A stretch of 64,000 nucleotides of DNA from Ammoniphilus oxalaticus (GTDB lineage: Bacteria; Bacillota; Bacilli; Aneurinibacillales; RAOX-1), in contig NZ_MCHY01000006.1 of the NCBI RefSeq assembly GCF_003609605.1, positions 496,001-560,000 on the forward strand, in the 5' to 3' direction. A model generated the notes under the pieces. That model was not told where the DNA came from. It ran no database searches and was given only the letters and a program-made list of their open reading frames with translations. Each line of letters starts with the position of its first letter. Within the stretch, counting starts at the first letter, position 1. The position numbers and the translations under genes were made by a program. Of this stretch, positions 1-64,000 are shown in pieces.

Positions 1-260
1 GTGGAAAAGTCGAATACTTTTCCAATCGCGTTCGTATGGGCGGGACGAATGAAATAAGCCTCATCAAAAATAGACATTCCTTCACGCGGATCTCCGTCCC
101 AAATATCAACCGCCCATTCACCGGAAGCAAACTTTTCAGTTAGCGCGGTGACACTGATCGATTCAAAATCCGAAGGCAGGGCAGAACCCGCATAATATTT
201 ACAGCAGGCCCCTTGGCAAGTTGCGCACAACTGTTCATCCGTATAGTTTACTTTCGACAC
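1..260 (-). CDS. YkgJ-family cysteine cluster protein (3' end outside window)
   Basis: The N-terminal 86 or so residues are visible; the rest runs off the window. Close to the N terminus is a dense cysteine cluster, CATCQGACCKYY, typical of YkgJ/UPF0153-type proteins thought to bind zinc or an iron-sulfur centre. The biochemical role is unknown. The start is taken as GTG at 260, six bases after AGAGGG. The in-frame ATG at 266 directly abuts that ribosome binding site and is unlikely to be used. Confidence 0.75.
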   Translation of the reverse strand, partial: MSKVNYTDEQLCATCQGACCKYYAGSALPSDFESISVTALTEKFASGEWAVDIWDGDPREGMSIFDEAYFIRPAHTNAIGKVFDFS

Positions 261-730
261 AATCATCCCTCTTTTCAGATGAAATATCTCCCTGAATTCG
301 CTCCTTACTATTATTGTAACCGATAGTAAAGGTATTCTAAATGACGATAACTTAACAAATTTTGAACAAATATTAAAAACGCTACGGAATATATTGAATA
401 TTATAACACCTTTAAATAAGTGAGGGAAAGGCAATGGCTGAACAATGATTTGGAAGCAGTTGGATGATATGGTTTTTGATGTGGTTATGTTAAAATATAA
501 TTAATTTGCTTATAAAGATCATTGAAGCGTAAATTAATCAAAGGGTACTGAAGAGTCAGAAAACTGTTGCAAATGGCGAGTAGTTTCGATAATATAAAAA
601 AAAGTAGATGATGAAATGCCCTTTATCAAAGGAGATCTCCGATCCAATTGAAAATGTTACGATTTGTCTAGAGATATGATTTGTCAAAAGGTAGGGATGA
701 TTACCTTCTAGTTAAGGGGGATGGAAACAG
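261..730. other. intergenic stretch without a recognised gene
   Basis: AT-rich sequence between the divergent YkgJ-like gene and the next plus-strand gene. I see no coding frame of convincing composition, no structured RNA and no strong terminator. Promoters for both flanking genes presumably lie here. Confidence 0.4.
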
Positions 731-1129
731 ATGAATACATTGACACATGAGATTTATAATGAATTGCGATGGTTTGTAGGCCGACAAGTCGGTTTGATGA
801 CGATTTTGTCCACTGAAAATGATTATGAATATTACCATGAAGGCAGGATGCAATTGGAGTTACGTAAAATTAAAGGGTTTGGAGAAGTCGTTGATATTCT
901 TCTAGCAAAGGATGAGGGCAGCAAAGGAGCTACTTTTGAGTCCAAACAATTGCGAGAGTATATGTTAGATAATCGTGAGGTGGAAGACCATCTCGTTAAA
1001 ACGTTAACGATCTATTTAAAAGATGGATCAATGTTCAGTTTAACGGCTAAGTACGTGGTCGATGACCAGCATACTGATATTACAATATCAGATGAATACG
1101 CGCGTTTTTTATTTAATTTAATTGGATAA
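731..1129 (+). CDS. hypothetical protein, 132 aa
   Basis: No family recognised. The product is soluble, acidic and mixed alpha/beta, with no signal peptide or membrane segment. A GGGGG ribosome binding site lies ten bases before the ATG, and a clean intrinsic terminator follows the stop, so this is a monocistronic gene. The reading frame is intact. Confidence 0.65.
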   Translation: MNTLTHEIYNELRWFVGRQVGLMTILSTENDYEYYHEGRMQLELRKIKGFGEVVDILLAKDEGSKGATFESKQLREYMLDNREVEDHLVKTLTIYLKDGSMFSLTAKYVVDDQHTDITISDEYARFLFNLIG

Positions 1130-1143
1130 CGGAGAATGTGATA

Positions 1144-1172
1144 AGGAGCCGCGACAATGGCTCCTTTTTTTC
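1144..1172 (+). terminator. intrinsic terminator after the 132-aa gene
   Basis: Seven-pair stem AGGAGCC/GGCTCCT with an eight-base loop, followed by a run of T. Confidence 0.85.
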
Positions 1173-1281
1173 CTTGACATCGATTTTTACATAGACTAGC
1201 TTGCTTATTTTCGCTATACAAGTTTGCCATCTTTGTTATAATGTTGAGCATATTAAATTTATAGGATAGGGGTTGGCGCGC

Positions 1282-1554
1282 ATGTTATACGTAGCAATGT
1301 TACCGATTATTGATGAACAATTGAATGCAAAGGTTCGTCCTGCTCATCTTGCATATTTAGATGATCTTTACAAACAAGGAAAAGTCTTATCAGCAGGTCC
1401 ATTTACAGATAAAAAAGGCGGCATGGTTATTTACCGCGCTCATTCGTTTGAAGAGGCGAAAGCGTTAGCTGAAGCAGACCCTGTGATTGTTGAAAAAGCC
1501 CGTACACTGGAATTACGCGAGTGGAATTCTTTGCCGTTCCCGCTCGGTGAATAA
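1282..1554 (+). CDS. YciI family protein
   Basis: A 90-aa YCII-domain protein with a dimeric ferredoxin-like alpha/beta-barrel fold. Visible hallmarks are an N-terminal beta strand, the RPAHLAYLDDL helix, GKVLSAGPF, a short strand, then AKALAEADP and a final strand. The family is related to muconolactone isomerase-like folds, but the substrate is generally unknown. ATG at 1282 is preferred over the upstream TTG at 1273, because AGGATAGGGG sits nine bases before the ATG and directly abuts the TTG. It lies just upstream of the UGA-interrupted HesB-like gene. Confidence 0.85.
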   Translation: MLYVAMLPIIDEQLNAKVRPAHLAYLDDLYKQGKVLSAGPFTDKKGGMVIYRAHSFEEAKALAEADPVIVEKARTLELREWNSLPFPLGE

Positions 1555-1579
1555 AGATGAATGAGGTGATTCACAAACG

Positions 1580-1849
1580 ATGGTGATTACAGATGATGCT
1601 TGTCTGTTTATCCAGCAATTAATGAACAAGTTAAGTCGTGACGGCGTTCGAATCGGCTACAATGAAAAAAGTAGTTGAGGTTTATCCGCCTTTCGCTTGA
1701 CTCTGGATGAGATCAAAGAAGGAGACATTGTAATAAAAGTCAATGGGCTAACGGTCGTTTATGGGGAAGAGGCCGCCGCGCATATCCATCGTTTACATAT
1801 TTCGTATGTTAATGGTAGGCTTGAACTGAGAGATGCGGGAGGTCTTTGA
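1580..1849 (+). CDS. HesB/IscA-like protein with in-frame UGA, candidate selenoprotein
   Basis: This 90-codon frame has a good ribosome binding site (GAGGTGAT, eight bases before ATG 1580) and exactly one interruption, TGA at 1676-1678 (codon 33). Read through, it gives VRIGYNEKSS-U-GLSAFRLTLDE, then KEGDIVIKVNGLTVVYGEEA and YVNGRLELRD. This is the compact HesB/A-type Fe-S protein layout, with the UGA where the conserved cysteine before the G-x-x-(F/Y)-L-L-DE segment is expected. HesB-related selenoproteins with Sec at that Cys are a described family. A SECIS-like hairpin sits 25 bases downstream of the UGA. The rest of the frame and its start signals are undamaged, which favours recoding over decay. 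A nonsense mutation of TGC or TGT remains possible. Confidence 0.6.
1696..1718 (+). promoter_or_regulatory. SECIS-like hairpin downstream of UGA
   Basis: Pairs are C1696-G1718, TTGA 1697-1700 with TCAA 1713-1716, and CTC 1701-1703 with GAG 1709-1711, with single-base bulges A1712 and A1717. The apical loop is TGGAT (1704-1708). A bacterial SECIS usually has a short loop with G in its first two positions, about 16-37 bases after UGA. Here the loop has G at position 2 and begins 25 bases after UGA 1678. Folding was done by eye. Confidence 0.45.
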
Positions 1850-1947
1850 TCGTTGGACGGGCGCCCTCCCCGTAACGGGTTCTCCCGCCAATCACTTTCG
1901 GTTATAATATAATGAGAAATTAAAACAAGTGAGGCGAGTAAATAAAC

Positions 1948-2406
1948 ATGAATAAATTTACAGAAGCAATCGCCGTGACAAGCCCGAATCATCCAGCTTC
2001 TATTTTCTTTTCGCAGGATTTAAAGCTGTCCATGCGTTACACATATAACGATCTCATTCGGATGGAAAAATGGGTGACAAAGCGCTACCCAACTCCGACA
2101 GAGATTCCCAAGGATGAACATTATAATATTATGGCTTTGGGCTTGTATCTCGGCCAAGTGTTGGTTCACAGTTTTGCTGGAGCTTTTTGGGAGTATGAGG
2201 ATATTGAAAATCCATTTGATGCTCGTGTCATCATTCCGATTGAAGGGGAGGAAGCTCCTTTGCAATTAGATCCTTTTACATGTGTGTTTATGTACATCGT
2301 TGAGAATCGAAAAGAATACTCAATGATCGAATGGTATAGCGCGATTCGTTCCATTTACGAAGGTAAGGAGCCGCGAAGTAAGGGATCCAAAAAAATGATT
2401 CATTGA
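1948..2406 (+). CDS. hypothetical protein, 152 aa
   Basis: No family recognised. The product is soluble with many aromatic residues: a helix around KLSMRYTYNDLIRMEKWV, then YNIMALGLYLGQVLVHSFAGAFWEY, then an acidic strand segment. The pattern resembles small Bacillales proteins with a helical body that places a buried G-x-x-L-G-x-V-L helix. GTGAGGCGAG upstream serves as ribosome binding site, and a strong terminator follows. Confidence 0.65.
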   Translation: MNKFTEAIAVTSPNHPASIFFSQDLKLSMRYTYNDLIRMEKWVTKRYPTPTEIPKDEHYNIMALGLYLGQVLVHSFAGAFWEYEDIENPFDARVIIPIEGEEAPLQLDPFTCVFMYIVENRKEYSMIEWYSAIRSIYEGKEPRSKGSKKMIH

Positions 2407-2424
2407 ACTGCTAGATCAAAAAGG

Positions 2425-2447
2425 GACTGCTTCGGCAGTCTTTTTTG
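2425..2447 (+). terminator. intrinsic terminator
   Basis: GACTGC/GCAGTC stem with a TTCG tetraloop and six T after it. Confidence 0.9.
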
Positions 2448-2607
2448 TTAAGTCAAGAATTAAACTCAATCTTACCTGGTTCAAGACTTGACGATGTTAT
2501 AAGAGCGCTATACGATAATTAATATTTAGGTCTCTTGTGGCTGTTCGGGCGCAAGAGAATGAATGCGGTTACAATTCGTGATGATCTCAAAAGGGGGAGA
2601 ATCTATA

Positions 2608-3882
2608 ATGAAGCAACAGTTTATCGATGAGATAAAAAAGCGGGCGAAACCACTACATACGAATGATGACTTGGATGCAATAGTGGAAGCGATTGGCGAT
2701 ACGCGAATTGTGTTACTAGGCGAAGCAACCCACGGCACCGCAGAATTTTATAATTTGCGGACCGAGCTAACGAAAAAACTAATTACAGAGAAAGGCTTTA
2801 CGACGCTTTCGATTTCAGGGAACTGGGTCCCTTTTTATGAAGTGACGCGTTATATTAAAGGGCATGCGCACCAAAACGGGGATTTAGCCGCTTTACTTCC
2901 CGAATGGTTCAATGAGTTTCCAACTTGGACAAGAGCCAATGAGGAAATGATTCCGCTTTTTGAATGGTTACGAGAATACAATCAAGGGTTGCCAGAAGCG
3001 GAAAAGATCGGATTTTACGGGGATGACCTCAAAAGCTTGTGGCTGTCATTGGATGAAGTCATTCAGTCTACGGAGCGACTTGGATCGCCAGAATTAGTAG
3101 ATCTGGCCCGTAAGATTCAAGCGGGATTGGCGACGAGTCAGGAAAACCCGCAGGTTTATGGATTGAATGCGATCTTCTTCAATCAATCGTGTGAGGCCAT
3201 GGTGACCGAACTCCACCAGAAATTAGCAGAAGCGCGGGGAGGGTATAAACAAAACCCGTCCGATGACGAGTTAGCCGATGAAATCAACGCTCTTGTGCTA
3301 CGCAACTCAGAACACTATTGGCGATCAATGGCGATGGGTGGACCTGACAATTGGAATATTCGGGCCCGTCATATGGTCCAAGTGATCAATCGATTGATCG
3401 AACGTCAAGGGGAAAATGGAAAGATTATCGTGTGGGGTCATAACACGCACATGGGCGATGCGCGCGCAACGGAAGGGATGCCAGCCGAAGGGTTTGTGAA
3501 TGTCGCTCAGCTAATGCGAGAACATTGGGGTGACGACAATGTTTATGCAGTTGGTTTTTCTACGAATACAGGAAAAGTAATTTCCGCGAAAGATTGGAAT
3601 CATCCTTTTGAGGAAGTGGAAGTACGGGCGGCTCATTCGGGTAGCTGGGATGCCTTGCTTCACGAGGCGGGGGCAGAGGATAAGATTTTAATCTTCGGTA
3701 AAGATGAACCGATTTTCTCGACACCGCTACCGCAACGGGCGATTGGCGTCGTTTATCATCCCGATCACCAGGCCGAATATCAGACCTACGTGGCCTCGCG
3801 GTTGTCTGATCGATATAATGCGTTGATCTACGTCGACCATACGCATGCGGTCAAACCATTATTACCGAAGGGCCTGAACTAA
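2608..3882 (+). CDS. erythromycin esterase family protein
   Basis: The 424-aa product matches the erythromycin-esterase fold (PF05139). It has VLLGEATHGTAEFY at residues 35-48, carrying the Glu/His pair of the active site, and a later GHNTHMGDARAT segment with the second catalytic-region histidine. Family members hydrolyse macrolide lactones (EreA/EreB/EreC), but most chromosomal Bacillales homologues have no proven substrate, so resistance should not be assumed. Start is ATG 2608 after AAGGGGGAG; the frame is open further upstream to 2563 without a ribosome binding site. It is a monocistronic gene bounded by terminators. Confidence 0.85.
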   Translation: MKQQFIDEIKKRAKPLHTNDDLDAIVEAIGDTRIVLLGEATHGTAEFYNLRTELTKKLITEKGFTTLSISGNWVPFYEVTRYIKGHAHQNGDLAALLPEWFNEFPTWTRANEEMIPLFEWLREYNQGLPEAEKIGFYGDDLKSLWLSLDEVIQSTERLGSPELVDLARKIQAGLATSQENPQVYGLNAIFFNQSCEAMVTELHQKLAEARGGYKQNPSDDELADEINALVLRNSEHYWRSMAMGGPDNWNIRARHMVQVINRLIERQGENGKIIVWGHNTHMGDARATEGMPAEGFVNVAQLMREHWGDDNVYAVGFSTNTGKVISAKDWNHPFEEVEVRAAHSGSWDALLHEAGAEDKILIFGKDEPIFSTPLPQRAIGVVYHPDHQAEYQTYVASRLSDRYNALIYVDHTHAVKPLLPKGLN

Positions 3883-3909
3883 AATTTTCAAAAAAGGGTT
3901 GTCGGGAAA

Positions 3910-3948
3910 GTCAGGACAGGAGTTGACTTATCCTGACGCCTTTTTTTA
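3910..3948 (+). terminator. intrinsic terminator
   Basis: GTCAGGA/TCCTGAC stem with a 14-base loop, followed by a T-rich tract. Confidence 0.75.
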
Positions 3949-4092
3949 TTTTTTTAATTACCGCATATTGACGTAATTCTGCCTTGTCAATCCATTAAAT
4001 TTGTTAGGTAAATCTACCTATTTAAAAGCGGAAACTGGGGAAAGATAAACTTGTTTTCTTTTTTAGACGTTCCAGACGAAGGAGAGATGAAG

Positions 4093-4653
4093 ATGAGCAA
4101 GATTATTCATGCGTGGTCTATCCTAGATAAACTCTACTTTAGATGCAGTCGATTAGAATTTGTTGATGAACAACGCGATAACATTTTCCGAGTACGTCTG
4201 CTCACGTATCGGGGACCCAGTCTATCCTTCGAAGATGGAACGACGATTCAATCCTCGGATCTTCTCCTAAAAATTCATTTACATAATTATCGGCTCATGA
4301 AAGAAATGGAATCCATTGACCATGACATCAAACGCGCTCTTTATGTTTATCAACGTGTCAAACAGTCTCTGCCGGGCTTGGCTCATTTTTTTGTCAATCA
4401 TCCCCAATGTGATGACATCAAAGCGTTATTAGGCATCACGGTCTTAAACCGAGGCGTCAAGCCTTTAGGCTTTCAAGTCAGCAAGATTAGCAACCCCGCT
4501 TATAGGACATTAAAAGGATGGTTCCAATTGCCAATGATGATGTTACTCCAACCACATAAAAGGCTGACCCTTTTGAAAAAAGGCCCGCTCGCTCCAAATT
4601 ATTTGATGATGACGAAGGAACAGTTAGTCAATCGGTACTTTAAAGTAAAGTAA
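4093..4653 (+). CDS. YkoP-like protein
   Basis: The 186-aa protein resembles Bacillus YkoP: ILDKLYFRCSRLEFV, then DNIFRVRLLTYRGPSL, LKIHLHNYRL, and a C-terminal LMMTKEQLVNRY. In other genomes this domain is stand-alone or fused to polysaccharide deacetylases; its own function is unknown. ATG 4093 follows AAGGAGAG by six bases, so the earlier TTG (4051) and ATG (4087) are less likely starts. No membrane segment or signal peptide is obvious. Confidence 0.7.
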   Translation: MSKIIHAWSILDKLYFRCSRLEFVDEQRDNIFRVRLLTYRGPSLSFEDGTTIQSSDLLLKIHLHNYRLMKEMESIDHDIKRALYVYQRVKQSLPGLAHFFVNHPQCDDIKALLGITVLNRGVKPLGFQVSKISNPAYRTLKGWFQLPMMMLLQPHKRLTLLKKGPLAPNYLMMTKEQLVNRYFKVK

Positions 4654-4830
4654 AGTTATAAAATAAAAATAATTGTTATGTTAAGAGGCTTATGCTAATA
4701 TTTCTAGTGGGTAACTTAACTGAAAATAGAAAAATTATATGAAGTGAACGAAGGAGCGCATGGTTGGAATACAAATGCGCGACTCAGGGAGAATAATTGG
4801 GTGTTGGCAGGCCGACATCTAGCGGAATAG

Positions 4831-4863
4831 AAAAAAACCTCCATCTAGATCGGTTGATGGAGG
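4831..4863 (-). terminator. terminator of the Usp gene
   Basis: On the minus strand, CCTCCATC/GATGGAGG stem followed by seven T. Confidence 0.9.
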
Positions 4864-4867
4864 GACG

Positions 4868-5548
4868 TTATAAGTAGTCATCTTTGTCATCCATGTCAAC
4901 GTGCGTGAGGTCTGTCACGATGTCTTCGTTTACTTGGACTTGCAATGTTTCTCTGCCGGTTAAAAATTTAAAAATACCGTTGTTGAAGTCAGTTCCGAAC
5001 TCTTTAAAGAAAATGCCTTCGTATACGACGTTTTTTGTATGTTTAAAGACAAGATGATAATGTTGCTCCTCTTCGACAAGATAAGCGCGAACACCTTTTT
5101 GATAACGCTTGTCAGGATTCTTTAAATAACGGGCCACCGAAATAATATGAAGATCAACAAAAGGGATTTCCCGCAGCAATGCGTTGATAATTGAACCTCT
5201 GGCGATTTGTTCCCAACGACTCTGCGCGGTTTGCCCAAGAATGATTTGGGTAATATTTTTTTCCCTCGCAACTTCTGCAATCACTTTCGAAATTGGTCTT
5301 TTTTCATTGTCCTTAATAATAAAGGCATCGGCGCTATGCTTTTTAGCCAGTTGTTTCCATCGTGTAATATAATTCGTTTTCTCCGCGTCTAAATCATCAA
5401 ATGGATTCGGATCGACAGTGAGGATGAATAGGGGACAATCGAGCATATTCGCAATTCTACAGCCCCGTTGAATCAGTCGTTCTCCATTTGGACCATAATA
5501 TACGCAAACAAGGATGCTTTCATCCATCCGTTCCTTCATTCTCGTCAT
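4868..5548 (-). CDS. KdpD-type universal stress protein
   Basis: The 226-aa protein has an N-terminal Usp domain of the KdpD subtype. ILVCVYYGPNGERLIQRG opens the fold, and ITQIILGQTAQSRWEQI followed by ARGSIINALL gives the G-x-x-R/S-x-W and G-S nucleotide-binding pattern. In KdpD this domain senses the cytoplasmic state; here no kinase domain follows. About 90 C-terminal residues form a separate beta-rich acidic part of unknown role. ATG 5548 follows AAGGGGTGAG. It is divergent from the mrp operon about 270 bases away, which may fit an ion-stress theme, but that is inference. Confidence 0.75.
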   Translation of the reverse strand: MTRMKERMDESILVCVYYGPNGERLIQRGCRIANMLDCPLFILTVDPNPFDDLDAEKTNYITRWKQLAKKHSADAFIIKDNEKRPISKVIAEVAREKNITQIILGQTAQSRWEQIARGSIINALLREIPFVDLHIISVARYLKNPDKRYQKGVRAYLVEEEQHYHLVFKHTKNVVYEGIFFKEFGTDFNNGIFKFLTGRETLQVQVNEDIVTDLTHVDMDDKDDYL

Positions 5549-5817
5549 ACGTTCTCACCCCTTCACTGCTATAAGATTTACCAAAAAAACGATTGACTTG
5601 CTATGAATATAACCTATGCCACATCAACAGTCAATCTTTCATTAAAACGCTCTCAAAAGCGGTCTGCTACTAGAATGGCGCTGCAATGGAATAATAATGA
5701 AAAGGCAGGGTTCAAAGCGGTCCATTCATTTCAGAACGCCTTGATTAAGTAGGTCAAAGCGCTAAAATAAGTAAAGCAAAGCATCGAGATTTGGCTCGCA
5801 AAGGAGGAGTTTTTAAT

Positions 5818-8238
5818 TTGTCTTGGTTGCATCTTATGATTTTAGTTCCATTTATATCCGCTTTATTTGTCCCTTTTATATATAATCGCTTTACCCCGAA
5901 ACTGCATATCGGTTGGATCATGCTCTTGGTTCCGCTATCGATATTTGTCTACCTGTTTCAATTTATATCCGATATTTCCAATGGATTTTCTTACCTCGAA
6001 ACTGTCCCCTGGTTGCCAGCCTACGATATCAATTTTACAACATATATAGATGGGTTAAGTTTGGTGTTTGGGTTGTTGATCGCTGGAATTGGGTCGCTCG
6101 TCATTCTTTATTCGATTTATTACTTGTCAAAAGAGCGTGAAGCGTTACATAATTTTTACATTTATTTGCTCTTATTTATGGGCGCCATGCTCGGACTTGT
6201 CTTTTCGGATAACATCTATGTGTTGTATGTGTTTTGGGAAATCACGAGCATCTCTTCCTTCTTATTAATTGCGTATTGGTATGAGCGGGAGCGATCGCGT
6301 TATGGAGCCCAAAAGTCGATGCTGATCACGATCTTTGGCGGTCTGGCGATGTTAGCGGGTTTGATTATGCTTTCCTTAATGGCGGATACAAACAGTATTC
6401 GGGAAATGGTCAATCATGCGAGTATTATTTTTGAACAATCGTTGTTTATTCCCGCCTTGATCTTGATTTTGTTAGGGGCGTTTACAAAGTCTGCCCAGTT
6501 TCCATTTAGTATTTGGTTGCCAGACGCGATGGAAGCGCCGACGCCAATCAGCGCCTACCTTCATTCAGCGACGATGGTTAAAGCGGGCATTTATTTAGTC
6601 GCTAGGTTGACGCCTGTTTTTGGGGGATCGGCAGAATGGTTTTGGATTGTATCATCGGTTGGTTTGATTACGTTGTTGTATGGTTCCGTGAACGCGGTAA
6701 GACAAACGGACCTAAAAGCTCTATTGGCCTATTCGACGATCAGTCAATTAGGATTAATTATGTGTTTGCTCGGTTTAGGATCTGTCGCTTTATTTTTCGG
6801 ACAGGCTAGCGAGTCTGCGGTGTATGCGGTCGCGATCTTTGCCGCAATTTTCCACCTCGTCAATCACTCGACATTTAAAGGGTGTTTGTTCATGGTGATC
6901 GGGATTATTGACCATGAGACGGGAACGCGCGATATTCGTCATTTGGGCGGGTTGATGGGACTCATGCCTGTTTCGTTTACATTGACGATCATCGGTAGCT
7001 TTGCGATGGCGGGATTACCGCCGTTCAATGGTTTTTTGAGTAAAGAGATGTTTTTCACCGCGGTCTTAAACGCTTCAGAGATGACAGAGTTTAAAATCGG
7101 GTGGTTTGGCGCGATACTGCCTTTCCTTGCGTGGATTGCCAGCGTGTTTACATTCATTTATTGTATGGTCCTTGTATTCCGCACGTTTAGAGGAAAGGTT
7201 AGACCGGGCAGACTCGATAAAAAGGTACAAGAGGCTCCAGCGGGGATGTTAATTTCTCCGATTATTTTAGCGGCATTCGTCATTATTATTTTCTTTATTC
7301 CGAATGTATTCGCTCATTATTTGTTTATACCGGCTTCACTTGGCGTCCTTCCTTCCTTTGCCGGAACAGGAAATCTAGATATTCGTATCTCAGCCTGGCA
7401 CAGTTGGTTGACTCCTGAATTGTGGATGACAATTGGCGTGATCGTGTTGGGGACTTTACTCTACCTGACATTGAGAAGATGGGTTCGTTTATACTTTTTG
7501 TATCCGCAAGTGATCACGTTTAATAACTTGTATGATTTTGGAATTGCGATTACGCAAGATGTGTCAAGGTGGATCACGAATCGGTATATGACGGGATTTA
7601 TTCGGGATTATCTTGTCTATATTTTTACTTTTCTTGTGATCATTGTTGGCGGGGGATTTTGGTTATTTAACGGGTTTTCATTCGATTCGTCGCAAGACGC
7701 GCCGATTACCTTTTATGAAGTCGGCATCGTGCTGGGGATGGTCGCGACCGCGTTGACCGTGTTGTTTTCAAACTCGAGACTCACTTCGATTATCGCGGTG
7801 GGCGGCTTAGGTTTTCTGATAGCTTTCTTCTTCGTGCTATTTCAGGCGCCCGATTTGGCTCTGACACAGCTTGTTGTGGAGACGATTACGACGGCGTTGT
7901 TCTTGCTCTGTTTTTATCATTTGCCTAAATTACGCAAGGAAATAAGCCGCGTCCCGTTTAAAATTGGGAATGCGATTGTGGCTCTTGCGGGGGGCGCTGT
8001 GTTCACCCTTGTGGCGTTATCAGCGAATGGACACCGTGTGTTTGATTCGATTTCAGGCTATTACAAGGATTCTTTTCCGCTTGCAGGCGCCAAAAACATG
8101 GTCAATGCGATTCTCGTAGATTTTCGGGGAGTGGATACAATGTTGGAAATCCTCGTTTTAACGATCGCGGGGATGGGGGTTTACACATTAATTAAACTAC
8201 GCTTGGCTGGGGGGGATAAAAATGAAGGAACCGAATGA
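5818..8238 (+). CDS. mrpA: Na+/H+ antiporter subunit A
   Basis: Large membrane subunit (806 aa, the usual MrpA size) of the multisubunit cation/proton antiporter. The NuoL-like proton channel region is shown by GAFTKSAQFPFSIWLPDAMEAPTP and SAYLHSATMVKAG. The C-terminal MrpB-like/DUF4040 segment includes FQAPDLALTQLVVETITTALF. The complex exchanges cytoplasmic Na+ for protons in alkaline or saline conditions. Start is TTG 5818, eight bases after AAAGGAGGAG; the upstream TTG 5791 lies before that site. It is the first gene of a seven-gene operon and overlaps mrpB by 17 bases. Confidence 0.95.
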   Translation: MSWLHLMILVPFISALFVPFIYNRFTPKLHIGWIMLLVPLSIFVYLFQFISDISNGFSYLETVPWLPAYDINFTTYIDGLSLVFGLLIAGIGSLVILYSIYYLSKEREALHNFYIYLLLFMGAMLGLVFSDNIYVLYVFWEITSISSFLLIAYWYERERSRYGAQKSMLITIFGGLAMLAGLIMLSLMADTNSIREMVNHASIIFEQSLFIPALILILLGAFTKSAQFPFSIWLPDAMEAPTPISAYLHSATMVKAGIYLVARLTPVFGGSAEWFWIVSSVGLITLLYGSVNAVRQTDLKALLAYSTISQLGLIMCLLGLGSVALFFGQASESAVYAVAIFAAIFHLVNHSTFKGCLFMVIGIIDHETGTRDIRHLGGLMGLMPVSFTLTIIGSFAMAGLPPFNGFLSKEMFFTAVLNASEMTEFKIGWFGAILPFLAWIASVFTFIYCMVLVFRTFRGKVRPGRLDKKVQEAPAGMLISPIILAAFVIIIFFIPNVFAHYLFIPASLGVLPSFAGTGNLDIRISAWHSWLTPELWMTIGVIVLGTLLYLTLRRWVRLYFLYPQVITFNNLYDFGIAITQDVSRWITNRYMTGFIRDYLVYIFTFLVIIVGGGFWLFNGFSFDSSQDAPITFYEVGIVLGMVATALTVLFSNSRLTSIIAVGGLGFLIAFFFVLFQAPDLALTQLVVETITTALFLLCFYHLPKLRKEISRVPFKIGNAIVALAGGAVFTLVALSANGHRVFDSISGYYKDSFPLAGAKNMVNAILVDFRGVDTMLEILVLTIAGMGVYTLIKLRLAGGDKNEGTE

Positions 8239-8647
8239 TGTCATTATTCGCAGTGTGACGAAAGTAGCCGTGGTGATTATCTTTACATTCGCGATCAACC
8301 TGTTTGTGTCGGGGCATCACCAACCCGGCGGCGGGTTTATTGGCGGCTTGGCTTTTACATCGGCCATCCTTCTGTTATTCCTCACATTTGATCTTGAGAC
8401 CGTGCGGAGCAAGTTTCCTGTTGATTTTAAAGTCGTGGCCGCTTCGGGCGTATTGATCGCTGTGTTGACGGGTGCCGGATCGATGATTCTCGATATGCCT
8501 TTTCTCACACAAGCGTTTGGTCACATTGATCTCCCCGTATTTGGTCAGACCGAGATTGCGACGGCTGTCCTGTTTGATGTGGGGGTCGCGCTAGCTGTAA
8601 TCGGTACGGGCCTGACTATAATCATGAGTATAGGTGATGATCGATAA
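8222..8647 (+). CDS. mrpB: Na+/H+ antiporter subunit B
   Basis: 141-aa membrane protein with about four helices and the MnhB signature FVSGHHQPGGGFIGGLAF near residues 26-44. It is a structural subunit of the Mrp complex. Translationally coupled at both ends: it overlaps mrpA by 17 bases and shares one base with mrpC. A G-rich ribosome binding site lies inside the mrpA 3' end. Confidence 0.95.
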   Translation: MKEPNDVIIRSVTKVAVVIIFTFAINLFVSGHHQPGGGFIGGLAFTSAILLLFLTFDLETVRSKFPVDFKVVAASGVLIAVLTGAGSMILDMPFLTQAFGHIDLPVFGQTEIATAVLFDVGVALAVIGTGLTIIMSIGDDR

Positions 8648-8985
8648 TGGAAACGTTGATGTCTATCTTGGTTGGCGTCTTGTTTGCGATAGGTCTTTAT
8701 TTAATCTTAACGAAAAGTTTATTGCGAATTATTTTGGGAACATCGATCGTGGGGCATGCTGTGAATCTATTGATTATGACGATGGGCGGCTTGAAAAAAG
8801 GGGGTCCGCCACTACTCGGTTTAAAAAACCAGACGTTTACGGATCCCTTGCCGCAGGCCTTGCTGTTAACCGCGATCGTGATTAATTTTGCGATTACCGC
8901 CCTGTTTATCGTGCTGTGCTATCGGGCTTACATCGTATTGGGCACGGATGATACCGAGCAATTGAGAGGAAATGAACATGAATAA
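8647..8985 (+). CDS. mrpC: Na+/H+ antiporter subunit C
   Basis: 112-aa NuoK-like subunit with three helices. IIL-GTSIVGHAVNLLIM and DPLPQALLLTAIVINFA are the typical MrpC/NuoK blocks. TAATG couples its start to the mrpB stop, and its 3' end overlaps mrpD by eight bases. Confidence 0.95.
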   Translation: METLMSILVGVLFAIGLYLILTKSLLRIILGTSIVGHAVNLLIMTMGGLKKGGPPLLGLKNQTFTDPLPQALLLTAIVINFAITALFIVLCYRAYIVLGTDDTEQLRGNEHE

Positions 8986-10465
8986 TCTAGTAATCTTGCC
9001 GATTGTCATTCCTGTGATCACGGGAATGGTGATGGTCATCTTTAGAAGAGACATTAAACTTCACAGGCTACTTAGTTTGGCCGCGACTTTATCGATCTTG
9101 GGGATTGCGATTCTGCTTATGAATCAAATTAACGCGCTGGGGATCCAAACGTTGCAATTAGGGGGCTGGGAAGCTCCGTTCGGCGTGAGTATGGTCGCGG
9201 ATATGTTTGCGATGTTGCTAATCTTGGCCACAAGCGTTGTCGCAACGTGTTGTTTGATCTATGCGTTCCAGACGATTGGCAAAGAGAGGGAGAACTTTTA
9301 CTTTTATCCTTTATTTTTATTTCTCATTGCGGGAGTAAACGGCTCATTTCTAACAGGGGATATTTTTAATCTATTCGTTTGTTTTGAGGTGATGCTCGTT
9401 GCTTCTTATGTGTTGATCTCACTGGGAGGAACGAAGCTCCAACTTCGCGAGTCGATTAAATATATTTTAGTCAACGTCATTTCATCTTCTTTATTCCTTG
9501 TTGCGATCGCCTATTTATATGCGATGACGGGTACACTGAATTTTGCCCACCTGTCGCTGCGTATCGCTGAAATGGGACAAGATGGCTTGATGACGACCGT
9601 TTCTTTTTTGTTTTTAATCGTCTTCAGCTTAAAAGCAGGCCTGTTTTTATTCTTTTGGTTGCCTGGTTCGTACGGAGCTCCACCCACCGCGATTGCCGCG
9701 ATCTTTGCTGCATTGTTAACGAAAGTCGGGATTTATTCGATTATTCGGATGTTTACGCTCGTCTTTTATCACGAACCGCAAGCGACCCATTTATTGATCG
9801 GGATCATGGCTGCGGCAACGATGATTCTCGGGGCGATTGGAGCGGTCGCGTATGCGGACATCAAACGCATTTTAACGTATAACGTCGTTGTCGGCGTTGG
9901 CTTTATTTTGGCCGGGGTTGCCTCGTTTACACCCGCTGGTTTGACAGGTTCTGTTTATTATTTAATCCACGATATTGTTGTGAAGGCGCTCATTTTTCTG
10001 CTCGGGGGAACGATCATCCACCTGACAGGAAAGAACAAGTTGAAAGAGATCAGCGGTCTAATTCGTCTTTATCCATCATTAGGTTGGATGTTTTTCATCG
10101 CAGCTCTGTCGCTAGCTGGGATTCCACCGTTAAGCGGATTTCTCGGAAAAATTTTCATTACTGAAGGGACCTTTACGGCAGGTTACTTTTGGTTAGGAGG
10201 CATCGGGCTGTTTACGAGCTTGATGGTGTTGTATTCGATTATGAAAATCTTCATGAGCGCTTTTTGGGGCTACACCGACTATGAAGAGGGTGAGCTAGAA
10301 TCACCGAAAGGCTTGCTGTTTCCGATCGGCCTATTGACCTTGATGACGATTGCCCTTGGCTTAGGGGCGCAAGGGATCAGTCAATATGTCGATGTGGCGA
10401 TTGAAGGCTTAATGAATACACATCTCTATATTGATGCGGTGTTAGGGTTGAATCCGAGAATCTAG
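8978..10465 (+). CDS. mrpD: Na+/H+ antiporter subunit D
   Basis: 495-aa NuoN/NuoM-like proton-channel subunit. It shows LFVCFEVMLVASYVLISLG with the conserved membrane Glu, SLKAGLFLFFWLPGSYGAPP with a membrane Lys, and the IKYILVNVISSSLF and LAGIPPLSGFLGK blocks of the proton-pump superfamily. ATG 8978 is eight bases after GAGAGG; the other ATG, at 8972, is too close. With MrpA it is thought to form the proton pathways. Confidence 0.95.
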   Translation: MNNLVILPIVIPVITGMVMVIFRRDIKLHRLLSLAATLSILGIAILLMNQINALGIQTLQLGGWEAPFGVSMVADMFAMLLILATSVVATCCLIYAFQTIGKERENFYFYPLFLFLIAGVNGSFLTGDIFNLFVCFEVMLVASYVLISLGGTKLQLRESIKYILVNVISSSLFLVAIAYLYAMTGTLNFAHLSLRIAEMGQDGLMTTVSFLFLIVFSLKAGLFLFFWLPGSYGAPPTAIAAIFAALLTKVGIYSIIRMFTLVFYHEPQATHLLIGIMAAATMILGAIGAVAYADIKRILTYNVVVGVGFILAGVASFTPAGLTGSVYYLIHDIVVKALIFLLGGTIIHLTGKNKLKEISGLIRLYPSLGWMFFIAALSLAGIPPLSGFLGKIFITEGTFTAGYFWLGGIGLFTSLMVLYSIMKIFMSAFWGYTDYEEGELESPKGLLFPIGLLTLMTIALGLGAQGISQYVDVAIEGLMNTHLYIDAVLGLNPRI

Positions 10466-10497
10466 AACAGCATAGTTGGAAAGGATGGTGGAACCCG

Positions 10498-10974
10498 TTG
10501 TCGATGCAAGTATTAGTGAACTTATGTATCGGTGTTTTATGGATGTTTTTTCAAGATAGTTGGAATGGATTAACTTTTTTATCTGGCTATTTATTCGGTC
10601 TGCTCGTTCTTTTTATGTTACGCAATTTTCTTCCTTCTAAATTTTATCCGATTACGATGTTTGCCGTGTTAAAGTTACTGCTCGTTTTTATTAGTGAGTT
10701 GTTTTCATCGGGCATCCTGGTGATTCGCCAGGTGATCCGACCGAAAATAAATATCACGCCGGGGATTTTTACATTGGAGACCGAGCTAGAAGGAGACTTG
10801 GAAGTGACGTTGCTCGCGATGTTGATTACACTCACACCCGGATCGGTCGTAATGGAAATTACGCCCGACAATAAACTGTTTTACATCCATGCGATGGACA
10901 TTCCTGAATCAAGTGACGCCGTGTTTCGATCACAAGTCCGGTTTGAAGCGGCTATAAAGAAGGTGACGCGTTAA
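10498..10974 (+). CDS. mrpE: Na+/H+ antiporter subunit E
   Basis: 158-aa subunit with two to three N-terminal helices and a cytosolic alpha/beta tail containing LITLTPGSVVMEI, the MnhE hallmark. TTG 10498 is chosen because its MSMQVLVNLCIGVLWM start aligns residue for residue with the Bacillus MrpE N terminus. AAGGATGG lies nine bases upstream. It shares one base with mrpF. Confidence 0.93.
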   Translation: MSMQVLVNLCIGVLWMFFQDSWNGLTFLSGYLFGLLVLFMLRNFLPSKFYPITMFAVLKLLLVFISELFSSGILVIRQVIRPKINITPGIFTLETELEGDLEVTLLAMLITLTPGSVVMEITPDNKLFYIHAMDIPESSDAVFRSQVRFEAAIKKVTR

Positions 10975-11258
10975 TGGTAAACACAATTTTAATTCTGTCT
11001 TATTGCTTTTTGATTTTATCAATTTTAGGAACACTTTATCGCTTGGTGAAAGGACCATCCGCCCCAGATCGCGTGCAAGCGTTAGATGCGTTAGGAATCA
11101 ATATTATTTCGGGAATTGCTATTTTTTCGGTTTCGTCGCGAAATACGGGTTTTTTTGAAGTCATTTTACTGATCGGTATTTTATCTTTTATTGGCACGAT
11201 CGCATTTTCAAGATATATTGAGAGGGGTGTCGTCATTGAGCGCGGGCAGCCAAAGTGA
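10974..11258 (+). CDS. mrpF: Na+/H+ antiporter subunit F
   Basis: 94-aa three-helix subunit with the MnhF core RLVKGPSAPDRVQALDALG. It is coupled to mrpE by TAATG, and its last 23 bases overlap mrpG. Confidence 0.94.
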   Translation: MVNTILILSYCFLILSILGTLYRLVKGPSAPDRVQALDALGINIISGIAIFSVSSRNTGFFEVILLIGILSFIGTIAFSRYIERGVVIERGQPK

Positions 11259-11610
11259 ACTCGTCGCAGTTCTAATGATTTTGGTCGGGACGATCTTTAG
11301 CTTTCTTAGTACGGTTGGATTAATTCGACTGCCTGACGTGTATACCCGCACACATGCGGCGTCAAAAAGTTCGACGTTGGGTGTGTTGTTTACGATGGTC
11401 GGCACCTTTATCTTTTTTTTGTTTCAGGAAGGGTATTTTAGCATTCGGCTATTTTTAGGGATTTTCTTTATTTTCTTAACCGCCCCTGTCGCAGCCCATG
11501 CGATCACCCGCAGCGCCCATCGCGCTAATGTTGAATTAGCGGATATTAGTGTGCAAGACGATTTACAGAAAGTTAGGTCAAAGGAACGCGAAGGGGCTGA
11601 AGCAGAATAA
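11236..11610 (+). CDS. mrpG: Na+/H+ antiporter subunit G
   Basis: 124-aa subunit, the same length as Bacillus MrpG, with FSFLSTVGLIRLPDVYTRTHA and the following small-residue helix typical of MnhG/PhaG. TTG 11236 is eight bases after GAGAGGGG, inside mrpF, so upstream in-frame codons are not needed. Last gene of the operon; a strong hairpin follows. Confidence 0.93.
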   Translation: MSAGSQSELVAVLMILVGTIFSFLSTVGLIRLPDVYTRTHAASKSSTLGVLFTMVGTFIFFLFQEGYFSIRLFLGIFFIFLTAPVAAHAITRSAHRANVELADISVQDDLQKVRSKEREGAEAE

Positions 11611-11655
11611 AAAAAGACGTGAGCATCTCTGTTCGTCCGCTCGCGTCTTTTTTTT
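11611..11655. terminator. bidirectional terminator between mrpG and the TraX-like gene
   Basis: AAAAAGACGTGAGC pairs with GCTCGCGTCTTTTT, giving A and T tracts on both sides. It serves both convergent genes. Confidence 0.9.
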
Positions 11656-12316
11656 ATCGGTAAAATAGGAGTTGAAATAAATATAAACCGACTAAGTGGG
11701 CGGGATAAAACGAGCGATAAAGCCAGAGTGGCACTCGGATCCCTTTTGGACTCTTATAAAATACGAGTAAGATCGTAAACAAAATACTATACATTTGCAG
11801 GACCCACTGCTGGCTGATGAGAAAGAACAGATTTAAGCCGAAATGGGCCGAAAGAAGGCGGGTGCCTGTCAACGAGCGATAAATAAGTATCAGCAAAATT
11901 CCATACATCCCATAGTCCATCGGAATGAAGCAACTGATCAACAAAAGTGTTGCAACGATTGATTTTCGGACAGCTGGGGTAAGCCTCGTTTCTCGGTCGG
12001 ACTGAGCTGAGGAAGAGGATTCCGGCTCTTCATCCCATACATACAAAATCAATAGACCCATAAATAAAGTAAAAACGACATTAAGCTCAACTGTTTGAAA
12101 AAGAAGACTGTATGGAAGTTGAGAAATGAGGGCGATGATAAGTAAGCGAGTCAGATAACGTTTTACACTTCTTGTACGCTCGTATCCTTTGACCAACAAG
12201 AAACAATAAACGGGGAAGGAGAGTCGACCGATCATCCGAAATATGGGTTGATCATCAAAAAACAACAATCCAATATGGTCGATGAGCATCGTTGTCATCG
12301 CGAGTAGTTGCAGCAT
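11654..12316 (-). CDS. TraX family membrane protein
   Basis: The 220-aa polytopic protein begins MLQLLAMTTMLIDHIG, with F-RMIGRLSFPVYCFLLVKGY shortly after, the hallmark of TraX (PF05857). TraX acetylates F pilin in E. coli, but chromosomal Gram-positive homologues are of unknown acyl-transfer function. A GGAGG site six bases before the ATG supports the start. Several hydrophobic helices cover most of the length, with one charged loop near the middle. Confidence 0.85.
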   Translation of the reverse strand: MLQLLAMTTMLIDHIGLLFFDDQPIFRMIGRLSFPVYCFLLVKGYERTRSVKRYLTRLLIIALISQLPYSLLFQTVELNVVFTLFMGLLILYVWDEEPESSSSAQSDRETRLTPAVRKSIVATLLLISCFIPMDYGMYGILLILIYRSLTGTRLLSAHFGLNLFFLISQQWVLQMYSILFTILLVFYKSPKGIRVPLWLYRSFYPAHLVGLYLFQLLFYR

Positions 12317-12489
12317 ATCGATCCTCCACCTTCGTTTAGTTTACTCAGACTATTTTATCACACGATGCGCAAGAAGGAGAGGGCGACAACTAGCTATGGG
12401 GTCTCGAGTCGCCATAAGCCAGGTCGGATTCCAGGCAGAGGGTCAACGCTAGTTTTGCTCGTCACGCGATTAGCTGCATTCTCGGGCGG

Positions 12490-12790
12490 CGCCTTGCTGT
12501 AGCGGGGAATTTGACCGTTAGAGCGTCGCCTCTTGTTAGATTCGATCTGTAAGGGTCGCTGGGACCGTTACATTCGATAATCTCTGGACACACCCATTTT
12601 TTCGACCTGTAACGGGAGATTCGACCTTTGCGCCAGCCACGTCTGCTCTCCGACTCATCTAACGGCCTTTTCTCCCTTTGCAAAAGCTCCCTAACACGTA
12701 AGGAACGAAGCTGACGCCGGACAGCGTCAGCTTCGTTTCCAAGATCCCACCTACCATCCAACGGTCTTTTCTCCCGTTAGAGAGTTCATG
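12490..12790. repeat. degenerate AACGG/CCGTT repeat cluster
   Basis: A non-coding stretch in which short related units recur in both orientations: GACCGTTAGAG, GATCTGTAAGGG, GGGACCGTTACATTCG, TTCGACCTGTAACGGGAGA, TCTAACGGCCTTTTCTCCC, and CCAACGGTCTTTTCTCCCG. The last unit pairs AACGG with CCGTT around TCTTTTCTC. It looks like an accumulated REP-like element. No convincing gene lies between the TraX-like and GIY-YIG-like genes. Confidence 0.5.
12706..12735. terminator. 12-bp perfect hairpin, possible terminator
   Basis: CGAAGCTGACGC/GCGTCAGCTTCG with a CGGACA loop. Only short T runs flank it, so it may be a weak terminator for the minus-strand gene at 12804 or part of the repeat cluster. Confidence 0.5.
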
Positions 12791-12803
12791 ACCGCATTAC
12801 AAG

Positions 12804-13154
12804 CTAACGATTATAGCCGCGTTCACCATATGGTTGGAGCCGTTCCACCCATTTTTTCTCAAGCTCGAGCAACGCTTCCATTTCATTAAATTTCTTCTTT
12901 TGCTTTTTCTTCTGCAATTTCTCTAAGATTTCAAAGGTGAAGGCGTCGCTTCCAAACTCGTTCCAATCAGCTTGCAGTTCCCGATTTGGCATGTATGAAT
13001 TGGTGTCAAGCATGAATTTGATCCCATTGAGTATCTTTAGGTTAGCTGCGCTGCCGATTAAAATCCGATCCGTACGGTTATTTTTAATTTGAAAAACACC
13101 CGCTTCCACTTCGGTTTCCTTGAACTGTTCCTTCAATTCTTTTTTTCTTTCCAT
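12804..13154 (-). CDS. GIY-YIG nuclease-like protein
   Basis: A 116-aa protein with a divergent GIY-YIG fold. GVFQIKNNRTDRILIGSAAN replaces the two canonical tripeptides (GVF and LIG), followed by ELQADWNEFGSDAFTFEILE, typical of the GIY-YIG nuclease subfamily in Bacillales. The C terminus is helical and lysine-rich. Catalytic competence is uncertain. ATG 13154 is six bases after GGTGGTG; upstream ATG 13157 and GTG 13166 are alternatives. It is tightly downstream of the DUF2087 regulator, probably the same operon. Confidence 0.7.
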   Translation of the reverse strand: MERKKELKEQFKETEVEAGVFQIKNNRTDRILIGSAANLKILNGIKFMLDTNSYMPNRELQADWNEFGSDAFTFEILEKLQKKKQKKKFNEMEALLELEKKWVERLQPYGERGYNR

Positions 13155-13170
13155 CATGTTCACCACCAGG

Positions 13171-13950
13171 TTAATTTTTTAGCCAATAGGCGCTGCCATC
13201 CGCTTTTCGATCTAAGAAGCCGTATTCGATTAAGTACCTGCGGATCAGTGCGTAATCCTCATAGTAGTGTTGCAACGTTTCGTTTAACTCATGCTCATTG
13301 TAAAGATGTTCTGCTTTCAGTTGACCAGCAATTTCACGCAAGACAATCAGTCTTTGCTTTTCCCTAGGCGGGAATTGCTTTAATCGATTGTTTGGACCAT
13401 TCGGGAAAAATTTTTGGATGATGTTTTCTTGTTCCTCTTGCGTTACGTTGTATCGGTCATCAACCATCGTTGCGGTTGGATGCACGGGGAGAAAAGCAGG
13501 GGCGTACTCGTCCTTGTCTTTAAGCAGCTCCATCATCGCGAGAAAAGTTTTTGCTTGTCGTTCCTTCTCTTTCAACGTAAAGCGATGATGGCGAATCGTC
13601 GAAGCGCTGCCAATCCCTAGTCTTTGTTGAATGTCTTGATCGCTTTTCCCTTCATAAAACAGCTGTAAAAGATTTTTCTGGTGATCAGTTAATCCTGTTA
13701 ACTTCTTATCCATGCTGAGCAAATAGTCAAAAACAGAGCGGTGAAGTTGTTCGATGTGGAGCCGGGTGAACCTCTCCGCTTCGTAAAGCTGGTCCTCAAC
13801 AGGGTAGACTATCCCTTTTTCCACCTTCTCTCCGCATAATAAACAGATAAATACGCTTTTTTCCTCAATATAGCCTCGTTTTAATTCCTCCAAGGAGGCC
13901 TCCCAGAATAAACTAGATGATTCCATCGTTGCCACACATCCATTCATCAT
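13171..13950 (-). CDS. DUF2087 domain transcriptional regulator
   Basis: 259 aa. The N-terminal part has a CLLCGE zinc-ribbon-like pair. The middle carries a LuxR-like helix-turn-helix (LTDHQKNLLQLFYEGKSDQ then IQQRLGIGSASTIRHHRF). The C-terminal DUF2087 domain reads KQFPPREKQRLIVLREIA through DYALIRRYLIEYGFLDR and ends DGSAYWLKN. Start choice is weak: ATG at 13950, 13947 or 13926, none with a clear ribosome binding site. It is divergent from the jet operon across a 250-base region with repeated TTTGTTTGT boxes, so it may control itself and the defence genes. Confidence 0.8.
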   Translation of the reverse strand: MMNGCVATMESSSLFWEASLEELKRGYIEEKSVFICLLCGEKVEKGIVYPVEDQLYEAERFTRLHIEQLHRSVFDYLLSMDKKLTGLTDHQKNLLQLFYEGKSDQDIQQRLGIGSASTIRHHRFTLKEKERQAKTFLAMMELLKDKDEYAPAFLPVHPTATMVDDRYNVTQEEQENIIQKFFPNGPNNRLKQFPPREKQRLIVLREIAGQLKAEHLYNEHELNETLQHYYEDYALIRRYLIEYGFLDRKADGSAYWLKN

Positions 13951-13971
13951 AAAATCAAAACTCTAGATATC

Positions 13972-14104
13972 TTTGTTTGTTATTACAATAAACATTATAT
14001 TGTTTTGTTTGTGTTTAGTCAAGGACGTATCACAACGGAGGTTCCGTTTGTTTGTTAATTTACAAACGATATGTCACTTTGTTTGTTCGTTAACTAGAGT
14101 TAAC
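13972..14104. promoter_or_regulatory. operator-like array between regulator and jetA
   Basis: TTTGTTTGT occurs four times in direct orientation, at 13972, 14004, 14047 and 14078. A perfect 16-base inverted repeat GTTAACTAGAGTTAAC follows at 14089-14104. A further inverted pair GTTTGT...ACAAAC spans 14046-14067. The array lies in the divergent promoter region of the DUF2087 regulator and the jet genes. Binding is inferred, not shown. Confidence 0.5.
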
Positions 14105-14201
14105 ATGTAAACCTCCCATTGATATTTCAAGAAATTTCCGGTACTTTTCATACCATATAAACTTTAAAATGTAAAAAGAGAAAACTTTAAAGGAGGAGAT
14201 C

Positions 14202-15626
14202 GTGATCGAAGAACAGGAACTCATCCACATTTTACGCTCCCAAATGAATGAATCCTTACGCGCCGCTCTATCAGATTTTGTTAGCTTGAGTGGGGTTATG
14301 ACGGAGTTTTCCTCAGCTGATTTTTGGCGGGATACCGAACGGGTACTAGAGACCTTAAGGTTACTGGATCTCGTTTTACAGGCCACGCTGTATAAAGGAG
14401 AATGGCAGCTTCGCGACGATAATGCAATCGTTCATCGTTACAATCGTCTTTATGAACAATATCCTCGGCTCGATGTTACACAATTTTTAAACGTCTGCAG
14501 GAAATACAACTGGATCACCTCAGCCAAAAATCCGCCACTTAGACTTCAATCAACTGGAAAAAGAATGATTGGACACTTATTTCGGATTGCCAACGACGCG
14601 TTTGCTTACCATCTTCAGCCAGAAGATCAACAGGCCCTTTACCAAGCGATTCGTGATGCCAAGTTAGGCGAGGCATATGAAGATGAAGGGATTGGTGGAG
14701 GGGAAGTATTAGCTAGCATGATCTCTAATCTTGAGGATGTAAGTGAACAGTTGGAGTTAAATATTCAACGTTATATTTATGAAGGCAAAGGAAACCAGAA
14801 GGTTCAAGAGATAGACAGTATATTGGATCAAGTGAAGGAACATCTTGAAGCCCGGTTCGAAAAATCGGCGGATCTCATTCCAGATAACCGATTGCAAAAT
14901 CTTAGTGAACGCGCCCATCGCGCCTTTGCTGATGCGCATCGCGTAGCTTATCCAGCATTAGGTCAAACGGCGATATCCAGTGTGCGTAGACAAGATAAAA
15001 GAATTACGCAAATCAATGTAAATGAATTTCTTCGCTATCTTTCCAACTGCGCGCAACTTGAATTTCGAAATATTAATGATCAGGTTGGTCTGATTGACTT
15101 AATGGAGCCATTGGGAGATGAAAACGATGATGGTTTAGGCATTTGGTGGCCGCAACAATTACCTAAACCGCTAACCGAGGATTTGATTAATCGTGGTTTG
15201 GAAGAATTAGAAAGAATCTTCTGGATGGAACCTGTAACTTCTATTGATGAAGAGATCGAGATGGAATTTACTGAACCAGAGACGGTTTCGACAGAGCAGT
15301 TGAAAGAATTACAAGGTCAGTCCGCTAGTCTTGCTGAAGAATATGCGTTTAATACGAAAAGAGTCGAGGAATATCTTAGGGACTTGAGGAGGGAGCGCAT
15401 CGATTCCCTGCTAGTGGAAATTTCGAATACTTGGGAAGAAGCGGCAAATCATTTGCTTTCAGTATCTGCCCTTATTTCACATCACTTGGCTTACTTGGAA
15501 CAAATGCCCCTGCAAACTGATCTGTCTAAGCTGGTACCTTTTCGGTTAGGGCATCCCGATGAAGATCGAAATCTCGTCTGGGTGGTACAGGCTTCTGAGA
15601 AACTTTTAAATAAGGCTAAAGGATAG
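14202..15626 (+). CDS. jetA: Wadjet JetA-like (MukF-like kleisin)
   Basis: 474-aa mostly helical protein, first of three co-directional genes whose third is an SMC ATPase. The N-terminal half resembles a winged-helix/helical MukF/MksF-type kleisin; the C-terminal half is helical and acidic. Assignment rests chiefly on position and size: kleisin-like gene, then a small winged-helix gene, then a MukB-like SMC, then a Toprim nuclease, the Wadjet jetABCD set that restricts plasmids. GTG 14202 follows AAGGAGGAG. I could not assign a Wadjet subtype. The motif content of this subunit is too divergent for sequence-only recognition. Confidence 0.7.
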   Translation: MIEEQELIHILRSQMNESLRAALSDFVSLSGVMTEFSSADFWRDTERVLETLRLLDLVLQATLYKGEWQLRDDNAIVHRYNRLYEQYPRLDVTQFLNVCRKYNWITSAKNPPLRLQSTGKRMIGHLFRIANDAFAYHLQPEDQQALYQAIRDAKLGEAYEDEGIGGGEVLASMISNLEDVSEQLELNIQRYIYEGKGNQKVQEIDSILDQVKEHLEARFEKSADLIPDNRLQNLSERAHRAFADAHRVAYPALGQTAISSVRRQDKRITQINVNEFLRYLSNCAQLEFRNINDQVGLIDLMEPLGDENDDGLGIWWPQQLPKPLTEDLINRGLEELERIFWMEPVTSIDEEIEMEFTEPETVSTEQLKELQGQSASLAEEYAFNTKRVEEYLRDLRRERIDSLLVEISNTWEEAANHLLSVSALISHHLAYLEQMPLQTDLSKLVPFRLGHPDEDRNLVWVVQASEKLLNKAKG

Positions 15627-15681
15627 GGGAAACGAGATTAAACGATACGGACGGAATTTTAGGAGAGGAAGGAAATGTGAA

Positions 15682-16371
15682 GTGAATTCTGAAAATGGGC
15701 AACAAGATTATTATGGAAATTTAACGCAATTTGAACGATTGTCAGTAGCGGTAATTTTACAGCAAACCTCGAGAAAAGCCGGGGCCACGAAAAAGGAAAT
15801 TATGCGGCTTCTTCAAGTTCGTTCAGACGAGGCCTTTCTTCTGTTTATCAAAAAGGCAAATCATTTAATCGGGGACTTGCTTAAAATTGTGTACGATGAA
15901 GAACAAGAGCGTTGTGTAGCTATGACTCGGTTGGTTACTTATACCGCGCGGTACGTTTTAAATGACATGGAGTTAGCAATCCTGTTGTATATTTTTTATT
16001 GTGAGAGAGTGGCGGGCTTCCCGTATCTTAGCTTTGAGACAATTCTCCGACAATTTGAGCATGTTGACTTGCATGCGGAACGCAGATTAAAAACACGCTT
16101 GACTAAGCTCTGTAAAGAAGAGCTCATCTGTGTCTTGGATCATGCAGATGATGATAAAGATGTCGCTTATCAACTAACTGCTGTCGGACGCTGTATTTTC
16201 CCAGATCATTATTTGCGACGGGTAGTATCTGCTTCTCAAGGCGGTGAAGTCACTTTGGATCAAGTCCGCGATTTCTTTAAATTGGGAAATGAGCCGATGG
16301 AAGAAAAGCTTGAGGTTGACGAAGAGTCAGGCAATGAACAATTAGGGTTCTTCGAAGGGACTGTTGACTGA
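15682..16371 (+). CDS. jetB: Wadjet JetB-like (MukE-like) subunit
   Basis: 229 aa with a tandem winged-helix look: FERLSVAVILQQTSRKAGAT, ATKKEIMRLLQV, a TRLVTYTARYVLNDMELAIL segment and a final helix pair. MukE-like proteins bind the kleisin and gate the SMC ring. GTG 15682 sits about nine bases after GGAAGG. The TGATG junction overlaps the SMC gene by one base, indicating translational coupling. Confidence 0.7.
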   Translation: MNSENGQQDYYGNLTQFERLSVAVILQQTSRKAGATKKEIMRLLQVRSDEAFLLFIKKANHLIGDLLKIVYDEEQERCVAMTRLVTYTARYVLNDMELAILLYIFYCERVAGFPYLSFETILRQFEHVDLHAERRLKTRLTKLCKEELICVLDHADDDKDVAYQLTAVGRCIFPDHYLRRVVSASQGGEVTLDQVRDFFKLGNEPMEEKLEVDEESGNEQLGFFEGTVD

Positions 16372-19300
16372 TGTATCCTGTAAAAATGAAGATCGGTGGA
16401 ATTCGAGATATATCCCCTGTAATAATCGATCTAGGGGATAAGGAAGATCTGGCGTTGTTCGGTGGAGTAAACGGCTCGGGAAAATCCACGATCTCTTTTG
16501 CGGCGGCTTATGCATTGGGTAGCGATCAGATCAGTGTAGATACGTTGCGCTCCAAAAGTCTGGATTTATTCCGGGAAATCTGGCAAGCGCATGTCGAAAT
16601 TATCTTTCATAATCCCCAGGGACCTGATGCGATTGATGCGCCTGAATGGGTATCGCTTGGGGTCGAAATCACTCAGAAGCCAAATCAGCAAGCATTTAGC
16701 AAGTTTTTTTCCAAGCATGGTGACGCGATCGATGAATTAAGTCTGTTTCGTCAGTTTAAGACTCGCGTAGAGACGAGAGAAGAATTTGAATTGAAATATG
16801 GTGTTTCACCGGACAAGTTTTTTATGTTTTGGTACCAAAATAGTATTACTCGATTCGCCACGATGAAGGACCGTGAACGATTTGAGTATGTTGCTGAGAT
16901 GTACGGTCTAAAAGATACACAGGAAAGATGGGAAAGAGCTAAGTTTGAACGAAAAATTGCTCAGGAAGACTTTGACCGAGCAAAGATTAATTTGGAAAGG
17001 GAAAGACAGAGAATTGTTCTTGCCCAGAAAAGCTACAAGATGTGGGAGAGTCGGAACAAGCTTAGAAAAGAAGGTGTCGAATTAAAAAGAAGTTACCTGG
17101 AAGAGAAAAAGCGGTTATTAAGCTATCATTTGGATCGGCTAGAGCAGAGACTGGCTTCATTAAACCATACACGGATAAAAGAGGAGAGGGAAGTTCAACA
17201 AAGAGAGGAAACAATTGAGGAATTAACAGAGGCATATAATTGGGAGGTAGACAGGCAAAAAAAGTTGCAAGAAGAAAAACGCATAGAAATAGCAGATCGG
17301 GATCAAGCCAATCAGCTATTGGAGCAGCTACGTCAGGAACGGGAAGAGCTAGAGAAGGTAACAAAAGAAATCGAAGAGAAGTATCGCTATGTGCGATCCG
17401 CAGAAATACTAAACAAGCTCAATGTAGAACTGGAACAAGAATTACAAGATTTAAGCCGCGTTATATTGGAAATGGAAGACCGAGTTAACACAGTAGATAG
17501 GTATATGTCTACCAGTCAGCGTGATAACGGAAAATGGGAAAATGTATTGAGAGAGCTCCAGGATAAAATTGATGAGTGGACAACATTTCTTCAAAATTCT
17601 CAATACGATGAATTGAAAAGGCGGGCATACGAGGTTAAAGAAGAGTACGCTAATATCTGCTTAGAATTGAAGGACCTTTTAGATAATATGCAAACTTGGA
17701 GCATGGAACAACTCGAGTTGAAACGGAGCAGAGTTGTCAAAATTCCATTGCAAGTGAAAAGTATAGGCCATTTTAAGAACGAGGGATTCAAGGCGTTCGC
17801 CTTTGGCGAACTTTTTGAAATTCTAGCCAATCAAGATTACGCGCGGGTGGAATCTTTGCTATCGGGAATAAAACATTCCGTATTCGTTTGCGGCCCTATA
17901 AATGAGTCGGTAACCCCGCTATTACATGTTTCTCTTCAAGAAGGATTAACAAGAAAAAAAGCACAAGGGTTATTTCGAAAAAAGTTACCAGGTAAGCCTC
18001 TTAATCAATTCTTGGAATGGAATAAGGTAACGTATGATTTGTTAACGACGGGAGAACGAGAAAGTTTGTCCAGTTGGGTAGAGCAAATTCATGTGATAAC
18101 CCGAGAGATGGAGCCCATTTACGTGGACCGCGGAGAAAGTTATTTACTTGATGGGCAGTTGCATGGACCATTGGGACAATCGGGAGCTTTTGCCGAAGGT
18201 TTTGCAATTGGGAGAAGGGCGTGGCAGAAGCGTTTCTCTTTACTCAAGAGTCGTTTAGTTGAGGGTGGGTTTCAAAAGAGTTTATTAACAGAGAAGGAAA
18301 AAGGTTTGGAGCTTCAATGGTACGCATCTTGGGATGAATTAAAGCTTTATGAAGAAAGGGTGAACCAACTTCCTATTATTGAAAAAGAAAGAGAGATGGC
18401 AAGACAAACGCTAGATGATCTAGATCAGAAGTTGAAACATTGGGGTGACCAAAAGAGTGAGCTTTCTGTTGAAACGAGACGTGTTTTAGAAAAACGTAAA
18501 GAAAAGGAGCTTCAGATTGACAAGGTTCTTGAAGAGTTGGAGATCCATCGTCAATTTGGAGAAATGTCTGTTAAGTTGGACCGTTTGCGGGAAGTGCGCA
18601 GCGCAATCGAGGAAAAAGGCCATGAACGAGATCAAATGAGTTATCAAATAAATGAATTCGATCGTTCCATCGAACAATGCTCTACAAAAATGACTCTAGC
18701 CCGTGAAAAAAAGTTGTCCCTAAATAATGAGATTGTTCATTTAAACAGCGCGTTGCAAAAAATCGAAGATGAACATGATGATCTTCAAAGAGAAATTAAT
18801 GGGATGAGGGAAGAAGAGAAGCAGCTTGAACAGGAGGAAGCTGAATTTAACGAAATGTATTCGGAGTTGATTCAGCCACTTCCTCCATATGAACCCCTTG
18901 CTTTCGATTCGATCAGTGAAGCGCGTCTAAGAAATTGGGCGGACGATAGTCGTAGAAAGTTGGATGAGGCGTTGTCGATGAGCGTGGATGAATTTGCGGA
19001 AGAAAAATATTTTTCGATACGCGATAGTTTTCAAAAATCTCAACATGAAACAACAGTGTCTGAGACGTTATTTCAACGATTGCTTGTAGAAGAGGAGGAG
19101 TTGCGCAATCATTTCCGAAAGACCGTGCATGATCGTTATCAAAGAATTAATCTACATTTTAGCGATTATATTAATCGGATTGGATTCCGCGGAAGGATTG
19201 AGCAGATCGAACCGGATGAAGTAGATCCCCGACGTCAACATTATGAGTGGAGACTTTATATCGCTACGAAGGCAGGCCATGATTTGGAATATTTACGTCC

Positions 19301-19685
19301 TACCGAGAGCATTAGGCAAAAAATTTCGAGTGCTCCATCCGGTGGAGAAATGGCCGTTATCTCTCTTGTGTTTGCTTTAGCATTGTTGACTGATATTGAA
19401 AAGAGGCCGCCGTTCTATCTGTTAGACGAATTTGACAGCGCGCTTGATGAATGGAGAAAAGGTCTAGTTATAGATATGTACCAGGAAGTGCTGCAACGGA
19501 AGTTGATCATTATTTCTCCAAAATCACACTCGTCTGATTACTTGGAGAGATTTGGCATCTTTTACGCGATCGTTTCCGATCAAAAAGAGAACACGAAGCC
19601 AATCAGTCGTGTTCTCCGTCTTGAAAGGCAAAAGTATCAAGCGTTATCCGCTGTCTTTGAAAAAAAGAGCGCAGCGCTGACTTAA
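16371..19685 (+). CDS. jetC: Wadjet JetC-like SMC ATPase
   Basis: 1104-aa SMC/MukB-like ATPase. Walker A GGVNGSGKST is at residues 31-40, the ABC signature SAPSGGEM at 987-994, and Walker B FYLLDEFDSALDE around 1015-1027. Between the heads are long Glu/Lys/Arg-rich coiled coils (about 190-430 and 650-900) around a globular hinge-like part near 460-640. In Wadjet this motor extrudes DNA loops on circular plasmids and delivers them for cleavage. It is coupled to jetB, and its stop TAA (19683-19685) shares bases with the stop of the convergent jetD. Confidence 0.9.
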   Translation: MYPVKMKIGGIRDISPVIIDLGDKEDLALFGGVNGSGKSTISFAAAYALGSDQISVDTLRSKSLDLFREIWQAHVEIIFHNPQGPDAIDAPEWVSLGVEITQKPNQQAFSKFFSKHGDAIDELSLFRQFKTRVETREEFELKYGVSPDKFFMFWYQNSITRFATMKDRERFEYVAEMYGLKDTQERWERAKFERKIAQEDFDRAKINLERERQRIVLAQKSYKMWESRNKLRKEGVELKRSYLEEKKRLLSYHLDRLEQRLASLNHTRIKEEREVQQREETIEELTEAYNWEVDRQKKLQEEKRIEIADRDQANQLLEQLRQEREELEKVTKEIEEKYRYVRSAEILNKLNVELEQELQDLSRVILEMEDRVNTVDRYMSTSQRDNGKWENVLRELQDKIDEWTTFLQNSQYDELKRRAYEVKEEYANICLELKDLLDNMQTWSMEQLELKRSRVVKIPLQVKSIGHFKNEGFKAFAFGELFEILANQDYARVESLLSGIKHSVFVCGPINESVTPLLHVSLQEGLTRKKAQGLFRKKLPGKPLNQFLEWNKVTYDLLTTGERESLSSWVEQIHVITREMEPIYVDRGESYLLDGQLHGPLGQSGAFAEGFAIGRRAWQKRFSLLKSRLVEGGFQKSLLTEKEKGLELQWYASWDELKLYEERVNQLPIIEKEREMARQTLDDLDQKLKHWGDQKSELSVETRRVLEKRKEKELQIDKVLEELEIHRQFGEMSVKLDRLREVRSAIEEKGHERDQMSYQINEFDRSIEQCSTKMTLAREKKLSLNNEIVHLNSALQKIEDEHDDLQREINGMREEEKQLEQEEAEFNEMYSELIQPLPPYEPLAFDSISEARLRNWADDSRRKLDEALSMSVDEFAEEKYFSIRDSFQKSQHETTVSETLFQRLLVEEEELRNHFRKTVHDRYQRINLHFSDYINRIGFRGRIEQIEPDEVDPRRQHYEWRLYIATKAGHDLEYLRPTESIRQKISSAPSGGEMAVISLVFALALLTDIEKRPPFYLLDEFDSALDEWRKGLVIDMYQEVLQRKLIIISPKSHSSDYLERFGIFYAIVSDQKENTKPISRVLRLERQKYQALSAVFEKKSAALT

Positions 19686-20971
19686 CAAAATAATAGATCC
19701 CAATCCTTTGGGTTTCCGAGTATTTGTTCTTGTTCGATAAAATTGCGTTGCTTTTTCCTTTGCTCAATATCTTCCGCTAGTTCATGAAAGGTTCCTACAT
19801 GCGTAGGGGCCTTTTCATTTGTAGTTAGAACAAAACGTGGTTTATTGCTCGTGATTTGCATAATCTGGTCGGCGATATCCAAGCCAGATGGGTCGTAATC
19901 AACCCAACCATATATGGGTTTGTCATCGATACTCAATTGTGAAATTAGTTTTTTATGGGGGATTTTAAGATTCCCATCCGTACAAATGACGATACCATTC
20001 TTGTGTTGAATCCATCCCGTTAATGCCATTTTGACCAATGGTGAACGATTTTCTGTAATAATCAGAAAGGAGGCGGGGGAGTTCCATTCGATCACAGACT
20101 TTAATTGCAGATGTGTAATACATCCTAGTGGATGGGCATCGTGAAGGCGTTGATTCTGATAAAGAATTCCTGAATAATATATAGGTATGATTTGACCTAG
20201 TGAAATGAATCCAATCTCCTCGAGTGAGAACCGGCTTCTTTTTTCTAGTTGTTCCAAAAGCCATTCTTTTTGAGAGTCATAGACTTTCGAACCCCCTATT
20301 CTGGCAAACCCCTTAGAACCGATCTCTTTCCAATCAAAAATAGTTTGGCCACCGAGATGTAATTTCAACAAATGAATAAGAAATTGAAAGAATAACCGTT
20401 CTTTTGCTCGCTTGCCTTCCCGGACCTGTTTTAGTAATTCCTGTTGATCCAGTGCTATATTTATAAGATCGTCATAAACAGGCGATAGTCCTACCTGCAA
20501 CTTTAATTCTTCTAAATCTTTCAACCATTGATCATTCCAACGGGCAAGCTCTTCCTGTTCAGCTTGATGATAACGAACCAACCATTTTAGTCCTTCCGGA
20601 CCGATCGTAATGAATTTAGATAATAGAAGATGTCCGTCTGATTCATATGTAAGCCATTCTGCAAAAAAATGAGTTTCAATTCCTCTCTTAAGCAGTTGTT
20701 CGTTTAGCGGTACTTTACTTTCTAGATAAAGTGGTTTTTTTACCGATTTCCATCTCTTCAAGACCTGAGAAATGGTTTGCATTTCTTGGGGAGACAGCGT
20801 GGAACCAATTGATAAAGGCTTAATCCTTAAAGATGCCTTACGACGGATTGAGCGGGAGAGCTCTTGGTAAACATCGTAATAAATAAAGCCATCTTTCTCA
20901 TAGGGTTCGTCGTAATCTTGATTAGAATTTAACAGGTGATTAGGTGGGAATGTATAAGATTGTTTTGACAT
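19682..20971 (-). CDS. jetD: Wadjet JetD-like Toprim nuclease
   Basis: 429-aa protein with a C-terminal Toprim domain. The catalytic Glu is in FLIITENR (E307), and the DxD motif is WVDYDPSGLDIA (D358, D360). The N-terminal part is winged-helix-like. JetD is the topoisomerase VI-like subunit that cuts plasmid DNA in Wadjet. ATG 20971 is five bases after AAGGAGGC; the longer frame to 21001 lacks such a site. The gene faces jetABC, and the TTAA at 19682-19685 holds both stop codons, so jetD needs its own promoter upstream of 20971. Confidence 0.85.
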   Translation of the reverse strand: MSKQSYTFPPNHLLNSNQDYDEPYEKDGFIYYDVYQELSRSIRRKASLRIKPLSIGSTLSPQEMQTISQVLKRWKSVKKPLYLESKVPLNEQLLKRGIETHFFAEWLTYESDGHLLLSKFITIGPEGLKWLVRYHQAEQEELARWNDQWLKDLEELKLQVGLSPVYDDLINIALDQQELLKQVREGKRAKERLFFQFLIHLLKLHLGGQTIFDWKEIGSKGFARIGGSKVYDSQKEWLLEQLEKRSRFSLEEIGFISLGQIIPIYYSGILYQNQRLHDAHPLGCITHLQLKSVIEWNSPASFLIITENRSPLVKMALTGWIQHKNGIVICTDGNLKIPHKKLISQLSIDDKPIYGWVDYDPSGLDIADQIMQITSNKPRFVLTTNEKAPTHVGTFHELAEDIEQRKKQRNFIEQEQILGNPKDWDLLFC

Positions 20972-21043
20972 AGGCTGCCTCCTTACAGATTTAAAGATCA
21001 AGTGCTTCTTGATAATACCACTTTACTACGTATGTTTGTATAT

Positions 21044-21235
21044 CTATTTTAACCATGAACTTTGTCGTATCTTGTAAAACAATTCTTGACAACGCCTATA
21101 TATAGCGATAGAGTAATCTGGAATGTGTATATTTTGTATGTGTTGGTTTTTTGAGATCTTTCGAGTTGAGGCAAGTTTAAAAAGCTCCTGCTTCATTTCG
21201 GCGCAAAAGGCGTCGCTGAAGGGTACAGATACCAA
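21044..21235 (-). other. possible gene fragment upstream of jetD
   Basis: An open stretch with protein-like composition (PFSDAFCAEMKQELFKLAS then a basic helix ending SSWLK). It has no ribosome binding site before its TTG and no start codon further up before a stop. It may be a decayed C terminus. No family recognised. Confidence 0.25.
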
Positions 21236-21340
21236 TTCTGAGTATGCATATGGGATAAATAAAGTTTGGTTATTGACAGTGATCGTTTCTTACTGTAAAT
21301 TGGTAACTAACATCACTAATCAAAATAAATTGAATACGAA

Positions 21341-21511
21341 TGAATAGGTGCTTTAAGGAATCGCCTTAAAGCTTAAAAGGGAAGTCGGCGCAAATCCGAC
21401 GCGGTCCCGCCACTGTAATAAGGGAGTCTTTATCATAAAATGCCACTGATCGATTGGATTGGGAAGGCGGATGGGGATGACGATCTTTAAGCCAGGAGAC
21501 CTGCCTATTTC
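21341..21511 (+). promoter_or_regulatory. cobalamin (B12) riboswitch upstream of metE
   Basis: The conserved blocks are all present in order: AAAAGGGAA at 21374-21382, GACGCGGTCCCGCCACTG (the B12-box region) at 21398-21415, and AAGCCAGGAGACCTGCC at 21489-21505. P1 pairs AATAGG 21343-21348 with CCTATT 21504-21509. With the following terminator this is an off-switch. When cobalamin is present, the B12-independent enzyme MetE is not made, presumably because a MetH exists elsewhere. Confidence 0.95.
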
Positions 21512-21600
21512 ATGAACACATGATGACCTACGGGAGATAGGGAGGTGTTAATGTTAACAGTCGCGCACGACGTTTTGTTGTGATTCACATAAAGAACTGA

Positions 21601-21642
21601 GGCATTTCTAACTTCTTCTTACACGTTAGAAATGCCTTTTTT
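21601..21642 (+). terminator. riboswitch-controlled terminator before metE
   Basis: GGCATTTCTAAC/GTTAGAAATGCC, a 12-bp perfect stem with a 12-base loop and six T, located between the B12 aptamer and the metE ribosome binding site. Confidence 0.92.
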
Positions 21643-21676
21643 ATTGTTTGCAATAAACATACTTAGGAGGTAGGAG

Positions 21677-23974
21677 ATGTCAGTATTAAGCAGTAACTTA
21701 GGCTATCCGCGCATTGGTGAAGACCGCGAATGGAAGCGAGCGCTAGAGTCATTTTGGGCTGGGGAGTTAACAGAGGAACAATTCGAATTTGAAATGAAAC
21801 AGTTGCGGTTACGTCATATTCAAAAACAAAAAGAGAAGCAGGTTAATCTGATCCCTGTCGGCGATTTTACGTATTATGATCAGGTGTTGGATCTCGCTGT
21901 CATGTTTGGATTAGTGCCAGAACGATTTAACTATGAAGGTGGTCCTGTTTCGCTGGAAACGTACTATGCGATGGCCCGAGGCAATCAAGATGCGGTTGCC
22001 TGCGAGATGACGAAATGGTTTAACACAAACTATCATTACATTGTTCCTGAATACAAGTCGGGTAACTTGAATTTAACAGAAAATAAACCGCTGAAAGCCT
22101 ATCGAGAGGCAAGGGATGAGCTCGGTGTGAGAGGCAAGCCAGTTTTGATCGGTCCGTATACGTTTTTGAAACTATCAAAAGGCTACGAGTCCCATCAAAT
22201 TCCCGAGTTTATTTTGCAATTGCTCCCGCTGTATACGCAAATTTTGGTTGAGTTGGAACAAGAGGGAGTCGAGTGGGTTCAATTGGATGAACCGATCTTG
22301 GTTACATCGATCACAGAAGAAGAGATGAAAACCGTTGCTTATATCTACGAACAATTACATGAAGCCGCTCCGAAACTGAAGAAGTTGCTCCAAACGTACT
22401 TTGATTCCGTTTCCCATTACGAGCAATTGGTTGAGCTTCCTGTACAAGGAATTGGCTTAGATTTTGTCCACGGCAAAGAACAAAATACACAGGCGATCGA
22501 AACGCATGGCTTTCCAGAAGACAAGGTACTCGGCGTCGGCTTGATCAATGGACGTAATATTTGGAAGTCCAACTTATCTGAGAAGTTAGCCTTTGTTGAG
22601 TCAATTGCTAAGCATGTATCTGTGGAACAGATGATTATTCAACCTTCAAGTAGTTTGCTCCATGTACCTGTTACCGTTACGAATGAAGACAAGCTTGATT
22701 CGACCTTAAAACAAGCGCTATCTTTTGCCGATGAGAAACTAGATGAGTTAAAACTTTTAGTGGATGGGATCCGTCTTGGGAAAGAAGCAATTCGAGCGCA
22801 ACTAGAAGAGGCGGAATCGATCTTAGAAACGATTGCGCAAGCTCCGTTTAGAAATCGGGTGGCTGTTCATGAGGCGGTCAAGAGCTTAGACGAAAAGTCG
22901 TCTAAGCGTCAACATCCTTTTTCCGAGCGTCGTGTGGCCCAACAAGAGCGTTGGAACCTACCGTCACTTCCGATCACGACCATCGGCAGTTTTCCACAAA
23001 CGGCTGAGGTCAGACAAGCGAGACAGAAATGGCGAAAGGGAGAATCGACGACAGAACAATATGAGCAGTTTATTCAAAACGAGATTAAAAAATGGATTGA
23101 GATTCAAGAGGAGATTGGCATTGACGTGCTCGTTCATGGGGAGTTCGAACGGACGGACATGGTTGAATTCTTCGGTGAAAAGTTAGGCGGATTCGCCTTT
23201 ACTTCCAAGGCGTGGGTCCAATCGTACGGATCGCGGTGTGTGCGACCACCTGTTATTTATGGGGATGTCGAGTTTATTGAGCCAATGACAGTCAAAGAAA
23301 GCGTCTATGCGCAATCATTAACAGATAAGCCTGTAAAAGGGATGCTAACAGGGCCAACGACGATTTTAAACTGGTCGTTTGTCCGTGATGATCTCCCGCG
23401 CAGCCAAGTCGCTTTTCAAATTGCGTTAGCATTGCGTAAAGAAGTGGAAGCTTTGGAGTCCAACGGAATTCAGATGATCCAAGTAGACGAGCCAGCCTTA
23501 CGGGAAGGTCTGCCGTTAAAGCGATCGGAATGGGATGAATATTTGGAATGGGCGGTACAAGCCTTCCGTATCTCGACAGCATCGGCGCAAGATCAAACAC
23601 AAATTCATACGCACATGTGCTATAGCGAATTCAAGGATATTATCGATTCGATCAAAGCGTTGGATGCGGATGTAATTTCTATTGAAACGTCGCGCAGTCA
23701 CGGAGAATTGATCTCTTCTTTTGAAGAGCACACATATGATCAAGGCATTGGACTCGGAGTATACGATATCCATAGTCCGCGCGTGCCTCGTGTGGAAGAG
23801 ATGACAAAGATGATTGACCGCGCTCTACGCGTGTTAGATCCTGCATTATTTTGGGTAAATCCAGACTGCGGATTAAAGACGCGCGGTATTGAAGAAACCG
23901 TTGTTTCTTTAAAAAATATGGTCGAAGCGACGGATGTTGCGCGAAACAAATTAGCTTCTGAAGTAACTTCATAA
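21677..23974 (+). CDS. metE: cobalamin-independent methionine synthase
   Basis: 5-methyltetrahydropteroyltriglutamate-homocysteine methyltransferase, 765 aa, full length. The N-terminal half starts SNLGYPRIGEDREWKRALE. The catalytic C-terminal half carries TTIGSFPQT, GMLTGPTTILNWSF, the IQVDEPALREGLP block and the zinc ligands in THMCYSEF and NPDCGLKTR. It transfers the methyl group to homocysteine in the last step of methionine synthesis. AGGAGG precedes the ATG. Expression is placed under the B12 riboswitch just upstream. Confidence 0.97.
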   Translation: MSVLSSNLGYPRIGEDREWKRALESFWAGELTEEQFEFEMKQLRLRHIQKQKEKQVNLIPVGDFTYYDQVLDLAVMFGLVPERFNYEGGPVSLETYYAMARGNQDAVACEMTKWFNTNYHYIVPEYKSGNLNLTENKPLKAYREARDELGVRGKPVLIGPYTFLKLSKGYESHQIPEFILQLLPLYTQILVELEQEGVEWVQLDEPILVTSITEEEMKTVAYIYEQLHEAAPKLKKLLQTYFDSVSHYEQLVELPVQGIGLDFVHGKEQNTQAIETHGFPEDKVLGVGLINGRNIWKSNLSEKLAFVESIAKHVSVEQMIIQPSSSLLHVPVTVTNEDKLDSTLKQALSFADEKLDELKLLVDGIRLGKEAIRAQLEEAESILETIAQAPFRNRVAVHEAVKSLDEKSSKRQHPFSERRVAQQERWNLPSLPITTIGSFPQTAEVRQARQKWRKGESTTEQYEQFIQNEIKKWIEIQEEIGIDVLVHGEFERTDMVEFFGEKLGGFAFTSKAWVQSYGSRCVRPPVIYGDVEFIEPMTVKESVYAQSLTDKPVKGMLTGPTTILNWSFVRDDLPRSQVAFQIALALRKEVEALESNGIQMIQVDEPALREGLPLKRSEWDEYLEWAVQAFRISTASAQDQTQIHTHMCYSEFKDIIDSIKALDADVISIETSRSHGELISSFEEHTYDQGIGLGVYDIHSPRVPRVEEMTKMIDRALRVLDPALFWVNPDCGLKTRGIEETVVSLKNMVEATDVARNKLASEVTS

Positions 23975-23992
23975 AGTTGTCTGTTGTAGGTA

Positions 23993-24034
23993 AGCAGGTA
24001 AGAAAACCGGAATGTTTTCTTACCTGCTTTTTAT
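23993..24034 (+). terminator. metE terminator
   Basis: AGCAGGTAAGAAAAC/GTTTTCTTACCTGCT long stem followed by T-rich sequence. Confidence 0.92.
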
Positions 24035-24175
24035 TTTATCTCTACATCAGATTTAAATGGATAACGTTACGCGTATTTTTTTAACATAGACCTGAAATGA
24101 ATAAAACTCAATGATTGGAGATAAGTCAAATTATACTCACATTTTGTGCGGAATCGATCAGCGGAAGGAGAATAA

Positions 24176-24486
24176 ATGAATTTTCTACAAGCTTTTCATT
24201 GGGAGATATTTATTGCGCTGGAGGTCGTCTCATGGCTTTTTCTCCTTATATTTGGAATTCTGCGTTATTAGAGTGACCAAGGCCGCTTAAACGTCTGTTT
24301 TATCGGCTTGTTTATGATCACGGTCATCTTGGAAGCGCTTTTGGGATTGATGGTTTATATTGAAAACTGGCGAATTCTCAAATTACCAATTTATTTTGGA
24401 TTATGGGCATTAGCAGCCTAAACGAAATGGTTGGGTTTTTGAAAGACTTTTCATGGATCGAGAGCGATCATGCGGTCAATTCGTAG
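24176..24486 (+). pseudogene. broken small membrane protein gene
   Basis: Begins MNFLQAFHWEIFIALEVVSW with AAGGAG before the ATG, then stops at TAG 24269-24271. The same frame continues with DQGRLNVCFIGLFMITVILE and further hydrophobic sequence. A frame change near 24400 then gives IMGISSLNEMVGFLKDF, ending at TAG 24484. The layout fits a four-helix Bacillaceae membrane protein of about 100 aa inactivated by one nonsense and one frameshift mutation. A terminator follows directly, marking the original 3' end. Confidence 0.7.
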
Positions 24487-24505
24487 TTGTGTTCCACGGT
24501 AAAAA

Positions 24506-24534
24506 CCTGAAACGAGGTTGTTTCAGGCTTTTTT
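24506..24534 (+). terminator. terminator after the broken membrane gene
   Basis: CCTGAAAC/GTTTCAGG stem, loop GAGGTT, then a T run. Confidence 0.88.
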
Positions 24535-24636
24535 ATTGTTTCGCGTCTAAAACAGTTGAGTATAAATAAAAGTTAGTATACAATTCGCTTATACTATAAA
24601 TAAACTTTTGTTAGAAAAGGTGGGTCGGGAGGGGGA

Positions 24637-25905
24637 ATGAAAATGCCAATACGGGTAGCGATCATCGGCGCGGGAGATCGCGGGAATACGTACAGTCGAT
24701 ATGCGCTTCAGGAACCTGCTGAGATGAAAGTGGTTGCTGTTGCTGAGCCAAACGCAGAGCGACGAGCGCAATTTGCGCAAACATATGGCCTGACAAACGA
24801 TTCAATTTATGATGATTGGGAAGATCTTTTAAATAGACCTAAGTTTTGTGACGCGGTGATTGTGACTACGCAAGATCGCATGCATTTCGCCCCAACGATG
24901 AAAGCCTTGCGGAGTGGCTACGCGACGCTCGTCGAAAAACCGCTAAGTCCAAGCCTCGACGAATGTAATCAGATGATTGATTTAGCGTTGGAAACAGACC
25001 AACTGTTTATGCTTGGCTATGTTTTACGCTTTACTCCTTTTTTTCAAAAGATTAAAAAGTTACTTGATCAAAAAGCGATTGGGGTAGTCCGCCACATTTC
25101 ATTGGATGTCAACGTCGCTTATTGGCACTATGCCCATAGCTTTGCGCGAGGGAATTGGAATCGCAGCGAACAATCGAGCCCGATGATCTTAGCAAAATGT
25201 TGTCACGATTTCGATATTTTGCTTTATTTATTGAACGAGCGATGCGCGCAACTAACCTCGTTTGGCAGTCTCGCGCATTTCAAAGCGGATCGGGCTCCGA
25301 TCGGTTCGAGCGACCGTTGTTTGGATGGATGCGAAGTGGAACAGAGTTGTCCATTTTCAGCAAAAAGACTATATTTGGGCGAGTATACCGGGTGGCCTGT
25401 CTCAACGATCAGTCAAGATCTGTCACTTGGCGGTAGAAGAGAGGCGATAGAGATGGGACCTTATGGAAGGTGTGTTTATCGTTGTGATAACGATGTCGTT
25501 GACAACCAGTCCGTCTTATTCCAGTTTGAAAATGGGGCGACCGCGACGTTAACGATGAGCGCTTTTACGGAAAAATTAACACGCCAAATTCGAATCTTGG
25601 GGACGGAAGGGGAAATATCGGGTGTGATGGAACAGCAGTCGATTCAGCTTACCCGATTTGGGCAATCGACAGAAACGATCCAATTGAAGTCATCTTCGTT
25701 TGGGAAACATGCCGGGGGTGACTATGGGTTAATTCGTTCTTTCACGCAAAGCGTTCGAGAAAATAGGAAGGTAGATCTACGTAGCTTGGAAATTATCCGA
25801 TCAAGTCATCAACTAGCCGCGTTCGCTGAACAATCAAGATTAACAGGGAAGACGATTGAAGTTCGTTCGCAATCGGCCCAGGGAACGTTGGCATCGTCTT
25901 ACTAG
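24637..25905 (+). CDS. Gfo/Idh/MocA family oxidoreductase
   Basis: 422 aa with an N-terminal Rossmann fold (VAIIGAGDRGNTYSRYAL, residues about 6-23) and the EKPLSPSLDECNQMIDLA block. The family oxidises sugars, inositols or similar polyols with NAD(P). A cysteine-bearing insert DGCEVEQSCPFSAKRLYLG is typical of one carbohydrate-related subgroup. GGGAGGGGG precedes the ATG. It heads a cluster with a sugar-binding lipoprotein and two permeases, so it probably acts on the imported compound. The substrate cannot be read from sequence. Confidence 0.88.
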   Translation: MKMPIRVAIIGAGDRGNTYSRYALQEPAEMKVVAVAEPNAERRAQFAQTYGLTNDSIYDDWEDLLNRPKFCDAVIVTTQDRMHFAPTMKALRSGYATLVEKPLSPSLDECNQMIDLALETDQLFMLGYVLRFTPFFQKIKKLLDQKAIGVVRHISLDVNVAYWHYAHSFARGNWNRSEQSSPMILAKCCHDFDILLYLLNERCAQLTSFGSLAHFKADRAPIGSSDRCLDGCEVEQSCPFSAKRLYLGEYTGWPVSTISQDLSLGGRREAIEMGPYGRCVYRCDNDVVDNQSVLFQFENGATATLTMSAFTEKLTRQIRILGTEGEISGVMEQQSIQLTRFGQSTETIQLKSSSFGKHAGGDYGLIRSFTQSVRENRKVDLRSLEIIRSSHQLAAFAEQSRLTGKTIEVRSQSAQGTLASSY

Positions 25906-25937
25906 CATTTTCAAAAAACAGAATGGAGAGAAAGTTT

Positions 25938-27212
25938 ATGAACAAAAAAACGGGCGCTGTCTATCTGACATTTTTGATCGCCTTGCTTACATTGGTTGGT
26001 TGTGGTGGAGGTAATCAGCAGTCACCTGCTTCAGAAGAATCGGAATCGGATCAGACCGCGATAAAGGTTTGGGTTATGGGTTCAGATGAATATTGGCGAA
26101 CCTATCATGATGAACTTGTTGATCGTTTCACAAAAGACAACCCAATGATCCAGGTGGAGTTGGAATATATTCCGTGGAATGAAGGAGAGAAAAAGTTAAT
26201 TACCGCCGCTGCGAATGAAAGCTTGCCAGATGTGTCGACGATTGCGGGGAGATGGACAGCTCAAATGGCAGAAATGGATGTTTTGGAACCATTAAACAAT
26301 TTTTACAAAGACGATTATCCTGAGCAATTTGTGAAAGCGGCATGGGACACGACACAATATAAAGGAAAAACGTGGGGGCTTCCGGTTGGTTTTACAACGA
26401 CAGGTTTATTTTATCGCAGCGATTGGTTGGAACAAGCCGGTTTTGAACAAGCGCCAGCTACATGGGAAGAGTTTGTAGAAGTGTCAAAATCGTTTACGAA
26501 GGACGGGCATTATGGATTTGGTCTCGTTGGCTATAACGGAATGGAAACGACGATGTTTTGGGCTCCTTTTTTATGGTCAAACGGAGGCGAATTTCTCACT
26601 TCGGATTTAAAACAGGCGGCCTTTAACGAACCTGAAGCAGTTGAAGCCTTACAATTCTATGTCGATTTGTACCGAGAACATAAAGTGGCGCCGGAAGGTA
26701 GCATCAATAATCAACGTCAAGATTCTCAGGATTTATTTTTGACAGGTTCAGTCGGTATGACAACGGTCGGTCCTTGGTTTCCTAAATTTCTAGAAAAGGA
26801 TGCGCCGAATTTAGCGTTTGGGATCGCCCCCTACCCAGTTAAGAAAAAGGCCGCTAACCTGGGGACAGCGGATCATATCGTGATGTTTAATACTTCTAAT
26901 AAAAAAGAAGCGGCTTGGAAGTTCATTGATTTCTTCACAAATGAAGAAAATGATAAGAAATGGGCGAAGTATCAAGGATTTATTCCTTATCGTAAAGCGA
27001 ATATAGAAAACAATGAGATGGCAAACGATCCAAACTTCCAACTGTTCTTTGATGTCGCTAAAGACTCTGTTTCCTATCCTGTTTTACCAGAGTGGCCACA
27101 GATTGATCAAGCGGTGGCTGAAGCTATTCAGAAAGCGCTAATGGGTGAAAAAACGCCAAAGCAAGCGTTGGATGAAGCTGCCGAAACGGTCAACGCATTA
27201 TTAAATCAATAA
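25938..27212 (+). CDS. sugar ABC transporter substrate-binding lipoprotein
   Basis: 424-aa family-1 (UgpB/MalE-like) extracellular solute-binding protein. It has a lipoprotein signal peptide with lipobox LVGC at residues 20-23, then a Ser/Glu-rich linker. Body motifs include YIPWNEGEKKLITAAA, the LPVGFTTTGLFYRSDWLEQAG block and GSVGMTTVGPWFP. It binds a carbohydrate outside the membrane and docks to the two permeases that follow. ATG 25938 follows GGAGAG; the ATG at 25923 lies within or before that site. Confidence 0.92.
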   Translation: MNKKTGAVYLTFLIALLTLVGCGGGNQQSPASEESESDQTAIKVWVMGSDEYWRTYHDELVDRFTKDNPMIQVELEYIPWNEGEKKLITAAANESLPDVSTIAGRWTAQMAEMDVLEPLNNFYKDDYPEQFVKAAWDTTQYKGKTWGLPVGFTTTGLFYRSDWLEQAGFEQAPATWEEFVEVSKSFTKDGHYGFGLVGYNGMETTMFWAPFLWSNGGEFLTSDLKQAAFNEPEAVEALQFYVDLYREHKVAPEGSINNQRQDSQDLFLTGSVGMTTVGPWFPKFLEKDAPNLAFGIAPYPVKKKAANLGTADHIVMFNTSNKKEAAWKFIDFFTNEENDKKWAKYQGFIPYRKANIENNEMANDPNFQLFFDVAKDSVSYPVLPEWPQIDQAVAEAIQKALMGEKTPKQALDEAAETVNALLNQ

Positions 27213-27220
27213 ATTAAAAG

Positions 27221-27265
27221 AAAAAGAGCGGGGGAACGGGCGCGCGAGTCCTCTTCCCGCTTTTT
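27221..27265 (+). terminator. intra-operon hairpin between binding protein and permeases
   Basis: AGCGGG/CCCGCT stem flanked by A5 and T5. In ABC operons such partial terminators let the binding protein be made in excess over the permeases. Confidence 0.75.
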
Positions 27266-27289
27266 CCTATTGAGGGAATGGAGTCGCAG

Positions 27290-28168
27290 ATGAAACGAAA
27301 AGATCAGCTTTATGGTTGGTTGTTCGTTTTACCAGCCTTGCTTGTGTTAGTAGCTGTTATTTTATACCCGTTATTAAATACTATTTTTTTGAGTTTGCAA
27401 CAAAAAGTATTGATTGCCCCGAGCAAAGATGGATATATCGGATTGGACCATTATGGACGCTTGCTACGGGACACTCAGGTTCGAAAATATATGATCAATA
27501 CACTTGTTTTTACATGTTGTTCAGTTGCATTGAAAATGATAATCGGAATGATTGGGGCCTTGTTGTTGAATACAAAGCGCAAAGGCGCCAAAGTGTACTG
27601 GAGTATCTTTATGATCCCTTGGTTGGCGCCATCTGTCGTGGCCGCCCTCGTTTGGAAATGGATCTTACACGACCAATTCGGCATTTTAAACCAGGTGTTG
27701 CGTCAAATCGGCCTGCTTGATCATCAAGTCGCTTGGTTAAGCGATCCTTTGCTCGCCTTTATTGCAGTGGTTGTGGTCGATGCTTGGGTCGGGGTTCCAT
27801 TTATGATCGTTGTCCTTTTGGCAGGCATGCAAACGATCCCTCGGGAATGGTATGAAGCTGCAGTAGTTGACGGGGCGAATCGTTGGCGTCGTTTTTTGCA
27901 TATTACACTACCGGGTCTAAAACCAATTGTTATCGTGATGGGAACGATTAGCTTAATTGGGACATTTAATAGTTTTAATATTATTTACACAATGACGGGA
28001 GGGGGACCGATCGATTCAACAACAACGATGGCGCTGCATATTCACCGAACGGCCTTTACAAATTACGATTTCGGTTATGCGTCCGCTTTGTCTGTCGTCA
28101 CTTTTGTGTTGATCATGGGCGTAGCAACGTTTTACATTAGGCGATTGCAAATGAAAGGGGAGAGGTAA
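27290..28168 (+). CDS. sugar ABC transporter permease (MalF/UgpA type)
   Basis: 292 aa, six helices. The EAA loop that contacts the ATPase is REWYEAAVVDGANRWRRFLH, followed by ITLPGLKP. Start is ATG 27290, six bases after GGAG. The in-frame ATG 27278 overlaps the ribosome binding site. Three bases separate it from the next permease. Confidence 0.92.
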   Translation: MKRKDQLYGWLFVLPALLVLVAVILYPLLNTIFLSLQQKVLIAPSKDGYIGLDHYGRLLRDTQVRKYMINTLVFTCCSVALKMIIGMIGALLLNTKRKGAKVYWSIFMIPWLAPSVVAALVWKWILHDQFGILNQVLRQIGLLDHQVAWLSDPLLAFIAVVVVDAWVGVPFMIVVLLAGMQTIPREWYEAAVVDGANRWRRFLHITLPGLKPIVIVMGTISLIGTFNSFNIIYTMTGGGPIDSTTTMALHIHRTAFTNYDFGYASALSVVTFVLIMGVATFYIRRLQMKGER

Positions 28169-28171
28169 CTG

Positions 28172-28987
28172 ATGAAAAAGGTAGCATGGTATCTAGGCGC
28201 CTCTATTTTCGGCTTACTGCTAATCTTTCCTTTTTTGTGGATGGTCTCTACTTCTTTGAAGCCCTCAGCGGATGTACTTAGTCTTACGCCTGTTTGGATT
28301 CCACGCCAAGTTACGATTCAACCTTATTTGGATGTCATTGGCAACCGATCTTTTCGTGGCTATTTGTTCAATAGTCTTGGGATCGCAACGGTTAGTTCGG
28401 TCATCTCCGCCATTTTAGCTAGTTTAGCTGGGTACGCGTTTTCTAGGATCCCCTTTCGTGGAAGAGAAGGGTTGTTAACGTTTTTTCTTAGTTCGCAAGC
28501 GATTCCGAGTGTCGTTCTGCTTATTCCAATATTTTCAATTATGACGCATCTTCACTTAAAAGATAGCTTAATCGGTCTAATCCTAGCCTATATTAGTTTT
28601 TCCTTGCCATTCTGTACATGGATTATGGTCGGTTATTACAAAAGAATCCCATTGGAGTTAGAGGAGGCTGCCTTTATGGACGGGGCTTCTCGTTGGAGCG
28701 CTTTTTGGAGGGTCATTTTTCCGATCTCATTGCCGGGAATGATCTCTACCGGGATTTTTTCCTTTTTATTGGCATGGGACGAGTTTTTGTTTGCAATTAC
28801 ACTCACGCAGTCGGAAAGCAAGCGGACACTTCCTTACGGTTTATATAATTTTATGGGCCAGTATGGGGTAGAGTGGAACCAATTAATGGCTGCCGCTGTG
28901 CTGGCGATGATTCCACCGAGCCTCATATTTCTCTTTTTACATCGTTACTTTGTGAGCGGTTTTACATCGGGGGCAACGAAGGAATAA
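28172..28987 (+). CDS. sugar ABC transporter permease (MalG/UgpE type)
   Basis: 271 aa with six helices. The EAA loop is LELEEAAFMDGASRWSAFW followed by ISLPGMISTGIFSF, and a C-terminal FVSGFTSGATKE matches the CUT1 permease tail (V-x-G-x-T-x-G-A-x-K). It forms the heterodimeric channel with the upstream permease. No ATPase is in this operon; the convergent MsmX-like ATPase is the likely partner. Confidence 0.92.
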   Translation: MKKVAWYLGASIFGLLLIFPFLWMVSTSLKPSADVLSLTPVWIPRQVTIQPYLDVIGNRSFRGYLFNSLGIATVSSVISAILASLAGYAFSRIPFRGREGLLTFFLSSQAIPSVVLLIPIFSIMTHLHLKDSLIGLILAYISFSLPFCTWIMVGYYKRIPLELEEAAFMDGASRWSAFWRVIFPISLPGMISTGIFSFLLAWDEFLFAITLTQSESKRTLPYGLYNFMGQYGVEWNQLMAAAVLAMIPPSLIFLFLHRYFVSGFTSGATKE

Positions 28988-29015
28988 GGACGGTCTTACT
29001 GTGGAATTCCATTAT

Positions 29016-29062
29016 AGAATAAAAACTCTCCTGGACAAGATTGTTTGGAGAGTTTTTATTCT
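29016..29062. terminator. bidirectional terminator, permease / ATPase
   Basis: AGAATAAAAACTCTCC/GGAGAGTTTTTATTCT, a 16-bp perfect stem. Its right arm overlaps the stop codon of the minus-strand ATPase. Confidence 0.92.
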
Positions 29063-30170
29063 AGAAAATCGTCTTTTCAGTTTCTCCATTAAAGAAGTAG
29101 GCTTTGTTCATATCAACCCACAATTCGATTTTACTACCGACTTTCGGAGGAGTTTCCTGTTGCAGTCGGGCTGTGAGGTTGGTTTTTCCAGCCGAAAGAT
29201 ACACAAAGATTTCACTGCCCGTGTTTTCCACGATATCCACAGTCGCTTCAATAGCTGTCCCGTTCTTAGAATCTTGGGAGTGTAATCGATTGTGAATATT
29301 TTCAGGGCGGATTCCGAGCGTTACTGGGTGATGAGCCTCTCCTTTTTTTAGCAAAGGCATTGCCTTTTCTTCGGGGATCGGGAGCAGAAGGGTTTCACTT
29401 TGAAAATATAAGGTTTCGTTATCTTTGGTTAGACGACCGTCAATGAGATTCATCGGCGGGGTGCCAATAAACCCGGCTACAAATAGGTTAGTTGGTTTGT
29501 GATAGATTTCCTGCGGTGTCCCAACTTGTTGGATCAGGCCATTATTCATCACCACGATTCGATCGCCCATCGTCATCGCTTCGGTCTGATCATGGGTTAC
29601 GTAGACGACTGTCGTTTTCAGGCGTTGATGTAGCTTACTTATTTCTGCGCGCATTTGAACGCGCAGTTTCGCGTCCAAATTTGATAACGGCTCGTCCATT
29701 AGAAAAACTTGTGGTTCTCGGACAATCGCGCGTCCTAATGCGACCCTTTGTCGTTGACCGCCGGACAGGGCTTTCGGTTTGCGGTCTAACAATGTTTCAA
29801 TACCTAAAATGTTGGCAGCATGTCGGATCCGTTGTTCGATTTCTACCTTTGAAAATTTACGCAACTTCAGACCAAAAGCCATATTATTGTAGACGCTCAT
29901 ATGCGGATATAGCGCATAGTTTTGAAAGACCATCGCTATATCGCGGTCTTTAGGCTCCACATTATTAACAAGACGATCACCAATATACAGTTCGCCTTCA
30001 GTAATTTCCTCCAGTCCAGCAACCATTCGCAAGGTGGTCGATTTCCCGCAACCAGAAGGGCCTACAAGTACGAGAAATTCTTCATCGAATATGTTCAGGT
30101 GAAAATCTCTCACCGCCCAAGTTTGATCATTGTATTTCTTTTTTACATGATGAAAGGTTAAACTAGCCAA
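29061..30170 (-). CDS. msmX: MsmX/UgpC-type sugar ABC transporter ATPase
   Basis: 369 aa. Walker A GPSGCGKST, Q-loop VFQNYALYPHMSV, signature LSGGQRQRVALGRAIV, Walker B VFLMDEPLSNLD, and the switch VVYVTHDQTEAMTMGDR are all intact. C-terminal TOBE/OB domains carry LGIRPENIH. MsmX is a shared energiser for several CUT1 importers in Bacillus, which fits its place opposite an importer lacking its own ATPase. Start is TTG 30170, ten bases after GAGGGAG. The symbol is by family resemblance. Confidence 0.9.
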   Translation of the reverse strand: MASLTFHHVKKKYNDQTWAVRDFHLNIFDEEFLVLVGPSGCGKSTTLRMVAGLEEITEGELYIGDRLVNNVEPKDRDIAMVFQNYALYPHMSVYNNMAFGLKLRKFSKVEIEQRIRHAANILGIETLLDRKPKALSGGQRQRVALGRAIVREPQVFLMDEPLSNLDAKLRVQMRAEISKLHQRLKTTVVYVTHDQTEAMTMGDRIVVMNNGLIQQVGTPQEIYHKPTNLFVAGFIGTPPMNLIDGRLTKDNETLYFQSETLLLPIPEEKAMPLLKKGEAHHPVTLGIRPENIHNRLHSQDSKNGTAIEATVDIVENTGSEIFVYLSAGKTNLTARLQQETPPKVGSKIELWVDMNKAYFFNGETEKTIF

Positions 30171-30335
30171 ACTTAATCAACTCCCTCTCGTCGCCCGTAC
30201 TTAATTGTTTAAGTAATTGTAACATAATTGAATGTAGGAGTTTAGACATCGACACGATTCGATCTATGCAAAGGGCAGAGGAGTATGGTATTCTAACTTA
30301 GTTTGTGAGGAAAAGTTGATGTGTAGAGGAAGTGG

Positions 30336-30890
30336 ATGATGGCGAACAAGGAAGAACGATGGGAAATAGAGGGTTTTATTCTATTCGTATTGATGATTGT
30401 TATTTCTGTGTTGTTGTCAAAAGTTGAAGGTAAAGGTCAGTTTTTAAAATTTTTATTTTTGGATGTATTGTTTATCAATCTGACCGGTGTGTTTATGCTT
30501 GTATCGGGCTTGGCCTTGTTAGGACTCGGATTATATTTAATTTTTAGTAAAAAAGCAGCCGATCCGAAAAAGTTAACTTGGGTCTTGCCGCTCTTTCTAC
30601 TGCTCTGGATTGGCTTAGGGATCGGTTTATTACAAGATATAAGGGACAATCTATTAGATGTCGGCAATTATATAGTTGGTAACATAGCGGAAGAAGAGGT
30701 CGTCATAGTAAAGTTTAAGCGTATACCGGCACACAATAACACCCTTTACGAATATACGTTTTCCGATGGCAGGCAATTGGTGGAGAAATATTCAGGAAAA
30801 GGATTTGCCGCGATCCAAGAAGGCGCGACATATCGGATTCGTTACTTACCGCGCAGTCAGAAATTGTTAAACATCCATAGAGTAGATTAA
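30336..30890 (+). CDS. hypothetical membrane protein, 184 aa
   Basis: Three hydrophobic segments fall in the first 110 residues (about 13-28, 41-70, 84-100). A soluble beta-rich tail follows, with YEYTFSDGRQLVEKYSGKGF and YRIRYLPRSQKLLN. The tail resembles DUF3592-like domains, but I am not sure. ATG 30336 or 30339 after AGAGGA. Confidence 0.65.
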   Translation: MMANKEERWEIEGFILFVLMIVISVLLSKVEGKGQFLKFLFLDVLFINLTGVFMLVSGLALLGLGLYLIFSKKAADPKKLTWVLPLFLLLWIGLGIGLLQDIRDNLLDVGNYIVGNIAEEEVVIVKFKRIPAHNNTLYEYTFSDGRQLVEKYSGKGFAAIQEGATYRIRYLPRSQKLLNIHRVD

Positions 30891-30927
30891 AAAAGGGGAC
30901 CTCATCACAGAGAGCGAGAGGTCCTCG
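30887..30927 (-). terminator. terminator of the YfnB-like gene
   Basis: On the minus strand, GAGGACCTC...GAGGTCCCC followed by a run of T. Also usable from the plus side, but without a T tract there. Confidence 0.75.
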
Positions 30928-30939
30928 TCATACTATTAA

Positions 30940-31632
30940 TCATTGGAGCAAAATCTTTGTTAGATCGGTGAGCATTTGAATTTCATAGGTCGGTTGTATG
31001 CTTGTCTCGTTTTCTGTTCCACGCGGATTAAACCAGCAGGTATCGATACCGTAATTGGCGCCGCCTTGGATATCAGATGTTAACGAATCGCCGACGATTA
31101 AGACACGATCTTTGTCTTGTTCACTTAACTCTAACTTAGTAAAAACAAAGTCAAAAATTCTACGGTCTGGTTTCTGATAACCCGCTTCCTCTGAGGTGAA
31201 AATATGTTGAAACGTATCACAAAGCGGAGATAAGGCAATTCGTGAGTGTTGGACTTTTTTGAAGCCATTCGTAATGACTGCCAATCGGAAAGGGGACAAC
31301 TGGCTACACAACGTTTCCGCGCCGTCAACGAGATGCGCTTCTTTTCCTAGAAAATTAAGATAGACTTGATTAAATTTGCCCGCATCTATTTTTAACTCGC
31401 ATTCCTCAAATAATCGTTTGAAACGCTCTACTCCAAGATCTTCCAGATCGAGCTGTCCTTGTTCTAAAAGGCGCCACAAATCATGACTGATCTCCTTATA
31501 CCTTTGCATAAAATCAGTAACTCCTGTTGGAAATCCATATTGTAAAAATGCTTTATGCAACGCGCTTTTTTGTGAAGCGTTAAAATCAAATAATGTATCA
31601 TCTACATCAAATAAAATTGTATCGTATTTCAT
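30940..31632 (-). CDS. yfnB: YjjG/YfnB-type HAD nucleotidase
   Basis: 230-aa HAD hydrolase with motif I DVDDTLFDF (nucleophile D9), motif II AVITNGFKKVQHSRI, and motif III/IV KPDRRIFDF followed by VLIVGDSLTSDIQGG. It matches the YjjG family that dephosphorylates noncanonical pyrimidine nucleotides. AAGGAGG precedes the ATG. It marks the last core-like gene before the accessory island. Confidence 0.85.
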   Translation of the reverse strand: MKYDTILFDVDDTLFDFNASQKSALHKAFLQYGFPTGVTDFMQRYKEISHDLWRLLEQGQLDLEDLGVERFKRLFEECELKIDAGKFNQVYLNFLGKEAHLVDGAETLCSQLSPFRLAVITNGFKKVQHSRIALSPLCDTFQHIFTSEEAGYQKPDRRIFDFVFTKLELSEQDKDRVLIVGDSLTSDIQGGANYGIDTCWFNPRGTENETSIQPTYEIQMLTDLTKILLQ

Positions 31633-31754
31633 AGAAACCTCCTTGTAAGCAAGTGTAAACTTTTCTCCTAAAATAGACCATCTTCATCACGTAGTCAACA
31701 ACCCTATCTTTCTGATATATAATTGAATTTTCTCTAGTTTACTCAAAAATACGA

Positions 31755-31800
31755 GGTAATCCAAAGGATCAAATCCTTTTGCTAAATTACCTTCTTTTTT
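31755..31800. terminator. terminator downstream of integrase remnant
   Basis: GGTAAT(CC)AAAGGAT-CAA-ATCCTTT(TGCTAA)ATTACC, then T-rich on both strands. A second hairpin, CTTCCTTCTT/AAGAAGGAAG, lies at 31831-31857 without a T tract. No gene is evident between 31640 and 31905. Confidence 0.65.
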
Positions 31801-31905
31801 AAACCTACTAAACAAGAGGTATCTATTGCGCTTCCTTCTTCCAGAATAAGAAGGAAGTGTTGTCCTAATTACTTTAAAAACTAACAATTAAGGCTTGTCA
31901 GTAAA

Positions 31906-32367
31906 CTACTCTTGAGTATATTGGAGGAGGTTACCGTAGGAGATTGATATTTTCTCGGAAGCCTCCTCTCTCATTTTATTCGTGACATGAGTGTAAACCC
32001 TCATCGTTGTTTTAATGTCTTCATGACCGACCCTTTCCATAATTGTGGCAATATCGACTCCCGCTTCCGTTAGCATCGATATATGAGTGTGCCTGAATGT
32101 GTGAGGGGTTGCATTTTTCTTTATGGCGGTCTTTTGCATAAGGCGGTTCATCCGAGTTACGATGCGCGCTGGCGAGAAGGGATAGCCGTCATCTCGACAA
32201 AACACAAAGTCCTTGTCATTGTAGTCATCGTAAGTATGACGATATTGAAGTTTATGCTTATCATTTCTTCTTACCAAATTCATCAAAAGTTCCATAACGG
32301 ATTCCTCCACATCAATTGTACGAATTGCCGCTTCTGTTTTTGGGGGTGTCAGTTCATAGTCCTTCAT
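31906..32367 (-). pseudogene. tyrosine recombinase/integrase, C-terminal fragment
   Basis: The catalytic half of a Tn916/phage-type integrase. ATPHTFRHTHISMLTEAGVD supplies the HxxR box, VGHEDIKTTMRVYTHV supplies the last His and nucleophile Tyr, and KTEAAIRTIDVEE supplies the first Arg. The N-terminal SAM-like domain is missing, because the sequence changes abruptly into a phage-like fragment just upstream of MKDYELTPPKT. About 150 of an expected 370-390 residues remain, so it should be inactive. Confidence 0.85.
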
Positions 32368-32374
32368 TCTGTTC

Positions 32375-32930
32375 GTTTCACTATGGAGATATCGTCAACG
32401 CGCGCTATCAAATCAATGCGGATACAGCACGAGCAATCGCAACAGGGATCTCCGATGGGAGTACACTAATCTCTTTTAATAAGCAACTGACATTCCGTGG
32501 TGGTAAACGTTACGACGGAATAACGAAAATCACCTCAGCACTTGCAGAAGGTACGCCGCACACATTAAAGGTACGGGCGGAAGATGATCAAGGTGGTAAG
32601 TCTACAGTCGAGGAGCGTACATTTTACGCTGTTCCGAACAGACCGCCAGTGTTATCGATTGATGCGTTTGAAACGAAGAATAATATGATCAGCCGACACG
32701 ATCACGATTTGTGGAACAGCAAGTGATCCAGATGGTAATGACATTGTCGTGAGATCGCCTGAATGATGGACTCAGTACGGAAGTTTACAGTGGTCCTGCT
32801 GGTCCATGGACGTTTGATCTTTCCTTATCCAAACTAAAAGACGGTGAAAACACATCATCGTTGTTGAGGTCACCGACACGTACAATTTTAAAACGTCAAA
32901 GACGATTTCTCCTAATTGCCGATATGATTG
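32375..32930 (+). pseudogene. phage/adhesin-like protein fragment with frameshifts
   Basis: Reads GDIVNARYQINADTARAIAT, then EDDQGGKSTVEERTF, then VPNRPPVLSI. After at least two frame changes (near 32700-32760 and 32850) it continues DPDGNDIVVR, then GPAGPWTFDLSLSKLKDGEN, then VEVTDTYNFKTSKTIS. This is a repetitive Ig-like surface or tail protein typical of prophages or adhesins. It has no start and is fused abruptly to the integrase fragment on the other strand. Confidence 0.7.
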
Positions 32931-32949
32931 GTAAAGAGGAGTTCTTTGC

Positions 32950-33159
32950 ATGAAAAAAGTGCGTTACCTTATAAGAACCAATCTAGTCGGTATCTTTACC
33001 ATTATTCTCTCTGCACTTATGTTTTTCTTAGTTATATTTAGGGTGGATCCTTTTGGAAAAACTAAAGACAATGATTTATTAACAGCAGTCTCATCAATTG
33101 CTTTTCTTACATTCCTATATAAATTACTAAAAAATATTGAGCTAAGAGGTATACGATGA
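32950..33159 (+). CDS. small two-helix membrane protein, 69 aa
   Basis: AAAGAGGAG lies nine bases before the ATG. Two hydrophobic segments (about 10-29 and 44-58) are separated by DPFGKTKDN. No family recognised. Right after the stop, another frame reads GYEIYEIKEVEKNRIPIYYY and stops at about 33237, probably the relic of a different gene. Confidence 0.55.
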   Translation: MKKVRYLIRTNLVGIFTIILSALMFFLVIFRVDPFGKTKDNDLLTAVSSIAFLTFLYKLLKNIELRGIR

Positions 33160-33324
33160 TGGATATGAAATTTATGAGATAAAGGAAGTAGAGAAAAATA
33201 GAATTCCTATATATTATTACGCTAAGTTTAAAGAATAATCTGTTTCAGCGTGTAACGTTCCCCGGGGAGTTTTTTCATTTTGTCTTTATGATGCATTTGG
33301 AACCTAATGCGCAAACAACACAAA

Positions 33325-33347
33325 ACACCCAGGAAGGTGTCCTTTTT
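33325..33347 (+). terminator. short terminator-like hairpin upstream of the riboswitch
   Basis: ACACC/GGTGT stem with a CAGGAA loop and CCTTTTT after it. It would insulate the following riboswitch from upstream transcription. Confidence 0.5.
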
Positions 33348-33426
33348 CTATTGTCGAAACAAAATACCGTAGGTGGCAGGATGTTACAAATTTTGACACC
33401 GAGGATATGGTACAACCCACCTAAAT

Positions 33427-33514
33427 AATCAGAAAAGGGCAAATCATTTGAAAGAATGGCGCGCAAAGTCACAGGTCTAAAGCGATTGGCTATGATGGCT
33501 GGACTACCTGGATT
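33427..33514 (+). promoter_or_regulatory. c-di-GMP-I (GEMM) riboswitch 1
   Basis: Core blocks GGGCAAAT, the GAAA tetraloop hairpin CATTTGAAAGAATGG, GCGCAAAGTC, and GGTCTAAAG, then the second arm ATGGCTGGACTACCTGG, match the GEMM/c-di-GMP-I consensus in order. P1 pairs AATCAG 33427-33432 with CTGGATT 33508-33514 (one extra G). The GGGCAAA block carries the G expected for c-di-GMP rather than the A variant linked to cGAMP. The ribosome binding site of a SinI-like gene lies only nine bases beyond, so control of translation start is plausible. Confidence 0.88.
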
Positions 33515-33534
33515 TTATCAGTAGGGGTGAAACC

Positions 33535-33669
33535 ATGGTTAAGAAGGTATCGGTAACAAATAGTTTAGATGAGGAGTGGGTGGAGTTAATAGTGGAAGCA
33601 AAGGATCTAGGTTTGTCAATTGATGAGATACGCATATTATTAGGCATATCATATAGGTCAGCTAGTTAA
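33535..33669 (+). CDS. SinI-like anti-repressor 1, 44 aa
   Basis: MVKKVSVTNS then LDEEWVELIVEAKDLGLSID and EIRILLGIS. This is the Sin anti-repressor helix-hook domain (PF08671), closely resembling the B. subtilis SinI segment LDQEWVELMVEAKEANISPE. SinI binds SinR through this domain and relieves repression of biofilm genes. AGGGGTGA lies four bases before the ATG. The gene sits directly behind a c-di-GMP-I riboswitch and ahead of a small terminator, a complete minimal unit. No SinR is in the window. Confidence 0.85.
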   Translation: MVKKVSVTNSLDEEWVELIVEAKDLGLSIDEIRILLGISYRSAS

Positions 33670-33692
33670 CGTCCTTCGGGGCGTTATTTTTA
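33668..33692 (+). terminator. terminator of SinI-like gene 1
   Basis: AACGTCC/GGGCGTT stem with a TTCG tetraloop and ATTTTTAATTT after it; it begins at the stop codon. Confidence 0.8.
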
Positions 33693-33780
33693 ATTTGTCC
33701 AAAGCAAGGGGTAACAATCAAGTATATTGGATAATAATAAATTATATGAGCATAAAAATGTCGGGTGAAAGGAAGAGGAC

Positions 33781-34401
33781 ATGACTGTTGAAGAGGGACT
33801 GAATCAGGTAAAACAGGGTTTTCGATTGATGGAAGAAACCAGTAGTTTGATTAATCAAGCCATCTCAGATGCATTTTTATTTACTTGGCAATGGTGGTTA
33901 GGGATCGGATTGTTCATCGTTCCTTGGATTGTATGGTTTTTGCTCAGGAAAAAGGAAAGTACAGGACGGCTATTGGCAGCGGGAATGATTGCAATTATTA
34001 TTGGTGTCACCATCGATATATTTGCAGCAGGAATGGGGCTATGGTTATATCCAATGGATTTTATCCCCAATTCCCTGGCATTGTTCCTTCCTTATCATTT
34101 TTCAGTACTGCCAGTTGGTGTGATGTTTACTCTGCAAATCAGACCAAACTCTAATCCAATTGTTAAAGGAGTAATCTTTGCAGGATTAGGAGTCTTTATT
34201 GTTATGAGATTCTTTAGAATGATTGACTTTTACAATCCGAAAGGATGGCCGTCTATCTATGATTTCTTTATTATGTTGATAATTTACTTAGTGGCATATC
34301 TGGTCACCAATATTCGTGGGTATGAAAAGATTAGGTCTTCCGATAAAGGTGAACCCACCTATAATTTCAAGTTTTTGCAAAGAAAGCAAAAAGTACGTTA
34401 A
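33781..34401 (+). CDS. CBO0543-like membrane protein
   Basis: 206 aa with about five helices. The order TWQWWLGIGLFIVPWIVWF, then MIAIIIGVTIDIFAAGMGLW, then LPYHFSVLPVGVMF resembles the CBO0543 family of Bacillales/Clostridia membrane proteins of unknown role. GAAAGGAAGAGG precedes the ATG. The short soluble N terminus and basic C terminus suggest an inside C terminus. Confidence 0.7.
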   Translation: MTVEEGLNQVKQGFRLMEETSSLINQAISDAFLFTWQWWLGIGLFIVPWIVWFLLRKKESTGRLLAAGMIAIIIGVTIDIFAAGMGLWLYPMDFIPNSLALFLPYHFSVLPVGVMFTLQIRPNSNPIVKGVIFAGLGVFIVMRFFRMIDFYNPKGWPSIYDFFIMLIIYLVAYLVTNIRGYEKIRSSDKGEPTYNFKFLQRKQKVR

Positions 34402-34473
34402 TCGTGTTAAATTTTCAGCAACAGAAGCACTCCTATGGGGTGCTTTTTATCTTGTCGGAAAGCGGGTGTAACA

Positions 34474-34934
34474 TGAAAAATCAATATTTCTTTACGGCGT
34501 CGGGAGCAATCGGCGCCTTTTTAGTTTCTTCATTTCACTTTTTATATGGCGAGGATCCTATTCGTTATTCGGCGTTATTTTTATACCTCATGCTGATTGT
34601 GATGGATTGGATTGGCGGGTCACCGAGCGTCTAAGATCGATGGTTCATATGCTTCTGAATATGGAATTAAAGGAGCTTTGGGCGGTATTCCTGTTACTTG
34701 CCCCAGCGATGGGACATCTAATTGATCAGATTATAAGTACTCCTAGCATTGCGTTCGGATTCTTAACCACTGCCTTCGCACTCCATATTGTTTATGGCAG
34801 TATAAAAATGTACAGTATGGCGGCTAATTTATGCGCTGTTAAAAAGACCGAAATAAAAAGAAAAAGCCACTTGCCAACATCTAAAAAAATACATACACTC
34901 CATTTGGGCATTACGTTCAGGGAGGGTATATAGG
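34474..34934 (+). pseudogene. phage holin (toxin secretion/lysis type), frameshifted
   Basis: MKNQYFFTASGAIGAFLVSS and LMLIVMDWIGG open in one frame. HRASKIDGSYASEYGIKGAL follows in another frame, and LLLAPAMGHLIDQIISTPSI with AFGFLTTAFALHIV in a third. Together they match the BhlA/phage holin family 4 layout. Two frameshifts (near 34618 and 34690) inactivate it. It is a prophage remnant preceding the IS21 remnant. Confidence 0.75.
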
Positions 34935-34945
34935 AGATGTTAGCA

Positions 34946-36386
34946 ATGGCTGAAATTAATTATATCAGAGAAGAAACGAATACAAAAGGACGTTCTTATT
35001 CATCAGTTGCTGAGCAGATGAACCGAGATCGACGAACCATTAAGAAATATTCAGAGATGGAAGACTTCAATCCGCAAGAACAGCTTGTTCAGACAAGAAC
35101 GGCGCCTGTTATGGATCCAGTCAAACCAATTATCGATCAGTGGTTAGTAGAAGATATGGGGAAAAAGAAGAAGTTTAGAAGAACGGCAAAGCGAATCCAT
35201 GATTTGCTTGTCAAAGAATATGGATTCCAAGGATCCGATCGATCTGTTCGTGATTATGTAGCTAAAAGAAAGATAGTTCTATTAGAAGAAAGCGATGACG
35301 CATCTTTGCCGTTAGAAGCGAGGCCAGACACCGCGCAAGTAGACTTTGGAGAAGCTCCTTTTAAATATCGAGGAGAAGAAGTGGTGCGGCCTTATCTCGT
35401 TCTTTCTTTACCCTACAGCAACGCATTCTTGTTTCAAGTATTTCCATCGGAGAATCGAGAATGTTTCTTGCAAGGGCTAACGAATATGTTTGCCTTTATG
35501 GAAGGCGCGCCGCATACGATTCGCTTTGACAACCTGTCGCCTGCCGTAAAGAAGGTATTGCCGAATGGTGAACGGCAATTAACCGATGAGTTTGCTCGGT
35601 TTGTCGCCCATTACGGTTTCCAATATGAATTCTGTAATCCTGGCAGTGGTAATGAAAAAGGGCATGTGGAGGTCATGGTGAAGTACATACGGAACAATTA
35701 CCTGTTGCCGGAAGTGCATTATGAGGATTTAAATGAGCTGAACGAGAGAGCTTTTAATTGGAGTGTCAATGATCGCGATCGAGCTCACTATAAGAAAGGT
35801 CTGCCGATTGCCGAACTCTACTTGGCAGACAATGCCCGCTTTCTCCAATTACCTGGAAAACCATTTGAGTGCGTACGTTTTGAGCTGGTAAAAGCGGATA
35901 AGTATGGATTTGTTCGAATCGATAAGAAGCAGTATTCGACTTCGCCGCGATTTGCGGGACAAAAGGTACGAGCAAAGCTTTCTTTTGACACCGTGACACT
36001 AGCAGTTGATGGCCAAACGACCCAACGTCCTTAAATACAGTTCATTCTATGATCAACTGCCAGAAGAGTGGAAGCATTTCTTCAACGAATGCGCAGCGGA
36101 AGAGTAGCGAAACGCGCTTCAGCTCCTTTCCGTCATATTAAAAGAACAAAGTTTCTAGCTGTCTGCACAAGCCTTGAATATGGCATCGGAACATGGGCAT
36201 CCAACAGTGGATGCGATTAAACATGTGTATTACCAATTGGTGAATGGCAGAGGAATTCGAGAAACACTGCCCCTTCGGCCTTCCATTCCGAAAACGAAGC
36301 AAGCAGCAACGAGAGGGCTTTCCCATTATGATCAGCTCATGCTTCCTTCGGGAGCATTCCTGTTAGATGGTTTTTCAGGGTCTTGA
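34946..36386 (+). mobile_element. IS21-family istA remnant
   Basis: An istA reading frame is intact to 36034. It has the N-terminal HTH GRSYSSVAEQMNRDRRTIKK and the integrase core with DTAQVDFGEAPF, RFDNLSPAVKKV and the GSGNEKGHVEVMVKY Glu. It then shifts frame: KYSSFYDQLPEEWKHFF continues, with stops at about 36105, and the normal C terminus (NMASEHGHPTVDAIKHVYY) resumes until 36386. The partner ATPase istB is absent and no terminal repeats were found. The element is dead. Confidence 0.85.
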
Positions 36387-36469
36387 ACAAAAAAGAGCCC
36401 TCTTGGTATGATACGGGGTGTCAAATCTCGAGAATTGACACCTAATTTGTAACCAAGGAGGACTCCAAA

Positions 36470-36669
36470 ATGGATTTTAAACAAAATCAAAGAATAAACA
36501 AGTCACTGAAAAAACACTAGTCATCGGTCTCGATATAGCAAAACGTATTCATTATGCATGCTTTGTTGATGATCGGGGACGGTTGCTCCAGAAATCAATT
36601 CCTATTTCACAGTCAAATGAAGGGTTTGAGTATTTCTACCATTGAATTCTTAACGCCCTAAAAGGAATG
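36470..36669 (+). mobile_element. IS110-family transposase 5' remnant
   Basis: Starts ATGGATTTTAAACAAAATCA after an AAGGAGG site. After a frame change it reads TLVIGLDIAKRIHYACFVDD, the first Asp region of the DEDD IS110 transposases, then LLQKSIPISQSNEGFEYF. It is cut off by the IS3 element at about 36670. A hairpin TGTCAAATCTCGAGAATTGACA lies upstream at 36419-36440. Confidence 0.7.
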
Positions 36670-36743
36670 GATCGGATACACTTAGTTAGACAACTAAATT
36701 AAGGTCTTGTAGAATCAAACTAACAGAAACGAGGGGATCTACA

Positions 36744-37031
36744 ATGACCGAAAGAAGAGCAAGAAGAACGTTCACATCCGAATTTAAACACCAAATGGTG
36801 CAGCTATATGAGAATGGAAAACCTAGAGCCGATATTATCCGTGAATATGAATTGAACGCGTCCACATTCGATCGATGGGTGACTCAAAGTCGTAATTCTG
36901 GATCTTTCAAAGAAAAAGATAATCGTACGCCTGAAGAGGACGAGCTCATCAAGTTGCGTAAAGAAAATCAACGTCTAAAGATGGAGAAAGATATTTTAAA
37001 GCAAGCGGCGCTGATTATGGGACGAAAATAG
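36744..37031 (+). CDS. IS3-family transposase OrfA
   Basis: 95 aa with an N-terminal helix-turn-helix (RRTFTSEFKHQMVQLYENGK) and a C-terminal leucine-zipper-like coiled coil, DELIKLRKENQRLKMEKDIL. It binds IS ends and is normally joined to OrfB by a -1 frameshift. Intact here, but its OrfB partner is deleted internally. Confidence 0.88.
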   Translation: MTERRARRTFTSEFKHQMVQLYENGKPRADIIREYELNASTFDRWVTQSRNSGSFKEKDNRTPEEDELIKLRKENQRLKMEKDILKQAALIMGRK

Positions 37032-37033
37032 AT

Positions 37034-37537
37034 GTGATTCGTAATAACGCTCACAACTATTCGGTATCAGCAATGTGCGACGTCCTACAAATACCAAGAA
37101 GTACCTACTACTATGAATCAACCCAAAAGCCGTCTGAGGATGAACTCGTTGAGCAAATACGTGAGATCTTCTTTGCTAGCCGAAACAATTACGGCACACG
37201 TAAGATCAAGGTAGAGCTTAAGAAACGCGGACGTCGTTCAAGTCTTCCATACAGATCGCGGCAACGAATTTAAAAACAAACTTATAGATGATGTTTTAGA
37301 AACCTTTGAAATTAAAAGATCCCTCAGCATGAAAGGCTGTCCCTACGATATGCAGTAGCGGAAGCCATGTTTAAACTATTTAAAACCGAGTTTGCAAACC
37401 AAACTCATTTTGAAAGCCTGGAACAGCTCCAGCTTGAACTCAATGATTACGTTCATTGGTTCAACAAGATTAGAATCCATAGCAAGTTGGGATACATGAG
37501 CCCAGTTCAATACAGATTATTGAACATGAATAACTAG
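37034..37537 (+). pseudogene. IS3-family transposase OrfB, internally deleted
   Basis: The 5' part reads HNYSVSAMCDVLQIPRSTYY through NNYGTRKIKVELKKRG. It then jumps at about 37235 straight to QVFHTDRGNEFKN (the second catalytic Asp), losing the first catalytic Asp region. A one-base loss at about 37353 shifts AVAEAMFKLFKTEF and the terminal YVHWFNKIRIHSKLGYMSP out of frame. Non-functional. Confidence 0.85.
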
Positions 37538-37692
37538 AGCCGACAGGTAATCTCACTAAATGAAACTAGACCTTAAATAATCTGTTCAATTTACTGTTGA
37601 CAGTCCAGCTTTTCCTTTGCTAACAATTGCATGCTTCATTAGTTAGCTTAAATACGCTGGAAGACAGCAATTGGACTAATTGTTATAACCCT

Positions 37693-38547
37693 TTATTTCA
37701 GTTTCGTTTTTGCATAGTCGTTGTCTGCTGCTGGATATTTACTTTGATCCCAAGTACGAGTTTCTAATAAATATTCAGAATTTCTTAAGAAGTAATTGTA
37801 ATTAACAAAATCATCTTTATCTGAAGAGGTATCAGCAAAAGTAACATCCAAGTGGTAAAAGGATCCATCTAATTCAACCATATTCCAAGAATGTAAGCCT
37901 CCGCTATTAGTAATTCCGACGATGTATATAGATTCAATACCAACTTTTTCCAATAGATAGTTTATAGTTCTAGTGTATCCATCGCAAACAGCAATACCAT
38001 ACATTATAGTACCGAAAGTAGTATATGAATCATTTGAAATCATCCTTGTGATGTAGCCCTCATAATCATAACTTGTGTTTAATACAACATAATTGTAAAT
38101 AGCTTTTACCTTGTCGTAATCAGAATAGTGAGGTTGAATAATATTCTTTAAAATCGCATCCGTTCTTTTGTCCAGCAATTCATTTTTTTTCGATATGGTT
38201 TCCTCTGTGTAACGAAAGTTAAACTCAATATCCCTATTCGAATAAGTTATCCAGTTTTTAATGTAAAAGAGATTAGGGTCAGTATCAAGTATTGCCTGAA
38301 TTAAATGTTTTACATCGAGATAATCTACTTCTTTGTCATCAAAAAAACCATTTGGGTTTACAGTTGAAAGTGCTTCGTAAATTGAAGCGTAGGAATTGGG
38401 GTACATATCCTGTAATTCCTCTTTCGAAAAACCTGCTAAATTATAATTAGCTGATGCCACCTTACTAGTGAAATCAAAAAGCGATACAAAAAGGATCAAC
38501 GTTGCTAAAGCTATATTTAAAGACACCTTGATTGATTTTTTATTCAT
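37693..38547 (-). CDS. secreted transglutaminase-like (CHD) protein
   Basis: 284 aa. An N-terminal signal or anchor helix, KVSLNIALATLILFVSLF, is followed by a transglutaminase-like papain fold. The Cys is in GIAVCDGYTR, the His in GGLHSWNMV, and the Asp in FYHLDVTFAD, so the catalytic triad is complete. Such proteins are proteases or amidases in the cell envelope. ATG 38547 is used; AAAGGTGG lies about ten bases upstream, and the longer frame to 38655 has no support. Confidence 0.8.
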   Translation of the reverse strand: MNKKSIKVSLNIALATLILFVSLFDFTSKVASANYNLAGFSKEELQDMYPNSYASIYEALSTVNPNGFFDDKEVDYLDVKHLIQAILDTDPNLFYIKNWITYSNRDIEFNFRYTEETISKKNELLDKRTDAILKNIIQPHYSDYDKVKAIYNYVVLNTSYDYEGYITRMISNDSYTTFGTIMYGIAVCDGYTRTINYLLEKVGIESIYIVGITNSGGLHSWNMVELDGSFYHLDVTFADTSSDKDDFVNYNYFLRNSEYLLETRTWDQSKYPAADNDYAKTKLK

Positions 38548-38787
38548 TAAACCGAATCCCACCTTTCCGCTAATCACTAAGAAATGGTAAGAACCTATGC
38601 ATTGAGAGTTTTTCCATTCTCTTAATCTATTATTAATATATGAAAGGTGATTCATTGAGGATTGTGCTGAAGTCCTTGGATAATAAAAATGTTAATAGGA
38701 TGAGGTGAAATTGAAAGATTTTTTAATGTGTGTTTTATTATGATAACGTTTTAGACACAAACTCAGAAATTGATAGGAGGAATAGGT

Positions 38788-38967
38788 GATGAAGAAAAAT
38801 GTGCTCGTTGGAGCAAAGAAATTGAGAAGGAAGGTGAAGTTGTAGTTACTGATGCCATGGGGAGCAAGGATTTAGTTCATGTAGATTGCTTATATGATTA
38901 TGTACTTAGGGCGAACAAGCAAGAATATTACGACAGCTTTGAAGACTATAGGAGAGAAAACGAGTAG
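38788..38967 (+). pseudogene. small cysteine protein gene with probable A-run frameshift
   Basis: AGGAGGAATAGGTG precedes ATGAAGAAAAATGTG, but that frame ends after 18 codons. The frame one base over reads CARWSKEIEKEGEVVVTDA, then GSKDLVHVDCLYDYVLRANK and EYYDSFEDYRREN to TGA 38967. Removing one A from the A5 run joins a good start to the longer frame. It could instead start at TTG 38770 without a ribosome binding site. It resembles small prophage zinc proteins. Confidence 0.5.
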
Positions 38968-39014
38968 TGTACTGTTAGTTGAAACACGGTACTTAAAAAA
39001 GGGGAGAAACAGAA

Positions 39015-39407
39015 ATGAAAAAGAAAATCACGATTTTTATTCTAGGTTTAATGACTATCTTACTATCCGCGTGTAGTACGGAATCGGATACGGTAAACCA
39101 CAATATATCTAAGTCTGCAGATTCATTCGAGGTAAACAGGAGGATAGTGTTCTTCAATGGCATAACAGACAAATACCTCCTAACCGTTGAGGGGTTGTGT
39201 TCATTGGATATCACTGGCGATAAGGCGTTACGTGTGACATGCAAAGTTGGTGAAGGAGAGTACAAGCGCCATTACTTAGGGTTAAGTGATAATGTGAGTT
39301 ATTTCGTAGAGCAAGTAGATTCAGCTAATGTTGATCCGTTTCATTATCGTGTGGTATTCAGGCCAGAATCAATTGTTCCTGATATAGACATTCAGACAAG
39401 TAAATAA
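39015..39407 (+). CDS. prophage-type beta-sandwich lipoprotein
   Basis: 130 aa with a lipoprotein signal peptide (lipobox LSAC, residues about 17-20). Then come STESDTVNHNISKSADSFEV, NRRIVFFNGITDKYLLTVEG and HYLGLSDNVSYFVEQVDS, a pattern I associate with small phage-encoded lipoproteins of Bacillus. GGGGAGAAACAG lies upstream of the ATG. The function in phage is unknown. Confidence 0.7.
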   Translation: MKKKITIFILGLMTILLSACSTESDTVNHNISKSADSFEVNRRIVFFNGITDKYLLTVEGLCSLDITGDKALRVTCKVGEGEYKRHYLGLSDNVSYFVEQVDSANVDPFHYRVVFRPESIVPDIDIQTSK

Positions 39408-39510
39408 AGCATTTGCAGTACGAGCATAAACAGACATAAAAAATAGCCAGGACTTCCCGACTAATCTTTTCGACACATTAGATTATAGCATATATGGGAG
39501 GGGTCCGACT

Positions 39511-39708
39511 ATGAGATCACTAGATATAGAGGTAAACGATAGAAATAGGCTGGAATTTGATATAATGGATATACCGTCCAGTTGTGTGATTGTGATTTGC
39601 GAAGGGAAAGCAAAAGTCAGAGAGCTTCCTCCATTCGGTGAATATAGAATCTTAACATATCAGGGGAAGGTGAAGCGGATGAGAAGGGAAGAAGGGGAAG
39701 AGTTTTGA
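39511..39708 (+). CDS. DUF3954-like phage protein
   Basis: 65 aa. SSCVIVICEGKAKVRELPPF followed by GEYRILTYQGKVKR resembles DUF3954/XtrA-type small phage proteins. GGGAGGGG lies seven bases before the ATG. It overlaps the next gene by four bases. Confidence 0.55.
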   Translation: MRSLDIEVNDRNRLEFDIMDIPSSCVIVICEGKAKVRELPPFGEYRILTYQGKVKRMRREEGEEF

Positions 39709-40121
39709 GTATAATTAGGATTGAAGGTACACGGCCAGCAGAGCTTGAGGAACAACAGATACTTGAGAAAATTGAAAACTTGTTATTAGAGCAACAAGTT
39801 CACACTTTGGAAAATACACTTTCCGATACAATTAGTTTCTTTTCAACTTGGACAGCAATGGCTGGAGTGTTTTTAGCGGCACTCTTGGTTATTGCAGGAT
39901 GGATAATGAAAAGAGTTTTTGATAAAAAACTAACTCAAGTTACGAATATATCATCTGATATAACTGGCAAATTTGAAGTTTTGAAAGATGTCGAACAAAA
40001 AGTAAATTCAAAATTCAATACAATCCAAGAAATTAACGAGTATTTCATAAAGTCTAAAAAAGAATGGGAGAAAATTAAAGAAATACAAGATTTTCAGTAT
40101 AAAGAAATAAACATTGGTTAA
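39705..40121 (+). CDS. membrane protein truncated by IS3 fragment
   Basis: 138 aa. An acidic N-terminal helix (LEEQQILEKIENLLLEQQ), one transmembrane helix (WTAMAGVFLAALLVIAGWIM) and a C-terminal coiled-coil-like segment are visible. Start is TTG 39705, overlapping the previous gene, with GAAGGGGAAGAG upstream. The stop TAA at 40119-40121 lies exactly at the first bases of the inverted IS3 fragment, so the original C terminus was probably longer. Confidence 0.6.
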   Translation: MSIIRIEGTRPAELEEQQILEKIENLLLEQQVHTLENTLSDTISFFSTWTAMAGVFLAALLVIAGWIMKRVFDKKLTQVTNISSDITGKFEVLKDVEQKVNSKFNTIQEINEYFIKSKKEWEKIKEIQDFQYKEINIG

Positions 40122-40286
40122 TATCGGCTCTAGGTTTTCCATTCTCATATAGCTGCACCATTTGGTGTTTAAATTCGGATGTGAACGTTCTTCTTGCTCT
40201 TCTTTCGGTCATTGTAGATCCCCTCGTTTCTGTTAGTTTGATTCTACAAGACCTTAATTTAATTGTCTAACTAAGTGTATCCGATC
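40119..40286 (-). mobile_element. inverted 168-bp copy of the IS3 left end
   Basis: Nearly identical, in reverse complement, to 36670-36837. It includes the orfA ribosome binding site and the first 30 or so codons, with only a few differences (for example GACAATTAAA against GACAACTAAA). It ends inside orfA on one side and at GATCGGATACAC on the other. Confidence 0.85.
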
Positions 40287-40539
40287 TAACTACATAAATC
40301 GATAGATGTATAAATCTATACCCGATACTAAAGGCTTGTATAGATTTTGTATAGCAGCCAATGCTAGGTTAGTAGTTAACAACACTTTACATCCTTCTTT
40401 TTTGGGGGAAGTGGGTTTACTGAGTATTAATTTATTCGTTTTGATGAATTAACGGAAGGTGAGAATTCTTTTATAAGTATAGTCGAGAAGAAAGGTTACA
40501 TAGACGTTACTAAAAAGCTATGGTATGTTGTTATTGCAT
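40287..40539. other. non-coding stretch with a gene relic
   Basis: Just before the second riboswitch, 40434-40542 has the open frame FIRFDELTEGENSFISIVEK, then GYIDVTKKLWYVVIA and a stop. It has no start and looks like the C terminus of a lost gene. Nothing else recognised. Confidence 0.35.
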
Positions 40540-40628
40540 AACCAGCAAGGGGCAAACTATTCGAAAGATTGGGACGCAAAGCTACAAATCTAAGGTATTT
40601 TATACTAAGATGGTTGAGCTACCTGGAT
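40540..40628 (+). promoter_or_regulatory. c-di-GMP-I (GEMM) riboswitch 2
   Basis: Blocks GGGGCAAAC, tetraloop hairpin ATTCGAAAGATTGG, GACGCAAAGC, AATCTAAGG, and ATGGTTGAGCTACCTGG are in the GEMM order. P1 includes CCAG 40542-40545 with CTGG 40623-40626. The G of GGGCAAA is kept, pointing to c-di-GMP. It is followed, ten bases on, by the GAAGGGTGAG ribosome binding site of a second SinI-like gene, the same architecture as at 33.4 kb. Confidence 0.88.
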
Positions 40629-40652
40629 TTTACACTTGAAGGGTGAGAAATC

Positions 40653-40787
40653 ATGGTTAAAAAAGAGAAAGATAAAGAGGTGTTGGATCAAGAGTGGGTA
40701 AACTTAATCCTCGAGGCTAAGGAGATCGGGATATCGAAAGAGGAATTACGTGAATTTTTAATAAATAAGATGAGGATATCTGTTTAA
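40653..40787 (+). CDS. SinI-like anti-repressor 2, 44 aa
   Basis: MVKKEKDKEV, then LDQEWVNLILEAKEIGISKE and ELREFLINK. This is a SinI-type SinR-binding helix hook, clearly paralogous to the 44-aa gene at 33535 (same length, same MVKK start, same LDxEWV-LI-EAK-GIS core). GAAGGGTGAG precedes the ATG by five bases. It is located directly behind c-di-GMP-I riboswitch 2. Confidence 0.87.
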   Translation: MVKKEKDKEVLDQEWVNLILEAKEIGISKEELREFLINKMRISV

Positions 40788-40808
40788 TATAATTTCGTAC
40801 TTGCATGT

Positions 40809-40970
40809 TTATTTTTTGAAAATGCTTTCATTCTCTAGTACTTCATTTTTTTTTAATTTTAAGAAATCTCTAAAGTCTTCTTTTGATATATTTGAAGCCA
40901 TCGCAAATTTAACCAATTTTATAGTTTTTTCATCAAGATTATTATATATATTAAGATTGATTACATTCAC
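40809..40970 (-). CDS. SinI-like protein 3, 53 aa
   Basis: From GTG 40970 (nine bases after GGAGGT) the product reads MNVINLNIYNN, then LDEKTIKLVKFAMASNISKE and DFRDFLKLKKNEV. It follows the SinI helix-hook pattern (LD, ten-residue helix, IS-E, FL), but without the Trp of the other two copies. It is convergent with SinI-like gene 2 and has no riboswitch. Possibly a diverged antagonist of a different SinR-like repressor. Confidence 0.6.
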   Translation of the reverse strand: MNVINLNIYNNLDEKTIKLVKFAMASNISKEDFRDFLKLKKNEVLENESIFKK

Positions 40971-41087
40971 GCACAATACACCTCCATATAAAAAGACTAT
41001 AGCATAATGGCTCATGTATCAGCAAGGTCTTCGATGTTTACATAATATTGATGATTAAAACCTTAACATGATCTTTAGATTAAAGCC

Positions 41088-41159
41088 CGCTGGGTGATCG
41101 TGGATACAGAGAAGCAGGAACGTGCTTATGTTTTTCAGCGGTGTCAGAAGAGAGTGTAA
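41088..41159 (+). pseudogene. relic A of a zinc-finger-like C terminus
   Basis: RWVIVDTEKQERAYVFQRCQ followed by KRV and stop. The sequence is related to relic B at 42873, with the first Cys changed to Phe. There is no start or upstream gene body. Confidence 0.5.
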
Positions 41160-41161
41160 GC

Positions 41162-41203
41162 AAAGATATAACCCCTACAAATGAGTGGGGGTTATATCTT
41201 TTG
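41162..41203 (+). terminator. intrinsic terminator
   Basis: AAAGATATAACCCC/GGGGTTATATCTTT stem with TTGC after it; it lies directly after relic A. Confidence 0.8.
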
Positions 41204-41289
41204 CTATGTCTTTATCTTAAATAAAATTAGGGAACTTTTCCTAATGATTTTCGTCTATAATATAGATGTAAAATAATAGGAGGTTAGAA

Positions 41290-41733
41290 ATGCCGAAAAT
41301 ATTTCATTTTTGTATCATTGTTATAAGTTCTTTATCAGTTTTAGTAGGATGTGGTGCAAATTCTACAAGTAATACTGATGTGGAATTAAGTCCAACTTTT
41401 ATTGTTGAAGGCTCAGAAATACAAGGTATTGAAGGCAAGATCGCTATTTTTCCTTCAGAGTTTATTGCTGAACAGACGAATAAATATTTGTGGCATTTTT
41501 GGGGCGTGGGTGATGAGAGTTTTGAATTCAGGGTAGAGGCTATAGACATTCAAACAGGAGAAAAAATCAATCCATTCCCATTGGACGTTCCTACAAAGGT
41601 TTTGCCTAGTCCTCTTAGAGGAGCGGAGGCTACATCACCGTCATCTGTGACGCTTCCCAAATCAGGAATTTGGCAGTTAGATGCCTATGTGAATGAAGAA
41701 TTATTTGGAAGCATAATAGTTGAAGTAAATTGA
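41290..41733 (+). CDS. lipoprotein, possibly DUF4871
   Basis: 147 aa with a lipoprotein signal peptide (VLVGC, Cys about residue 21). The mature part has KYLWHFWGVG, SPLRGAEATSPSSVTLPKSG and IWQLDAYVNEELFGSIIVEV, consistent with the DUF4871-type immunoglobulin-like domain of Bacillus lipoproteins. AATAGGAGG precedes the ATG, and a terminator follows. Confidence 0.65.
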   Translation: MPKIFHFCIIVISSLSVLVGCGANSTSNTDVELSPTFIVEGSEIQGIEGKIAIFPSEFIAEQTNKYLWHFWGVGDESFEFRVEAIDIQTGEKINPFPLDVPTKVLPSPLRGAEATSPSSVTLPKSGIWQLDAYVNEELFGSIIVEVN

Positions 41734-41737
41734 TAGG

Positions 41738-41777
41738 AAAAAATAAGCCTTCGCCATAACAGTGAGGGCTTATTTTT
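41738..41777 (+). terminator. intrinsic terminator
   Basis: AAAAATAAGCC/GGGCTTATTTTT arms around a 15-base loop. Confidence 0.85.
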
Positions 41778-41840
41778 GAATTTAGTAAGAATAGTATATG
41801 TAGTTTTTTATTAAATCTGGCAAGTTGAATTGACCAACTT

Positions 41841-42416
41841 CTATTTTTGGTTGACATATGTTTTAGTGGCTGGTGGTTCATATGATCGAAATTTGTCAAG
41901 TAATTTGCTTGGTTCCGAGTCGACAAACGCCATTGAAAGATATTTATCGTGCATAAACTGCTCCTTCGCCATATGATTAAGCAGCTCTAGCAGTGGATCG
42001 AAGTATTGATTGATGTTTAGGAGGCCACAAGGTTTTTGATGAAGGCCTAGTTGAGCCCAAGTGAAAATTTCAAAGAACTCTTCTAAAGTTCCTGGTCCAC
42101 CCGGTAAAGCAATAAACCCATCTACAAGTTCTGCCGTCTGAGCTTTCCTCTCATGCATAGAATCGACAATAATTAGCTCTGATAATTTTTTATGAGAAAT
42201 TTCTCTTCGTTCTAAAAAACTTGGCATAATCCCAATTACCTCTCCACCTTCTTCTAAAATGGAATCCGCAACTGCACCCATAATGCCAACACTTGCACCG
42301 CCGTAGACAAGTGTAATATCGCGCTTAGCTAGTTCTTTACCCAATTTTTTTGCAGTTTTTATATAAACATCTGATGATCCTTTACTGGAACCACAAAATA
42401 CAGCTACCTTTTTCAC
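41841..42416 (-). CDS. LOG family protein (TIGR00730)
   Basis: 191 aa. It starts KKVAVFCGSSKGSS, has VYGGASVGIMGAVAD, and carries the LOG signature LPGGPGTLEEFFE, with the SMHERKAQ helix. The family (YvdD) hydrolyses nucleoside 5'-monophosphates to free base and ribose 5-phosphate. AGGAGGCGAG precedes the ATG. It may be core or accessory; it sits between phage debris and the next MazG-like gene. Confidence 0.88.
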   Translation of the reverse strand: MKKVAVFCGSSKGSSDVYIKTAKKLGKELAKRDITLVYGGASVGIMGAVADSILEEGGEVIGIMPSFLERREISHKKLSELIIVDSMHERKAQTAELVDGFIALPGGPGTLEEFFEIFTWAQLGLHQKPCGLLNINQYFDPLLELLNHMAKEQFMHDKYLSMAFVDSEPSKLLDKFRSYEPPATKTYVNQK

Positions 42417-42511
42417 TGTACTCGCCTCCTTATGAATTAGCGTTTCTATTATACAAAAGTCCTGATCTTTTGTTAAACTTTTAGGATAATGAATTTTTAG
42501 GAGTGGGATAA

Positions 42512-42832
42512 ATGGATGTAACCGAATTTCAACAATGGGTGAATGATTATTATGAAGAAAGAGGTTGGTCTGAATTAGATATTTTTATTCGTATTGGTTT
42601 TTTAGCAGAGGAAACAGGAGAAGTAGCACGAGCTATAAGAGCCCTTGAAATTGGAAGGGATAGACCAGACGAAATAACAGAATTATTTGAAGAGAATAGA
42701 CAGGCCTTAACTGAGGAGTTAGGAGATGTAATAGGTAACGTAATTGTGATTGCCAATAAATACAAAATTCCGTTGGAAGAAGTGTTTAATCTCCATAAGA
42801 AAAAACTCTTAAAACGTTATTCTAGTGAATGA
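42512..42832 (+). CDS. MazG-like nucleotide pyrophosphohydrolase
   Basis: 106 aa with the all-alpha NTP-PPase metal site EETGEVARAIRALE plus LTEELGDVIGNVIVIAN (the ExxE and ExxD pair). It probably cleaves non-canonical NTPs. TTAGGAGTGGG precedes the ATG. It is divergent from the LOG gene, and both point to nucleotide clean-up. Confidence 0.85.
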   Translation: MDVTEFQQWVNDYYEERGWSELDIFIRIGFLAEETGEVARAIRALEIGRDRPDEITELFEENRQALTEELGDVIGNVIVIANKYKIPLEEVFNLHKKKLLKRYSSE

Positions 42833-42872
42833 GTTAGTTTATCATTTTATCTAACGGAAGCAGACCAAAGAT

Positions 42873-42956
42873 CGCTGGGTAATCGTGGATCCAGAGAAAC
42901 AGGAGAGCACTTATGTATGTCAGCGGTGCCAAAAGAGAATGTATAATAGGGTATAA
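42873..42956 (+). pseudogene. relic B of a zinc-finger-like C terminus
   Basis: RWVIVDPEKQESTYVCQRCQ, then KRMYNRV and stop, with an intact CxxC. It is a second copy of the relic at 41088; the upstream body is absent. Confidence 0.5.
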
Positions 42957-42975
42957 ATAGACGTGGAGGTTCGGT

Positions 42976-43560
42976 ATGGCCAACATAGTAAAAATTAGAG
43001 CAAGCGTATTTATTCCAATGTCTTGGACTGAGCCTAGGAAGGATCCTCAAACAGGGAATACAATCCAATTTCAAGGCGATTCACGTGAATTTACACCGTA
43101 TGCAGTAAACACTATGCGTTCTAGAGTTGAACAAGAAATAATTGTGGATTTTTATAAAAGGGAAGTTTTTGCATATTCGGATACGGGTATAACAACTGCA
43201 AGAATCATAGCTCCAAATGGTATAGTTAATCAAGATGTTGGGAAAGCGAGCACTGAGGGTATTGTTTGCGTTGACATTGAATGGGGAACAAGTGATATTA
43301 AATTTAAAATGGAGGCAAGTGCTAGTAACCCATTAAATCCAAATGCACCCACCGTTGATTATGTGCTAGATGTTCAAGTCAAAGAAGATGGTGTGGTCGA
43401 TATTAAAGGAGAACATGACGGATTTCCTTGTTTTGAATTTTATAAGCAAGTGAATTTTGATGGATTTGAACAAATCTATACACATGACTTCAGGAAAACT
43501 GGAGACACTCCAGAGGCAATGGGCGGGGAAATGGAGTATAGCTTTGAAAGGATACTGTAA
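42976..43560 (+). CDS. DUF3238-like protein
   Basis: 194 aa. IKIRASVFIPMSWTEP is represented here as VKIRASVFIPMSW, followed by QFQGDSREFTPYAVN and TMRSRVEQEIIVDF, the pattern of DUF3238. The rest is beta-rich and acidic with no signal peptide. GTGGAGG lies seven bases before the ATG. Function unknown. Confidence 0.7.
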   Translation: MANIVKIRASVFIPMSWTEPRKDPQTGNTIQFQGDSREFTPYAVNTMRSRVEQEIIVDFYKREVFAYSDTGITTARIIAPNGIVNQDVGKASTEGIVCVDIEWGTSDIKFKMEASASNPLNPNAPTVDYVLDVQVKEDGVVDIKGEHDGFPCFEFYKQVNFDGFEQIYTHDFRKTGDTPEAMGGEMEYSFERIL

Positions 43561-43715
43561 ATTAAAAGTAATTCATCCTTTTAATAAAATAATCCTCCAT
43601 CAAAAATGGTGATATTTTATACTTTTACAATATCATCCGTTCTATAATCCCCTTCCGTGCGTCTTACTTGATTGAATTAAGCTGTAAGAAAAGGGGGAGA
43701 AGGTTATCTGAAATA

Positions 43716-43750
43716 AACAAAAGAACCCTAGCTATGCTAGGGTTCTTTGT
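43716..43750 (-). terminator. terminator of the flagellin relic
   Basis: AAAGAACCCTAGC-TAT-GCTAGGGTTCTTT, a 13-bp stem. On the minus strand it ends in TTTTG after the flagellin-like stop codon. Confidence 0.85.
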
Positions 43751-43758
43751 TCGATATA

Positions 43759-43824
43759 TTAACGTAATAACTGAAGCACTCCTTGTGTAGCTTGGTTGGC
43801 TTGCTTCGGCACTATGTCTTTCGA
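43759..43824 (-). pseudogene. flagellin 3' relic
   Basis: On the minus strand the last codons read PKQANQATQGVLQLLR and stop, the nearly invariant C terminus of Bacillus flagellins (AQANQ-PQGVLQLLR). A TGA interrupts the same frame about eight codons further up and no upstream flagellin body exists. The terminator lies 10 bases after the stop. Confidence 0.8.
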
Positions 43825-43835
43825 TCATAGAATGA

Positions 43836-44006
43836 CTATATCTTCATCTCAGCGAGATACTGGGCACTTCGAATGTCGGTTGACACCAAACGGATTTCAT
43901 CATAATTATCGGCAGTTATGTAATCGTGTTTAGTTTTTTTATCTGAAAGATTGGAAATATAATGTTCGTCATAAGATTTTATCTTGTTGATCATCTTGGA
44001 CAACAT
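43836..44006 (-). CDS. possible 56-aa protein
   Basis: An open frame MLSKMINKIKSYDEHYISNL, then SDKKTKHDYITADNYDEIRL and VSTDIRSAQYLAEMKI, with strongly protein-like composition and heptad-like helices. No clear ribosome binding site before the ATG, and no family recognised. It may be a real small gene or the 3' part of a lost one next to the flagellin relic. Confidence 0.4.
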   Translation of the reverse strand: MLSKMINKIKSYDEHYISNLSDKKTKHDYITADNYDEIRLVSTDIRSAQYLAEMKI

Positions 44007-44049
44007 GAGCAACTTGCACTGAGATAAATCGAATTCGGAGGGATATTAT

Positions 44050-44334
44050 ATGGAAGAAGCAAGAATAGGGGGAGGGCAAAGCTCGAAAGAACGCGTTCGA
44101 AAAACGAGGTCTGACAAAAGGATTAGTGTTAAAACTAATTTGACTAAAGAATCACACACGCTACTTAATCGATTAGGTATGACAGTCGGCAAACCCAAAA
44201 CCGCGCTGGCAACTGAAATAGTGGAGACGCTCCTACGAAACCCAACGTTTGTCGTATGGATCCAGGACAAATACAATGTGGCCGATGAATTTAGATTAAC
44301 ACCGACCACTATTGATGGAAAAATAAAATATTAG
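44050..44334 (+). CDS. RHH-like small protein, 94 aa
   Basis: A basic N terminus, then DKRISVKTNLTKESHTLLNR and GKPKTALATEIVETLL. The strand-helix-helix order suggests a ribbon-helix-helix DNA-binding protein as in plasmids and ICEs. Weak family evidence. TTCGGAGGG lies about eight bases before the ATG. Its stop overlaps the stop of the facing zinc-ribbon pseudogene. Confidence 0.55.
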   Translation: MEEARIGGGQSSKERVRKTRSDKRISVKTNLTKESHTLLNRLGMTVGKPKTALATEIVETLLRNPTFVVWIQDKYNVADEFRLTPTTIDGKIKY

Positions 44335-44444
44335 AACCTGGGTAAAGTTTCGCCGATCTTTTTAAATGCTTCATAACACCTTTTGCATAATCCCCAGCCC
44401 TTATCTGTAGCTCAAGGCTTACCACAGTCAGGACATTTGTACAT
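44331..44444 (-). pseudogene. small zinc-ribbon gene with in-frame TGA
   Basis: MYKCPDCGKP, then TGA (44412-44414, codon 11), then ATDKGWGLCKRCYEAFKKIG. Two CxxC pairs form a rubredoxin-like knuckle. AAAGGACTGAATTGT precedes the ATG. The TGA most simply derives from CGA (Arg) by a single transition, so I call it a pseudogene rather than a Sec site. Confidence 0.6.
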
Positions 44445-44568
44445 ACAATTCAGTCCTTTCTAAATATTTAATAACCATTATTGGAAGAGATGGAAATTTT
44501 TATACCTTATTACTATTATTAATAATGTTTAGGTTGCAATTACTATTGGTCCTGTGTTATTTTTAAAA

Positions 44569-44615
44569 AAAGTAACAAATAAAGTAACAAATAAAGTAAC
44601 AAAAAAGTAACAAAG
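44569..44615. repeat. four tandem AAAGTAACAAAT units
   Basis: 12-base units at 44569, 44581, 44593 and 44605 (the last two differ at their ends). An iteron-like or slippage-made run. Confidence 0.8.
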
Positions 44616-44653
44616 AAAAGAAAGCCCCCGAAATGCAAGGGGCACTTCGAGGG
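44616..44653 (-). terminator. terminator-like hairpin next to the tandem repeat
   Basis: CCC(C)CGAA 44625-44632 pairs with TTCGAGGG 44646-44653. The minus strand then runs GGGGGCTTTCTTTTC. No gene now ends here. Confidence 0.5.
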
Positions 44654-44824
44654 TAGTTAATATTAATTCTTATGGGAAAATGTGATAAAAGAAACTAAGA
44701 GATACCTTAAGAAACACAATAAGGCATACCTATAATAATAATATTAAAGTTTACAGGAGTCCATGTTAGCCACGGATCATGGATTTAAGGCAAAATCATG
44801 TTGGTAATTGTCGTGTTTTTTGCA

Positions 44825-44861
44825 TAAATAAATAAGCCTGAGACGGCGAGGTCCCAGGCTT
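44825..44861 (-). terminator. terminator of the first oxlT-like gene
   Basis: AAGCCTG/CAGGCTT stem, T-rich on the minus-strand 3' side. Confidence 0.8.
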
Positions 44862-44946
44862 TCGATGATAATTTTTAAATGGATAAGATTAATAGTCATC
44901 GGATAAGATCAATAAACATTACATGAACAAAGCGGTAAATCTTTTT

Positions 44947-46209
44947 TTAAACAGAGACTTCTTCAACTTCAGTTTCAACTACGCCAGGTTTAACAGGTCT
45001 ACCCATTCTCGGAATTACAAACGTTGCTAGAGCGAATGCGATGAATGATGTACCAGCAGTAATTGTAAAGGCTGCTTGCCATCCTAGCGCAGTTGCTACA
45101 GCCGCTCCAACACCACCACCGAAGATTGCCGCAGTTGCTTTTGCTGCCCAGAAGAATCCATAGTTTTGAGCCGAGTATGCTGTTCCGAACATGTCACTGT
45201 TAATGGAAGGGAACAATGCGTAACTACCACCCCAAGTGAAGAATGCAAGGGCTAAGGCGACGATGAATACAGCAGGACTAATTTTTGATACGATTGGGAA
45301 TAAGAACAATACAATTGAGTTAATTAAGAATACGATTGACATTGTTTTGAAACGTCCGATTTTGTCGGAAACCGCGCCCCAGAATGGTCGGCAACCACCG
45401 TTTGCAATGTTTTGAATAGAAACTGCAATGGTGATCGTAGCTACAGGAATACCAATGCTTTGCGCATATGGCGCGCTGTTCGCTACCAATAGTAATCCAC
45501 CAAAGTTTACACTAAAGAAAGCAGTCCATAAGATCCAAAAGTGCGGTGTTTTTAACATTTCTTTAGATGTAAAGTCTTTCGATGTAACAACTTTTTTAGC
45601 TTTTGCTCCGCCTGGTTGTTCAGGGAAACGAATGATAAAAGCAAGTATGATAATGACAATACCTTGGATAAATCCAGTAATCATAAAGGCGGTGCTTACA
45701 CCTTTTGTAGCCATAACTGAGCTAATGACAGGTAGGAATGGCAGAACCCCCATACCGTAACCAGCTGCTGTAAAACCAGATGCTAAACCTCTTTTGTCAG
45801 GGAACCATCGTGTAGCCGTGTTAATGGCAGTACCGTAGACGATACCAACACCAGCGCCAGCAAGTGTGTATAGCGCGTAAAGACCAGCTACTGTGTTAAC
45901 TGTACCCATTAAGGACCATCCGACAAGAACCATCGCTCCAGAAAGGATTAACATCATTCTTGGACCGAATTTATCAACGAAGTAACCGCCCCCCGGTTGT
46001 GAACCTGCTTGGATTACTTGAGACAGAGTGAAAGCCGTTTGCACGACAGCAAGTGATACACCTAATTTCTCTTTCAGCGGGTTGGAGTAGAGTGTCCAGG
46101 AATATTGAACCCCGGAGATCATCGCCATGAGTAGTACCGCTAGGACTAAGTGAAACCAGCGATTTTGTAACAAGCCTTGTGGCTGTTGTTGCGTGTGTGC
46201 GTTAGTCAT
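44947..46209 (-). CDS. OxlT-like oxalate:formate antiporter (MFS), copy 1
   Basis: 420 aa, twelve helices. It starts LQNRWFHLVLAVLLMAMISG, then VQYSWTLYSNPLKEKLGVSL, typical of the OxlT family. The RPFWGAVSDKIGR loop and FFWAAKATAAIFGGG helix supply an Arg and a Lys at the positions that bind the dicarboxylate in OxlT. The carrier exchanges oxalate for formate, generating a proton gradient once oxalate is decarboxylated. ATG 46209 after AAAAGGAG; the longer frame to 46245 has no ribosome binding site. Over most of its length it is nearly identical to copy 2. Substrate is by family, not proven. Confidence 0.85.
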   Translation of the reverse strand: MTNAHTQQQPQGLLQNRWFHLVLAVLLMAMISGVQYSWTLYSNPLKEKLGVSLAVVQTAFTLSQVIQAGSQPGGGYFVDKFGPRMMLILSGAMVLVGWSLMGTVNTVAGLYALYTLAGAGVGIVYGTAINTATRWFPDKRGLASGFTAAGYGMGVLPFLPVISSVMATKGVSTAFMITGFIQGIVIIILAFIIRFPEQPGGAKAKKVVTSKDFTSKEMLKTPHFWILWTAFFSVNFGGLLLVANSAPYAQSIGIPVATITIAVSIQNIANGGCRPFWGAVSDKIGRFKTMSIVFLINSIVLFLFPIVSKISPAVFIVALALAFFTWGGSYALFPSINSDMFGTAYSAQNYGFFWAAKATAAIFGGGVGAAVATALGWQAAFTITAGTSFIAFALATFVIPRMGRPVKPGVVETEVEEVSV

Positions 46210-46403
46210 ATTACATTCTCCTTTTTGTTTTGTCATGGTGAACATTTGTTCATGTGTTTCTCTCTATGGCTTAAGTATATACTAACAGAATTCAAATAGC
46301 TGTGAACGTTCTATGAAATTCGACACGATTTGACAAAGATCGCAACGTTTAAAATTGTCAAAAGATATTGAATGGATAGACAAGAGGCGTAAAAGCAGAC
46401 ATA

Positions 46404-46444
46404 GAAAAAGAGCCTGAACCGATATAGGCTCAAGGCTCTTTTTC
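46404..46444 (-). terminator. terminator of the second oxlT-like gene
   Basis: GAAAAAGAGCC/GGCTCTTTTTC arms; symmetrical, so it can act in both directions. Confidence 0.85.
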
Positions 46445-46560
46445 CGAAGATCTGTCACGAACGTATAGTAGATCACCCGTATGTCTGGACAATAGATACA
46501 TGAACAAATATTTAAACGCTGGCAGTACTGAAATATAAGCCTACTGTTTCGCGTGATAGA

Positions 46561-47811
46561 TTAAGCGATTGCCTTCTCTGGCTCTTCTTTTGGCTGTTTC
46601 TTCGGTTTACCCATTCGCGGAATGACGAAAGTGGCTAACGCAAAAGCGACGAATGAGGTTGCCGCGGTAATCGTAAAAGCTGCTTGCCAGCCGAGCGCTG
46701 TTGCAACAGCGGCGCCTACGCCACCGCCAAAAATGGCTGCAGTCGCTTTGGCGGCCCAAAAAAATCCATAGTTTTGAGCCGAGTAGGCGGTTCCAAACAG
46801 GTCACTGTTAATGGACGGGAAGAGAGCGTAACTTCCGCCCCAAGTAAAGAAGGCCAAAGCTAGCATTACGATGAATAGTCCACTGTTTATCTTAGAAACG
46901 ATGGGGAAGAAGAATAGGACAATTGAATTGATAAGGAAAACGATAGACATTGTTTTAAACCGACCAATCTTGTCCGAAACTGCGCCCCAGAAAGGACGAC
47001 AACCTCCATTACAAATGTTCTGAATGGAAACTGCGATTGTAATTGTCGCCATCGGAATGCCAATGCTTTGCGCATAAGGAGCGCTGTTAGCAACCAGGAG
47101 CAGCCCTCCGAAATTGACGCTGAAGAAAGCGGTCCATAGAACCCAAAAGTGTCCTGTTTTTAACATCTCTTTTGAAGTAAAGTCATTTTCAGTAATGACT
47201 TTCTTGCCGCTTGTTTGTTGGGCAGGGAACCGAATGACAAAGGCGAGCAGAATAATTACAATACCTTCAATAAATCCAGTAATCATAAAGGCGCTGCTTA
47301 CACCTTTAGTAGCCATAACTGAGCTGATAATTGGCAGGAAGGGAAGAACCCCCATTCCATACCCAGCGGCTGTAAAACCAGATGCCATCCCTCTTTTGTC
47401 AGGGAACCACCTCGTAGCCGTGTTAATTGCGGTGCCATAGACGATTCCAACCCCAGCGCCGGCTAATGTGTATAGCGCGTAAAGACCGGCTACTGTGTTG
47501 ACCATACCCATTAACGACCAACCAACTAAAACCATTACTCCGGAAATGATTAACATCATTCTCGGACCAAATTTGTCGACGAAGTACCCGCCGGTTGGTT
47601 GTGAACCAGCTTGAATTACTTGAGATAGCGTAAATGCAGTTTGCACGACCGCTAGTGACACACCTAACTTGTCTTTTAACGGATTAGAATATAATGTCCA
47701 CGAATATTGCACCCCTGAAATCATGCACATCAATAGAACGGCGCAGACCAAATGAAACCAACGATTTTGCAGTAATCCGCCGGATGACTGCTCTGCATGT
47801 GAGTTGCTCAT
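46561..47811 (-). CDS. OxlT-like oxalate:formate antiporter (MFS), copy 2
   Basis: 416 aa, collinear with copy 1 (for example identical YALYTLAGAGVGIVYGTAIN and FFWAAKATAAIFGGG). Differences are concentrated in the N-terminal tail, the central loop (AQQTSGKKVITEND) and the C-terminal tail. GGAG lies nine bases before the ATG. Each copy has its own terminator and about 350 bases between, so they can be regulated separately. Conserved Arg and Lys as in copy 1. Confidence 0.85.
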   Translation of the reverse strand: MSNSHAEQSSGGLLQNRWFHLVCAVLLMCMISGVQYSWTLYSNPLKDKLGVSLAVVQTAFTLSQVIQAGSQPTGGYFVDKFGPRMMLIISGVMVLVGWSLMGMVNTVAGLYALYTLAGAGVGIVYGTAINTATRWFPDKRGMASGFTAAGYGMGVLPFLPIISSVMATKGVSSAFMITGFIEGIVIILLAFVIRFPAQQTSGKKVITENDFTSKEMLKTGHFWVLWTAFFSVNFGGLLLVANSAPYAQSIGIPMATITIAVSIQNICNGGCRPFWGAVSDKIGRFKTMSIVFLINSIVLFFFPIVSKINSGLFIVMLALAFFTWGGSYALFPSINSDLFGTAYSAQNYGFFWAAKATAAIFGGGVGAAVATALGWQAAFTITAATSFVAFALATFVIPRMGKPKKQPKEEPEKAIA

Positions 47812-48352
47812 GATGATAGTCTCCTTTATGCATGGTGTCTGTTAATCGTAAGGTCATGTATTACTGTCCATATTTTTACTATACTCGATTACTTCCTTAT
47901 TAAGTGTGAACACTTAATGAATATTGCGAATATTCAACTAATTCATTTTTAATAGCGTAATAAAGGTAGTAATTTTCTCAAAACTAGATTTTAAATGGGT
48001 TACTGTAAAAATTGAACAATTACGCCTAATTTTATCCGGCGATTAACATAAGGATAATCGTAAAAATATAAAAGTGGATCTGAACAATGTAAAGTAGGGA
48101 ACAACTGGCGGTTTGTTGATAAAGGTCGAAAAATGACGAAAGATTAATCGACAACAGGCCTTCTGCTATGCTTTACAATGGTGTTATAATTAGAGTATAT
48201 CCATTCGAATGGATGGTAGTGGGATACATTGTATATCGAGGCTGTTGTATAAATGGTTTTTTTATTAGAAGAAATGTAGGACATACATTATCTTGAATAT
48301 ATTTTTTACTTTTGGAAAAGTGACAGTAGTTGAAATTAGGGGAGGGGTATCC
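47812..48352. other. 540-bp divergent regulatory region
   Basis: No coding frame of note. It holds the promoter of the minus-strand antiporter and, on the plus strand, a TATAAT-like box at 48185-48190 followed by a perfect palindrome at 48199-48214 ahead of the membrane gene. Confidence 0.5.
48199..48214. promoter_or_regulatory. 16-bp perfect palindrome, operator-like
   Basis: ATCCATTCGAATGGAT, centred about 16 bases downstream of GTTATAAT. Its position at the presumed transcription start fits a repressor site. The binding protein is unknown. Confidence 0.45.
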
Positions 48353-48931
48353 ATGAAGGCGGAGGAAGTAAAAAAGATGCGATTTGACCAATTGATTGTC
48401 GTCAATGGTCTCATCCTGACAGTCGTAACGATCTATCTCATCTTAGCCAATGTTCTTCATATTACGGTTACGAGCTTATTTTTAGTGATTGGCGCGATTG
48501 CCTTAATACAGGGGGTTGCTGGTTTAGTCAGGATGGATGAAGCAAAATCAATAATTCCCATCTTTGGACAAGTTGCCGCATATGAAAAAGAAAAGCTTGG
48601 CGACCAAGAGTGGAGACGGCAACGGATCGTTGGTTGCGTCTGGAATGCGGTCGTTAGCGGCATCTTTTTAATACAAGCGTACATGCATAGAGGTTCTTTG
48701 GATACAATCGCTGAAATTGACTACCCTATTTTGCTTATTTTTGTGTTTCTTGCTCTTACCGTTTTAAATTTTAGTATGCTGATGCATTTTCGTAAGATTG
48801 ATCATGCCGAGGCAAAAGTTGAGTTTAACTATAGTATGTGGAGGGCCCAGTTAGACGCGGTCTTAATCATCGTGACGTTTGGTTTCGTCATGTTTACTTT
48901 CACCGTTTTTTATTTTATGACTGTCAATTAA
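48353..48931 (+). CDS. four-helix membrane protein, paralogue 1
   Basis: 192 aa. MRFDQLIVVNGLILTVVTIY, a second helix, a cytosolic segment with IPIFGQVAAYEKEKLG, then RRQRIVGCVWNAVVSGIFLI, two more helices and LMHFRKIDHAEAKVE. No described family recalled. AGGGGAGGGG precedes ATG 48353. It is about half identical to the gene at 49894, with the same motif order. Confidence 0.7.
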   Translation: MKAEEVKKMRFDQLIVVNGLILTVVTIYLILANVLHITVTSLFLVIGAIALIQGVAGLVRMDEAKSIIPIFGQVAAYEKEKLGDQEWRRQRIVGCVWNAVVSGIFLIQAYMHRGSLDTIAEIDYPILLIFVFLALTVLNFSMLMHFRKIDHAEAKVEFNYSMWRAQLDAVLIIVTFGFVMFTFTVFYFMTVN

Positions 48932-48944
48932 ATTTAAAAGATTT

Positions 48945-48991
48945 AAAGCCTGGAAAATCGTATCTATACGAATCGTTCCAGGCTTTTTTTA
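48945..48991. terminator. bidirectional terminator
   Basis: AAAGCCTGGAA/TTCCAGGCTTT with a T run. It separates the plus-strand membrane gene from the convergent PepSY lipoprotein. Confidence 0.9.
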
Positions 48992-48994
48992 CGT

Positions 48995-49567
48995 TTAATC
49001 TTTTTCGATCAGCGTTAATGCAGCGACATCATATTTGTATTCGATATCTCGATGCTGCTCATCAACAACCTCAATTTCAAAAATTGATTTTCCATTTTTC
49101 ATTTTTAATTTCCATTCAAAAATACGGTATTCCGGCCCTGCGTCTTCTAGTGTTTGATCGATGAGGGCTTGTATTTTATTCACATCGTCTAAGCTAATCG
49201 CGCCTGTTTTTTGATGCTGCTCTTGTTTTTGTTCTTGCTTCATGATGCTTCCGTCTTGTGGATTAAATTTTATTTCATATTTGCTCTGCTCATCGTAACC
49301 TTCGACTTCATATTGATATGATCCGTTTTTGGGTTCCAATTCGATCTCATCGACCTTTGCCTCAGGATATTGATCGAGGAAAGCTTGATAAGCTTGCTGT
49401 GGTGTGAACTTAATATCTTCATATTGAATCGCTGCGGGATTGCTTGATGATCGTTCCTCCTGAATCGGTTCGGTTTCGGTAGTCGGATTGGCTGGCTCTT
49501 GTCCACTTGAACAGGCGACTAGCAGGCTAGCGAATAAGAACGCGGGAAGCGCCCATTTTTCTATCAT
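48995..49567 (-). CDS. PepSY-domain lipoprotein
   Basis: 190 aa. Lipoprotein signal peptide with lipobox LVAC, a low-complexity linker, then two PepSY-like units: TPQQAYQAFLDQYPEAKVDE with YQYEVEGYDEQSKYEIKFNP, and INALIDQ-like KIQALIDQTLEDAGPEYRIF with SIFEIEVVDEQHRDIEYKYD. PepSY domains are thought to inhibit or chaperone extracellular proteases. ATG 49567 follows GGAGGTAGC; TTG 49582 is inside that site. It lies between the two paralogous membrane genes on the opposite strand. Confidence 0.8.
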   Translation of the reverse strand: MIEKWALPAFLFASLLVACSSGQEPANPTTETEPIQEERSSSNPAAIQYEDIKFTPQQAYQAFLDQYPEAKVDEIELEPKNGSYQYEVEGYDEQSKYEIKFNPQDGSIMKQEQKQEQHQKTGAISLDDVNKIQALIDQTLEDAGPEYRIFEWKLKMKNGKSIFEIEVVDEQHRDIEYKYDVAALTLIEKD

Positions 49568-49893
49568 TTTAGCTACCTCCAATTTTTAACAAATTATATT
49601 TTACAACATTATATCATGGTCGATTGATGATACACAAACTAATTCGAATCATAGTTCCGATCAAAAAAACATGAATTTTTCCGAAGAAAATACTGAAAAA
49701 ACAGTTAATTCACTTCTAAAAACATGCAAATAGATGGTATAATAGAAGAGGCAGAAAGGAAATGAATGCGATTACATCATCTGTTCTCATCGAGATACAC
49801 AGTCGGTGGGGAAACAAGTTTCCTTTAGCGCTACTACTTGATCGATCCCAATCAAAAGCGAACTCAATTTTTAATAAAAAGGAGGATTAATCA

Positions 49894-50469
49894 ATGCAGT
49901 TGACAGGAATTGGGAAAATGAGATTTGACCAACTTGTTGTTACGAACGGGCTTATCTTGACATCCATCACTGTCTACCTCATCTTGAGCAACGTTTTTGA
50001 GATTTCAATTGCCTATTTGTATCTAGCGCTTGGGGTGTTTGCTTTTATTATGGCGGTCAATGGTTTTTTAAAAGGGGAATCCACCTCTTCAATATTCCCA
50101 ATTTTCGAACAAGTATCAGAATACGAGAAGAAAAAAATGGGGAAAGAGTGGGTGCTTCAGCGTAGGGTTGGCTGCGCTTGGAATGCGGTCGTGAGTGGTA
50201 TCTTTCTATGGCAAGCTGTTTCGCATTGGCATTCGCCTAAAGTGTTGGCTCACTTTGAGTATCCGATTATACTAACGATGGTTTTCTTTATCTTAGGTTT
50301 GCTCAACTTTGGCTTACTTATGCATTTTCGCAAAGTTGATCATTCCGCCTCGAAGGTGGAGGTTAAAGAAAATATTTGGAAGTCGCAACTGGGCGCCATT
50401 ACGATGTTGATTTGCTTTGGGTTTTTAATGTTTACTTTTACTGCATTTTATTACCTTTCAATCATTTAA
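49894..50469 (+). CDS. four-helix membrane protein, paralogue 2
   Basis: 191 aa with the same blocks as the gene at 48353: MRFDQLVVTNGLILTSITVY, FPIFEQVSEYEKKKMGKEW, RRVGCAWNAVVSGIFLWQ, and LMHFRKVDHSASKVE. AAAAAGGAGG precedes the ATG. A TATAAT box (49737-49742, GGTATAAT) marks a promoter 150 bases upstream. Function unknown. Confidence 0.7.
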   Translation: MQLTGIGKMRFDQLVVTNGLILTSITVYLILSNVFEISIAYLYLALGVFAFIMAVNGFLKGESTSSIFPIFEQVSEYEKKKMGKEWVLQRRVGCAWNAVVSGIFLWQAVSHWHSPKVLAHFEYPIILTMVFFILGLLNFGLLMHFRKVDHSASKVEVKENIWKSQLGAITMLICFGFLMFTFTAFYYLSII

Positions 50470-50523
50470 TCCCTCGACATAAAGCATCGCTTTACTTCAC
50501 CTAGACAAATTCTACAACAATAT

Positions 50524-50576
50524 AAAAAGGCTTAGCGCTTCTCAACGAATAAGAGGAGGCGCTAGGCCTTTTTTAT
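50524..50576 (+). terminator. intrinsic terminator
   Basis: AAAAAGGCTTAGCGC pairs with GCGCTAGGCCTTTTT with one bulge, followed by more T. Confidence 0.9.
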
Positions 50577-50661
50577 AGGAATCCCCTCATTTTAATTCAA
50601 TTTATTATCATAAAAAAAAGCATAACGGAGAAACTGAGAGGAATGGGGGTGGTGTACGGAT

Positions 50662-52200
50662 ATGAAACAAGTTTCTTCTGTATTTTGGGTCACGCTCATC
50701 GTATCTATTTTGTTTGTGTTGTGGGGAGCTTTTTTTCCTGATTACTTACAAGCGGTCATGAATACGGCCCAAGTTTTTTTTCTCGAAAACTTTGGATGGT
50801 ACTATCAGTTGGCGGCGACCTTCTTTCTACTGTTTGCCTTGTTCTTAATCTTTAGTCCCTATGGAAAGATCAAACTAGGAAAGGACGATGACAAACCAGA
50901 TTTCAGCCGTCCGACGTGGTTTGCAATGTTATTTAGCGCGGGAATGGGTATCGGGTTAGTCTTTTTCGGTGTATCGGAACCGATCTCACATTATGTTGAT
51001 CCGCCGATGGGAGCGGGAGGGACCCCGGAATCCGTGCGGCTAGCCCTTCGCTATACGTATCTTCATTGGGGTTTTCATGCCTGGGGGATTTACGCGGTGA
51101 TTGCGCTGGCCATCGCTTATTTTAAATTTAGAAAAGGGTTGCCCAGTTTAATGAGCGCTACGTTGACTCCGATTTTAGGTGACCGAGCAAATGGACTTAT
51201 TGGTAAAGTCGTCGATATGATCGCCGTTTTTGCCACGATCTTTGGTGTAGCAGCTTCGCTTGGGCTAGGCGCAGGTCAGATAAATAGCGGAATTAGTTAT
51301 CTTACAGGCATTCCCAATTCATTTGGTGTGCAATTAATCATCATTGCCGCCGTGACCGTGCTGTTTCTACTATCTGCCGCGACCGGCGTCAAACGGGGCA
51401 TTAAATACTTAAGTAATGCGAACTTAGGTTTGGCAATCGTGTTATTTATTACGTTCTTTATTTTGGCCCCGACCGTGTTTTTGTTAAATTTATTTACAAC
51501 AACATTTGGGGAGTACATCCAAAATCTGTTGGTGATGGGAACGTGGCTTTCCTTGTTTAACCGTGAGAGCGCGGCCTGGTTACAAAACTGGACCATCTTT
51601 TATTGGGCTTGGTGGATTGCTTGGGCTCCGTTTGTTGGAACGTTTATTGCTCGTGTCTCAAAGGGGAGGACAGTCCGAGAATTTGTCATCGCTGTTTTAG
51701 TCGCGCCAACGCTCGTTTGCTCGTTTTGGTTCGCCGTTTTTGGAGGAACAGGCATTTATATGGAACATAACCTAGGCATTCCCGTATCGGCGCAAAGTTT
51801 GGAAACGGCTTTGTTTTATGTTTATGAGCATATGCCGTTTACGATTGTGTTGGTCATTGTCACCTTGTTTCTCGTTAGCACATTCTTTATTACGTCGGCG
51901 GATTCGGCGACTTTCGTTTTAGGGATGCAAACAACCAATGGGGGCTTAGAACCGCCAAACAGTGTCAAGTTTATATGGGGGATCGTCTTATCCGCCTCGG
52001 CTGCGGCGCTGTTATATTCTGGTGGCTTGCCCGGCTTTCAAACGACAATCATTGTCAGCGCTTTTCCGTTGAGCATCGTTTTATTTATGATGGTGTTCGG
52101 CTTACTCAAATCGTTTAGGGAGGAAGTCGGAAAAGGGAAACAGGGCGGTGGCCAAAAGGAAGTCGGTCATCCGCTAAACAAGAATCGCGCGAGAACATAA
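50662..52200 (+). CDS. BCCT family transporter
   Basis: 512 aa, twelve helices. Family blocks include FSAGMGIGLVFFGVSEPISH, the substrate-site helix TIFYWAWWIAWAPFVGTFIARVS with the Trp-rich W-x-x-x-W-W-x-x-W motif, and FFITSADSATFVLGMQT. It takes up betaine, carnitine, choline or related quaternary amines with Na+ or H+ and is typically osmoprotective (OpuD, BetP). GGGGGTGG upstream of the ATG. The C-terminal tail is short and charged, so turgor control of the BetP type is uncertain. Confidence 0.9.
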   Translation: MKQVSSVFWVTLIVSILFVLWGAFFPDYLQAVMNTAQVFFLENFGWYYQLAATFFLLFALFLIFSPYGKIKLGKDDDKPDFSRPTWFAMLFSAGMGIGLVFFGVSEPISHYVDPPMGAGGTPESVRLALRYTYLHWGFHAWGIYAVIALAIAYFKFRKGLPSLMSATLTPILGDRANGLIGKVVDMIAVFATIFGVAASLGLGAGQINSGISYLTGIPNSFGVQLIIIAAVTVLFLLSAATGVKRGIKYLSNANLGLAIVLFITFFILAPTVFLLNLFTTTFGEYIQNLLVMGTWLSLFNRESAAWLQNWTIFYWAWWIAWAPFVGTFIARVSKGRTVREFVIAVLVAPTLVCSFWFAVFGGTGIYMEHNLGIPVSAQSLETALFYVYEHMPFTIVLVIVTLFLVSTFFITSADSATFVLGMQTTNGGLEPPNSVKFIWGIVLSASAAALLYSGGLPGFQTTIIVSAFPLSIVLFMMVFGLLKSFREEVGKGKQGGGQKEVGHPLNKNRART

Positions 52201-52218
52201 TTTTGGATCAGATTTAAC

Positions 52219-52263
52219 AAAAAACAGGAGGAAAACCAAACAATGGTTTTCCTCCTGTTTTTA
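52219..52263. terminator. bidirectional terminator, BCCT / KamA
   Basis: AACAGGAGGAAAACC/GGTTTTCCTCCTGTT, a 15-bp perfect stem flanked by A and T runs. Confidence 0.93.
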
Positions 52264-52269
52264 AAATGC

Positions 52270-53454
52270 TTATGAATTTACAGCCACTCTACTTTGTCTT
52301 CCTTGCGGCATATCAGGTAATTCGTTGACAGAAACGACTTCGTCGGTCTGCTTTTCGGGTTGGATCCAATATTGTTCGTTCCCTGGTAGGTCATCAAACC
52401 ATGCTGCATCATCCGGGCAGTCCAGAACCATAAACTTTCCATAAACGTCATCGCGTGATTGGTGATATTTCAAATAAGCTTTTCCATCTTCAATTGCTAA
52501 AATCTCTATCTTTCCGCTTGTATGACTCATCGATAAGCGGACACGTTTCCCTAGACCCGATGTTTTCGCTTTCGCTTGTTCAACAATATTGTATAGTTCT
52601 TTTAGCGGCAATACAAAATCGGAGTTACCTGCAACTGGACGGTTCACAAAGAAATAATACGGGGTAACGCCAGCCCAGGATAATTTGTCGAGCAGTTCGG
52701 CTAACACATCAGGGTCATCGTTGATCCCTTTCAGGATCGGCGTTTGGTTAACTACGATCGCGCCGGCATCATGCAACGCTTGGAACCCTTTTAGCGCTTC
52801 CTTTGTAATTTCAACCGGATGGTTAATGTGAGCCATAATGTAAATTCGTTGTTCCGGTGTTGAGAATTCGCGAATGAGCTTTAAGAGTTCTTCATCTTCA
52901 TAAATTCGCATCGGGTTAAAGACAGGCATTTTTGAGCCTAAACGAATAATTTTGACGTGCTCAATCGCCCGCAACCGTTCAAGAATCATCCGCAGCCTCG
53001 GTGTCGCTAAAATCAACGGATCTCCGCCAGTCAGCAATACGTTATTAATTTCGGGGTGTTCTTCTATATATTTCAAACCTGGTTCTACATCGCTCATCGC
53101 TTCTTGCACGTCGTTGCGGAACAATCTTTTTCGGAAGCAATAGCGGCAGTAGGCTCCGCATACTTCAGAAACGATCAATAAAGCCGTCGTCGTATACTTG
53201 TGTTGACAACCGGGTACCACATAGTTTGTATCCTCATCTGACGCATCCCAGCGGCCATATTCTTCTAGTTCCCCTTCGTTCGGAATGACCAATTTACGAA
53301 TTGGATCATTCGGATCTTTCCAGTCTATTAAATCCAAATAATAATCATTGACGCGGAAAACATATTTTTCAGTAATTTCTTTTAATATTTCCCTCTCTTT
53401 TTCAGGGATCTCTTTAATTTGATCAATATTTACAATATACCTTGGTTGTGCCAT
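52270..53454 (-). CDS. KamA-family radical SAM aminomutase
   Basis: 394 aa. The radical SAM cluster is CGAYCRYCFRKRLF (C99, C103, C106). LLTGGDPLILATPRL and the PLP-binding core follow. The family moves the alpha-amino group of lysine or glutamate to the beta position. The lysine enzymes have a YIYQCDLS-type block with a substrate-binding Asp; here the aligned block is YYFFVNRPVAGNSDF, so lysine is doubtful and glutamate 2,3-aminomutase is an option. Beta-amino acids are compatible solutes, which fits the convergent BCCT transporter. The gene stands alone, with no acetyltransferase (AblB) nearby. Confidence 0.85.
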   Translation of the reverse strand: MAQPRYIVNIDQIKEIPEKEREILKEITEKYVFRVNDYYLDLIDWKDPNDPIRKLVIPNEGELEEYGRWDASDEDTNYVVPGCQHKYTTTALLIVSEVCGAYCRYCFRKRLFRNDVQEAMSDVEPGLKYIEEHPEINNVLLTGGDPLILATPRLRMILERLRAIEHVKIIRLGSKMPVFNPMRIYEDEELLKLIREFSTPEQRIYIMAHINHPVEITKEALKGFQALHDAGAIVVNQTPILKGINDDPDVLAELLDKLSWAGVTPYYFFVNRPVAGNSDFVLPLKELYNIVEQAKAKTSGLGKRVRLSMSHTSGKIEILAIEDGKAYLKYHQSRDDVYGKFMVLDCPDDAAWFDDLPGNEQYWIQPEKQTDEVVSVNELPDMPQGRQSRVAVNS

Positions 53455-53822
53455 TCGTTATTAATCCCTCCAAAAATATCTGAATTCATTCGCTATATGT
53501 TTCATTGAACCTATCAGCGTCTTAATCAATCTGTTGGGCCATTTCCCATTTAAGCTAGGGGACTCTACTTCAAGATTAGACAAAAGAAGCCAGAGATTTT
53601 CGACTGGAATTGAAGTTCATATTACGACGCGCCGATTATGGAAATACACTCAAATTAGTTGAATGGGAAATGAATTATTTACCAATTGAGCAAAGATTTA
53701 CATTGTGTGTGAAGCGTCCGTCTCTCAATTATAGCACCTGATTCGACATTTGTAAACAACCCAATTTGAAATAAAACTAGTTGTTGAGTACAAGGGCCTA
53801 TGAGAAGTCGTTATCATCTCTG
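53455..53822. other. 368-bp gap without a gene
   Basis: Upstream region of the kamA-like gene. An imperfect inverted pair CATTTCCCATTTAA (from 53539) and TTGAATGGGAAATG (from 53658) is about 105 bases apart. No terminator or riboswitch recognised. Confidence 0.35.
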
Positions 53823-54440
53823 TTAGTAAGAGAGTCCAACCCGCATTTGATTATAGGTTTTTTTCGTTAGTTCTCGATAAGCAAAATGCGCGGTATCACC
53901 GACTGAAATGCTTCTTCCGTCTAGCGGCAACACCTCAGGTTCCACTCGATATGTTTGTGTGGCGGGTCCATCAGGCAAGTAGGTCGGACAAACAATCGTC
54001 CAATCGAGGGTCGTTGCTTGTAAATGCTTGTACACTTTTTCATGCTCTTCAGCGGCAAAGGTGATCAGACGTCGTGATTCGTTGGATCGATAGCGAAGTT
54101 TCTTCGGTTCGGTCCGACTTTGTAAAATGCCTGCCGTGCCGATCGTGACGATGCGTCTTATCGATTGATCTTCCATTGCCTGAGTGATGTGGACGATCGA
54201 TTCGCTTAATGTCGTCGTTTGGTTGGCGCACAACGAGCTAAGCGCGACATCGGCTTCTCGTAAGGACATTTGGATAGCGGTTTGGTCACGGGCATCGCCT
54301 TCAATGATCGTCAGCCGTTCATGTGAATTTAACTTTTCAGGGGAGCGAACAAGGGCTGTGACTTGATGACCGTCGGCTAACGCGTATTGCACTAAGGCGC
54401 GACCAACTCGCCCTGTTGCTCCAAAAATTGTAATGTTCAT
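53823..54440 (-). CDS. NAD(P)H-binding SDR-like protein
   Basis: 205-aa atypical short-chain dehydrogenase. The glycine motif GATGRVGRALVQYAL is at residues 7-21, followed by VTALVRSPEKL and VIEGDARD-like IIEGDARDQTAIQMSL, then IVTIGTAGIL. It resembles NmrA-like or flavin-reductase-like redox sensors. The substrate is unknown. ATG 54440 follows AAAAGGAG with a rather long gap; the frame upstream to 54500 is unsupported. Confidence 0.8.
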   Translation of the reverse strand: MNITIFGATGRVGRALVQYALADGHQVTALVRSPEKLNSHERLTIIEGDARDQTAIQMSLREADVALSSLCANQTTTLSESIVHITQAMEDQSIRRIVTIGTAGILQSRTEPKKLRYRSNESRRLITFAAEEHEKVYKHLQATTLDWTIVCPTYLPDGPATQTYRVEPEVLPLDGRSISVGDTAHFAYRELTKKTYNQMRVGLSY

Positions 54441-54548
54441 ATGTAAGTAAACTCCTTTTGGTTTCATGTTAAGATGGGACAATCGACTGAGGCGATTCAC
54501 TTACTTACATTATATAATATGGGGAATAGAGAAAGGGGTGGCGATCGG

Positions 54549-55100
54549 TTGAGTATGAAAAGTTTGCAAAAAGAAATATCTATCGAGACGAAGAACGGGT
54601 TGCCTTTTTTATGCGCGGGGGTCCTCGTATGGATGGTCATTACCGCGCTCTATTTACAGGACCTGCCGATTAAAACAAAAAATATTGGCATGCTATATGC
54701 GACTGGATTGATGTTCCCATTCGCGCTGGGCTTTGCAAAGTTCTTGAGGGCTAAATGGAAGATAGATGAACATCCGCTAAACCAGCTCGGCCTCATTTTT
54801 AATCTGGCTCAATTACTATATTTCCCGTTGGTGTTTTGGGCGTTCGCTCATAGCGCCGAACAGATGGTTCTTTTTTTTGCTGTTATTACTGCAGCGCACT
54901 TTTTCCCATTTGGTTGGTTGTATCAAGCGAAAGCGTATTATATTTTGGCTCCGATTTTTTCGGTTGCGCTGATTTTGATCGGCTGGAATTTGAATCAACA
55001 GACATTGTGGGTTGTTCCATGTTTTATGGTTGTTTTTCTGCTTATTTTAAGCGGATGGCTTTATGCTGATTATAAGGGGAAGGCGAAATTTGTTCGCTAG
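54549..55100 (+). CDS. hypothetical six-helix membrane protein (DUF7010-like)
   Basis: 183 aa. ETKNGLPFLCAGVLVWMVIT, MFPFALGFAKFLRAKW, NPLNQLG-type HPLNQLGLIFNLAQLLYFPL and AAHFFPFGWLYQAKAYYILA give the pattern I associate with DUF7010. TTG 54549 lies seven bases after GGGGTGG; ATG 54555 is an alternative. Its stop overlaps the stop of the convergent YheC/D-like gene. Confidence 0.65.
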   Translation: MSMKSLQKEISIETKNGLPFLCAGVLVWMVITALYLQDLPIKTKNIGMLYATGLMFPFALGFAKFLRAKWKIDEHPLNQLGLIFNLAQLLYFPLVFWAFAHSAEQMVLFFAVITAAHFFPFGWLYQAKAYYILAPIFSVALILIGWNLNQQTLWVVPCFMVVFLLILSGWLYADYKGKAKFVR

Positions 55101-55870
55101 TACGCGGATTTTCTACCATAACTCTTCGCGTATGACAACATCTTTTTATACATCGTAGGACATATCCTTTTAAGTGGATAAAATTGTGGTCGACGCGTAT
55201 TTACTTCTATGATCCATAATCTTCCCATCCGATCAAAGGCGAAGTCAATCCCCATTTCATACATTCCACGTTGGCGAGCGGAGAGGGTGTTCGCTACTTG
55301 TAATGAAACACGAGATAAAAGACGAAGCCTTGCTTTCTTTTGTTTGTTTGTTAAGTTAAGTTGTTGAAAAACACGATTGAGCAAAACAATTTTACCGCCT
55401 TGGTAATAGTTCGTCACAATTTTCTTCGGTGGAGCCACTTTTGTAAACATTCCCGTACAGACCCACTTTCCGCTCGGTTTACGCTGGACCATCGCCCGAA
55501 TATAATAAGGGTTTCCATTCGTCTTTTCTAGCTCAATCCCTTTTTGAATGAGCATTCGTCGGCTGCTTGCTTCTTTCTTTAAGTAGGCATAGAGCTTGCT
55601 TGAATTTGAAAAGGTTTTCTTGGAAGATGTGGAGCGAACGGTTATTTTGTTGGAATCCCTTCCCCTCTTTAATTGCATGACTCCTTTGCCATGTGTTCCT
55701 TGATTCGGCTTTACGTACAATAATCGATATTGGGATGTTGTTCGGATTAACGCTTTCTCGCTAAAGCCAACAGTATAGGGGAGATAGGATTGTAACCCTT
55801 TGTTGGACCGAAGATACTCGTACACGCGAAGCTTGCCCTTGATTCGTTTGCTATCATAGTTTTTAGACAT
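55097..55870 (-). CDS. YheC/YheD-like endospore coat-associated protein
   Basis: 257-aa ATP-grasp-like protein: LYVKPNQGTHGKGVMQLKRG (nucleotide-binding Gly-rich loop), then GIDFAFDRMGRLWIIEVNTR with the metal-binding Asp/Glu/Asn. The YheC/D family is found almost only in spore formers and locates to the coat. The frame is highly basic. No clear AGGAGG, but AGGTGAG lies seven bases before the ATG. Confidence 0.8.
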   Translation of the reverse strand: MSKNYDSKRIKGKLRVYEYLRSNKGLQSYLPYTVGFSEKALIRTTSQYRLLYVKPNQGTHGKGVMQLKRGRDSNKITVRSTSSKKTFSNSSKLYAYLKKEASSRRMLIQKGIELEKTNGNPYYIRAMVQRKPSGKWVCTGMFTKVAPPKKIVTNYYQGGKIVLLNRVFQQLNLTNKQKKARLRLLSRVSLQVANTLSARQRGMYEMGIDFAFDRMGRLWIIEVNTRRPQFYPLKRICPTMYKKMLSYAKSYGRKSAY

Positions 55871-56163
55871 GGACTCACCTGGCTTTCAATTTTTTACCGC
55901 ATATCATCATTCTATTTTTTAATCGTTAAAAAGGGTTGGATTCGTTTGAAAATGGTGAGATGACTAGATCGGATGCTTGTTGGTCCGAGATAGTTGTCGC
56001 AAGTCCACTTAAACTGGACCACCCTTCCATAAATCAAACTTGACAGACTGCAAAGGAAAGGGTCCTTGACCGCTGATTCTCATTTTGGTCCCTCATACAA
56101 ACAATAGTACCGAAATTGTATAGTAGCCTACCTTAAAATACGGGAGATAAGGAGGTTTTTAAG

Positions 56164-56340
56164 ATGGATAATCTACTCTCATACATAGTCATTTATGGTA
56201 TCGGGATGTTCATCCTCTATATTGTAATTGAAACAGCGGTCAGGCGGGGAATCAATAGTTCAGTCATTGGGCGGCATCTTGGACAGCTGGACGTTAAGGA
56301 GAGCAAAAAATCCTTTCTGGATGATGATTTAGATAATTAA
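56164..56340 (+). CDS. 58-aa small membrane protein
   Basis: Starts MDNLLSYIVIYGIGMFILYI with one transmembrane helix, then a basic stop-transfer VRRG and an acidic tail DDDLDN. A very strong ribosome binding site (AAGGAGG, eight bases before the ATG) supports it. A TTGACA-like and TATAGT pair lies about 40 bases upstream. No family recognised. Confidence 0.7.
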   Translation: MDNLLSYIVIYGIGMFILYIVIETAVRRGINSSVIGRHLGQLDVKESKKSFLDDDLDN

Positions 56341-56370
56341 AATCGATATGAAATAACAGCGAGGGATAGG

Positions 56371-56604
56371 ATGAAAATTGAGGAAACAGAATCGACTGTA
56401 ATTATAAATGGTTTTGAAATAGAGGGATTTATAGATGAAGAACAACGATGTCTACGTTGTAATGCAAATCTTTTCTATTTCGAAGAATACGATACTTACT
56501 TTTGCGCGCTTTGCAATGCCTGGACGGAAGAGAAGTGTGGTGATTCGGATTGTATGTATTGTTTGCGTCGTCCCAATAAGCCTATTCCTAGAAGGGGTAG
56601 ATAA
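56371..56604 (+). CDS. small zinc-binding protein, 77 aa
   Basis: Acidic N terminus then RCLRCNANLFYFEEYDTYFC, ALCNAWTEEKCGDSDCMYC, and a basic end. Two CxxC pairs plus CGDSDCMYC suggest two treble-clef-like zinc sites. GCGAGGGATAGG precedes the ATG. Immediately after, 56610-56708 reads ERYTDIEIDHLIDDIQNLLD in a frame without a start, perhaps the end of a frameshifted small gene. Confidence 0.6.
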   Translation: MKIEETESTVIINGFEIEGFIDEEQRCLRCNANLFYFEEYDTYFCALCNAWTEEKCGDSDCMYCLRRPNKPIPRRGR

Positions 56605-56804
56605 CTTGTTGAAAAAATAAGGAACGCTACACAGATATCGAGATTGATCATTTAATTGATGATATTCAAAATTTGTTAGATGAACTGTATACATATATGG
56701 AAGTTTAATGAGCAAAGCAAATTACCGATAACTTCACCGTTCGTTTGACGATCGGACGAACTCATCCTACAATGCAAATAATGGGTCACGAAGGAGGGAA
56801 ACGG

Positions 56805-57734
56805 ATGAAGATACTGATTACGGGCGGTTGCGGGAACATTGGCAAACATGTCGTGGAGGTATTATCGGAAAAGGGACATCAGCTACGCGTGGTGGACCGT
56901 GATGCGGAAGAACTCGATCAAATAAATCTAGCAAATGTCGAAACGATCGTCGGCGATATTTCAGATCGAGATTTAGTGTTTGAGATCACCAAAGGGATGG
57001 ACGCGATTGTTCACCTTGCGTGGAGTTTCTCGCCAAATTCACTTGATCTTTTTGATATCGACGTAAAAGGATATATTCACTTGCTGGATGCTGCTGTTGA
57101 ACATGGGATCGAGCATGTCGTAAATACGAGTACAGCGGTTACATATGGGAAACCACAAGTGAGTCCTGTCGATGAAACGCATCCGCGTTTGGTCGAACAA
57201 TCGCGAAATCCGATGTATGCCCTTGCAAAGCAAGCGACGGAGAAGTTGACGGAAATCTACGCATCGGAACATGGGTTAGCGGCCAATACAATTATGATTT
57301 GGTACGCGTATGGACATGAGATCGGCGGCAGGTATTTGCGTGGGATGGTCAAAGATGCGATTCAAAAGGGCAAGATTGACGTACCGAAGGATTGCGGCGG
57401 CAGCTTTCTGCAACTGGATGATTTTATTAGTGGATTGGAACGTATTTTTGAGAAGAAGCCAAAAGGTGAAATGTTTAATCTAGCCACAATCTACTTAACA
57501 TGGGAGCAATTGGCGGATATAATCGTTAGCAAAGCTAACCCCGATGCAAAAGTGGTTGCGATCGATCCGAAAGATTGGACAGAAGGCCAGTTTTTAACCG
57601 ACGATTGGAATTTCAGTACGGAAAAAGCGGAACGAATGCTCGGCTATCAAAGCCATCTCACAAATGAGCAAGCAATCAAACATTTGGGAGTGGCGTTGGA
57701 AGCGTGTGTGGCGAAAGTAAGAGAGAAGTTATAA
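56805..57734 (+). CDS. NAD-dependent epimerase/dehydratase (extended SDR)
   Basis: 309 aa. The nucleotide motif GGCGNIGKHVVEVL is at residues 7-20, DISDRDLVFEI and VHLAWS follow, then NTSTAVTYGKP (active Ser/Thr) and PMYALAKQATEK (catalytic YxxxK). It acts on a nucleotide sugar or similar; the substrate is not readable. GAAGGAGGG precedes ATG 56805. Followed by an RraA-like gene after 22 bases, probably an operon. Confidence 0.87.
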   Translation: MKILITGGCGNIGKHVVEVLSEKGHQLRVVDRDAEELDQINLANVETIVGDISDRDLVFEITKGMDAIVHLAWSFSPNSLDLFDIDVKGYIHLLDAAVEHGIEHVVNTSTAVTYGKPQVSPVDETHPRLVEQSRNPMYALAKQATEKLTEIYASEHGLAANTIMIWYAYGHEIGGRYLRGMVKDAIQKGKIDVPKDCGGSFLQLDDFISGLERIFEKKPKGEMFNLATIYLTWEQLADIIVSKANPDAKVVAIDPKDWTEGQFLTDDWNFSTEKAERMLGYQSHLTNEQAIKHLGVALEACVAKVREKL

Positions 57735-57756
57735 TTAGCTTAGGAGGAATGGAAGA

Positions 57757-58374
57757 ATGAGTATCATAGATCAGTTTGCAAAAATAGAAGCAACCGCTGT
57801 TTCTGATGCGATGCAAGGAATGAACAACTTGGATTCAGCGATCAAGCCGTTAAAATCGGAATATAAAGTAGTGGGACGCGCATTTACAGTCAAGATGCCT
57901 GCTGGCGATAACCTCGTTTTTTTGAAAGCGTTACGAGAGGCAAAAGCGGGCGATGTCGTTGTGATTGATGCAAAAGGGGATACATATCGGGCATTTGCAG
58001 GCGACTTTATGGTTGAGATGGCCCAAACGTTAGGAATTAAAGCGCTCGTTGGCGATGGGGTTGTGCGAGATGTGGAGGACATTAAGGCGCTAAACTTTCC
58101 CGTTTTTTGCAGAGGAACAACGTTAGCCGCGAGCGGAAAAGAAGGTATGGGCGAAATCAATGTGCCAATCTCTTGCGGAGGCGTGACAGTTCATCCAGGT
58201 GATTTAATCGTTGCCGATGCGGATGGGGTCGTTGTTGTGCCACAGACGATCGAACAAGAAGTGCTCAAGAAAGCGTTGGAAAAAATAGAATCAGACGATC
58301 AGCGCTCTAAGAAAGTGTTGGCGAGTCGCGAAGAGATCATCAACTATTTAGATAGTATGGTTCAAGGGAAATAA
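57757..58374 (+). CDS. RraA family / HMG aldolase-like protein
   Basis: 205 aa. AVSDAMQGMNNLD, VGRAFTVKMPAGDNL, GDVVVIDAKGD, and the metal/substrate block VGDGVVRDVEDIKAL with PVFCRGTT are those of the RraA/4-hydroxy-4-methyl-2-oxoglutarate aldolase fold. Many members decarboxylate oxaloacetate or cleave 4-carboxy-hydroxy acids; RNase E inhibition is specific to E. coli RraA. It follows the SDR gene in the same operon, suggesting a small catabolic pair. Confidence 0.87.
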   Translation: MSIIDQFAKIEATAVSDAMQGMNNLDSAIKPLKSEYKVVGRAFTVKMPAGDNLVFLKALREAKAGDVVVIDAKGDTYRAFAGDFMVEMAQTLGIKALVGDGVVRDVEDIKALNFPVFCRGTTLAASGKEGMGEINVPISCGGVTVHPGDLIVADADGVVVVPQTIEQEVLKKALEKIESDDQRSKKVLASREEIINYLDSMVQGK

Positions 58375-58399
58375 AGAACGAATAAATGACTCGGAATAA

Positions 58400-58427
58400 A
58401 GCGGCATGAATTGCCGCTCTTTTTTTT
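58400..58427 (+). terminator. intrinsic terminator
   Basis: AGCGGCA/TGCCGCT stem, TGAAT loop, then C and eight T. Confidence 0.92.
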
Positions 58428-58457
58428 ATTGCTTAGCAAAAGGGGCGAGGGAGAATC

Positions 58458-59234
58458 ATGGGTTTTTTCCAACAGGTGAAATTTAGTATCGTTAATATAA
58501 AAAAGTACGAGCAACTTTCAACGCAACGCTTTTCAAAAATCTTTCTTTATTTAGTAATCCTATCGATTATTGCGTGGTTTCTCAGTTTTGCTAGTCTATA
58601 CCAAACACTAAACAAAGAAATAAAGATCTTTAAAGAACAGATCCCTGATTTTACATTTCATGAGGGTCATTTAGAAGTGGCTGGACCGATGCCCATCATC
58701 CTACATAAAGACCTCACCAGTATTGTGATGGTGGATACGTCAGGGAGCACACAAAAAGAACACCTTAATTCGTTTCGTTCGGGCGCGCTCATTTTAAGCG
58801 ACAGAGTGATTAATAAAGAAAGTGAGCATCGGTTTGAGGAATTTCATTTTTCTAGGTTCAGTTCACTTTCACTTACGAAAGATACTGTGATGTCTTGGTT
58901 GCCTTATGTCAATGTAATCTATTTGTTGCTCGGCGTCATCATTTTCCTGTTTACATTCTTTGCTTATCTCGTCAATGCGTTTTGGATCTCATTGGTCGGT
59001 TTGTTGTTCCGTTTGATATTAAAAGTGAACATCACATTTTCGACAATCTATAAATTTAGTATTTACGCGTTGACACTCCCCATCCTGTTAGATCGGCTGT
59101 TGCCTTACATCGGAATAAACTTGTCTGGTCTTGTATTCTACATTACGGCAGCGGTATACATCGCATTAGCGTTGTTTGAAATCGATCGAATGGCAAAGAC
59201 AGCAGATTCAGGAGATGGCGTTTATATCGAATAG
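58458..59234 (+). CDS. DUF1189 membrane protein
   Basis: 258 aa. It starts FFQQVKFSIVNIKKYEQLST, with one N-terminal helix, an extracellular domain (residues about 50-150), then four C-terminal helices. This is the DUF1189 layout conserved in Bacilli, often near cell-envelope genes. GGGCGAGGGAG precedes the ATG. Confidence 0.85.
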   Translation: MGFFQQVKFSIVNIKKYEQLSTQRFSKIFLYLVILSIIAWFLSFASLYQTLNKEIKIFKEQIPDFTFHEGHLEVAGPMPIILHKDLTSIVMVDTSGSTQKEHLNSFRSGALILSDRVINKESEHRFEEFHFSRFSSLSLTKDTVMSWLPYVNVIYLLLGVIIFLFTFFAYLVNAFWISLVGLLFRLILKVNITFSTIYKFSIYALTLPILLDRLLPYIGINLSGLVFYITAAVYIALALFEIDRMAKTADSGDGVYIE

Positions 59235-59309
59235 AGTGAATGACAATAATATAATCGGAAATCCTAAAGCTACGACAGTATGAATTTTAGGAAAAAAGAG
59301 GTGGACCAG

Positions 59310-59492
59310 ATGAGAAGTAAAGCGCGGTCATTCATTCAAAAACGATTAATTGTTCCCATAGAATATGATGCTGAAGATGAAAAAGTCGATATTGACGTAA
59401 ACATTGATGTGAACATGGATGAGAATGAAAAGGTCAATGTCGATGTGGACATCAATGTCAATCAACCGAAGAAGGAAAATGATGAGGATTAA
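59310..59492 (+). CDS. small acidic VDVN-repeat protein, 60 aa
   Basis: The N terminus is basic (MRSKARSFIQKRLIVPIEYD). The second half alternates acidic or Asn with Val/Ile: DIDVNIDVNMDENEKVNVDV and DINVNQPKKENDED. Such alternation suggests a beta strand or beta-roll with metal-binding acidic face. AGAGGTGGA lies five bases before ATG 59310. No family recognised. Confidence 0.6.
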   Translation: MRSKARSFIQKRLIVPIEYDAEDEKVDIDVNIDVNMDENEKVNVDVDINVNQPKKENDED

Positions 59493-59565
59493 AATATGGG
59501 CGCGAATTTCCGAAAACATGTTAAAATGGATGAGAAGTTGAGGATAGAAGGATAGGGGAATTGCC

Positions 59566-60183
59566 ATGGAAGAACATGACTATGATCGATTACTAAATAT
59601 TAGGACGGTCGGCGCGCAAAAAGGGTTCGATCACTCTTTGCACTACCATCGTTATGAACCGACTCCTTACTACGCGCTTCACGCTCTTTTTGAAACATAT
59701 AAACTGAACCCAAGTGATCGAATCGTGGATTTTGGGAGTGGAAAAGGACGTTTGAACTTTTATATCCATTATCTTTTTAAGGCATCGGTGATCGGTGTTG
59801 AAATGAACGAGGGATTTTACCGAGATGCTTTGGGAAATTACACAAACTACACGAAAAAGTATCGATCAGGCAAAAACCGAATTGAGTTTCATTGTGGTTT
59901 GGCGGAACTCTATTCAATTCATCCCGCTGATAATCGTTTTTATTTCTTCAACCCTTTTTCTATTCAAATCTTTATGAAGGTTGTTCAAAATATTTTGCTT
60001 TCGTATGAAGCCATGCCGAGGGAACTTGAACTTCTTTTGTACTATCCTTCGGAGGACTATACTTACTTCTTAGAAAATAATACTCCATTTGCGCTAAAGG
60101 AAGAAGTTGTTTTAAAAGGGGTGTATGAACATAGCCCCTATGAGCGGTTCTCAATTTATACGTTGGATTCATTCTGCATATAA
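59566..60183 (+). CDS. class I SAM-dependent methyltransferase
   Basis: 205 aa. Motif I is VDFGSGKGRLNFYIHYLF (residues about 50-67), followed by VIGVEMNEGFY (acidic residue binding ribose) and YFFNPFSIQIFMKV in motif IV position. The substrate is unknown; small Bacillales members of this type are annotated only as methyltransferases. GATAGGGG precedes the ATG. Confidence 0.82.
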   Translation: MEEHDYDRLLNIRTVGAQKGFDHSLHYHRYEPTPYYALHALFETYKLNPSDRIVDFGSGKGRLNFYIHYLFKASVIGVEMNEGFYRDALGNYTNYTKKYRSGKNRIEFHCGLAELYSIHPADNRFYFFNPFSIQIFMKVVQNILLSYEAMPRELELLLYYPSEDYTYFLENNTPFALKEEVVLKGVYEHSPYERFSIYTLDSFCI

Positions 60184-60228
60184 AGACGGTTTTTATTGCT
60201 TTCCTCCCGTCTAAATTCATCTTTATGG

Positions 60229-60262
60229 AAAAACCCAGCCTTCAAATGAAGACCGGGTTTTC
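60229..60262. terminator. bidirectional terminator
   Basis: AAAACCC(A)G and C(C)GGGTTTT arms around CCTTCAAATGAAGA, A-rich and T-rich flanks. Confidence 0.8.
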
Positions 60263-60282
60263 GGTGTGAGAATGAGTGAATG

Positions 60283-60525
60283 TTATTTCGCCGGATCCTC
60301 TTCGGCATCTTCACCGTCGATTGCGTCGCCAGCTTTATTGCCGATCATTCCTCCAGCTATCGCTCCCGCAACAGTTCCAAGCGGACCGAAGATCGAGCCA
60401 GCAGCTGCGCCTGCAACAGCGCCGCCGGCTGTACCGATGGCTTCGGTTGTATCGAAATCATCTTCGTTTGCCTCATTTGGCTTTAGAGCGCGGTTCCGAT
60501 TACGATTGATCTTGTTGTCTGCCAT
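60283..60525 (-). CDS. glycine-zipper small protein, 80 aa
   Basis: A basic then acidic N terminus is followed by GTAGGAVAGAAAGSIFGPLG and TVAGAIAGGMIGNKAGDAID, a GxxxG glycine-zipper hairpin like those of small stress or spore membrane proteins. GTAGGAGTGAG precedes the ATG. The tail is acidic (DGEDAEEDPAK). Confidence 0.75.
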   Translation of the reverse strand: MADNKINRNRNRALKPNEANEDDFDTTEAIGTAGGAVAGAAAGSIFGPLGTVAGAIAGGMIGNKAGDAIDGEDAEEDPAK

Positions 60526-60741
60526 TCAACTCACTCCTACACTGTATTTAGGAAAGCGTTCGATCTTTAAACGCCGACCTCACTTGGTATTATGTCCAAG
60601 CCATTCAGTTTTACGCGTGTAGGAAAGAGGAATAGAATGGAATGTGTTGTTCAATACGCATCGTTGTAGCCGATGGAATCTGTATCGTTTATGATAGAGT
60701 GGACTGTTTCCATTATAATAACAAGGAGTAAAGTCATTTTT

Positions 60742-61062
60742 ATGAGTTCAAAATTAAATTCAACTATCCATCCTCAATGCGCCGAAGCGATCAAGCGACT
60801 GATTAGGATGAAGGATCCCCAATTTGCTGACCTCGTTGCCCTAAAAACATATGGCAGCGATTCTTATTCCGCGATGGGTTGGGATCAACTGAAACGATAT
60901 ATCAATGAACAGACCGTGGTTGTCGTTGAACAATTTGAAGATGAGGCGAACATTTTATCGGCGCTGCGTTGGCTCGGTCGTGGCTTACCATTATCACTTG
61001 CGATTCGTAAGGTGAAAGCGGATCACGCGATGTATCGATATAAGACACCCAATCGAGAATAG
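60742..61062 (+). CDS. hypothetical protein, 106 aa
   Basis: Helical, no membrane segments: MSSKLNSTIHPQCAEAIKRL, then QFADLVALKTYGSDSYSAMG and ILSALRWLGRGLPLSLAIRK. The only ribosome binding site, AAGGAG, is 13 bases before ATG 60742, which is long. An upstream start to 60673 exists without one. Ten bases before the next gene, so co-transcribed. Confidence 0.6.
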   Translation: MSSKLNSTIHPQCAEAIKRLIRMKDPQFADLVALKTYGSDSYSAMGWDQLKRYINEQTVVVVEQFEDEANILSALRWLGRGLPLSLAIRKVKADHAMYRYKTPNRE

Positions 61063-61072
61063 GGGGATTACG

Positions 61073-61957
61073 ATGGAAAAAGTAGTGATAGCGGGCGGCA
61101 CAGGATTCATCGGAAACTATTTTGAAGAAAGATTTGAGGAATTAGGATATGAGGTCAAAATTATTTCGAGACAGTCACCCTATATTCCTTGGGACGATCA
61201 GGCTGGGATCATCGAAGCGTTGGAAAATGCGCAAATCTTGATTAACCTTGCCGGAAAATCGGTTAATTGTCGATATAATGAAGCGAACAAGCGCGAAATT
61301 ATCGACTCCCGCACTCGAACGACGACGCTACTTGGCGAGTCGATTTTAAAATGCGAAAACCCGCCTAACCTGTGGATCAATTCAAGCACAGCAACGATTT
61401 ATCGTCACGCCGAAGATCGCCCGATGACAGAAGAAGAAGGGGAAATCGGGACTGGTTTTTCGGTCGAAGTGGCAAAAACGTGGGAAGAGTGTTTTTTTGA
61501 TTTTAATTTGCCGCAAACAAGACAAATCGCCTTGCGAATCGCGATCGTGTTAGGCCCAGGTGGCGGCGTGATGACCCCTTACATAAATTTAACGCGATTT
61601 GGACTCGGTGGACCACAAGGTCCAGGCACTCAAATGTTTAGTTGGATCCATGTGGAAGATTTGTTTCAGATTGTCCGCTTTCTCGAAGAAAGAGAGGACT
61701 TGGATGGTGTGTTTAATTGTTCCGCGCCCAAACCTGTTAGCAATCGCGAATTAATGCGGCAGTTTCGCCAGGCGATGAACGTTCCAATCGGATTACCCGC
61801 TCCGAAATGGATGTTAGAACTAGGGGCCGTCCTGATCAAAACAGAAACCGAATTAGTCCTCAAAAGTCGCTGGGTCTTGCCGAAGCGATTGGAACAGGCG
61901 GGGTATGCGTTTAGGTTTCGCTCGCTTCGAGATACGTTGGAGAATATTTTAACTTAA
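61073..61957 (+). CDS. TIGR01777 family epimerase (YfhF-like)
   Basis: 294-aa extended SDR. GGTGFIGNYFEERFEELGY is the nucleotide motif; NLAGKSVNCRYNEANKREII, SRTRTTTLLGESI and INSSTATIYRHAEDRPM are TIGR01777 hallmarks, and a C-terminal DUF1731-like end has PKWMLELGAVLIKTETELVL and KRLEQAGYAFRF. The family is linked to cell-division or envelope functions (SulA-like naming is historical). The substrate is unknown. Confidence 0.9.
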   Translation: MEKVVIAGGTGFIGNYFEERFEELGYEVKIISRQSPYIPWDDQAGIIEALENAQILINLAGKSVNCRYNEANKREIIDSRTRTTTLLGESILKCENPPNLWINSSTATIYRHAEDRPMTEEEGEIGTGFSVEVAKTWEECFFDFNLPQTRQIALRIAIVLGPGGGVMTPYINLTRFGLGGPQGPGTQMFSWIHVEDLFQIVRFLEEREDLDGVFNCSAPKPVSNRELMRQFRQAMNVPIGLPAPKWMLELGAVLIKTETELVLKSRWVLPKRLEQAGYAFRFRSLRDTLENILT

Positions 61958-61961
61958 CGAT

Positions 61962-62002
61962 AAAAAATCGCTCCCGCTTCGGTTAGCAGGAACGATTTTT
62001 TT
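61962..62002. terminator. bidirectional terminator
   Basis: AAAAAATCG(C)TCC pairs with GGA(A)CGATTTTTT. It overlaps the stop of the minus-strand DUF4179 gene. Confidence 0.88.
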
Positions 62003-63023
62003 ATTGATCGACAGGTATCACTGTGTCAAAGAACACGATCGATTCGATTTCCTTATCGTTAATAACATTTTCAAAAGTTTTCATGATAAACAATTCTTCT
62101 TTTAATGTATCCGCGACGTACATTCCATTGAAAATCGTCGTCGTTTCTGAGCTTCCGTCTGTATAGTTTATTGTGATGGGTAAATTGTCCAAGTACTCAT
62201 CTAGCCCAACCTCTTCCATCCATCCGTGAGCTTTGCTGATTTCCTCTACAAATGGAGTCTCAACGATGATCGTTACAGAGATAGGCGATATAGAAACGCT
62301 CTTAAGTGTCGCTGCATGATCAAACAGCGTGATCGGTTTGTCCAAGTCGTAGACAGTTGAATAATCTTTAAAATCTAACGTAAACGATGTTTTCCATTCA
62401 CCGGGTATGACGGTTTTAAAAATACCCGGAAATGGATCTGCTGCTTGTAGATCGGAAAGTTTTAACTTAATTTTTTGTCCCATTAAAGATTCCCTCGTTT
62501 TCAGTCTCATCATCATGCTTATTTGATTATCCTCGGCATGTTTGTCGTCTAATTTAGTGAATCCGATCCCTTGAAAACCTTGTATAGAACGAATGTCTGA
62601 GTCTTCAAACCGATAACGCGCTTTGTCTAAAACAGTCCCCTCTGGGGCGGTGAAATCCATTAGAATGTACACGAGATTGCTGTCGCCAATGACCTGGTTA
62701 ATATGCAGTGTCCCATTTTTGTTCTTTATTTTCTTCTCCACTGTGGAAGCGCCGTTTGCTAAATGCTTAATTTGTTGCTCACTGGAAGGGTTCAAGAAAT
62801 TAAGAAACTTCGTATCTAAACCAATAAAGGTAGCGGCGATGGCTGTCGTTGTAATCAAACAGCAAGCGATTAAGGCTGCAACTAATTTAGGCTTTAATCG
62901 TGTTGGCGATGGTTTTGTCTGCTTATTTTGTCTGTTAACTAAGATCTGATTGAACATTCGTTTCTTTTGTTTATCTGTCGGGTCTAGCTCTTCAGATATT
63001 TTGTTGACAATCTCTTTGTCCAA
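62001..63023 (-). CDS. DUF4179 anti-sigma-like membrane protein
   Basis: 340 aa. A short cytosolic N terminus (EELDPTDKQKKRMFNQIL), one transmembrane helix (LVAALIACCLITTTAIAATF) and a large extracytoplasmic domain fit DUF4179 proteins, which are encoded right after ECF sigma factors and act as their anti-sigma factor. It overlaps the sigma gene by 32 bases, so the two are translated together. Confidence 0.85.
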   Translation of the reverse strand: MDKEIVNKISEELDPTDKQKKRMFNQILVNRQNKQTKPSPTRLKPKLVAALIACCLITTTAIAATFIGLDTKFLNFLNPSSEQQIKHLANGASTVEKKIKNKNGTLHINQVIGDSNLVYILMDFTAPEGTVLDKARYRFEDSDIRSIQGFQGIGFTKLDDKHAEDNQISMMMRLKTRESLMGQKIKLKLSDLQAADPFPGIFKTVIPGEWKTSFTLDFKDYSTVYDLDKPITLFDHAATLKSVSISPISVTIIVETPFVEEISKAHGWMEEVGLDEYLDNLPITINYTDGSSETTTIFNGMYVADTLKEELFIMKTFENVINDKEIESIVFFDTVIPVDQ

Positions 63024-63498
63024 ATCGAGTACCTCCTAAATCATGTTTAAGTCTTTCGCGACCTCGGACGAGTTGGGTTCGTATCGTGCTTTCGTTGCGC
63101 CCTAACAGCTCGGCAATTTCCTTCGTTGAATAATCCTCGAAATAGTACAGATATAACACGACCCGATATTTTTCTGAAAGCGTAAAAAGCTTTCCTATCA
63201 TTTCTTTTGTCTCATTCTTTTCATCCCATGCGGCGATTTCTGGCAGGTTTTCAAAATCAACCCTTTTTCGTTTCCACCAAGATTTAAGCTGATCCTTGCA
63301 GTGGTTTCTCGCTGTCGTTATTAACCAGGCTTTTTCGTGTTCGTAACTGTTAAAATTGACGGGCGATTGCGCCATTTTGAGAAATACGGATTGAACAGCG
63401 TCTTCCGTGTCAGCCTTATTTTTTAGGTAGATATAGCATATTTTGTAGACAATGTTCACGTTGCGTTCATATATTTCAGCTAGCTCATGATCCGTCAC
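62992..63498 (-). CDS. ECF RNA polymerase sigma factor
   Basis: 168 aa. Region 2 has YKICYIYLKNKADTEDAVQS, then VFLKMAQSP and EKAWLITTARNHCKDQLKS. Region 4 has LFTLSEKYRVVLYLYYFEDY, then STKEIAELLGRNESTIRTQL. GTG 63498 follows AGAGGAGGTGG; the frame is open to 63549 without need. It is paired with the overlapping DUF4179 gene. Target promoters, often its own, were not identified. Confidence 0.92.
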   Translation of the reverse strand: MTDHELAEIYERNVNIVYKICYIYLKNKADTEDAVQSVFLKMAQSPVNFNSYEHEKAWLITTARNHCKDQLKSWWKRKRVDFENLPEIAAWDEKNETKEMIGKLFTLSEKYRVVLYLYYFEDYSTKEIAELLGRNESTIRTQLVRGRERLKHDLGGTRFGQRDCQQNI

Positions 63499-63710
63499 GT
63501 TCCCACCTCCTCTATATACAACACGATTCTGTATCGCGAAATGTCCCATTCTATAAGAAGTTTTTATTTTTGTGACTCATTGTGATCCATTAGCTTTACA
63601 AAGTATAAATGAGAATCATCGTAGCGGGTAGGTACTAACCAAAATAGGTACTGCCAGCAGAGGAGAGAGAGCGTTACAATAGGGATAGAGAGAAGGAAGG
63701 GGAAGAGCGG

Positions 63711-64000
63711 ATGAAGGTTTTTAGTTCGATTTTAATAACAGGCGGTATTGCATTCGCAGGTTTTATTGCTATGTTTTTTGCGGCTTTTTCGCAGGACGCG
63801 CCTTTTTTTATGCCATTTGTGGTTACTGTTTCTGTGATCATCGCGATTTTTTCAAATTTAGTCATTTGGGGGCAAGCGAATAAAAAGTGGTTTAAGTGGG
63901 GTTTGGTTTCTTTTATTAGCTTGAGTGTGATCAGTGTCGGGGGCTATAAAATCAATCAAAAGCGAATCGAAGATTTGCAGATTATGAGCAGGCAGGATGT
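63711..64000 (+). CDS. membrane-anchored protein, 3' end outside window
   Basis: Starts MKVFSSILITGGIAFAGFIA after AAGGGGAAGAG, with three hydrophobic segments (about 4-22, 30-50, 60-78) and then a charged GYKINQKRIEDLQIMSRQDV at the window edge. The family cannot be decided from the N-terminal 96 residues. Confidence 0.65.
   Translation, partial: MKVFSSILITGGIAFAGFIAMFFAAFSQDAPFFMPFVVTVSVIIAIFSNLVIWGQANKKWFKWGLVSFISLSVISVGGYKINQKRIEDLQIMSRQD

Follow-up and report, generated by a model that had tools for sequence, protein, structure and literature searches.

A predicted c-di-GMP-responsive leader before a SinI-family gene in phage-derived DNA of Ammoniphilus oxalaticus

Positions 40540-40787 of the window, i.e. 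the whole 64,000-nucleotide stretch of Ammoniphilus oxalaticus contig NZ_MCHY01000006.1 that was analyzed, contain a c-di-GMP-I (GEMM-I) aptamer followed by a small SinI-like gene, in agreement with the earlier note on this DNA. The aptamer of this unit (copy B) spans 40541-40626 on the forward strand (RF01051, 72.4 bits, E 2.9e-12 by cmscan; the gathering score of the family is 35 bits), and 21 of its 22 consensus pairs form. Its P1 stem is closed by AACCAG at 40540-40545 (+) pairing with CTGGATT at 40623-40629, with one A bulged. The segments GGCAAA, CGCAAAG and TACC, unbroken in all three aptamer copies of the genome (A, B and C), presumably correspond to G20, A47 and C92 of Vc2, a mapping that is our own. 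These Vc2 nucleotides contact the ligand (PMC11218506). By its sequence and structure score, copy B is assigned to the c-di-GMP-I riboswitch class. The gene downstream (sinI B, 40653-40787, +) encodes a protein of 44 amino acids without a helix-turn-helix (HTH) domain, which by its match to Pfam SinI is placed in the SinI antirepressor family (PF08671, 52.1 bits, cut-off 31.4 bits) and is homologous to the Bacillus subtilis SinI of the SinI/SinR complex (PDB chain 1b0n_B, E 3.6e-7).

A second unit, copy A, consists of an aptamer at 33428-33511 (+; RF01051, 65.9 bits, E 1.1e-10, 21 of 22 pairs formed) and a 44-aa sinI at 33535-33669 (+; PF08671, 42.5 bits), directly followed by an intrinsic terminator-like site at 33667-33686 (+) with an 8-pair stem and a T-rich tail. 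The earlier note had described this pair as lying about 7 kb away, diverged in both aptamer and protein, and sharing with copy B an MVKK start and the residues LD, EWV, LI and EAK of SinI; all of this holds, as the aptamers start 7113 bases apart and the units are 73% identical across 127 bases. A pattern combining the GEMM core with the SinI motif matched at two places in the window, compared with none in 100 dinucleotide shuffles. A third pair (copy C), located on contig C12 of this genome, escaped the earlier note, as did the phage context and a small convergent gene at 40809-40970 (-). In the alignment of the three SinI proteins, 19 of 44 columns are invariant, and the homology of copies B and C starts 2 bases 5' of the aptamer, with none between them upstream of 40539. 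The assignment of the copy C aptamer to RF03167 (the GGC variant), which arose from clan competition, was rejected, as the aptamer has an ordinary A where the RF03167 consensus has G. Two further c-di-GMP-I aptamers in the genome precede a chemoreceptor gene and a flagellar operon, respectively (gene identities by eye).

The only neighbor of copy B related to SinR is the convergent gene at 40809-40970 (-), which has a GTG start and encodes a 53-aa protein resembling the C-terminal domain of SinR but lacking the HTH (32.3 bits with a SinR-tail HMM vs 18.9 with a SinI HMM); its copy on C12 has SinR chains 5tn2 and 2yal as best matches. Two of the three units, copies B and C, face such a protein lacking a DNA-binding domain, and no degenerate SinR HTH was recognisable by eye in translations of the DNA upstream of the convergent gene. 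Small relatives exist in sister genera and join (96/90) beside the SinR tail of this genome, in a SinI tree that had too few columns to resolve most branches. The 53-aa protein could titrate SinI or poison SinR; binding either one without binding DNA, it could tune the switch. A full SinR gene adjoins none of the three GEMM-SinI copies, and two such genes are found in trans on contig C9 (L019 and L020), one before polysaccharide-type genes and the other near a sortase. Alongside these two SinR genes on C9, three small SinI genes were noted that have no riboswitch.

Pairs of the same kind, whose absence from related genomes would have counted against the earlier note, proved widespread when surveyed as that note had suggested: 24 GEMM-SinI pairs, a lower bound given an exact pattern checked by reading frames and Rfam, occur in 20 of 399 genomes of the class and in 15 families. 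Outside this genome a full SinR gene is adjacent in 17 of 23 pairs (12 tandem, 5 convergent), the 23 comprising 21 from the survey and two Fictibacillus pairs from other loci (L052 and L056). These other modules in Bacilli share with the window copies the aptamer, a hairpin competing with P1 and SinI, but mostly differ in having an adjacent full SinR. At one locus (L269) the order yqhH-yqhG-GEMM-sinI-sinR recalls what we take to be the arrangement of the B. subtilis sinIR locus. At another (L281, genome G033) the GEMM-sinI-sinR unit occurs twice in tandem, some 2.5 kb apart, and the aptamers score lower (44-48 bits). No prophage was seen by eye among those loci of relatives that were displayed. 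A DNA search of 300 class genomes with the 248-base unit gave, outside its own genome, short matches only, nearly all to the aptamer core.

In the genome studied here, all three copies sit in phage-derived DNA, and copies A and B adjoin only phage remnants; the earlier description of their surroundings as decayed is correct. Upstream of copy B lie a phrog_478/Phage_VG64 gene (39015-39407, +; phrog_478, 186.5 bits), a PBSX XtrA gene (39511-39708, +; PBSX_XtrA, 52.8 bits, cut-off 29.7), an open reading frame without a match in profile searches (39705-40121, +) and, about 250 bases 5' of the unit, a fragment of an IS3-type transposase (40116-40286, -) that is a 98.8% identical inverted copy of 36670-36840. 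The phrog_478 family is labeled recombination directionality factor, yet the N-terminus of the protein at 39015-39407 (+) is lipoprotein signal-like, and the label may be odd. An integrase fragment is found 5' of copy A (31906-32367, -; PF00589, 70.1 bits; phrog_1, 113.4 bits), and copy A directly precedes a stretch (33672-34474, +) that is 90% identical by blastn to a region of C12 adjoining the holin/endolysin cassette. Contig C12 bears tail, holin and endolysin genes and represents a partial prophage. Elsewhere in the window, a cobalamin riboswitch (21329-21522, +; 131.5 bits) and a tandem near-duplicate (44996-46167 and 46604-47769, 78.9% identical over about 1.2 kb) were observed.

In addition, an unrelated 40-kb provirus in IMG/VR (IMGVR_UViG_2775507152_000001, L285) has a GEMM-sinI pair, with a 41-aa SinI, flanked on one side by an integrase/tail-fibre stretch and on the other by a holin-endolysin cassette, directly before the holin. 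Like the window copies it belongs to a phage module, but the phage and the hairpin sequence are different. As would be expected of a phage accessory gene (moron), the pair is surrounded by phage genes in two different phages, C12 and L285. A GEMM-core pattern found 13 stretches in IMG/VR, with SinI in L285 only, and a stricter viral pattern found six, of which L285 alone passes Rfam. Three c-di-GMP-I-like viral sites (L309, L307 and L313) precede other genes, one of them a CheY-like regulator. Searches of phage records by tblastn gave no match for SinI of copy C and one weak match (E 5) for that of L285; none of the sequenced phages in the collection matches clearly, a viral scan with the SinI alignment gave none, and none of 120 stretches in viral records matching a loose SinI pattern has a GEMM core.

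The leader of copy B is a predicted translational ON switch, based on modelled folding. A hairpin at 40621-40657 (+), in which the P1 3' strand takes part, contains both the Shine-Dalgarno region (approximately 40638-40645) and the start codon (-12.0 kcal/mol, z -3.5); it is also seen in the whole-leader fold, and the copy C leader folds similarly (-12.0 kcal/mol, z -3.7). In most leaders of relatives, the aptamer-closing strand also pairs at the ribosome site, for instance CCTGAAATAC with GTATTTTAGG; copies B and C use a different sequence for the same competition with P1. Among 25 modelled leaders, with a median hairpin z of -2.2, removal of the P1 3' strand opened the ribosome site in 16 and closed it in two, from which an ON switch at the level of translation is predicted. 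In copy B, the modelled opening rises little (0.59 to 0.65), because part of the hairpin persists. No terminator is present between the aptamer and sinI B, and a search for a consensus promoter gave no match upstream of copy B, which has neither the terminator stretch of copy C nor a promoter homologous to that of C. Without c-di-GMP the hairpin would hide the ribosome-binding site along with the start codon; the ligand would stabilise P1, which competes for the strand 40623-40629, so that the hairpin would open and SinI could be translated. SinI would then bind SinR and lift the repression of matrix genes.

The earlier note took the retention of two copies in decayed DNA as a sign of selection, which is supported only for the aptamers as lineages. 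Four two-sided compensatory pair changes separate copies B and C, and five separate A and B; over all pairwise comparisons there are 3-5 such changes and 1-3 broken pairs of 22, so that structure was kept while the sequence drifted, and past selection on the aptamers is supported. Residues 11-31 of the SinI core are identical in B and C, and all seven amino acid changes between them avoid this core (p ~0.006-0.011, for a core picked after seeing the data). However, with 2 synonymous and 7 non-synonymous changes, a dN/dS of 0.72 says little and does not demonstrate purifying selection on SinI, nor, as copy B lacks the terminator and promoter sequence of copy C, is present selection on B demonstrated. 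The selection may predate the decay, having acted in phages.

Taken together, copy B is probably a c-di-GMP-I riboswitch that governs how much SinI antirepressor is translated, an accessory element of temperate phages now stranded in a prophage remnant. The aptamer, SinI, the phage surroundings, the third copy and the related pairs elsewhere are read directly from sequence; the small modelled gain for copy B, the lack of a consensus promoter match upstream of it and its missing terminator stretch speak against this explanation, as do the single further viral record with the pair and the lack of a clear match among the sequenced phages of the collection. It is conceivable, though rather unlikely, that copy B is a dead relic with no working promoter and no function, which looks intact by chance or recency. 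The lack of a promoter match and of the terminator stretch, the nearby insertion sequence fragment, the end of homology to copy C at 40539 and the B-C dN/dS would all fit such a relic, whereas the intact frame, the 21 formed aptamer pairs, the retained hairpin and the SinI core unchanged relative to C argue against it.

Phage carriage explains the copies better than duplication of a host regulator, since none of them has a full SinR beside it, all are set in phage-derived DNA and an unrelated provirus has the pair, even though only that one other viral record does. The interpretation of the earlier note, in which duplicated host regulators provide graded c-di-GMP thresholds or address different SinR partners, could draw on the presence of three diverged copies alongside two full SinR genes in a single genome, but in view of this phage setting, and of the differing flanks of copies A and B, it appears improbable. 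An OFF switch, with SinI lowered by c-di-GMP, is similarly doubtful: riboswitches for cyclic di-nucleotides are known in either sense (PMC9262584), and the copy B model shows little difference, but P1 and the ribosome-site hairpin exclude each other in the ON sense in 16 of 25 leaders and in the opposite sense in two, and the aptamer-sinI B interval has no terminator. Least probable is a phage repressor as the target of SinI, coupling prophage induction rather than host biofilm to c-di-GMP. In its favor, the pair adjoins lysis genes in L285 and lies near them on C12; against it, no SinR-like repressor of phage origin that has a SinI-binding tail was detected, C12 is a partial prophage and both full SinR genes are on C9. 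Extending the preferred reading of phage carriage, we tentatively suggest that temperate phages of Bacilli may carry c-di-GMP-sensing SinI cassettes, some with a headless SinR tail as counter-regulator, which would bias the biofilm decision of the lysogen or tie prophage behavior to host c-di-GMP; the evidence leaves this somewhat short of an even chance.

The GEMM-SinI pair itself is already known: in Bacillus methanolicus MGA3, a riboswitch of the same class as in the window copies precedes sinI (BMMGA3_08510), as reported from RNA-seq 5'-UTR data (PMC4342826, Table 4), and the parts of that account consulted make no mention of phages, of multiple copies or of a headless SinR. What this analysis adds is the breadth of the pair, the leader that competes with P1, and the setting in phage DNA together with a headless SinR. 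In B. subtilis, SinI/SinR is known as the matrix switch; to our knowledge, no c-di-GMP riboswitch precedes sinI in that species, and c-di-GMP is not known to act there via SinI/SinR. A riboswitch before sinI in at least 15 families is a direct candidate wire from c-di-GMP to the matrix switch, and the presence of the pair in phage DNA suggests that lysogeny can move biofilm control.
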